From Akkermansia muciniphila (lineage in GTDB: Bacteria > Verrucomicrobiota > Verrucomicrobiia > Methylacidiphilales > Verrucolacustridaceae): DNA of 33,538 bases. The stretch covers positions 1 through 33,538 of the forward strand of contig CAMDXQ010000006.1 in the NCBI GenBank assembly GCA_945878585.1. Direction: 5' to 3'. This document shows, one piece after another, positions 1 through 33,538 of this stretch. A model generated the notes under the pieces. The model had not been told where the DNA came from. It searched no databases and saw only the letters and a program-made list of their open reading frames with translations. The position numbers were made by a program, and so were the translations under genes. Each line of letters opens with the position of its first letter. Position 1 is the stretch's first letter.

Positions 1-2015
1 CCCTCGGCCGTCACTAAAACAATTTCCTGCTTCCCGTTTGTCAAAGCACAACCGATCAGCTGGTCGCCCGCCTCGATCTTGATTCCAATGATTCCGCCCT
101 TACGGAAATTCGCATAGTCCGAAAGATTCGTCTTCTTCACGATTCCGGATGAAGTGGCCATCACCAGGTGCTGCTTGTCGGTGAACTCATGAACGCAGAT
201 CAGGGCCGCAATCTTTTCCCCCTCTTGCAGGGCAAGAACATTGGCGATCGATTTGCCCCGAGCTGTACGACCCATTTCGGGAATCTCATACACCTTCTCC
301 ACATACACCCGTCCCGTACTCGTGAAAAACATCAAGTAGTCGTGTGTCGAGGCCGAGAAAAGGTGCTCCACAAAATCGGTCTCCTCCTCGTCCCCCTTCT
401 CCTCCTTCGACTTCATTCCTATCACACCTTTACCACCCCTCTTTTGCGCCCGATAACTGTCCGCCGAAGTCCTCTTGATGTACCCAGCATGGGAAAGGGT
501 GATGAGAGTGCTTTCCTTCGCAATTAAATCCTGAACATCAATCTCCCCTTCGTCTTTGACGATCTGGGTCCGGCGTTTGTCGGCGTACTTTTCCTTAATC
601 TCCAAGAGCTCTTTTTTAATGATCGAGTAGACCTTCTTCTCGCTCGCTAGAATGCTTCGCAATTCTTCGATCTTCTGAATGACCGCCAGATACTCCTCTT
701 CAATCTTGTCACGCTCCAGGCCGGTCAGCTGGTACAGTCGGAGCTCAAGAATCGCATCCGCTTGCCGGTCGCTCAGCTTGTACTTCGCGATCAACTTCTC
801 CTTCGCCGTAGCCCGATCTTTCGAAGCCCGGATGATCTTCACGAAGTCATCCAAATGATCGAGTGCCTTCTTGTACCCCTCCAGGATGTGGGCCCGATCC
901 TCCGCCACCTTCAAATCAAACTTGGTCCTACGAATAACCACTTCCCGCCGATGCTCGAGATAACAGATCAACATCTCCCGCATCGGGAGCAACTTCGGAC
1001 GACGACCATCCAGAGCGAGCATGATCACGCCAAAACTGCTCTCGAGTGCGGTGTGCTTGTAAAGGTTGTTGATCACCACCTTGGCGATCGCATCTCTTTT
1101 CAGTTCCAAAACAATCCGAATCGACTCGTCCGACTCGTTTCGCGCATCGCTGATTCCATCCAGCTTTTTTTCTTCAACCAATTCGGCCACCCGTTTAATC
1201 AACTCTTCCGGGTTCACATTGTAAGGAACCTCGGTGATCACCAACTGCTGTTTGCCGGAGCGACCATCCTCAACAGAAACCTTGCCCCGTAGTTTGAGAG
1301 ACCCCCGACCCGTCTTGTAGTACGATGCGATCGACTCTTTCCCGCAGATCAAAGCGCCCGTCGGGAAGTCAGGCCCCGGCATGATTTTCAGAATCTGCTC
1401 GGCCGTCAGTTTCGGATCCTCAATCAACGCAACAATCGCATCGATCGTCTCCCCCAGATTATGGGGAGGGATATTCGTCGCCATTCCGACGGCAATACCC
1501 GTACCACCATTAACAATCAGGTTCGGGAAAGCCGCAGGTAATACAACCGGTTCGGTTAAGCGCTCGTCATACGTCGGGACAAAATCGACCGTGTCCCGAT
1601 CCATATCGTTCATCAGGGCGGCACCCAGATGATGTAAACGAGCCTCGGTGTATCGCATCGAGGCGGGTGGATCTCCGTCGATCGACCCAAAGTTGCCGCG
1701 TCCTTCTATCAGCAGATGCCGGATCCCCCACCACTGCCCCATTCCGACCAGTGTCGGATAGATCGCCATATCCCCGTGGGGATGGAAATTACCCATCGTT
1801 TCACCGACGATTTTCGCACACTTCACCGGCTTTCGGTTCGGCTGGACCCCCAAGCCGTCCATCGCATACAAAATCCGGCGCTGGGATGGCTTCAGTCCGT
1901 CTCGAGCATCCGGCAAAGCACGGGAAATAATGACCGACATCGAGTAGTCGAGAAACGACTTCTGCATCTCGTCGGCGACATTGATCGGAACAATTTTTTC
2001 TTTGGAAACAGCCAT
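1..2015 (-). CDS. gyrA: DNA gyrase subunit A (partial, C-terminus outside window)
   Basis: Catalytic breakage-reunion subunit of the type IIA topoisomerase gyrase, which introduces negative supercoils with GyrB. The minus-strand frame is open from ATG at 2015 (preceded by AGGAG) to the window edge, giving 671 codons; the end of the C-terminal wrapping domain is missing. The catalytic tyrosine is in RYTE at residue 122, the same number as in E. coli. A GyrA-box-like QKRGGKG lies near residue 522 and starts the DNA-wrapping beta-pinwheel, which marks it as gyrase rather than topoisomerase IV. A short Lys/Glu/Asp insertion follows the box. Helix 4 reads HPHGDMAIYP, so residues 83 and 87 are Met and Pro where E. 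coli has Ser and Asp. It lies 16 bp downstream of gyrB and is surely co-transcribed. Confidence 0.96.
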   Translation of the reverse strand, partial: MAVSKEKIVPINVADEMQKSFLDYSMSVIISRALPDARDGLKPSQRRILYAMDGLGVQPNRKPVKCAKIVGETMGNFHPHGDMAIYPTLVGMGQWWGIRHLLIEGRGNFGSIDGDPPASMRYTEARLHHLGAALMNDMDRDTVDFVPTYDERLTEPVVLPAAFPNLIVNGGTGIAVGMATNIPPHNLGETIDAIVALIEDPKLTAEQILKIMPGPDFPTGALICGKESIASYYKTGRGSLKLRGKVSVEDGRSGKQQLVITEVPYNVNPEELIKRVAELVEEKKLDGISDARNESDESIRIVLELKRDAIAKVVINNLYKHTALESSFGVIMLALDGRRPKLLPMREMLICYLEHRREVVIRRTKFDLKVAEDRAHILEGYKKALDHLDDFVKIIRASKDRATAKEKLIAKYKLSDRQADAILELRLYQLTGLERDKIEEEYLAVIQKIEELRSILASEKKVYSIIKKELLEIKEKYADKRRTQIVKDEGEIDVQDLIAKESTLITLSHAGYIKRTSADSYRAQKRGGKGVIGMKSKEEKGDEEETDFVEHLFSASTHDYLMFFTSTGRVYVEKVYEIPEMGRTARGKSIANVLALQEGEKIAALICVHEFTDKQHLVMATSSGIVKKTNLSDYANFRKGGIIGIKIEAGDQLIGCALTNGKQEIVLVTAE

Positions 2016-2031
2016 GACCTAAAAACTCCTG

Positions 2032-4641
<2,610 letters not shown>

Positions 4642-4815
4642 GCGTTTCTTTTCCCTAAAACATGCGCCTTAAAAACAAGATATTGAGAGAAAAGAATGAC
4701 CCTGGAGCTTCATCAGGAACCTATCTGCTTCGAGCATTAAAGACTCACTCCTGAACCCGCATTTTACGATTCGACGCTATCTCCACTGATTATCCATTAA
4801 GGTTTTCGAATTTTT

Positions 4816-4886
4816 TGCGGGCGGAGGGAATCGAACCCTCGCATCAAGCTTGGGAAGCTCGCAGGCTACCATTACATCACGCCCGC
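4816..4886 (-). tRNA. tRNA-Gly (anticodon CCC)
   Basis: The minus strand folds as a cloverleaf. The 7-bp acceptor GCGGGCG/CGCCCGC is perfect. The anticodon stem is CGAGC/GCTTG around the loop TTCCCAA, giving anticodon CCC, which reads GGG glycine codons. The T arm contains GGTTCGATTCC. The discriminator base is A and CCA is not encoded. It stands alone between gyrB and glgC and is followed by a short T/A-rich stretch. Confidence 0.93.
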
Positions 4887-4935
4887 TGATGTTCGAAAAT
4901 TATCGTCCCTCTCTCCTGTCGGCGCAATGGTTTTT

Positions 4936-6225
4936 CTAAATTACCGCCCCATCCGGAATCGTGCTTCCTTTTGGAATGATCACGATACCGTCTCGGACGT
5001 AAAAATTCTCCCCATCCATATCCCGATCCTTCCCAGCCGCCCGGATCACCACCTTCCGGCCAATCCTGACGTTCTTGTCGATAATGGCATCCTCGATCAC
5101 CGTCCCCTCTCCTATTCCAATGGCTGGCCTCTGTCTCTTTTGATTCTCCTCCTGCTGAACGGGGGTTTCGAAATAGTCCGCTCCCATCAGGATGGACCGG
5201 CGAATCTGGCACCCCGATCCAATCCGCGACCGAATCCCGATCACCGCTTGATCCAGAATACTTTTCCGAATCACACAGCCATCCGAAACGATGGCTCGGA
5301 TCACCTGACAATCTTCCACCACCGACCCCGGCAAAAACCGAGCCCGTGTGTATATCGGTGCCGTACTTAATCCGAAATCAAACTTCGGCTCGGACGCTAG
5401 GAGATCGAGGTTTGCCTGGTAAAAAGCCCCGATCGTTCCAATGTCCTCCCAGTACCCATCATGAACATAGGCAGAAACTTTTTTCGAACGGATTGCAGCA
5501 GGAAGAATGTTTTTTCCGAAATCTTTTCCATCACTTCCGTCTAAACATTCCCGCAAAGCGTTTCGATTAAAGATATAGATCCCCATCGAAGCGAGATACG
5601 GACGATCCTTCGGCATGGCAGAACCGCTTTCCATCGAGGCCAGAACTGCAGGATCTTTCGGTTTTTCGACAAACTCGGTGATACGATGCTGTCCATCTGC
5701 TTTCAAAATTCCCAAGCTTGGGGCCGTCTTTCGATCCACTGGCAAGGTGGCGATCGTGATCTCCGAACCCGACAAAACATGTTGTTCCAGCATTTCGCGG
5801 AAATCCATGCGGTAAAGTTGGTCCCCGGAAAGAATCAAAACGTACTCATGCGGATGATTATCGAAATGAATCAGACCCTGCCGAACCGCGTCCGCCGTCC
5901 CTTGATACCAGTTGGTTCCTTCCCGAGTCTTCTGGGCGGCCACAATCTCGATGAATCCGCGCGGAATAAAGTCATCAAACCGGTAGCTCTGTTGGACGTG
6001 CCGATGAAGTGATGAACTCAAATACTGGGTCAGAAGGAAAATCCGCTTAATTCCAGAGTTCAGGCTCAGGCTGATCGGAATGTCCACCAAACGATACTTG
6101 CCGGCTATCGGAACGGCTGGCTTAGCACGCTCCTCAGTTAAGGGAAAAAGACGGTTCCCCTCCCCACCCCCCAAAATCACACTGATCACCTGGTCAGGGT
6201 TTCCGGAACGGCGCGGGGTCATCAT
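4936..6225 (-). CDS. glgC: Glucose-1-phosphate adenylyltransferase (ADP-glucose pyrophosphorylase)
   Basis: Makes ADP-glucose from glucose-1-phosphate and ATP, the committed step of bacterial glycogen synthesis. The 429-residue protein begins with the nucleotidyltransferase signature GGGEGNRLFPLT, then ERAKPAVPIAGKYRLVDIP, typical of the plant/cyanobacterial-like branch. FVEKP and WEDIGTIGAF are the usual sugar-phosphate and adenylate site motifs. The C-terminal third has the hexapeptide-like left-handed beta-helix. Two adjacent ATG codons (6225 and 6222) are possible starts; a GGGAGGGG tract about 10 nt upstream may act as a ribosome site. It diverges from glmS across 38 bp. No other glycogen gene is in the window. 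Confidence 0.95.
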   Translation of the reverse strand: MMTPRRSGNPDQVISVILGGGEGNRLFPLTEERAKPAVPIAGKYRLVDIPISLSLNSGIKRIFLLTQYLSSSLHRHVQQSYRFDDFIPRGFIEIVAAQKTREGTNWYQGTADAVRQGLIHFDNHPHEYVLILSGDQLYRMDFREMLEQHVLSGSEITIATLPVDRKTAPSLGILKADGQHRITEFVEKPKDPAVLASMESGSAMPKDRPYLASMGIYIFNRNALRECLDGSDGKDFGKNILPAAIRSKKVSAYVHDGYWEDIGTIGAFYQANLDLLASEPKFDFGLSTAPIYTRARFLPGSVVEDCQVIRAIVSDGCVIRKSILDQAVIGIRSRIGSGCQIRRSILMGADYFETPVQQEENQKRQRPAIGIGEGTVIEDAIIDKNVRIGRKVVIRAAGKDRDMDGENFYVRDGIVIIPKGSTIPDGAVI

Positions 6226-6254
6226 TTGACCCTATCCCCTCCCGCAGGTAGAAC
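6226..6254 (+). promoter_or_regulatory. Candidate glmS promoter, near-leaderless
   Basis: TTGACC (6226-6231, 5/6 to the sigma70 -35) and TAGAAC (6249-6254, 4/6 to the -10) are separated by 17 bp. The start codon of glmS begins only 9 nt after the -10, so transcription would begin about 3 nt before the ATG. The -35 abuts the glgC start codon, which explains how a 38-bp divergent gap can hold a promoter. Confidence 0.45.
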
Positions 6255-6263
6255 AAGTTTACG

Positions 6264-8111
6264 ATGTGTGGAATTGTCGCCTATGTGGGCTCTCGAAATG
6301 CCCAGCCCATTCTCCTGGATGCCCTTAGTCGCCTTGAGTACCGAGGCTACGACTCCGCGGGTCTCGCGATCTTGAATGGACATGGAGTTGAAGTTCGCAA
6401 AAAGAGCGGTCGGATCGAAAATCTCGCGAAAGCGTGCCAAGCAAAACCAATTTCAGGTTCCATGGGAATCAGTCATACCCGTTGGGCCACCCACGGAGCC
6501 CCCACCGATTCGAATGCCCATCCTCATCTTGATGCCTCGGGAAAATTAGCCCTAGTGCACAATGGGGTGATTGAAAACTTTCTCGAATTAAAAGAAAAGC
6601 TCTCAAAGGCGGGTCACACTTTCCAGTCCGACACTGACACCGAGGTTCTCGCTCACTGTCTTGGGGACGCGTACGCAAAGAGTCAGGCCAAGGGTGAGGC
6701 GCGACTCTTGGAGGCAGTTCGACAGACGTTTAACCAGATTCACGGGACTATGGGTATTGCCGTAATTCATTCCGACCTACCCGGCCTGGTTGTCGGCGCC
6801 AGACGTGGCAGTCCTCTCGTAATTGGAGTCGGACAAGGGGAAAACTTTCTCGCCAGCGACACTCAAGCTCTCGCTCCATACACCAACCGAGTCGTCATTC
6901 TGAAGGATTTAGAAATCGTCGCACTCCATGCAGACCGCTTTGACGTCTCTTCTCCGCTTGGATCTAACACTCAGATCAAAGTGGAAGAAATTGAGAACGG
7001 GATGATTCATTCCGACAAAGGATCCCACCCTCATTTTATGCTGAAGGAGATCATGGAACAGCCTCGTTCGATCGAGAACGCTTTCCGTGGTCGGCTCGAT
7101 CGGGATGGGGGCACCACAAAACTCGGCGGGCTAAACATGAGCGCCGACCAGCTTCGCCAGATCCAACGAATCTCGGTCTTGGGTTGCGGAACGGCCCTCC
7201 ACTCAGGAATGGTGGGAAAATATCTAATCGAGGATCTGGCGAAGATTCCTGTCGAAACACAACACGCCAGCGAATTTCGCTACGGAGATTCTCCCGTTTC
7301 TCGTCACACCCTTTTTCTGGCAGTCAGTCAATCCGGTGAAACTGCGGATACCTTGGGAGCCCTACGCGAAGCCCAACGTCGCGGGTATCCGTGCCTTGGT
7401 ATTTGCAATAATGTGGCCAGCTCCATCGCCCGAGAAAGCGATGGAGGCGTCTACATGCACGCGGGTCCTGAAATCGGGGTCGCGGCAACGAAGTCCTTTA
7501 CCTCCCAGGTCATGGTTTTTGCTCTGCTTGGCCTTCTTCTAGGAAGACACCACCAACTTTCTGCAAATCATGGCGCGGAGCTTCTGGACGCGATTGTGCA
7601 ACTCCCCGAAAAGATTCGTCAGACCCTCAAGCACTCCGATTCGGTCGCCAGAGTCGCTAAAACCTACGCCCACTCCCGCTCGATGCTTTTTTTAGGGCGT
7701 TTGGCAAACTTCCCCATTGCGTTGGAGGGAGCACTCAAGATGAAGGAGATCACCTATCTCCATGCAGAAGGTTATCCGAGCGCAGAACTAAAGCACGGGG
7801 TCATTGCCATGATCGACAAGGAAACCCCAACCGTCCTGATCGCAACTCAAGACGGGGTTTATGATAAGAATTTGGGAAGTTTGCAGGAAATCAAGGCCCG
7901 TGGCGGCCCCGTGATTGCGGTTGCCGAAGAGGGGGACTCCAAAATTCAAGGATTGGCAGATGCTGTCCTCCAAGTTCCCAAGACCCACGAGCTTCTCCAA
8001 CCCATTCTAAACGTAATTCCCCTCCAACTCTTCTCCTACCATACCGCTGTGGCGCTCGGACGGGATGTCGACAAGCCCCGAAACCTCGCGAAGTCGGTCA
8101 CTGTCGAATAA
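6264..8111 (+). CDS. glmS: Glutamine-fructose-6-phosphate aminotransferase (isomerizing)
   Basis: Converts fructose-6-phosphate and glutamine to glucosamine-6-phosphate, the entry to peptidoglycan, LPS and other amino-sugar polymers. The 615-residue length is standard. The protein opens with MCGIVAYVG, so Cys2 is the N-terminal nucleophile of the class II glutaminase domain (about residues 1-220); the HTRWATHG motif follows. Two SIS domains make the isomerase half, with SQSGETADT in the first. The C-terminal PRNLAKSVTVE matches the conserved family end. No glmS ribozyme-like leader is possible because the gap to glgC is only 38 bp. A product link to the amino-sugar deacetylases at 12521-15823 is plausible but inferred. 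Confidence 0.97.
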   Translation: MCGIVAYVGSRNAQPILLDALSRLEYRGYDSAGLAILNGHGVEVRKKSGRIENLAKACQAKPISGSMGISHTRWATHGAPTDSNAHPHLDASGKLALVHNGVIENFLELKEKLSKAGHTFQSDTDTEVLAHCLGDAYAKSQAKGEARLLEAVRQTFNQIHGTMGIAVIHSDLPGLVVGARRGSPLVIGVGQGENFLASDTQALAPYTNRVVILKDLEIVALHADRFDVSSPLGSNTQIKVEEIENGMIHSDKGSHPHFMLKEIMEQPRSIENAFRGRLDRDGGTTKLGGLNMSADQLRQIQRISVLGCGTALHSGMVGKYLIEDLAKIPVETQHASEFRYGDSPVSRHTLFLAVSQSGETADTLGALREAQRRGYPCLGICNNVASSIARESDGGVYMHAGPEIGVAATKSFTSQVMVFALLGLLLGRHHQLSANHGAELLDAIVQLPEKIRQTLKHSDSVARVAKTYAHSRSMLFLGRLANFPIALEGALKMKEITYLHAEGYPSAELKHGVIAMIDKETPTVLIATQDGVYDKNLGSLQEIKARGGPVIAVAEEGDSKIQGLADAVLQVPKTHELLQPILNVIPLQLFSYHTAVALGRDVDKPRNLAKSVTVE

Positions 8112-8175
8112 TCCTGCGCGACGCGCTTCTCCGAGGTTGCCCCATCGACCGAACACGCTATTTTCGGATAATTGA

Positions 8176-8248
8176 GGCCCTATCGTCTAGCTGGTTAGGA
8201 CACGGCCCTCTCAAGGCCGGTGCACGGGTTCGAGTCCCGTTAGGGCTA
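8176..8248 (+). tRNA. tRNA-Glu (anticodon CUC)
   Basis: Cloverleaf with acceptor GGCCCTA/TAGGGCT (a G-U first pair), D arm GTCTAGCTGGTTAGGAC, and anticodon stem CGGCC/GGCCG around loop CTCTCAA. The anticodon CTC reads GAG glutamate codons. The T loop TTCGAGT is flanked by ACGGG/CCCGT. The discriminator is A and CCA is not encoded. It lies 64 bp after glmS and shortly before a regulator gene on the same strand. Confidence 0.94.
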
Positions 8249-8294
8249 GTGAATAAATTTAATTCAGGAGTTGATTTCAGTAGCTAGGTTGGTG

Positions 8295-8960
8295 ATGATT
8301 TCACTTCCTCGGATGAAGACCAAGCTGCTTTCCAAAAACAATCACAACCCGAAACTCTCGATTCTTCGGGAGATTAAGCGCAGCCAAGGTCTTTCGGTTG
8401 CGGAGCTCTGCCAGCGGGTCGGCCTCTCCTACATGGGCATCAAGCAGCACTGCATTGGCCTTGAACGGGACGGATATCTGGATACGTGGCGTCGCCCTAA
8501 GGGGATGGGACGCCCAGAGAAAGCCTATCGTCTAACCGACGGAGCCCGCGAATTCTTCCCGAGTCGCTATCCTCAGTTCAGCCTTCAGATTTTGGAGTCG
8601 GTAAAGGAGATTTATGGTTCCCTAGGACCAGAAAAGATTCTCCATAACATCTACAAAGCAGAGACTCAGCGTTACGAAATTAAACTTCAGAAACTAGAAG
8701 GCGAATCCCGCTATCGTGGCCTCGCCCAACTGCGGGAAGAAGACGGCTATATGGCCGAATACTCTTTCGATAACTCAGCCCGAACCCATCGGATTACTGA
8801 ATTTAATTCCGCTATCCTCGACTGCCTCGATAACTTTCCCATGATCCGCGATTACGAGAGGCAAATGTTTGAGAAAGTTCTTCGTGCCAAGGTGAAGCGT
8901 GACGAGGAACGTGTTGCCGGTCTTTATCGCTGCACTTACACCGTTCTCGGCGCTGCCTAA
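8295..8960 (+). CDS. Winged-helix transcriptional regulator, SufR/ArsR-like
   Basis: Predicted DNA-binding regulator of about 221 aa. The N-terminal third is a winged helix: helices around LREIKRSQGLSVAEL and GLSYMGIKQH, then a wing with GMGRPEKAYRLTDGA, the pattern of COG2345/SufR-type proteins. The C-terminal half fits the effector region of that family, ending with RCTYTV, which matches its terminal Cys motif. The other cysteines that hold the Fe-S cluster in SufR seem not to be conserved (the usual NCP position reads NSA). The start is unsure: the frame is open from TTG 8271, but the AGGAG there abuts that codon; ATG 8295 has AGG six bases upstream, and ATG 8313 is also possible. No suf genes are nearby, so the target is unknown. 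Confidence 0.75.
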   Translation: MISLPRMKTKLLSKNNHNPKLSILREIKRSQGLSVAELCQRVGLSYMGIKQHCIGLERDGYLDTWRRPKGMGRPEKAYRLTDGAREFFPSRYPQFSLQILESVKEIYGSLGPEKILHNIYKAETQRYEIKLQKLEGESRYRGLAQLREEDGYMAEYSFDNSARTHRITEFNSAILDCLDNFPMIRDYERQMFEKVLRAKVKRDEERVAGLYRCTYTVLGAA

Positions 8961-8976
8961 TCTCATCCCGTACCCT

Positions 8977-8998
8977 GCCCCCAAGATCGGGGCGCCCC
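8977..8998. terminator. Possible bidirectional hairpin between convergent genes
   Basis: GCCCC (8977-8981) can pair with GGGGC (8989-8993) around a 7-nt loop, and GGGGCGCCCC (8989-8998) is a competing palindrome. The position, between the stops of a plus-strand and a minus-strand gene, suits a shared terminator. No T tract follows on either strand, so an intrinsic terminator is not proven. Confidence 0.25.
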
Positions 8999-9010
8999 CA
9001 GAATCAGAAA

Positions 9011-9337
9011 CTATAAGCCCAGTTTGGCTTCAATGCTCTGACGCGAGTGCTGAGCTCCAATAAACTGCTCGGCAATCGAACCGTTCTTGAAAATGAAAAA
9101 CGCTGGAATCGATTGAATCCCGTATTTAGCCGAAAGGGCCTGTTCCTGATCGACATTCACTTTTCCCACGACGACTTTGCCCGGGTGGTCCTTGGCGATC
9201 TGCTCCAACAAGGGTGCGATCATTCGACAGGGACCACACCATTCGGCCCAAAAATCAACCAACACAGGAACAGACGACTTGAGAACCAACGAATCGAAAT
9301 TCGCATCGGTCAGGGTAAGGGTGCTTCCTTCGGCCAT
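9011..9337 (-). CDS. trxA: Thioredoxin
   Basis: Small cytoplasmic dithiol-disulfide oxidoreductase of 108 aa, the normal thioredoxin length. The active site WCGPC has Cys34 and Cys37, the DFWAEWCGPC context is canonical, and the cis-proline is in SIPAF (Pro78). There is no signal peptide, so it is cytoplasmic. It lies 9 bp downstream of the proline-rich membrane protein gene and is probably co-transcribed with it. The pairing suggests, but does not show, a redox link. Confidence 0.95.
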   Translation of the reverse strand: MAEGSTLTLTDANFDSLVLKSSVPVLVDFWAEWCGPCRMIAPLLEQIAKDHPGKVVVGKVNVDQEQALSAKYGIQSIPAFFIFKNGSIAEQFIGAQHSRQSIEAKLGL

Positions 9338-9346
9338 GGATACTCT

Positions 9347-10084
9347 TTATTTACCCAGAAAACTAAGAAGAACAATTCCAAAGGCCACAAGAGAAGCGAT
9401 CAACGCCGCAACCGCCAAAGCCGTCCCGCCACTATCGTTATCAACGACTGTCCTCGCGACTGCCACTCCTCCTACTTTAGGTGCCGCTCCGGTCATGCCA
9501 GCAGGTGCGGATGCGGGCTTCGGTCCCCCGACACCAGGCGTTGAAACAACTCCTCCGGGTCCAGCCACAGGCGTAATCGGTTTTGCAACCTGAGTCGCCG
9601 CGGGTGAAGGTCCCCCTGCAGGTTTTGCAGGTGCGGCACCGGTCGCCCCAGCTGCGGGTCGGGGCGGGAGAGAAATTCGCATCGTCTCCTTTTTCAAATC
9701 GGCAGGCGGCTTGGCTGCTCCGGGCAAGGGCGGAAGGGTAACGCCAGATGGTCTTGGTGCAGCACCAGGTGCGGCGGGCGCTCCCGGCGCAGGAGGCACG
9801 GGTGCAGCAGGGGCACCCGAGATCGAAGGCTTGGGAGCTGCAGGTGGAGCCAAACGCATCGTCTCTTTTTTGAGACCAGGTGCAATCGGAGCGGCTGGTG
9901 CAGCAGGAGCGCCCGGCGGCTTGGGCAACGAAGGAGCCGGTGGCTTTAAACCAACCGCAGGAGGAGCTAAAGGAGGCTTAGGCAGTCCAGGTAAAGGCGG
10001 AGCGGGAGGCTTCAGCCCGCCACTAGGTAAAGCTGCCCCAGGAGGCAATGGAGGCGATGGCGGCTTCGGAGGACTTTCAGACAT
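9347..10084 (-). CDS. Proline/alanine-rich tail-anchored membrane protein with two KKETMR motifs
   Basis: No function is recognised. The 245-residue protein is low-complexity Pro/Ala/Gly up to about residue 215, then has one hydrophobic helix near residues 219-241 (ALAVAALIASLVAFGIVLLSFL) ending in GK. With no N-terminal signal, a tail-anchored topology with a cytoplasmic proline-rich region is likely. Two copies of LKKETMR (KKETMR at about residues 72-77 and 131-136) break the low-complexity sequence; one is followed by ISLPP and the other by LAPP. Repeated charged motifs in a disordered chain look like docking sites. It precedes trxA by 9 bp. Reverse-strand glycine-rich frames are compositional shadows. 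Confidence 0.8.
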   Translation of the reverse strand: MSESPPKPPSPPLPPGAALPSGGLKPPAPPLPGLPKPPLAPPAVGLKPPAPSLPKPPGAPAAPAAPIAPGLKKETMRLAPPAAPKPSISGAPAAPVPPAPGAPAAPGAAPRPSGVTLPPLPGAAKPPADLKKETMRISLPPRPAAGATGAAPAKPAGGPSPAATQVAKPITPVAGPGGVVSTPGVGGPKPASAPAGMTGAAPKVGGVAVARTVVDNDSGGTALAVAALIASLVAFGIVLLSFLGK

Positions 10085-10090
10085 CGCATA

Positions 10091-10119
10091 ATAAAACGTT
10101 CGAAAGTGCTCAGCGTCAA
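10091..10119 (-). promoter_or_regulatory. Candidate promoter of the proline-rich protein/trxA unit, leaderless
   Basis: On the minus strand TTGACG (10114-10119, 5/6) and TTTTAT (10091-10096, 4/6) are exactly 17 bp apart. The -10 ends 6 nt before the ATG at 10084, so the predicted transcript start coincides with the start codon. There is no Shine-Dalgarno. Confidence 0.45.
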
Positions 10120-10140
10120 ACTATTTGAGACAATACTTAT

Positions 10141-12534
10141 TCACAAAAGCGCATCCCTCCAGAAACTTTGAAATGCATCGTGCCAACTTCGCCCCTGAAT
10201 CGTCCTTTCCCTTCGTTTTTGCCTCTCCTCGGCGCCGTTTGCCTGTAAAGCGAGCCTCTGAATTGCATCAACCCAGTTTGCAAGATCCCCTGCAACGACA
10301 CTTTCTCCATCCATGGCATCCCTGAGCAGTTCGGCCGGTCCCCCCTGATTCGAAACCACGACAGGCAAACCGGACGCCATCGCCTCCACGACGACATTCC
10401 CATATGTATCGGTTGTACTCGGAAAAACAAAGAGATCGGCGGAGGCATACGCTTGGGCCAACTCCTCCCCGTGCAAAACGCCCGTAAAGATTCCCTGCGG
10501 CACTTTCCTCTTCAACTCCTCAAGAAAGGGGCCCTCGCCGACAAACGCAAATGTCACACCAGCACTCTTCGGAATCTTGCCTGCCACCCGCGCAAGAAAA
10601 TCGAGCTCCTTTTCTTTCGAAATTCTGCCCACATAAAGTGCCACTTTCCCCGCAGCGCCTCTCCTACTCCAGAAATCCTCCTTTCGGTGCTTGGTCGAAA
10701 ATAAATCCGTCTCCAATCCTCGCGGGAGAATTCCCAGCTTTTCCCGAGGGAGCCCACGCTCCACCCAACGGTCCAGATAGCTCTGTGAATTTACATAGAC
10801 CCGATCCATCTGGCTGTAGAACCAGTGCATATAGTTCCACGCAATACCCTCCACCAGCGGATCATCTTCGCTCAAAAACCTCGCGTACTGAGGGAAGTCA
10901 GTGTGGTAGATCGCGCTTGTTCTTAATCCAAGCACATTGGCGGCCATCAACCCTGCTAAGCCCATCGGGCCGGGAGTGCTTAAGATGAGCTCCGTATAAC
11001 CCCTCTGTGCGATGTGATCGATCACATCCAGAATCGGCGGGAAGCTTAGTTTCTGCAAATCATACTCCGGAATGGTGAAAACCCCCACCGGCTGAAAGTT
11101 CATCACCCCGGGCTCCGGCGAGAATCCGGGTCGACTCGTAAGAATGGTGATGTCGGCTCCGGATTCCCTTCCTGCTTTGGCCATTGTCCGAATCGTCCGA
11201 GCCACCCCATTCACATCCTCCAAAGTATCGGTGAACCAAGCCTTCCTGTGATTTTGAAGATTTTTTGGCCTTTCCCCAAGAAATCGTTCAGCTACCTCCC
11301 CCCACATCCTTCGATCGCTCCTCAACGCATGGAAGGAGTAGAGATAGGGGGCTGTCGCTAATCCTAAAGGCAATACTCCTGCAAGAGGCTCCAAACCGCC
11401 GAGAAAATCCCCTTTCTCCGCTTTCCCTATGAACCTCGTCACGATTCGAAATCCCACATCGTTCATAACTTTCGACGCCAGCCTGAAACTCCTCCGCTCA
11501 GGAACCTGTTCCGCCTCCAAAACCTTCTGTAACTCCTCCCGGGTAGAGGCCTGATTGAGATAAGCGGAAAGCTCCTTACTCAATCCCCCTTCTGGAGACT
11601 TCCAAAAATCCAAAATCCTCCCACTGGTAACCATTTCCACCGCGTAACGGGCCTTATCCAGAAAACTGATCTCGAGCGGATTCTCACCCGCAAGAAATCG
11701 GTTCACGATCCGCAATAAAAGGTCGGAGCCCCGAGGGGCTCGATGCCCAATTTTGAGACGGAGAAAATCGAAAATCACATGAAATAGACCATTCACTAAT
11801 CGAGCAGGGTCTCCACCCTGTCCATGTACGACCCCCTCCCCTCGCTCCACCCCGCGTAAAAAAGCCTCTACATCTCTTGCAGCAGGCACCTCCGTCCAAA
11901 CCTGTCCGGCATATAAACCGCAATGGTCGTTGGAGCCGCCCATCCACGATTTTTTCCACGGAGTACCCCCGACCGGTTCTATGCCATGGCGATCTGCCAA
12001 CTCACGGATCTTTTTTTCCGTCAAAGCCGAACAGCAGGCGAAAGCAACCTCTTGCCCCAAAGTTGAACGCAATCCATTCACTTTCTCAAATACTTGAAAG
12101 AGAAGGATCAGTTTCTCAAAATGATCAGGCTTCATTTTTCCATCCAGGTGAAGCAAGGGATGGGCCACTGCATGAACAATCCCCTCCTGTCGAAGGAACT
12201 TAGCCAACTCAAAGATATTTGGCCGCAACTTCTCCACCTCCATCTCTTCCGCTTCGCCTAAATTCCATGCCAGGAGGTGAACTTTGCAGTGGTCCTCAGG
12301 AAAGTACGTCGTGATCTCCATCCCTGGGATAAAGCCTTCCAAGCCTCGCAAATCACGAGCCGCACCAAGAGTATTGTGGTCGGTCAGTGTGACAAAATCG
12401 TGACCGGAGGACCGCAACGTCTCATACAGTTTTCGAGGCTCCGACAAGCTATCAGGAATGCCCAGTTTTCGCAGAATCCACTCCGAGGGGCGGTCCGAAT
12501 ACCGGCTATGAAGATGGAGGTCAGCTTTGGACAT
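10141..12534 (-). CDS. PHP-domain / GT4 glycosyltransferase fusion protein
   Basis: A 797-residue two-domain protein. Residues 1 to about 230 form a PHP metal-dependent phosphoesterase domain with DLHLHS (5-10), TDHN (51-54), GMEI (Glu73), His86 and AHPL (His125), so the metal ligands look complete. After a helical linker, residues from about 415 to the end form a GT-B fold, GT4-family glycosyltransferase: an N-terminal Rossmann half, HTDFP as in phosphatidylinositol-mannosyltransferase-like enzymes, and the D-x7-E donor motif in TDTYGNVVVEA (709-717). The ATG at 12534 is chosen because it starts the PHP motif; an upstream in-frame start at 12621 would add 29 unconserved residues inside the preceding gene. 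It overlaps that gene by 14 bp. Substrates are unknown. Confidence 0.85.
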   Translation of the reverse strand: MSKADLHLHSRYSDRPSEWILRKLGIPDSLSEPRKLYETLRSSGHDFVTLTDHNTLGAARDLRGLEGFIPGMEITTYFPEDHCKVHLLAWNLGEAEEMEVEKLRPNIFELAKFLRQEGIVHAVAHPLLHLDGKMKPDHFEKLILLFQVFEKVNGLRSTLGQEVAFACCSALTEKKIRELADRHGIEPVGGTPWKKSWMGGSNDHCGLYAGQVWTEVPAARDVEAFLRGVERGEGVVHGQGGDPARLVNGLFHVIFDFLRLKIGHRAPRGSDLLLRIVNRFLAGENPLEISFLDKARYAVEMVTSGRILDFWKSPEGGLSKELSAYLNQASTREELQKVLEAEQVPERRSFRLASKVMNDVGFRIVTRFIGKAEKGDFLGGLEPLAGVLPLGLATAPYLYSFHALRSDRRMWGEVAERFLGERPKNLQNHRKAWFTDTLEDVNGVARTIRTMAKAGRESGADITILTSRPGFSPEPGVMNFQPVGVFTIPEYDLQKLSFPPILDVIDHIAQRGYTELILSTPGPMGLAGLMAANVLGLRTSAIYHTDFPQYARFLSEDDPLVEGIAWNYMHWFYSQMDRVYVNSQSYLDRWVERGLPREKLGILPRGLETDLFSTKHRKEDFWSRRGAAGKVALYVGRISKEKELDFLARVAGKIPKSAGVTFAFVGEGPFLEELKRKVPQGIFTGVLHGEELAQAYASADLFVFPSTTDTYGNVVVEAMASGLPVVVSNQGGPAELLRDAMDGESVVAGDLANWVDAIQRLALQANGAEERQKRRERTIQGRSWHDAFQSFWRDALL

Positions 12535-13909
12535 GGTCGGCGTAGGAGTGGGTAGAGTACCCACGCCCAGCCAACTCTTCGAGAAAAACGCCCAACTGCT
12601 TGCGCACAAAAGGAACCTCAAGATCCCGAGGATGAAGGCTCAGTCGGACCACCGGCTCGAAACCCCATCTCTCTTTCCAAATCGGGTGCCAGAGTCTGGC
12701 TAAAACACGTCTCCATGGTGATCGGAGACTGTAAGTCCCGGCCCATGCCCTCTCCCTCTTGCCCTGGGGTAAATGAACGAGATCCCTTAACGTGCAAGTA
12801 TAACAAAACCCGCTCTCCCCCAATCTTTTTTCAAGTGTCGGTGAGTAAAGCCATCCAGGAGCAACAAAGCCGTTAGCTTTCCAACCTTGCCGCTTCCAGA
12901 TCGCTTGAGCGTCTGAGATTCGTCGATCGGCCTCATCTTGGGGCAAAGAATAAAACTCCGCTTCATTTTGGGTGTAAAACTGCGTCCACCACCAAGACTC
13001 AGCCGTCAAACCCTTGCGATCATGATAAAAACCATGAACTGCCAAATCGTGTCCTTGATCGTGGCATTGACCCAAAAACTTGAGACTTCTGGCGCAGTCC
13101 TCAACACGCACCCCATGATGGTACTCAGGGATAACGAGGATCGAAGCCCGTCCAGGACAACGCGAAAGACAGAACTCCATCTGCTTTTCGATCTGTTCTC
13201 GTGAACCGGGATGAAAATCGTGCAGGGACAATAAAAGTCTCGGGGCACGGGGAGGCGGAGTCCGGTCCCGCTCCTGAACAAGAGTACAAAGATAAACCGG
13301 TTCGCTTCGTTTTTTTTGAAACTTGCTCACCTTAGTCCGAGCCGCCATACGGAATCCATATCGGGCAAACATTCTCTCCGTTCTTCGATCATCTTTCACA
13401 ACCACCTGACCAAACACACACTTCTCCCCGAGTTCCCCCATCCGATCCAGAAAAGTATCAAAAAGCGCTTTCCCAACCTTTAATCCACGAACCTCAGGAA
13501 GAAGGTTGATGTGAAAATGAACTCCGTGCGAAGGAGCAGGTGGAGTTTCCCTCTTTCCACGAAAAAGAAGCCAGTGGAGATATTCCCGACTCTCCGCCCC
13601 ATATTGAAAAAAGTAGCGAACGACAGCTCGGACAAACCATCCGGGAAATCGCCACAACAGGTAGCCCTTATGCTTCCAAGAACTGCGGGATCCCATGATA
13701 TACCCCAGAAGCCGACCCTCATAAGTCTCCAAGACAAGACAACACTCAGGCTCTGCATCCGTGTAGGGTGCAGTTAAGAAATCCGCGAAGAGCTCCCGAT
13801 CTTCAAAAAGAGGGTCGATCGGATCCCCTAAAAAACCGGTGTCAGCACAGATCTGCCTGACCCCTGATCGATCCTCAGGTCGATAATAACGGATGCGAAA
13901 CCCTTCCAT
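12521..13909 (-). CDS. GNAT acetyltransferase - polysaccharide-deacetylase-like (DUF2334) fusion
   Basis: A 462-residue fusion. Residues 1 to about 210 resemble a GNAT N-acyltransferase, with the acyl-CoA loop RGLKVGKAL at 141-149 and the final strand FARYGFRM near 181-188. Residues 223-462 resemble the DUF2334/NodB-like deacetylase fold, with SLHDFHPG (Asp231), VIPEYHHG and HGFYH (His292, His296) as metal-site candidates and APGW later. No signal peptide is present, so it is cytoplasmic. ATG 13909 is chosen because it lies 4 bp after the upstream glycosyltransferase stop and starts the conserved domain; an alternative at 13975 would overlap that gene. Removal and addition of N-acyl groups on an amino sugar is an inference. 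Confidence 0.8.
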   Translation of the reverse strand: MEGFRIRYYRPEDRSGVRQICADTGFLGDPIDPLFEDRELFADFLTAPYTDAEPECCLVLETYEGRLLGYIMGSRSSWKHKGYLLWRFPGWFVRAVVRYFFQYGAESREYLHWLLFRGKRETPPAPSHGVHFHINLLPEVRGLKVGKALFDTFLDRMGELGEKCVFGQVVVKDDRRTERMFARYGFRMAARTKVSKFQKKRSEPVYLCTLVQERDRTPPPRAPRLLLSLHDFHPGSREQIEKQMEFCLSRCPGRASILVIPEYHHGVRVEDCARSLKFLGQCHDQGHDLAVHGFYHDRKGLTAESWWWTQFYTQNEAEFYSLPQDEADRRISDAQAIWKRQGWKANGFVAPGWLYSPTLEKRLGESGFCYTCTLRDLVHLPQGKRERAWAGTYSLRSPWRRVLARLWHPIWKERWGFEPVVRLSLHPRDLEVPFVRKQLGVFLEELAGRGYSTHSYADHVQS

Positions 13910-13913
13910 CGCT

Positions 13914-15062
13914 TTACGATTCGTACTCTGCCAACTGACGGGCAAAGGTCTTGTCCCAACTAAAGTTATTTTCAATAAAAGAGATCAGAGGCTTGCGATC
14001 ATTTTCATCCAATCGATGCATCCTTTTTTGCACCGCAAGCGCAAAGGCTTCAGAACTCCTTTCGCTCGCCCAGTGTGTAACGTCGTGGGATTGTTCATCC
14101 ATCGCCCCACCTCGAAAGGCAATCACGGGGAGACCACAGGCCTGCGCCTCTAGTAGGACCAGACCAAACGTTTCCCATCTTCCCGGATGAAGTAAAAGAT
14201 CCGCCGCCTGATACCACTCCGCTAGTGCTGTGGGGTCCTTGAGAAAGGGAGTGGTCCGTATCCTGGGATGAGTTCGGACATAGCCATCCACCTCATCCTT
14301 CATCTGGCCGCCTCCTACCATCACCCCAATCCAATCACTTGGCTCCTTTCTCTCAAGACTACTCCAGGCCCTCAGCAACAATGCTGTGTCCTTATCGGGA
14401 GAGAACCTTCCGACATAAAGAAGAACGCGGGTTTCCAAAGGCAATCCTAGTTGTTTGCGCAGCTCCCGCTTTCGCTCCAGAGAAACTGGTTGAAATATCT
14501 TTGTGTCCACACCCAAAGGCAGATGTATCAACCTTGGAACACCCCACCCTCCCAAAATGCGGATCAAGTGTCGGCTTCCCACAAAAACCCCATTTCCTGA
14601 TAGGGCTAAACGCCTCAGATAATCCCCTGCCAACTGCTCCGTGACCGACCGTGCCCAAGGGCCGAGAAACTTTAAGATCGTTCGCAAGAGGGCATCAGGA
14701 AAGTGAGAGTGATAGAACATGTAGAATTTGGAACCACGTCGGTTCGCCCAGTTTCTTGCCACCATGGCCGCGTGATAAGGATCTCCCGACTCGACCACAT
14801 CGGGGCGCTCCGCATAAAGAATCCTTAGCAAGGCAGGAAGATCCATCATCCATCGATAACGAGAGGTCCGATTCACCATAGGCCCTCGGACCGTCCAGAT
14901 TTGAGTTCGCCCCCCCTCCACCCGCTCCGTTTGGCTCCCTGGAACGATCATCAGATGCTCATGCGAGGTGTTCTCCCTGAGAAACTTCCGTTTCTCCAAC
15001 AGGTAAGAACGCACCCCACCCCCTTGAGGCGAGTACATCTGGCTCAAATCACAGATCTTCAT
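13914..15062 (-). CDS. GT4-family glycosyltransferase
   Basis: Predicted GT-B retaining glycosyltransferase of 382 aa that transfers a sugar from a nucleotide-sugar to a lipid or glycan acceptor. The N-terminal acceptor loop reads PQGGGVRSY (about 12-20). The donor half has LLYVGRFSPDKD, the usual start of the second Rossmann domain, and the E-x7-E motif in ETFGLVLLEA (Glu297, Glu305). There is no signal peptide or transmembrane segment, so it is cytoplasmic or membrane-peripheral. It is first of three packed minus-strand genes, with 4 bp to the next. It diverges from a secreted deacetylase across 47 bp. The sugar and acceptor cannot be read from the sequence. Confidence 0.88.
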   Translation of the reverse strand: MKICDLSQMYSPQGGGVRSYLLEKRKFLRENTSHEHLMIVPGSQTERVEGGRTQIWTVRGPMVNRTSRYRWMMDLPALLRILYAERPDVVESGDPYHAAMVARNWANRRGSKFYMFYHSHFPDALLRTILKFLGPWARSVTEQLAGDYLRRLALSGNGVFVGSRHLIRILGGWGVPRLIHLPLGVDTKIFQPVSLERKRELRKQLGLPLETRVLLYVGRFSPDKDTALLLRAWSSLERKEPSDWIGVMVGGGQMKDEVDGYVRTHPRIRTTPFLKDPTALAEWYQAADLLLHPGRWETFGLVLLEAQACGLPVIAFRGGAMDEQSHDVTHWASERSSEAFALAVQKRMHRLDENDRKPLISFIENNFSWDKTFARQLAEYES

Positions 15063-15072
15063 GGAAAGCGTC

Positions 15073-15101
15073 TTGGATCATGCCTTTCTGCGTGCTAAAG
15101 T
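15073..15101 (+). promoter_or_regulatory. Possible leaderless promoter of the secreted deacetylase
   Basis: TTGGAT (15073-15078) and TAAAGT (15096-15101) are separated by 17 bp, and the -10 ends 8 nt before the ATG at 15110. The -35 match is weak (3/6), the -10 is 4/6. No Shine-Dalgarno precedes the ATG. Confidence 0.3.
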
Positions 15102-15109
15102 GAAAGCAT

Positions 15110-15823
15110 ATGAGGCGAACTGATTTTTTACGCCTTTTGGCAATGGCGGGAGCAGGCTATGCCAGCCCTGCCTTTTCCCAGGGCGGAATCCCGGTCCAAC
15201 CCGGCGAGTGCGAGGTCAACCCCGCCTTCATCAACAGTGGTCCCGGATTTGGGAATCGCCTTGCCCTTACTTTCGACGACGGACCCACACCAGGCGTCAC
15301 CGAACGCGTCCTAGCAGAACTTTCGAAGAGGAACCTTCGCGCCACATTCTTTTTAATCGGGGCCAAGGTGGACGCTTCCCCCCAACTCGCCCGCCGATTG
15401 GTAGATGAAGGCCACGACGTAGCCAACCACTCCTACACTCATCCCCGTCTTGCTGGCATGTCCGATTCCGCCGTCCAGCAGCAACTCGCACGCACACAGG
15501 AATCGATCACTCGTGCCACAGGAGTCACCCCCGTCTGGTTCCGCCCACCTTACGGAGCGTTCCGCAGAGAACAGGGCTCTATCGCATCAAAACTGGGCCT
15601 TGGTGTTGCCTACTGGTCAGTCGACCCCAAGGATTGGGCTCAACCGGGCAGTTCGGCAATTGCCCAACGCGTTCTTTCTGCAAGTCAGCCAGGGTCCATC
15701 ATCCTGCTTCATGATCTCCACTCCCAAACAGCGGACGCAGTCCCCGCAATTTTTGATGGACTGATCGACCGGGCCTTCACCGTCGCACCTTTTCACAGCT
15801 TCGTCGGCGCACCTTACGCCTGA
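15110..15823 (+). CDS. Exported polysaccharide deacetylase (NodB homology, CE4)
   Basis: Metal-dependent N- or O-deacetylase of 237 aa acting on an envelope or extracellular polysaccharide. The N-terminus has a twin-arginine-like start (RRTDFLRL), a hydrophobic stretch and a likely cleavage after ASPAFS near residue 23. All five CE4 motifs are visible: TFDDG (54-58, catalytic and metal Asp), HSYTH (metal His pair), RPPYG, a DPKDW motif and LLHD (catalytic His). Peptidoglycan or chitooligosaccharide deacetylases are the nearest types. It diverges from the glycosyltransferase cluster, suggesting shared glycan business, and converges on the beta-helix gene at 15847. Confidence 0.92.
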   Translation: MRRTDFLRLLAMAGAGYASPAFSQGGIPVQPGECEVNPAFINSGPGFGNRLALTFDDGPTPGVTERVLAELSKRNLRATFFLIGAKVDASPQLARRLVDEGHDVANHSYTHPRLAGMSDSAVQQQLARTQESITRATGVTPVWFRPPYGAFRREQGSIASKLGLGVAYWSVDPKDWAQPGSSAIAQRVLSASQPGSIILLHDLHSQTADAVPAIFDGLIDRAFTVAPFHSFVGAPYA

Positions 15824-15846
15824 CCTAAAGCCCTTTCCCTTCCCTT

Positions 15847-16479
15847 CTAACCTTTCGTACTCCAGATCGTTCCCGGCAAAATCTTCGCTTTGCGGGCCAC
15901 CAAACTCCCTGGATTAAGTACCGCATTACATCCCACAGAAGCGCCATCCCCTACGATCGCACCAAACTTCCTTAACCCCGTTTCAACCAGATGCCCATCG
16001 CGACGAACGCGAATAACCTGACCATCCAAGCGATAGTTCGAAAGAATCACTCCTGCACCCAGATTCACGTCCCGACCCAACACCGAATCCCCCACATAAT
16101 TGAAATGAGGTGCATGAGCACCGGAAAGGAGGATGCAATTTTTGAATTCGGAGCTATTCCCTAAAACACAGTTATCTCCGGCAATCACGTTCTCCCGCAG
16201 ATAAGCACCGTGACGAATCTCACAGTTTTTTCCGATCCAAGCCGGTCCCCGAATATAAGCCCCAGGCTCAACAATTGTACCCTCTCCCAGAAAAACATTT
16301 TCCCCGATCATCGGTTCCCCCACCAGCATCCCTTTCGAGCCTTTCGGGATATGTTTTTTTAAATAGGAAGCAATCCGAGGAAGAACTTCCCAAACTTGCT
16401 TCACCGAATCGAAAAGCTCCTCGTGCCCCTGCCCTTGGAGGTCGAAAAAATCACTCAGACCAGATCCCAAACCTTTCAT
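15847..16479 (-). CDS. Standalone left-handed beta-helix acyltransferase (GlmU C-terminal-like)
   Basis: A 210-residue protein made mostly of hexapeptide repeats, closest in pattern to the acetyltransferase half of GlmU. HFNYVGDS carries a histidine at the place of the GlmU catalytic His, NLGAGVILSNY matches the helix core, and GDGASVGCNAVLNPG closes the helix. The N-terminal uridylyltransferase domain of GlmU is absent, replaced by about 60 mainly helical residues. ATG 16479 is chosen because GAGGGG lies just upstream; a TTG at 16515 would overlap hemL. The reaction is likely CoA-dependent acetylation of a sugar amine or sugar phosphate, but nucleotidyltransferase-like annotations are also given to relatives. 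It is last in the eight-gene minus-strand run. Confidence 0.8.
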   Translation of the reverse strand: MKGLGSGLSDFFDLQGQGHEELFDSVKQVWEVLPRIASYLKKHIPKGSKGMLVGEPMIGENVFLGEGTIVEPGAYIRGPAWIGKNCEIRHGAYLRENVIAGDNCVLGNSSEFKNCILLSGAHAPHFNYVGDSVLGRDVNLGAGVILSNYRLDGQVIRVRRDGHLVETGLRKFGAIVGDGASVGCNAVLNPGSLVARKAKILPGTIWSTKG

Positions 16480-16511
16480 TCCCCTCACCCTGCCTGACCC
16501 AACGGCAGGTC

Positions 16512-17813
16512 TCAAGCCTTCCGATGCAGTGCGCTTTGGAGCGCCGTCTTTGTGATCTCTAGCTCCTCCTCCCCGTGTGCTGCGGAAAGAAAACAGGACT
16601 CGAACTGAGAAGGCGGGAAATACACCCCCTTCTCAAGCATCTTGTGAAAAAAGGCGGCATAAGCCGCACAATCACACTTCTGTGCTTCTGCTAAATCCCG
16701 CACCCTCCCACCCTTCTCATGGAAAAAGAGGCAAAACATCGAACCGACCCGAGCCCACGGATAATCCAGGCCCGCACTCTCCATTGTTTTTCTTGCGATT
16801 TTCTCAATCTCTCGTCCCGTTTTCTCCAGTCGCTCATAAACCCCTCCCCTTTCCAAAACCTTCAACTGAGCAATCCCTGCTGCCATCGCCAACGGATGGC
16901 CTGATAGAGTCCCCGCCTGATAAACAGGACCATCTGGAGCGAGTTGATCCATAATTTCCGCCCTCCCCCCAAAAGCTCCGACAGGCATCCCCCCCCCAAT
17001 CACCTTCCCAAAAGCGGTGAGATCAGGGCGCACCCCCAACATTCCTTGGGCTCCACCCAGCCCAAGTCGAAATCCAGTCATCACCTCATCAAAGATCAGC
17101 AAAGCACCAACTTTGCTTGCCTGTTCCCGAAGAAACTCCAGATACCCCTCTTCGGGTAAAATCAAACCAACATTCGCGGGAATCGGTTCAAGGAGAATGG
17201 CCGCCAGATCCTCCCCATACTTTTCCAAGCAGATCCCCACCGCCTCTCGATCATGAAAAGGCAGGATCAAGGTATCTTGAACCGCCCCTAGGGTGACACC
17301 TGCACTGTCCGGTCGCCCTAAGGTCAAGGGACCCGAGCCAGCTGCCACCAGCAGCGCATCGCTATGACCATGATAACATCCGGAAAATTTAATGATCTTG
17401 TTTTTTCGAGTAAACCCACGAGCCAATCTGACGCACGACATCGTTGCCTCCGTGCCGCTGCTGCAAAAGCGCACCTTCTCGACGCTCGGAACTAAATCAC
17501 ATATTTTCGAGGCGAGCTCTACTTCACCAGGATGAGGTGTCCCAAAGCTCATCCCCTTTCCTGCTACCTCCCGAACCGCATCCACAATCTCAGGGTGCGC
17601 ATGTCCCAAAATCGCAGGACCCCAGCTTCCCACGTAGTCCACATACTCAATCCCATCCACATCTCGTAAACGGGCCCCTTGGGCTGAAGAAACAAAGAAA
17701 GGTTCTCCTCCAACAGCCCGAAAAGCACGCACGGGGGAATGAACCCCGCCAGGAGTCACCTCCATGGCTTTGCGAAATAACTCCCGCGAACGTTCCCCTC
17801 GTCCTTGCGTCAT
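16512..17813 (-). CDS. hemL: Glutamate-1-semialdehyde 2,1-aminomutase
   Basis: PLP enzyme of the C5 tetrapyrrole pathway, turning glutamate-1-semialdehyde into 5-aminolevulinate for haem. Length 433 aa is typical. Seen are the N-terminal TPGGVHSPVRAF motif, the cofactor-phosphate region SSGTEAT (119-125), the FDEV motif (241-244) that binds the pyridine nitrogen, and the Schiff-base lysine in FGKVIGGGMPVGAFG (Lys270). No Shine-Dalgarno is obvious before the ATG. It lies 54 bp downstream of recG in the long minus-strand run, an unlinked function suggesting a growth-related operon. Confidence 0.96.
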   Translation of the reverse strand: MTQGRGERSRELFRKAMEVTPGGVHSPVRAFRAVGGEPFFVSSAQGARLRDVDGIEYVDYVGSWGPAILGHAHPEIVDAVREVAGKGMSFGTPHPGEVELASKICDLVPSVEKVRFCSSGTEATMSCVRLARGFTRKNKIIKFSGCYHGHSDALLVAAGSGPLTLGRPDSAGVTLGAVQDTLILPFHDREAVGICLEKYGEDLAAILLEPIPANVGLILPEEGYLEFLREQASKVGALLIFDEVMTGFRLGLGGAQGMLGVRPDLTAFGKVIGGGMPVGAFGGRAEIMDQLAPDGPVYQAGTLSGHPLAMAAGIAQLKVLERGGVYERLEKTGREIEKIARKTMESAGLDYPWARVGSMFCLFFHEKGGRVRDLAEAQKCDCAAYAAFFHKMLEKGVYFPPSQFESCFLSAAHGEEELEITKTALQSALHRKA

Positions 17814-17867
17814 CCGGAAAGAGTAAACCCTCTTCTCCCCGCCTTCCAGTCCTGCTCCAACGTTCCA

Positions 17868-19901
17868 CTAGTTAGCAGCAAAATCTGCCCTCGCCCGCTT
17901 TTCCGCCTCCACCAGTCCCGACCACTTGCTCCACTCGCCCACCCACAATCTTGCGGCTTCACGGGTCGCCAATTCGAGAATCGGCATATCAAAGGGAAAA
18001 CGGGCATGCCGGTAACGGGGAGCGCCGCTTTGCTCATCCCCCAAAGTGTCCCCAGGTCCTCGATTCTGAAAATCCTTCTCCGCGACTAAGAATCCATCGC
18101 GGTTTTCGGCAAGAAAATCGAGTCTCTCCCTCGCTTCAGGGCCACCCGCCCTCTGAATCAGTATGCAAGTTCCACTCTTTCCGCCCCTCCCAATCCTGCC
18201 TCGCAACTGATGAAGTTGGGATAGCCCTAAGCGGTCCGCATGGTCGATCACCATCCAGTTTGCTTCAGGCACATCCACCCCGACCTCCACCACCGTAGTC
18301 GCAGCGAGAACCGAGATTTCACCCGATCGTAACCGATCCAGAATTCCAACCTTCTCCGCCTCCTTCATCTTGCCATGAAGAAGAGCTACTTTCTTGCTTC
18401 CGAATTTCACACACAACAGTTCATGCGTTCTCCGAACGGAAGCATCCTCAGCAGGGTCCTGAACCTCATCACCCAAACGCGGCACCACCACATACGCCCG
18501 ATCCCCAGCCTTCACTCGCTCTTGCAAATGAGCCCAGATCTTTTCCTCCGCATCCCCGTCCCTCACATAAGTTTTCACCTCTCCACGCCCCGGCGGCATC
18601 TCCCTCAAATAAGAGACATCCAGATCCCCGTGAATCAAAAGATCGTAGGTACGAGGGATCGGAGTTGCCGTCAAAACGAGTAAGTCAGGGCGTTCTCCTT
18701 TCGCTAAAAAAGCGGCCCGCTGCTTGACCCCAAATCTCTGCTGCTCATCAATCACGCAGAGGGACAATCTCGATAACTTTGTCTTTGCGGCAAACAAGGC
18801 ATGCGTACCGACAGTAATTCTTGGAAATAAACCAACCGGACCCGGTTTCGAGGCCGATGTCCATGTCACAACTTCCACAAGTCTTGGAGGCAGAAGTTTT
18901 CGCAAAGCTGCCGCATGCTGTTCCACCAACAAAGTTGTGGGTGCCATCAGTGCCACATGGGATCCATGCTCCAAAGCCCTTAGAAGAGCATGGGCCGCCA
19001 CCAACGTTTTTCCTGACCCCACATCCCCCTGCAAAAGCCGATGCATCGGCCTGCCCAATGCCAGATCTTCATCAATCTCCCGACAAACCACCTCCTGACC
19101 TTTAGTCATTTTCCAAGGTAGTTTTGCCATCCATGGACTAATCAAATCCCTAATCTTTTCCGGTCGTTCCACGCGAATACTTTCTCGAGCAGCCCTTCGG
19201 ACTCGAACGGCAAACTGGGAAGAAACGAGCTCCTCCCAAGCCAATCTCCTGCGCGCAACTTCGACTTCCCGCAAAGAAGAAGGAAAGTGAAATATTTTCC
19301 AGGACTCCTCCCGGCTCGGCATTCCTTCTGCAAAGGGAAAAGCCTCTAGGATCGTAGGCCAGCAGGCCCGGAGATAGTGATAGATTGTGGATCGGACCCT
19401 TCTCTGATTCAGGCCCGCGATCAATGGATAGATCGGAACCACCCGATCCAAATGAATGCTCTCCTCTTTTCCCTCCTCAATCGTTTCGGTTTCAGGATGA
19501 ATAGTCCTCAGGATTCCGTTCTTCTCATCCAGCCTCCCGTAAACCGCTACCCTCTTTCCCTCAGGAAACGCCCGAGCCAAAAAAGGGAGATGATAGTAGA
19601 TCATCCTCACCCGTTCTCCTGTCTCTAACCCCTTCGCGACCACATCAAGGTCTACCTCCACGCTGCACCTTCGGCCTCTCCATCGGTTCAGTTTTGAACG
19701 AACAACTACCCCCTGAAAGTTGACCGGCCCCTCAGGCACCCCCATTGAAGGCTGCCACCCCTGCCGCCGATCTTCATGACGTCTCGGTAAATAGCGGACC
19801 AGCTCCTCAGGCCCCGACAACTCCAACTTCTCGGCCAGAGAAGTTGCCGCCCGAATCGCCCGGGTCACTTCCGGAGCTACTGCCAATCGGTCATTCGCCA
19901 C
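17868..19901 (-). CDS. recG: ATP-dependent DNA helicase RecG
   Basis: Branch-migration helicase that remodels stalled forks and Holliday junctions; 677 aa, the usual length. The N-terminal wedge/OB domain spans about residues 50-135. The helicase core has Walker A GDVGSGKT (292-299), a DEQQ box (385-388), the TATPIPRT motif, and QLRGRIGRGG in the C-terminal motif VI region. The start is GTG at 19901, lying inside the last codons of recJ (25-bp overlap), so translation is probably coupled. The last conserved tail is followed by hemL. Confidence 0.96.
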   Translation of the reverse strand: MANDRLAVAPEVTRAIRAATSLAEKLELSGPEELVRYLPRRHEDRRQGWQPSMGVPEGPVNFQGVVVRSKLNRWRGRRCSVEVDLDVVAKGLETGERVRMIYYHLPFLARAFPEGKRVAVYGRLDEKNGILRTIHPETETIEEGKEESIHLDRVVPIYPLIAGLNQRRVRSTIYHYLRACWPTILEAFPFAEGMPSREESWKIFHFPSSLREVEVARRRLAWEELVSSQFAVRVRRAARESIRVERPEKIRDLISPWMAKLPWKMTKGQEVVCREIDEDLALGRPMHRLLQGDVGSGKTLVAAHALLRALEHGSHVALMAPTTLLVEQHAAALRKLLPPRLVEVVTWTSASKPGPVGLFPRITVGTHALFAAKTKLSRLSLCVIDEQQRFGVKQRAAFLAKGERPDLLVLTATPIPRTYDLLIHGDLDVSYLREMPPGRGEVKTYVRDGDAEEKIWAHLQERVKAGDRAYVVVPRLGDEVQDPAEDASVRRTHELLCVKFGSKKVALLHGKMKEAEKVGILDRLRSGEISVLAATTVVEVGVDVPEANWMVIDHADRLGLSQLHQLRGRIGRGGKSGTCILIQRAGGPEARERLDFLAENRDGFLVAEKDFQNRGPGDTLGDEQSGAPRYRHARFPFDMPILELATREAARLWVGEWSKWSGLVEAEKRARADFAAN

Positions 19902-21526
19902 CGGGGTCCATCCGTATATTCATCCCACTCCCATGTTCCCGCCAAATTAAAGGTCTCCCGATCCGGGATTCGCTTTGCAAAATCAAACCCAACTACCTCA
20001 AACTTCCTCTCCCCTGCCTTGGCGCGGAATTTAAGATGTCGTTCCGCAAAGACTTTGGGTACTCCAGCCAACTGCACTCCATCAATTCTCAGCACCGGTT
20101 CAGGATTTCCTTTTCCAAAGGGAGCCAACTCCGCCAACGTTCGGGCCATATCAGGGGTAAGATGGTTGGGAAATAGCTGAATATCGATCGGTAGGGTTTT
20201 CTCAAAGATTTCAGGTGCGACATGCTTTTCCAGCCACCCTTGAAACAGATCTTCAAACGCGGCAATTCTCCCTGCCTCAATCACGATCCCTGCGGCAGCG
20301 TCATGACCACCAAACCCCCGCAAACAAGAGGAACACGCACGCAGGGCGTCCATTAAGGATAATCCGGGCAGTCCCCGCCCACTTCCCTTACCCTCGCCCT
20401 GCGGGTTTAAAGCGATCACAAAGCTCGGGCGATGAAACTTTCGCACAAGCCGTGCTGCGACAATCCCCACTACACCCGGATGCCACCGCTCACTCGACGC
20501 CACAAGTCCCAGTCCTTTCGGAGCGGAGCCGATCTGCTCTTCGGCCTCTCCCAAGGCGATCGCCTCCAGCTCTTGTCGTTTCCGGTTCTGTAAATCAAGT
20601 TCCCGCGCCAGTCGGGAGGTTTCGGTTGGATGATGACTCAATAGAAGCTCTAGGCCGGAACTTGCATCTCCCACACGGCCACCGGCGTTGATCCGTGGGC
20701 CCAACTGAAATCCCAAAGTAAAGGAAGTGGGCGTACGCTGCCCCACACCGCTTACTTCCATTAAACGCTTCAAGCCTGGATGGACCGTTTTGGTAAGACG
20801 CCGCAACCCCTCTCGTACAAAGATCCGATTATCGTCCCGCAGAGGAACCAAATCAGCCACTGTGGCCAGAGCGACCAGATCCAGCACATCCCGAAGATCA
20901 AACTGGTCACGACCACCCTTCGCCCTTTGGTAGGCGTGGCACAACTTAAAAACCAGTCCAGCGGTACAAAAATGATGCCCTGTGGCGCCTCTCTGGGGAT
21001 TCACAAAAGCATCCGCTTGAGGTTGGGGATCGCACAGTTGATGGTGATCCACAATCATGACCTGCATTCCCGCTTCTTTCAGCTTCGCAACCTCACTTGA
21101 ACTATTTGTTCCACAATCCAAAGCGATAAAAACCTCGGGCACAAAACCTTGAGCCAAGGCCCGATCCAACGCCGCCATCGTCAACCCATATCCCTCCTGC
21201 TGACGATCTGGTAAAAATGTTCGGACATTCTCCAGCCCTAAAGCCATCAGAAATATCTTCATGACTGTGGCACTCACGATTCCGTCTACATCATAGTCGG
21301 AAAAGATTAAGACCCGTTTCTTGGCCTGGATCGCTTGAAAGAGTATTTCCACTGCATTGGCCATCCCGGGTATTTCCTCAGGAGACTCGAGACTGGACAA
21401 CTTCGGTCGCAAAAAGTTCTCCTGCGCTGCTCCTGACGGAATTCCCCGCATCTCCAGAAAATGGGAAAGAAGCTCAACGCCACCATATTCGGAAGGCAAC
21501 ACCAAGGGAGAGTCGGACCAGCGCAT
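19877..21526 (-). CDS. recJ: Single-stranded-DNA-specific exonuclease RecJ
   Basis: 5'-3' ssDNA exonuclease of the RecFOR and mismatch-repair pathways, 549 aa. Motif I SDYDVDG (76-82) and the DHH motif (160-162) bind Mn2+; LDCGTNS lies between them. The DHHA1 domain has GGHDAAAG. An OB domain follows, ending near RMTDWQ. The ATG at 21526 has AGGAG four bases upstream, and a 17-bp palindrome lies just before that. It overlaps recG by 25 bp, making a recJ-recG repair pair downstream of secDF. Confidence 0.95.
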   Translation of the reverse strand: MRWSDSPLVLPSEYGGVELLSHFLEMRGIPSGAAQENFLRPKLSSLESPEEIPGMANAVEILFQAIQAKKRVLIFSDYDVDGIVSATVMKIFLMALGLENVRTFLPDRQQEGYGLTMAALDRALAQGFVPEVFIALDCGTNSSSEVAKLKEAGMQVMIVDHHQLCDPQPQADAFVNPQRGATGHHFCTAGLVFKLCHAYQRAKGGRDQFDLRDVLDLVALATVADLVPLRDDNRIFVREGLRRLTKTVHPGLKRLMEVSGVGQRTPTSFTLGFQLGPRINAGGRVGDASSGLELLLSHHPTETSRLARELDLQNRKRQELEAIALGEAEEQIGSAPKGLGLVASSERWHPGVVGIVAARLVRKFHRPSFVIALNPQGEGKGSGRGLPGLSLMDALRACSSCLRGFGGHDAAAGIVIEAGRIAAFEDLFQGWLEKHVAPEIFEKTLPIDIQLFPNHLTPDMARTLAELAPFGKGNPEPVLRIDGVQLAGVPKVFAERHLKFRAKAGERKFEVVGFDFAKRIPDRETFNLAGTWEWDEYTDGPRWRMTDWQ

Positions 21527-21537
21527 TCTCCTGAAAT

Positions 21538-21554
21538 ACGGTCTGTCAGACCGT
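21538..21554. other. 17-bp palindrome/hairpin between secDF and recJ
   Basis: ACGGTCTG and CAGACCGT are perfect inverted 8-bp arms around one base. As RNA on the minus strand it gives a 7-bp stem with a 3-nt loop. It fills much of the 41-bp secDF-recJ gap and ends 11 nt before the recJ start, just upstream of its AGGAG. There is no T tract, so it may be an operator, RNA-processing or attenuation element, not a terminator. Confidence 0.4.
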
Positions 21555-21567
21555 TAGCAAGTATCGC

Positions 21568-23844
21568 CTAGCTCTTTGGCTTTCCAAAGAGGAGGACAAT
21601 CGGACTGGCGATGAAAATCGAGCTGTAGGTTCCCACTACAATTCCGATCAGCAAGATCAGGGCAAAATCGTTGATCACCCTGCCACCGAGAATAAACAGC
21701 ACGAGAACGGCCAAGAAAGTTAGACCGGAAGTAAGGAGCGTCCGGCTTAACGTTTGATTGATCGCCAGATTCATTACTCCCGCACGATCCGTACCGACTC
21801 CCCCACGGAAAAACTCGCGGATTCGATCAAAGATCACAATCGTGTCATTGATCGAGTACCCTGCCACCGCCAAAATCGCCCCGACCATCGGAAGGGAAAG
21901 CTCCCGTCCAAGAAGAGCAAAGATACCAAGACTGATAAGGACGTCGTGAACCAACGCCACAATCGCACCCGCTGCAAACGCAGTTTCAAACCTCCAGGTC
22001 GTGTAGATAAAGATCGCAACGACACCCAAAAGAAGAGCAATCAAAGCCTTCTGCTTTAACTCAGCTCCAACTACCCCGGCCACTTTATCCAACTGCAATT
22101 GCCGATATTCTGCCTGAGGAAAATCTTGAGCAAGTTTCTGCCCGACCTTCTCTCCATTTCCAAAAGCCGTCCTCAAGGAAAGCACCTCTTGTCCGCCCAC
22201 CGGACTCCTCTGGTACTGGACGACTTCCGCTAAATTTCCCAAAGAGGCGCGGATTTTTCCGTCGTCCACTTTCTCTTTAAAACTAAATGTCACCAAATCA
22301 CCGCCCGTAAAGTCCACGCCTAGAACTTTTTCGCCCTTGATCCCGACGGTGATCACTCCCGCAAGGAGAAGCAGCCCTGAAAGAACAAAAGCCGGGACCC
22401 GTAAGGCCAAGAAGTTGATCTTGGTATCCTCCAAGAACTTCATCATGTGCAGACTTCCCTTGCCCGCTTTCTCGGCCAGCAATTCCGCACCTGTCCGACT
22501 CACGATCAAGGCCGCAAAAAGGCTGGAGAAGATCCCCAAACAAAGAACCGTGGCAAAGCCCTGAACGGGCCCGGATCCCTGCCAAAAAAGAATCGCTGCC
22601 GCAATTACCGTCGTAACGTTGGCATCCAAAATGGAACTAAACGCCCTTTGGAAACCTGATGTAACCGCCTCCAAGGCGGACCGATGATGAGACAACTCTT
22701 CTCGGATACGCTCAAAAACCAGCACATTCGCGTCCACCCCGATACCAATGGTAAGAATCAATCCCGCCAAACCCGGGAGGGTCAGGGTGAATCCAAACTG
22801 AGCTAAAAGACCCAGCAAAATCAAAATATTGATGACCAGCCCAAAGACGGAAACCAAACCCAACCACCGATAATAAACGAGGGCAAAAAGACCTACCGCC
22901 ACAATGCTCACCCAACCCGCAAGAAATCCGCTCTGCACTGAACTGGCTCCAAGACTGGGATCGACACCACGTTCGTCGATGATCGAAACGGGATTCTCCA
23001 GCGGATTCTTTAGGACACTGGCAAGCTCCTCCGCCTCGGTAGCCGACATATTTCCCCCTGAAATCTCGCAACTTCCGTAAATCGCACTGCGGATCACAGG
23101 GGCTGAATACACCTGCCCATCCAAAATCACGGCCAACCGACGACCAATATTCTGTTCCGTTAACTGCCCAAACTTTTGACGACCCTCAGGATTAAATTCA
23201 ATAATGACCACTGCACGACCCAATTGATCCACCGAGCGGAATGCATTCGCTACACTCTTTCCGGAAATTTCCGTACGTCTTTTGACGACCAAGGGAGACT
23301 CAGTAACCGTCCCGTTGGGCTTTCGATCTCTCAATTTCAAAACCTGATACTCGATCGGGACCTGAGGATTAGCCCCTTTGGCCTGTTCAACTAACTCATC
23401 ACTACGCTCGTGAACCAAAGTGAACTCCAACTTGGCCACCCGCTCCAATTGACGCCGGTACGATGCTTTGTCCGATTCACTAACCCCGGGAATTTGAACA
23501 ATGATGCGGTTTTCCCCCACAGGCTGAATCACGGGTTCTGCCACACCGACCGAATCCACCCGTTTCCGAATCACCTCCACAGCCTGATCCAACGTGGCCC
23601 GACTCGTACTTCCCGCCAATTCAAGAAGGAACTGGGTCCCCCCACGGAGATCCAACCCAGGCTTAATCTTGATCTTCCAGGCCCCCGCATCGTCCTTGGT
23701 CACAAGTGACGTGAGACACAACGCGGTAAGAGCGAGAGTCAGGAGAACGCTCAGGCGCATCCGCTTTCGCGTTTCAGTCGTAAGAAAGTACCCAATAAAC
23801 AGGACGAAGAAGACCAAGCTTAAGCCGAATTGAATTCCGATCAT
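21568..23844 (-). CDS. secDF: Fused protein translocase subunits SecD-SecF
   Basis: RND-family, proton-driven accessory of the SecYEG translocon; 758 aa carrying SecD and SecF in one chain, as in Bacillus and many PVC bacteria. The N-terminus has two hydrophobic segments, about 3-22 and 31-47; the first is an extra helix relative to SecD alone. The SecD periplasmic domain begins with KPGLDLRGGTQF; the first RND helix bundle follows DPSLG. The SecF half starts near residue 460 and has VDFTGGDLV and a second bundle with SINDTIVIFDRIRE. It sits 11 bp after yajC, the standard pairing of these partners. Confidence 0.96.
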   Translation of the reverse strand: MIGIQFGLSLVFFVLFIGYFLTTETRKRMRLSVLLTLALTALCLTSLVTKDDAGAWKIKIKPGLDLRGGTQFLLELAGSTSRATLDQAVEVIRKRVDSVGVAEPVIQPVGENRIIVQIPGVSESDKASYRRQLERVAKLEFTLVHERSDELVEQAKGANPQVPIEYQVLKLRDRKPNGTVTESPLVVKRRTEISGKSVANAFRSVDQLGRAVVIIEFNPEGRQKFGQLTEQNIGRRLAVILDGQVYSAPVIRSAIYGSCEISGGNMSATEAEELASVLKNPLENPVSIIDERGVDPSLGASSVQSGFLAGWVSIVAVGLFALVYYRWLGLVSVFGLVINILILLGLLAQFGFTLTLPGLAGLILTIGIGVDANVLVFERIREELSHHRSALEAVTSGFQRAFSSILDANVTTVIAAAILFWQGSGPVQGFATVLCLGIFSSLFAALIVSRTGAELLAEKAGKGSLHMMKFLEDTKINFLALRVPAFVLSGLLLLAGVITVGIKGEKVLGVDFTGGDLVTFSFKEKVDDGKIRASLGNLAEVVQYQRSPVGGQEVLSLRTAFGNGEKVGQKLAQDFPQAEYRQLQLDKVAGVVGAELKQKALIALLLGVVAIFIYTTWRFETAFAAGAIVALVHDVLISLGIFALLGRELSLPMVGAILAVAGYSINDTIVIFDRIREFFRGGVGTDRAGVMNLAINQTLSRTLLTSGLTFLAVLVLFILGGRVINDFALILLIGIVVGTYSSIFIASPIVLLFGKPKS

Positions 23845-23855
23845 GGTCGTCGAGC

Positions 23856-24209
23856 CTAACTGGCTGATTTTTCCTCAGCCGCTTTTTCCACAGAAGTGAT
23901 GCTGGAGCGAAGAACTTCGATCTTCACATTATCCGCCACCTTCAAAACAACGACCGCATCCTTGAGGTTGGCCACGGTGCCGTAAATACCCCCCGCCGCC
24001 AAAACCCGATCCCCGGTTTTTACCGACTGGATCAACTTTTCTGTTTCCTTTTGGCGCTTCATTTGCGGACGCAGCAAAACGAAATACATCAAAACAAAAA
24101 GAATCGCCAAAGGAAGGATCTGGACCCAAGCCGGAGGACCACTGCCATCCGCTGGCGCTGGAGCCATCAACAAAGGGATTTGTGCTACCCAATTCGGATC
24201 AAACATCAT
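23856..24209 (-). CDS. yajC: Sec translocon accessory subunit YajC
   Basis: Small single-pass inner-membrane protein of 117 aa that associates with SecDF. A hydrophobic helix, WVQILPLAILFVLMYFVLL (about 28-46), is followed by the signature RPQMKRQKE and a soluble domain with GDRVLAAGGIYGTV. The tail is Glu/Lys/Ala-rich. ATG 24209 (or 24206, one codon later) is chosen: AGGAG of the tgt 3' end precedes it and it overlaps tgt by 11 bp. Longer upstream extension would lie entirely within tgt. Confidence 0.92.
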   Translation of the reverse strand: MMFDPNWVAQIPLLMAPAPADGSGPPAWVQILPLAILFVLMYFVLLRPQMKRQKETEKLIQSVKTGDRVLAAGGIYGTVANLKDAVVVLKVADNVKIEVLRSSITSVEKAAEEKSAS

Positions 24210-25356
24210 CGCCACTCTCCTCTTCCTTGGAAGAACCGCCTCGCTGGTACCGCTCCAAGAACTCGCGGGACCAACTCTCCCAACGACCCTCGAGGATCGC
24301 TGTCCGGGCTTGCCGGAGTGTCTCAAGATTGAAGAAGAGATTATGGAGGGAAATCAACCGTAATCCCAGAAGTTCTTCCGCCTTGATCAAATGTTGGATA
24401 TAGGCACGACTGAAGCGCAGACAAGTATAACAGCGACACCCCTCGACAATCGGCCCCTCATCGCGGGTCCATGTCGACTTCCTAACCGAGGCGGGCCCCG
24501 TCGACGTGCATGCGGTTCCATTCCTCGCAACCCTCGTGGGAAGCACACAGTCGAACATATCCACCCCCTTCCCAATCATCCTGACCATTTGATCCGGATG
24601 CCCCAACCCCATCACATACCGAGGCCGATCTACGGGCAAATGCGGCGCGCTCGAATCGATCGCTGCCATCATCTCCTTTTCAGGCTCCCCGACGCTCACT
24701 CCTCCAATCGCATAGCCATCGAAACCGATCTCCTGAAGCGCCTCACAACTTTTCTTTCGCAAGTCGGATTGGTCACCTCCTTGAACAATTCCAAAAAGCA
24801 GATTCTTTGTCCCGGTCGCCCCTTGCTCTTCCCGGCATATTTTGGCCCAGCGCAGGGTTCTCTCCAAACTCTTCTCTAAAACATCCTTCGCACAGGGCCA
24901 CGGAGGACACTCGTCGAACGCCATCATGATGTCCGAACCCAACGCCACCTGCGCCTGCACCGCCTCCCGCGGACCGAGAAAAAGTTTCTTCCCATCCACA
25001 TGGCTCGAAAACCAAACCCCTTCATCTTTCACCTCCCGGATTTTCGCCAGACTAAAAACCTGAAATCCCCCGCTATCAGTCAAAATCGGACCATCCCAAC
25101 GCATGAACTTATGTAACCCTCCCATCGTCTGCATCACCTCCAACCCCGGCCGAACCACAAGATGGTACGTGTTCCCCAGAATAATTTGTGCCCCCATCTC
25201 CGTCAGTTCGTCTGGACTGACCCCTTTGACCGATGCCTGTGTTCCGACCGGCATGAAAACTGGGGTTTGCACCTTCCCATGCTCCGTATGAACCACGCCC
25301 GCCCGTGCCCCTCCGTCCGTCTTTTCCAAATGAAAGACTTCTGCCGCTGTTTTCAT
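24199..25356 (-). CDS. tgt: Queuine tRNA-ribosyltransferase (tRNA-guanine transglycosylase)
   Basis: Exchanges guanine 34 for preQ1 in GUN-anticodon tRNAs (Asp, Asn, His, Tyr) on the queuosine pathway. The 385-residue TIM barrel has the general acid/base Asp94 in DSGGFQVFS, the nucleophile Asp269 in FDCVLPTR, and the zinc site CRCYTC plus a later His (Cys307, Cys309, Cys312, His338). The motif reads PTRVARNG, where an N is common in place of V. Its ATG overlaps the kinase stop (ATGA), and its end overlaps yajC; tgt-yajC-secDF is a widespread order. Confidence 0.96.
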   Translation of the reverse strand: MKTAAEVFHLEKTDGGARAGVVHTEHGKVQTPVFMPVGTQASVKGVSPDELTEMGAQIILGNTYHLVVRPGLEVMQTMGGLHKFMRWDGPILTDSGGFQVFSLAKIREVKDEGVWFSSHVDGKKLFLGPREAVQAQVALGSDIMMAFDECPPWPCAKDVLEKSLERTLRWAKICREEQGATGTKNLLFGIVQGGDQSDLRKKSCEALQEIGFDGYAIGGVSVGEPEKEMMAAIDSSAPHLPVDRPRYVMGLGHPDQMVRMIGKGVDMFDCVLPTRVARNGTACTSTGPASVRKSTWTRDEGPIVEGCRCYTCLRFSRAYIQHLIKAEELLGLRLISLHNLFFNLETLRQARTAILEGRWESWSREFLERYQRGGSSKEEESGDDV

Positions 25357-26225
25357 GGGATGATGACCTCAAGGCCATGGTGCACGATCCGGAACTCCAC
25401 AGGAGTCTCGCCGCAATACTCCCCATCCACCTCGAGTGCGACCGACTTCTCCGCATCGACCCGTAGCGACGGAACCTGCAGATACGTCACCTCGGGAAGC
25501 GAGTTCGGTCCGCCCAATAAAACCGCCTGCAGGTACCACAAAAGATCCAACGGACCTGACTTCGGAAACACGCACACATCAAGATTCCCGTCCGCCATAT
25601 CCGCCTTTGGAAAAAACTGAAAAGGACCGCCGTAGTGACGCCCATTCCCGATCAAGACCATCGCCCCTCGAACATCTTTCTTTCCAGGAATCTTAACCCG
25701 CAAAATCGGGGCAGGTGCCACCATCAACTGCGCCGCCGTGAGAAGATAACTCCACGGTCCCCAAGCCCTCTTTGCATCCGGATGGGTTCGGCGGACTGTC
25801 TCTGCATCCAGTCCCACGCCCGCCAACTGAATGAATCGCCGCTTGTTCGCCAATCCCAGATCCAACCTTTTCCTTTTTCCCGCCCGAATCACTTCCAGTG
25901 CCTTCTCCAAACCCGGGGGAATTCCGAGCTCAAGCGCCAATACATTCATCGTCCCGACAGGCAGAATGCCCAACGTGCAGATTTTTGGGTCAATGCCGTT
26001 CAAGACTTCGTTCACCGTTCCATCCCCGCCCGCAGCCACGATCGTTCGATACCCTTTTGCGACAGCCTCCCTCGCCAACTTTTCTCCATGCCCGGGTCTT
26101 TCTGTAAGATAAACCTTGGCTTCAGGCACCAGCTTAACCATCCGATGCAACGTTTTGTGCGCCTGATCCCCCTTGGCGGCGGGGTTCAAGATGATGCATA
26201 ACTTGTTATGTGAAGAAGAAGCCAT
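25353..26225 (-). CDS. Diacylglycerol/lipid kinase family protein
   Basis: Soluble 290-residue protein of the DAGK_cat (YegS/DgkB-like) family, which phosphorylates diacylglycerol or related lipids. It has the N-terminal ILNPAAKG motif, the nucleotide-binding GGDGTVNEVLNG (66-77), GTMNVLALELGIP, and the C-terminal EVDGEYCGETPVEF motif typical of the family. The true lipid substrate cannot be told. It is first in the eight-gene run: its TGA overlaps the tgt ATG. A leaderless-type promoter is proposed at 26232-26260. Confidence 0.9.
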   Translation of the reverse strand: MASSSHNKLCIILNPAAKGDQAHKTLHRMVKLVPEAKVYLTERPGHGEKLAREAVAKGYRTIVAAGGDGTVNEVLNGIDPKICTLGILPVGTMNVLALELGIPPGLEKALEVIRAGKRKRLDLGLANKRRFIQLAGVGLDAETVRRTHPDAKRAWGPWSYLLTAAQLMVAPAPILRVKIPGKKDVRGAMVLIGNGRHYGGPFQFFPKADMADGNLDVCVFPKSGPLDLLWYLQAVLLGGPNSLPEVTYLQVPSLRVDAEKSVALEVDGEYCGETPVEFRIVHHGLEVIIP

Positions 26226-26833
26226 CCATAGGTGATAGGGAAGAAAAAGCTCCGTGTCATTCTCGCCGAGGGGGAGGCTTTCTGCGCATCACTGCAGGCA
26301 TCCATCGCAGTCGCCGCCTCCAAGTTCCCAATCTCCCTGGTCTTCGACCCGCTCAGGACCGAGTCCGTGCCGCCGTCTTCTCCGCCCTCGGAGCCCTCGT
26401 TCCTGAGGCCCGCGCTCTCGACCTCTTTGCGGGGACCGGAGCGTATGGAATTGAAGCTCTCAGTCGCGGCGCGCAATCCGCCCTCTTTATCGAACAAGAC
26501 TCGCGCACCAGTGAAGCCCTTCGGGAAAATCTAGCATCTCTCGACTACTCCTTTCCGGTCCTCTCTTCCCCGGTTGAAAATTGGATTCCAGGGGCAGCTC
26601 CAGCGTCGTTCGATCTCATTTTTCTCGATCCTCCCTACGACCAAACGGGCGCAGAACTTTCCAATTGGAAGGTGACCCAAGGGCTCCATCGACTTCTCGC
26701 TCCCGGAGGTAGAATCATCTGGGAACACCATCCCTCCTCAAAATGGAGCCCCCAAGAACCTCTCGTGGATGTCTGGCATCGGGAATACGGAAGAAGCTCG
26801 GTGACTTTTTTAGCCGCTCCAGACGCTCGTTGA
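26210..26833 (+). CDS. rsmD: 16S rRNA (guanine966-N2)-methyltransferase RsmD
   Basis: Class I SAM-dependent methyltransferase of the small ribosomal subunit rRNA. Motif I is DLFAGTGAYG (71-80), followed by the acidic residue in FIEQD (Glu95), and the catalytic FLDPPYDQ (DPPY 140-143). Starting at GTG 26210 it is 207 aa and overlaps the divergent kinase gene head-to-head by 16 bp. The family normally begins with RI.AG, which here is residues 26-30 (RITAG). Just before it GGGGGAGG lies 4 nt upstream of an in-frame CTG at 26282, giving 183 aa; that may be the real start. No ATG alternative exists in between. Confidence 0.9.
   Translation: MKKKPSIGDREEKAPCHSRRGGGFLRITAGIHRSRRLQVPNLPGLRPAQDRVRAAVFSALGALVPEARALDLFAGTGAYGIEALSRGAQSALFIEQDSRTSEALRENLASLDYSFPVLSSPVENWIPGAAPASFDLIFLDPPYDQTGAELSNWKVTQGLHRLLAPGGRIIWEHHPSSKWSPQEPLVDVWHREYGRSSVTFLAAPDAR
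26232..26260 (-). promoter_or_regulatory. Candidate promoter of the kinase-tgt-yajC-secDF-recJ-recG-hemL run
   Basis: On the minus strand ATGACA (26255-26260, 5/6) and TATCAC (26232-26237, 4/6) are 17 bp apart, and the -10 ends 6 nt before the ATG at 26225. The predicted transcript starts at or next to the start codon, and no Shine-Dalgarno is present. It lies in the only upstream space if rsmD begins at 26282. Confidence 0.42.
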
Positions 26834-27916
<1,083 letters not shown>

Positions 27917-27921
27917 TTCCC

Positions 27922-29139
27922 GTGCCGAAACTCACCGTCCAAGATCTCCAACCCAAAGGCCAACAGGTCTTTGTCCGGGTGGATTTCAATGTTCCGCTTG
28001 AACCCTCTCCAGAAGGTCCACGCATCTCGGACGATACCCGAATTCAGGAAACACTCCCGACGCTGAAGCTGCTCCTTGAAAAAGGAGCCTCACTCGTTTT
28101 GGCCAGCCATCTTGGTCGGCCCAAAGGCAAGCCAGAGGATAAATACTCTCTCCGACCCGTCGCCGCCTATCTCGGTAAGCTACTGAATTGCACCGTTCAT
28201 TTCGCCTCCGACTGTGTCGGCCCCCAAGCCGATCAGGCACGAGCCGCTCTTAAACCTGGCGAAATCCTGCTTTTGGAAAATGTCCGATTCCATTCCGAAG
28301 AGGAAAAAAACGATACCGACTTTGCAAAGAAGCTTCTCGGACCTGCAAAAATCTACGTCAACGACGCCTTTGGATCTGCACACCGCGCCCACGCCTCGAC
28401 AGAAGCTTGCGCCCGACTCGCCTCTCAGGCCGCCGCAGGTCTTCTGATGGCCAAAGAACTTCGCTACCTCGGCGGGGAACTCTCCGATCCGAAACGCCCT
28501 TTCCTTGTCATTCTCGGTGGCGCGAAGGTTGGCGATAAGATCGGCGTTCTTCGGGCTCTTCTTCAAAAAGCGAACACGATTCTGATTGGTGGAGGCATGA
28601 GTTACACCTTCCGACTCGCCCAAGGCCGTAAAATTGGAAAATCCCTCTGCGAACCCGACAAAGTCGATCTCGCCAAAGCCATTCTTGCCGAAGCCGAACA
28701 GCGAGGAGTGAAACTACTCCTCCCCGAAGATACGCTCATCGTTCAGGAACTCGACTTTGCCGGACGGAAGGTCTCACCCGGCAAATTCACGCAGCCCGGG
28801 GAAGATATTCCCGATGGCTGGGAAGGAGTCGATATCGGTCCGAAAGCACGGGAAACATACGCGAAGGAGATTTCTTCTGCTGCCACGATTCTTTGGAATG
28901 GACCGATGGGTGTATTTGAAATCCCAGCCTGCGCCGAAGGGACGTTTGCGATGGCGAAAGCGGTTGCCGCAAATCAGAAGGCAGTATCTATTATCGGAGG
29001 CGGAGATTCGGTCAAAGCGGTGAAAAAAGCAGGATTTGCCAAACAAGTGACCTTCATCTCAACCGGTGGCGGCGCTTCTCTCGAGTTCCTCGAAGGAAAA
29101 GTTCTTCCCGGGGTCGCGACACTTCAGGATCGGCCATGA
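27922..29139 (+). CDS. pgk: Phosphoglycerate kinase
   Basis: Transfers the acyl phosphate of 1,3-bisphosphoglycerate to ADP. The predicted 405-residue protein starts at GTG 27922, five bases after the gap stop; the ATG at 27865 in the same frame would put 19 extra residues inside gap and is rejected. Substrate-binding motifs are VRVDFNVP near residues 17-24 and SHLGRPKG. The ADP site includes LGGAKVGDKIGV, and the hinge/C-terminal GGGDSVKA and STGGGASLEFLEG are typical. It overlaps tpiA by 4 bp (ATGA). Confidence 0.96.
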   Translation: MPKLTVQDLQPKGQQVFVRVDFNVPLEPSPEGPRISDDTRIQETLPTLKLLLEKGASLVLASHLGRPKGKPEDKYSLRPVAAYLGKLLNCTVHFASDCVGPQADQARAALKPGEILLLENVRFHSEEEKNDTDFAKKLLGPAKIYVNDAFGSAHRAHASTEACARLASQAAAGLLMAKELRYLGGELSDPKRPFLVILGGAKVGDKIGVLRALLQKANTILIGGGMSYTFRLAQGRKIGKSLCEPDKVDLAKAILAEAEQRGVKLLLPEDTLIVQELDFAGRKVSPGKFTQPGEDIPDGWEGVDIGPKARETYAKEISSAATILWNGPMGVFEIPACAEGTFAMAKAVAANQKAVSIIGGGDSVKAVKKAGFAKQVTFISTGGGASLEFLEGKVLPGVATLQDRP

Positions 29140-29936
29140 CAAAAAAGAAAACAAATCCACGCCGCCCCCTTGTGGCCGGAAACTGGAAGATGCACCGCAC
29201 CGCATCCGATACCCGGGCACTCATCCAGGACATCGTGAAACGGGTCGAACGTGTGGCGTACGCCGACCTCGTGGTCTGCCCTCCCTTTACCTCACTCCCG
29301 GCGGCCCATGAAACTCTTGGGCGCCACAGTACTCTTGCTCTGGGTGCTCAAACAATGCACCAAGCCAAAGAAGGTGCTTTTACAGGGGAAATTTCAGGAC
29401 CCATGCTCCGAGAATTCGGCGTCCGCTACGTGATTCTTGGTCATTCCGAGCGTCGCCAATTCGACAACGAAACGAATGAAAAGGTCGCTGCGAAAGCGAT
29501 CGCAGCCATCCATTATCATTTACGCCCGATTGTTTGTGTTGGAGAAACTTTGAGCCAGCGTGAAGCGAACGAAACAACCGCCATTGTCGAATCCCAACTT
29601 CGCGAATCCCTGACCGGCTTCCCTTTAGACCAGCACGAAGAACTGGTCATCGCCTATGAGCCGGTCTGGGCCATCGGCACAGGCAAAGTCGCGACCCCTG
29701 CCCAAGCCAATGAAGTTCACGAAAGGATCCGGAAAATCCTGATTCAGATCTTTGGCGATCATGGAACCGCGATTCGTATCCTCTACGGGGGAAGCGTGAA
29801 ACCCGAAAATGCACCCGATCTCATGGCGCAACCTGAAATCGATGGCGCCTTGGTCGGCGGAGCAAGTCTCGACGCGCGGGCCTTTTTTGATATTATAGAA
29901 GCTGTCCGACCCGCTCGGGCATCCGACCATGATTAA
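29136..29936 (+). CDS. tpiA: Triosephosphate isomerase
   Basis: Interconverts dihydroxyacetone phosphate and glyceraldehyde-3-phosphate. The 266-residue TIM barrel has GNWKMH (Asn16, Lys18), the catalytic His103 in LGHSERRQ, the catalytic Glu175 in AYEPVWAIGTGK and the phosphate loop LYGGSVKP. A ten-residue Lys/Arg/Pro-rich start precedes the first strand, slightly longer than usual. Its ATG overlaps pgk by 4 bp and its end overlaps secG by 8 bp. Confidence 0.97.
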   Translation: MTKKKTNPRRPLVAGNWKMHRTASDTRALIQDIVKRVERVAYADLVVCPPFTSLPAAHETLGRHSTLALGAQTMHQAKEGAFTGEISGPMLREFGVRYVILGHSERRQFDNETNEKVAAKAIAAIHYHLRPIVCVGETLSQREANETTAIVESQLRESLTGFPLDQHEELVIAYEPVWAIGTGKVATPAQANEVHERIRKILIQIFGDHGTAIRILYGGSVKPENAPDLMAQPEIDGALVGGASLDARAFFDIIEAVRPARASDHD

Positions 29937-30378
29937 CCTAGCCATCTACATTCTTCTGGGGATCAACCTCCTGGTTTGCATTCTCCTGACCCTCCTTGTT
30001 CTTATGCAAAAGCCCCGTTCCGAAGGTCTTGGGGCTGCCTTTGGAGGGAACTTTACCGACTCGATCTTTGGAGCCCAAACCTCCGATGTTCTCACCAAAG
30101 GAACCATCTGGTTGGGAGGCATCTTTATGGTCCTGACTCTGGTTCTTGGCCTCCTGTACAGCCACCGTCAGGCTGGAAGTACAAAACTTCAGGAAGAGCT
30201 GAGCAAGCCCGTTGCCGGCGCTAAAACAGCCGCCACAACAACAATCACCAACACAGTCACCCTGACCAACGGATCCATCGTTCCAAATACAGTCTCAACG
30301 AATTCACCTTCCTTGTCGGCCCCTCAAGCTCCCGCGAAACAAGCGGATCCCGCTCCCGCGCCCGCCAAACACGAATGA
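29929..30378 (+). CDS. secG: Preprotein translocase subunit SecG
   Basis: Small membrane subunit of the SecYEG channel. The family core is at residues 1-77: a first hydrophobic helix (about 4-26), the conserved cytosolic loop with MQKPRSEGLGAAFGG, and a second helix (about 60-77). A further 70 or so residues, rich in Thr, Ser, Ala, Pro and Asn, form a disordered tail, making the total 149 aa. Linkage tpiA-secG is common in bacteria. It overlaps tpiA by 8 bp and the substrate-binding protein by 4 bp. Confidence 0.93.
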   Translation: MINLAIYILLGINLLVCILLTLLVLMQKPRSEGLGAAFGGNFTDSIFGAQTSDVLTKGTIWLGGIFMVLTLVLGLLYSHRQAGSTKLQEELSKPVAGAKTAATTTITNTVTLTNGSIVPNTVSTNSPSLSAPQAPAKQADPAPAPAKHE

Positions 30379-31961
30379 CCTTTCGCCGGGGCATCCCCGG
30401 CCTGACCGGCCTCATTCTCGCCTGCTCGCTTCTTTCCGCCTGCCAAACTCGTCCTCGCGCTGATCTGGTCATTTGCAACGGGGCTGAACCCCAAACTCTC
30501 GATCCCGCGCTCGTTTCTGGGCAGTTGGAAGGCCGACTTTGCAGTGCCCTTTATGAAGGGCTCACCCGCCGGGATTCCCGGGGTCGATCCGTTCCTGGAA
30601 TCGCTGAAAAGTGGGAAGTTTCTCCCGACGGAAAAACATACACTTTCCACCTGCGTCCGAACCTGCACTGGTCCAATGGGGACCCCTTCACTTCAGAAGA
30701 TTTTCGCTACAGCTGGCTTCGTGCCCTCAATCCGAAAACAGCTTCTCCATATGCCGAAATCCTTTTCGGAATCTCAGGCGCAAAGGAGTTTCAATCAGGA
30801 AAGTCCAACGCGGAATCGGTCAGGATCGAAACTCCCGACCCGCTCACCCTTCGCGTTCACCTCGACCATCCCACTCCCTACTTCCCCTCTCTTACGTCCT
30901 TCACGACATATCTTCCGGTCCACCAAGCCACCGTGGAGAAATATGGGGATCGTTGGACCCAGCCCAAAACTTGGGTCGGCAACGGCACTTACCGCCTGAT
31001 CGATTGGAAAATTAACGACCGTGTCTCGCTTGAGAAAAACCCCCAATATCACAATCCGGAACGAGTTCGACTTTCACGCATCGATGCCCTCGCCGTATCC
31101 CGTGCCAGCACCGCATTCAATCTTTACTCCTCCGGCCAAGCCGACCTGCTTCTGGATAAAGGCCTGATCCCCGCACTGATTCTACCCCATCTCCGTGGCC
31201 GACCCGATTTTCACCCTGGCCCACTTCTCGCTACCTACTTTTATCGCTTCAACGTAACCCGGCCCCCCTTTCAAGACGTCCGGGTTCGCCGCGCCTTTGC
31301 CCTTGCCCTCGATAAGGAGTCGATTGTGGACAAAATCACCCGTGGAAATGAACCTATAGCCCAAACCCTGACACCACGGGGAATTTCCGATTACCGACCC
31401 CCAGAAGGACTCCCCTCCGACCCCTCCACCGCGCAAGGACTCCTCAAGTTGGCCGGCTATCCTGAAGGCCATGGATTCCCCCGTGTTTCTCTCCTCTACA
31501 ACAAATCAGAACTGAACGAACAAATTGCGGTGGAAATCCAGGCTCAGTGGAAGCGTGTTCTCGGGGTGGAAGTGGAACTCCGCAACCAGGAGTGGGCTAC
31601 CTACCTGCGCTCCTTGGATGAACTTGATTTCGATATCGCACGTTCTAGTTGGGTGGGGGATTACGATGATCCAAACACCTTCCTCGACTGCTTCGTTACC
31701 AGTCGCGGGAACAATCGAACCGGTTGGTCTGACCCCACCTACGACTCTCTTCTGAACCGAGCCCTTGCCGAACCGAACCCCACACAACGCCTTCGTCTCC
31801 TTGCCGAAGCCGAAACCATCCTCATCACCCAGGCTTTCCCTATCATCCCCATCTACCACTTCGTTGGTTGCCTGATGTTTGATCCTAAGAAGTGGGACGG
31901 CCTTTATCCAAATCTTCTCGATGAGCACCCCTTTTCAGAAATCGGGAGAGTCCAGAAATGA
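30375..31961 (+). CDS. oppA: Peptide ABC transporter substrate-binding lipoprotein (OppA-like)
   Basis: Solute receptor of a peptide/opine-type importer, SBP_bac_5 family, 528 aa. The signal peptide ends in a lipobox LSAC (Cys23), so it is a lipoprotein. Family motifs are EPQTLDP near the start, YEGL, AEKWEVSPDGKTYTFHLR, and later FNVTRPPFQDVRVRRAFALALDK, the SBP_bac_5 signature region. The C-terminal IIPIYHFVG also fits OppA. The ligand is not predictable; oligopeptides are the default. Its ATG overlaps the secG stop, and it overlaps the permease by 4 bp. Confidence 0.93.
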   Translation: MTFRRGIPGLTGLILACSLLSACQTRPRADLVICNGAEPQTLDPALVSGQLEGRLCSALYEGLTRRDSRGRSVPGIAEKWEVSPDGKTYTFHLRPNLHWSNGDPFTSEDFRYSWLRALNPKTASPYAEILFGISGAKEFQSGKSNAESVRIETPDPLTLRVHLDHPTPYFPSLTSFTTYLPVHQATVEKYGDRWTQPKTWVGNGTYRLIDWKINDRVSLEKNPQYHNPERVRLSRIDALAVSRASTAFNLYSSGQADLLLDKGLIPALILPHLRGRPDFHPGPLLATYFYRFNVTRPPFQDVRVRRAFALALDKESIVDKITRGNEPIAQTLTPRGISDYRPPEGLPSDPSTAQGLLKLAGYPEGHGFPRVSLLYNKSELNEQIAVEIQAQWKRVLGVEVELRNQEWATYLRSLDELDFDIARSSWVGDYDDPNTFLDCFVTSRGNNRTGWSDPTYDSLLNRALAEPNPTQRLRLLAEAETILITQAFPIIPIYHFVGCLMFDPKKWDGLYPNLLDEHPFSEIGRVQK

Positions 31962-32878
31962 TCTCCTTTTTACTAAGACGCCTTCTATCTTCTCTTCCCG
32001 TTGCGTTCCTCGTTCTCGCGATCTGCTTTCTACTGGTTCGATTGGCTCCTGGGTCCCCTTTCACGTCCGAACGAGCTCTCGATCCCGCCACCCGCCATAT
32101 GCTCGAGACCAAATACGGCCTCAACGGCTCACTTCCCGAGCAACTCCTTCACTACTTTAGTAACGTTCTTCAGGGCGACCTCGGGGAATCTCTTAAGTTC
32201 CGTGGCCGAACTGTGGTCGAAATCATTCAACAATCCCTCCCTCGCTCCCTTCTTCTTGGATCCATCTCCTTTATCCTAGCCCTCGGCTTCGGAATCCCCC
32301 TCGGTGCATTCGCTGCAGCACGACATGGCCGCACGACCGATCAGTGGCTCAACGGTCTCGCACTGCTCACTCTTTCCATACCAACGTTTGTTCTAGCGCC
32401 CGTTGCCGTCCTCTGTCTTTCATTCGGCATTCCTATCCTACCGCCTGCAGGCTGGGGAACGCCGATCCAACTGATCCTGCCTGCTCTATGCCTTGCTCTT
32501 CCTTTCGTCGGGGTTTGCGCTCGACTCACCCGCTCAGGCCTTCTGGAAACAATAAACACCGATTTCGTTCGTACCGCCCGTGCTAAAGGGGTTTCGGAAC
32601 AATCTCTAATCTTCCTACACGCCCTCCGTCCCGCCCTTCTTCCCTTGGTCGCCTATGCCGGACCGCTCGCCGCAAGCATTCTGACCGGGAGCCTTGTCAT
32701 TGAGGAAATCTTCGCCATTCCAGGTGTCGGTCAGTTTTTTGTAAGTGGAGTAATCAACCGGGATGTCTTTCTCGTATCCGGCGTAGTTCTTATCTACTGC
32801 CTTCTACTTCTTCTCTTCAACCTGATCGCCGACTGGCTTACCGCCATTCTCGATCCTCGAATTCGGATCCAATCATGA
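31958..32878 (+). CDS. oppB: Peptide ABC transporter permease (OppB-like)
   Basis: First inner-membrane channel subunit of the importer, 306 aa, with about six hydrophobic segments. The N-terminal helix is followed by VRLAPGSPF, the family's PGDP-like motif, and LQGDLGESLKFRGRTV. The cytoplasmic EAA loop, where the ATPase docks, is TDFVRTARAKGVSEQSLIFLHALRPALLP. The C-terminal region EEIFAIPGVGQFFV is diagnostic. Overlaps of 4 bp on both sides indicate one transcript with oppA and oppC. Confidence 0.95.
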   Translation: MISFLLRRLLSSLPVAFLVLAICFLLVRLAPGSPFTSERALDPATRHMLETKYGLNGSLPEQLLHYFSNVLQGDLGESLKFRGRTVVEIIQQSLPRSLLLGSISFILALGFGIPLGAFAAARHGRTTDQWLNGLALLTLSIPTFVLAPVAVLCLSFGIPILPPAGWGTPIQLILPALCLALPFVGVCARLTRSGLLETINTDFVRTARAKGVSEQSLIFLHALRPALLPLVAYAGPLAASILTGSLVIEEIFAIPGVGQFFVSGVINRDVFLVSGVVLIYCLLLLLFNLIADWLTAILDPRIRIQS

Positions 32879-33538
32879 AGACCCGCTCTTTGCTATTTGT
32901 TCTCGGTCTGATCGTTGTGGCCTCTCTGATCGGCCCTTGGATAAGTCCACATACAGTCGCCGACATCTCTTCCACGCGGCTCAGTCCCCCTAGCCTGCAA
33001 CACCTGTTCGGGACCGATCTACACGGTCGAGATCTCCTGACCCGCCTTCTATATGGAGGACGAATCTCTCTTCTCGTTGGACTGGTGGGTGCGACCGTTT
33101 CTCTCTTGGTCGGCGTGACGTACGGACTGATCGCAGGCTATCTGGGGGGTAGAGCCGACAACGCAATGATGCGTCTCGTCGATATTCTTTACGCGCTTCC
33201 CAGGATTGTTCTGGTCATCGTTCTAATCACTCTTTTCGATCTCAAACTCAAGACCCTTCTTGATGGAACACTCCTCTCACCCCTCGCTCCCCACGCCCGA
33301 CTTCTACTGCTGTTTGTGGGCCTGGGTCTTGTCGAGTGGCTCACCCTGGCAAGGATCGTTCGCGCCCAGGTTTTATCGATCAAGGAGAAACCTTTCGTTC
33401 TTTCTGCACGGTTGATTGGTCAAACCACACCCACCATTCTTTTCCGCCAGATTTTACCCCAAGTCCTTCCCATCGTTCTTACCTACCTCACACTTGCACT
33501 CCCTGCAGTCATTCTGGAGGAGTCCTTCCTCAGCTTCC
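32875..33538 (+). CDS. oppC: Peptide ABC transporter permease (OppC-like, partial at window end)
   Basis: Second permease of the importer, open from ATG 32875 for 221 codons to the window end with no stop. It has one N-terminal hydrophobic helix, the family motif HLFGTDLHGRDLLTRLLYGGR, GAYLGGRADN-like GYLGGRADN, and an EAA loop beginning LARIVRAQVLSIKEK. Its ATG overlaps the oppB stop by 4 bp. ATPase genes (oppD/oppF) would be expected next but lie outside. Confidence 0.94.
   Translation, partial: MKTRSLLFVLGLIVVASLIGPWISPHTVADISSTRLSPPSLQHLFGTDLHGRDLLTRLLYGGRISLLVGLVGATVSLLVGVTYGLIAGYLGGRADNAMMRLVDILYALPRIVLVIVLITLFDLKLKTLLDGTLLSPLAPHARLLLLFVGLGLVEWLTLARIVRAQVLSIKEKPFVLSARLIGQTTPTILFRQILPQVLPIVLTYLTLALPAVILEESFLSF

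Follow-up and report, generated by a model that had tools for sequence, protein, structure and literature searches.

The window analysed here, a stretch of 33,538 nucleotides from a draft genome of 1.48 Mb (contig C6), contains three minus-strand genes encoding a GT4 glycosyltransferase (13914-15062, assigned by reading frame and domain search), a fusion of a GNAT domain with a DUF2334 domain (12521-13909) and a fusion of a PHP-like domain with a second GT4 domain (10141-12534), alongside a divergent gene for an exported NodB-family deacetylase (15110-15823, plus strand). The GT4 and GNAT-DUF2334 genes are separated by a 4-bp gap (13910-13913), and the start of the PHP-GT4 gene overlaps the stop of the GNAT-DUF2334 gene by 14 bp. 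Longer, TTG-started frames were given for both fusion genes by the mechanical ORF caller; the ATG starts were adopted because they match this gap and this overlap, and the resulting single open frames encode proteins of 462 and 797 amino acids, respectively. The reading frames confirmed the layout described in an earlier sequence-only reading of this DNA (three minus-strand genes, 4-bp gap, 14-bp overlap and divergent NodB gene). Pfam-type domains found were GT4 in both glycosyltransferase regions, Acetyltransf_1 and DUF2334 in the first fusion, and Polysacc_deac_1 in the NodB-family protein. Scans for promoters and terminators at the locus gave results at chance level.

In the window's genus the set is flanked by a stand-alone GlmU-type hexapeptide acetyltransferase domain (15847-16515, minus strand) and by glmS (6264-8111, plus strand). 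Enzymes of these two kinds serve the supply of UDP-GlcNAc, which is the likely donor. A regulator-like protein with a helix-turn-helix recognised by eye (8271-8960, plus strand; no Pfam match) is kept in the genus and in locus L025, and a Pro/Ala-rich protein that repeats a KKETMRI-like motif and ends in a hydrophobic C-terminal stretch (9347-10084, minus strand; no Pfam match) has similar proteins close to the set at L059, L062 and L063.

The GT4 protein matched the GpgS family (NF053787) over its full length (residues 1-381 on 1-357 of 361) with 213 bits, under the curated cut-off of 480 bits, and its relatives reached 241-293 bits. It was the best GpgS match in each of six carrier genomes (213-293 bits); the next-best match in the window's genome scored 95 bits, and the second-best family for the protein was MshA (84 bits). 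The DUF2334 domain (12530-13240) likewise matched the GpgD family (NF053788) over its full length (2-236 of 241) with 154 bits, under the curated cut-off of 280 bits, relatives reaching 194 bits. It was the sole GpgD match in each of the six carrier genomes, and two genomes of the class that lack the set gave no GpgD match. Because both proteins fall under the NCBI cut-offs, they are described here as relatives of GpgS and GpgD and not as proven members, and membership in these families is not claimed. The motifs E-x7-E, GRxxxxK and YHSHF of the GT4 protein were retained among relatives in the alignment, and the motifs HD, HGxxH, APxW and HPxD of DUF2334 were retained in all aligned relatives. 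On the basis of these matches, the GT4 protein is proposed to transfer GlcNAc to a membrane lipid, and DUF2334, as a relative of GpgD, is likely the N-deacetylase of the set.

The GNAT domain (13310-13909) is of the SsAT/OgpAT type, related to the pseudo-HAT domain of human O-GlcNAcase, as found both with phmmer (E=3.5e-18 against 4bmh) and with Foldseek using the predicted structure (best matches 4bmh, 3zj0 and 6r45; 3.0e-12). The AlphaFold2 model of the whole fusion protein had a mean pLDDT of 88.6. The fusion was matched in eight other genomes of the genus at 58-82% identity, as open frames of about 430-510 amino acids except where the match was cut by a contig end, and was seen only in this genus; an assembly error was rejected as its origin, since the fusion is present in several genomes of the genus. 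At the acetyl-CoA loop, for which Q/R-x-x-G-x-G/A is expected, a near-canonical RGLKVG is found in the window's genus, against an R-x-x-x-x-T-like loop without Gly-x-Gly in the stand-alone relatives, so that the loop is atypical in most relatives. SsAT binds acetyl-CoA, and the human OGA domain, whose loop is atypical, was judged unlikely to use acetyl-CoA (PMC3919268). Given the difference in the loop between the genus and the stand-alone relatives, the GNAT domain may work as an enzyme in the fusion but not elsewhere, or may be a binding domain.

The PHP-GT4 protein gave an AlphaFold2 model with a mean pLDDT of 85.3 and a pTM of 0.83. Its PHP region (11749-12534) showed a match at the superfamily level only, to CehA/McbA at about 35-36.5 bits and below the cut-off, with PHP_C or PHP found in some relatives. 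A profile search of this region against solved structures gave no match and the best 50 Foldseek matches of the protein were GT4 folds only; thus no PHP template was identified. Of the presumed metal-ligand positions, assigned from general PHP motifs, all are present in the window, where Asn replaces one Asp (position 202); the same positions are complete in 16 of 34 relatives, and several relatives have lost three or more of them. While these ligands erode, the motifs of the second GT4 domain (10144-11262; PF13692/PF00534/PF13439), namely GRxSxEK, YHTDxPxY and D-x7-E, are kept in the aligned relatives, and in genus g9 the second GT4 has no PHP domain and comes immediately or shortly after DUF2334 (L059, L060, L062 and L063). 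The PHP domain looks accessory, and hexosyl transfer to the same lipid or to a parent lipid is proposed for the second GT4 domain. Foldseek matches of this domain include BshA and MshA. Relatives found through the PHP domain were named as Methylacidiphilum, Chthoniobacterales and other Verrucomicrobiota records, which very probably places the window's genome in this phylum, close to the Methylacidiphilales. One contig that bears the label Candidatus Paceibacterota (L071) carries a PHP domain 83% identical to that of the window, and this record is therefore probably misnamed or mis-binned.

Gene order in related loci was read from tblastn matches. In several families of the window's order the arrangement GT4-GNAT-DUF2334-PHP-GT4 is kept as separate genes, and in other families of the class the parts form two pairs at different places, GT4 with GNAT and DUF2334 with PHP-GT4. 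A 703-codon open frame in locus L170 (5857-7965, minus strand) spans GT4 and GNAT and represents a second, different fusion. Because the GNAT-DUF2334 fusion recurs in eight other genomes of the genus and further families keep the gene order, the arrangement is considered more than chance. Values of dN were 0.05-0.29 per site, with dS at or near saturation. Among the neighbour families common to the loci, those recognisable by eye were housekeeping ones, for example FtsH, HPF, thymidylate kinase and citramalate synthase.

Co-occurrence was counted in 236 genomes of the class, using ortholog-level matches picked by hand with score thresholds set by choice. PHP-GT4 and GT4 were both present in 80 genomes, with PHP-GT4 only in 9, GT4 only in 5 and neither in 142; the corresponding counts were 79, 10, 5 and 142 for PHP-GT4 with GNAT, and 81, 4, 3 and 148 for GT4 with GNAT. 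Fisher p-values were below 1e-40, uncorrected for shared ancestry, and the figures overstate independence because of that ancestry, the chosen thresholds and the incompleteness of draft genomes. PHP-GT4 is kept in more than 80 genomes of the class. Outside the class, 17 genomes with PHP-GT4 were found, of which GT4 was present in 3, and GNAT and DUF2334 in 2. An obligate four-part system across the phylum was rejected on these counts, and the occurrence of PHP-GT4 mostly without the other three outside the class indicates that it has a role of its own. The sequence-only reading would have been contradicted by genes scattered in related genomes or by domains lacking catalytic residues; the order was found to be kept in relatives, and at the level of sequence the active-site motifs of both GT4 domains and of DUF2334 are intact. 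Its description of the PHP-GT4 fusion as unusual did not hold, as this fusion was found in dozens of Verrucomicrobiota genomes. Its suggestions of N-acyl exchange and of a phosphorylated intermediate being processed are conjectural, given the atypical acetyl-CoA loop in most GNAT relatives and the loss of PHP ligands in several lineages.

No flippase gene lies next to the set in the window, and none was found beside it when the loci retrieved from the window's order were searched by BLAST with three flippases only. The earlier statement that no flippase is present therefore stands for the immediate neighbourhood but not for the genome, which encodes two PF03706 proteins, both away from the set, nor for locus L184 outside the class, where GNAT, DUF2334, a PF03706 flippase of the MprF/GpgF type (119.7 bits), GT4 and PHP-GT4 lie within 6.3 kb with the flippase beside GT4. 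Three matches to CDP-alcohol phosphatidyltransferases were found elsewhere in the window's genome. In a distant genome (L182, 879-6906, minus strand), PHP-GT4 lies in what reads as a lipid-synthesis operon: behind it, on its own strand, come an acyltransferase-GNAT protein (PF19576, PF13444) that resembles ornithine-lipid enzymes, then a 180-aa protein and then an MGDG-synthase-like glycosyltransferase.

With slightly better than even confidence, we interpret the set as a pathway for an aminosugar membrane lipid made in the cytoplasm, which would operate in the manner of gpgSDF in P. aeruginosa and hexSDF in C. difficile but with two additional domains. We infer all reactions, donors and acceptors and the order of the steps, set beside the observed homology, conservation, linkage and sequence motifs. 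In the first step, GlcNAc, probably from UDP-GlcNAc, would be moved by the GT4 protein onto a membrane lipid, either phosphatidylglycerol or a glycolipid; that phosphatidylglycerol is the acceptor is a tentative choice, which we regard as somewhat unlikely. The acetyl group would then be removed by DUF2334 to give a cationic glucosamine. A further hexose would come from the GT4 domain of PHP-GT4, placed on the finished lipid or, more probably because of the wider distribution of PHP-GT4, on the parent glycolipid, which the GT4 protein would then decorate, as HexS does. The GNAT domain would acylate or bind the amino sugar and so set the amount of free amine, and its fusion with DUF2334 would bring both the removal of the acyl group and its replacement into a single chain. 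Finally, a PF03706-type flippase encoded elsewhere would carry the lipid outward. In the simplest account, PHP-GT4 would make a parent glycolipid; GT4 would add GlcNAc either to this glycolipid or to phosphatidylglycerol, and DUF2334 would deacetylate it there. A bolder version, which we think has only a small chance of being correct, is that the GNAT-DUF2334 protein is a one-chain acyl exchanger or charge switch, which would strip the acetyl group from the GlcNAc-lipid and could restore the same or another acyl group, and which together with PHP-GT4 would yield a new class of N-acyl-glucosaminyl glycolipids typical of Verrucomicrobiota. Searches of the literature on glucosamine-containing lipids of Methylacidiphilum or Verrucomicrobia, and on this combination of domains, found nothing useful, and no lipid data for a carrier organism came to light.

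The main rival is that two independent lipid pathways have become neighbours, with a GpgS/GpgD-like trio making glucosaminyl-phosphatidylglycerol and PHP-GT4 acting as a glycolipid synthase with its own product. PHP-GT4 does occur without the trio in other classes, and many genomes of the class that belong to other orders than the window's carry the parts at separate chromosomal sites; however, co-occurrence of the parts within the class is almost perfect, and the split does not follow the line between trio and PHP-GT4, since in those genomes DUF2334 pairs with PHP-GT4 and GT4 with GNAT. We therefore judge two separate pathways to be unlikely. The sequence-only reading proposed that the product is a short surface glycan or a glycolipid and that the exported NodB completes it outside the cell. 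Its lipid-linked product agrees with what we regard as the best reading, a conserved gene set with a lipid-linked aminosugar, but the external finishing step fared less well. The NodB gene (PF01522, 128 bits) starts 47 bp from GT4 in the divergent direction, its protein has a twin-arginine-like export signal read by eye (MRRTDFLRLLAMAG), and the gene adjoins GT4 not only in the genus but also in L025 and L058, lying 2 kb off in L060. It was not seen in the remaining fetched related loci, which are the majority, its best family matches (sporulation PdaB, NodB and peptidoglycan deacetylases) were all below the cut-off, and deacetylation is already offered by DUF2334. NodB was thus rejected as a core member for its patchy linkage, and its membership in the set is doubtful; because DUF2334 is likely the deacetylase and the linkage of NodB is limited to the genus and a few loci of the order, the finishing role is not supported, and finishing outside the cell by NodB is considered improbable.

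A pathway for a low-molecular-weight thiol of the mycothiol or bacillithiol kind would run through parallel reactions, with GT4 as MshA or BshA, a deacetylase, PHP as phosphatase and GNAT as MshD, and MshA was the second-best family for GT4. The matches of the second GT4 domain to BshA and MshA are expected for any GT4 fold. Against this, GpgS scored far above MshA for the GT4 protein (213 versus 84 bits), and BshC (PF10079) was found in none of six carrier genomes, with 3 of 14 control genomes positive; the thiol pathway was rejected on these two results. MshB and BshB deacetylases are of the PIG-L type, and the deacetylase here is DUF2334, so that this reading retains very little probability. 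The last alternative, that the GNAT domain is a pseudo-enzyme binding the aminosugar product or a partner protein without any transfer, is compatible with the aminosugar-lipid pathway and is given an appreciable chance, though one short of even. The missing glycines in the loop of stand-alone relatives and the atypical related human OGA domain speak for it, but the near-canonical loop in the window's genus and the binding of acetyl-CoA by SsAT, the nearest solved relative (PMC3919268), speak against it.

If the aminosugar-lipid pathway is correct, glucosaminyl-lipid chemistry would extend to Verrucomicrobiota, a major and poorly cultured phylum, a GNAT domain of the O-GlcNAcase type would be tied to aminosugar lipids, and testable functions would be provided for genes recognised so far only as glycosyltransferase, GNAT, DUF2334 and PHP.

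Among known systems, the window's GNAT is of the same type as SsAT/OgpAT (4bmh, 3zj0) by sequence and fold, but here it sits with glycolipid-type genes and forms one protein with a deacetylase. With CehA/McbA and other PHP phosphoesterases the PHP domain shares a weak but recurrent superfamily match and, in the window, the expected metal-ligand positions; unlike them, it is fused to GT4, scores below the cut-off, has eroded ligands in several lineages and is missing in g9. In C. difficile, hexSDF puts an aminohexose on a hexosyl lipid (PMC10128005), and by the description in that paper a likeness is possible, in that a hexosyl lipid is made, an N-acetylhexose is added, the amine is freed by a deacetylase and an MprF-like flippase is linked; however, HexS is annotated as an MGDG-synthase type and not as GT4, and the operon is without a GNAT or PHP domain. 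The P. aeruginosa enzyme GpgS attaches GlcNAc to phosphatidylglycerol, and GpgD deacetylates the product to the zwitterionic glucosaminyl-phosphatidylglycerol, with gpgF as the predicted flippase gene; the authors call this pathway analogous to hexSDF (PMC12713373). Bacteria were found to contain this lipid as early as the 1960s, whereas the report on its genes, for a single species, came only in 2025 (PMC12713373). The set resembles gpgSDF in encoding a GT4 protein and a DUF2334-type deacetylase together, with full-length homology and with a flippase in the related locus L184, and differs in scores under the equivalog cut-offs, in the additional GNAT and PHP-GT4 and in having no adjacent flippase gene. 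By sequence comparison, it looks like an enlarged variant of the gpgSDF-type aminosugar-lipid gene set that recurs across much of Verrucomicrobiota.
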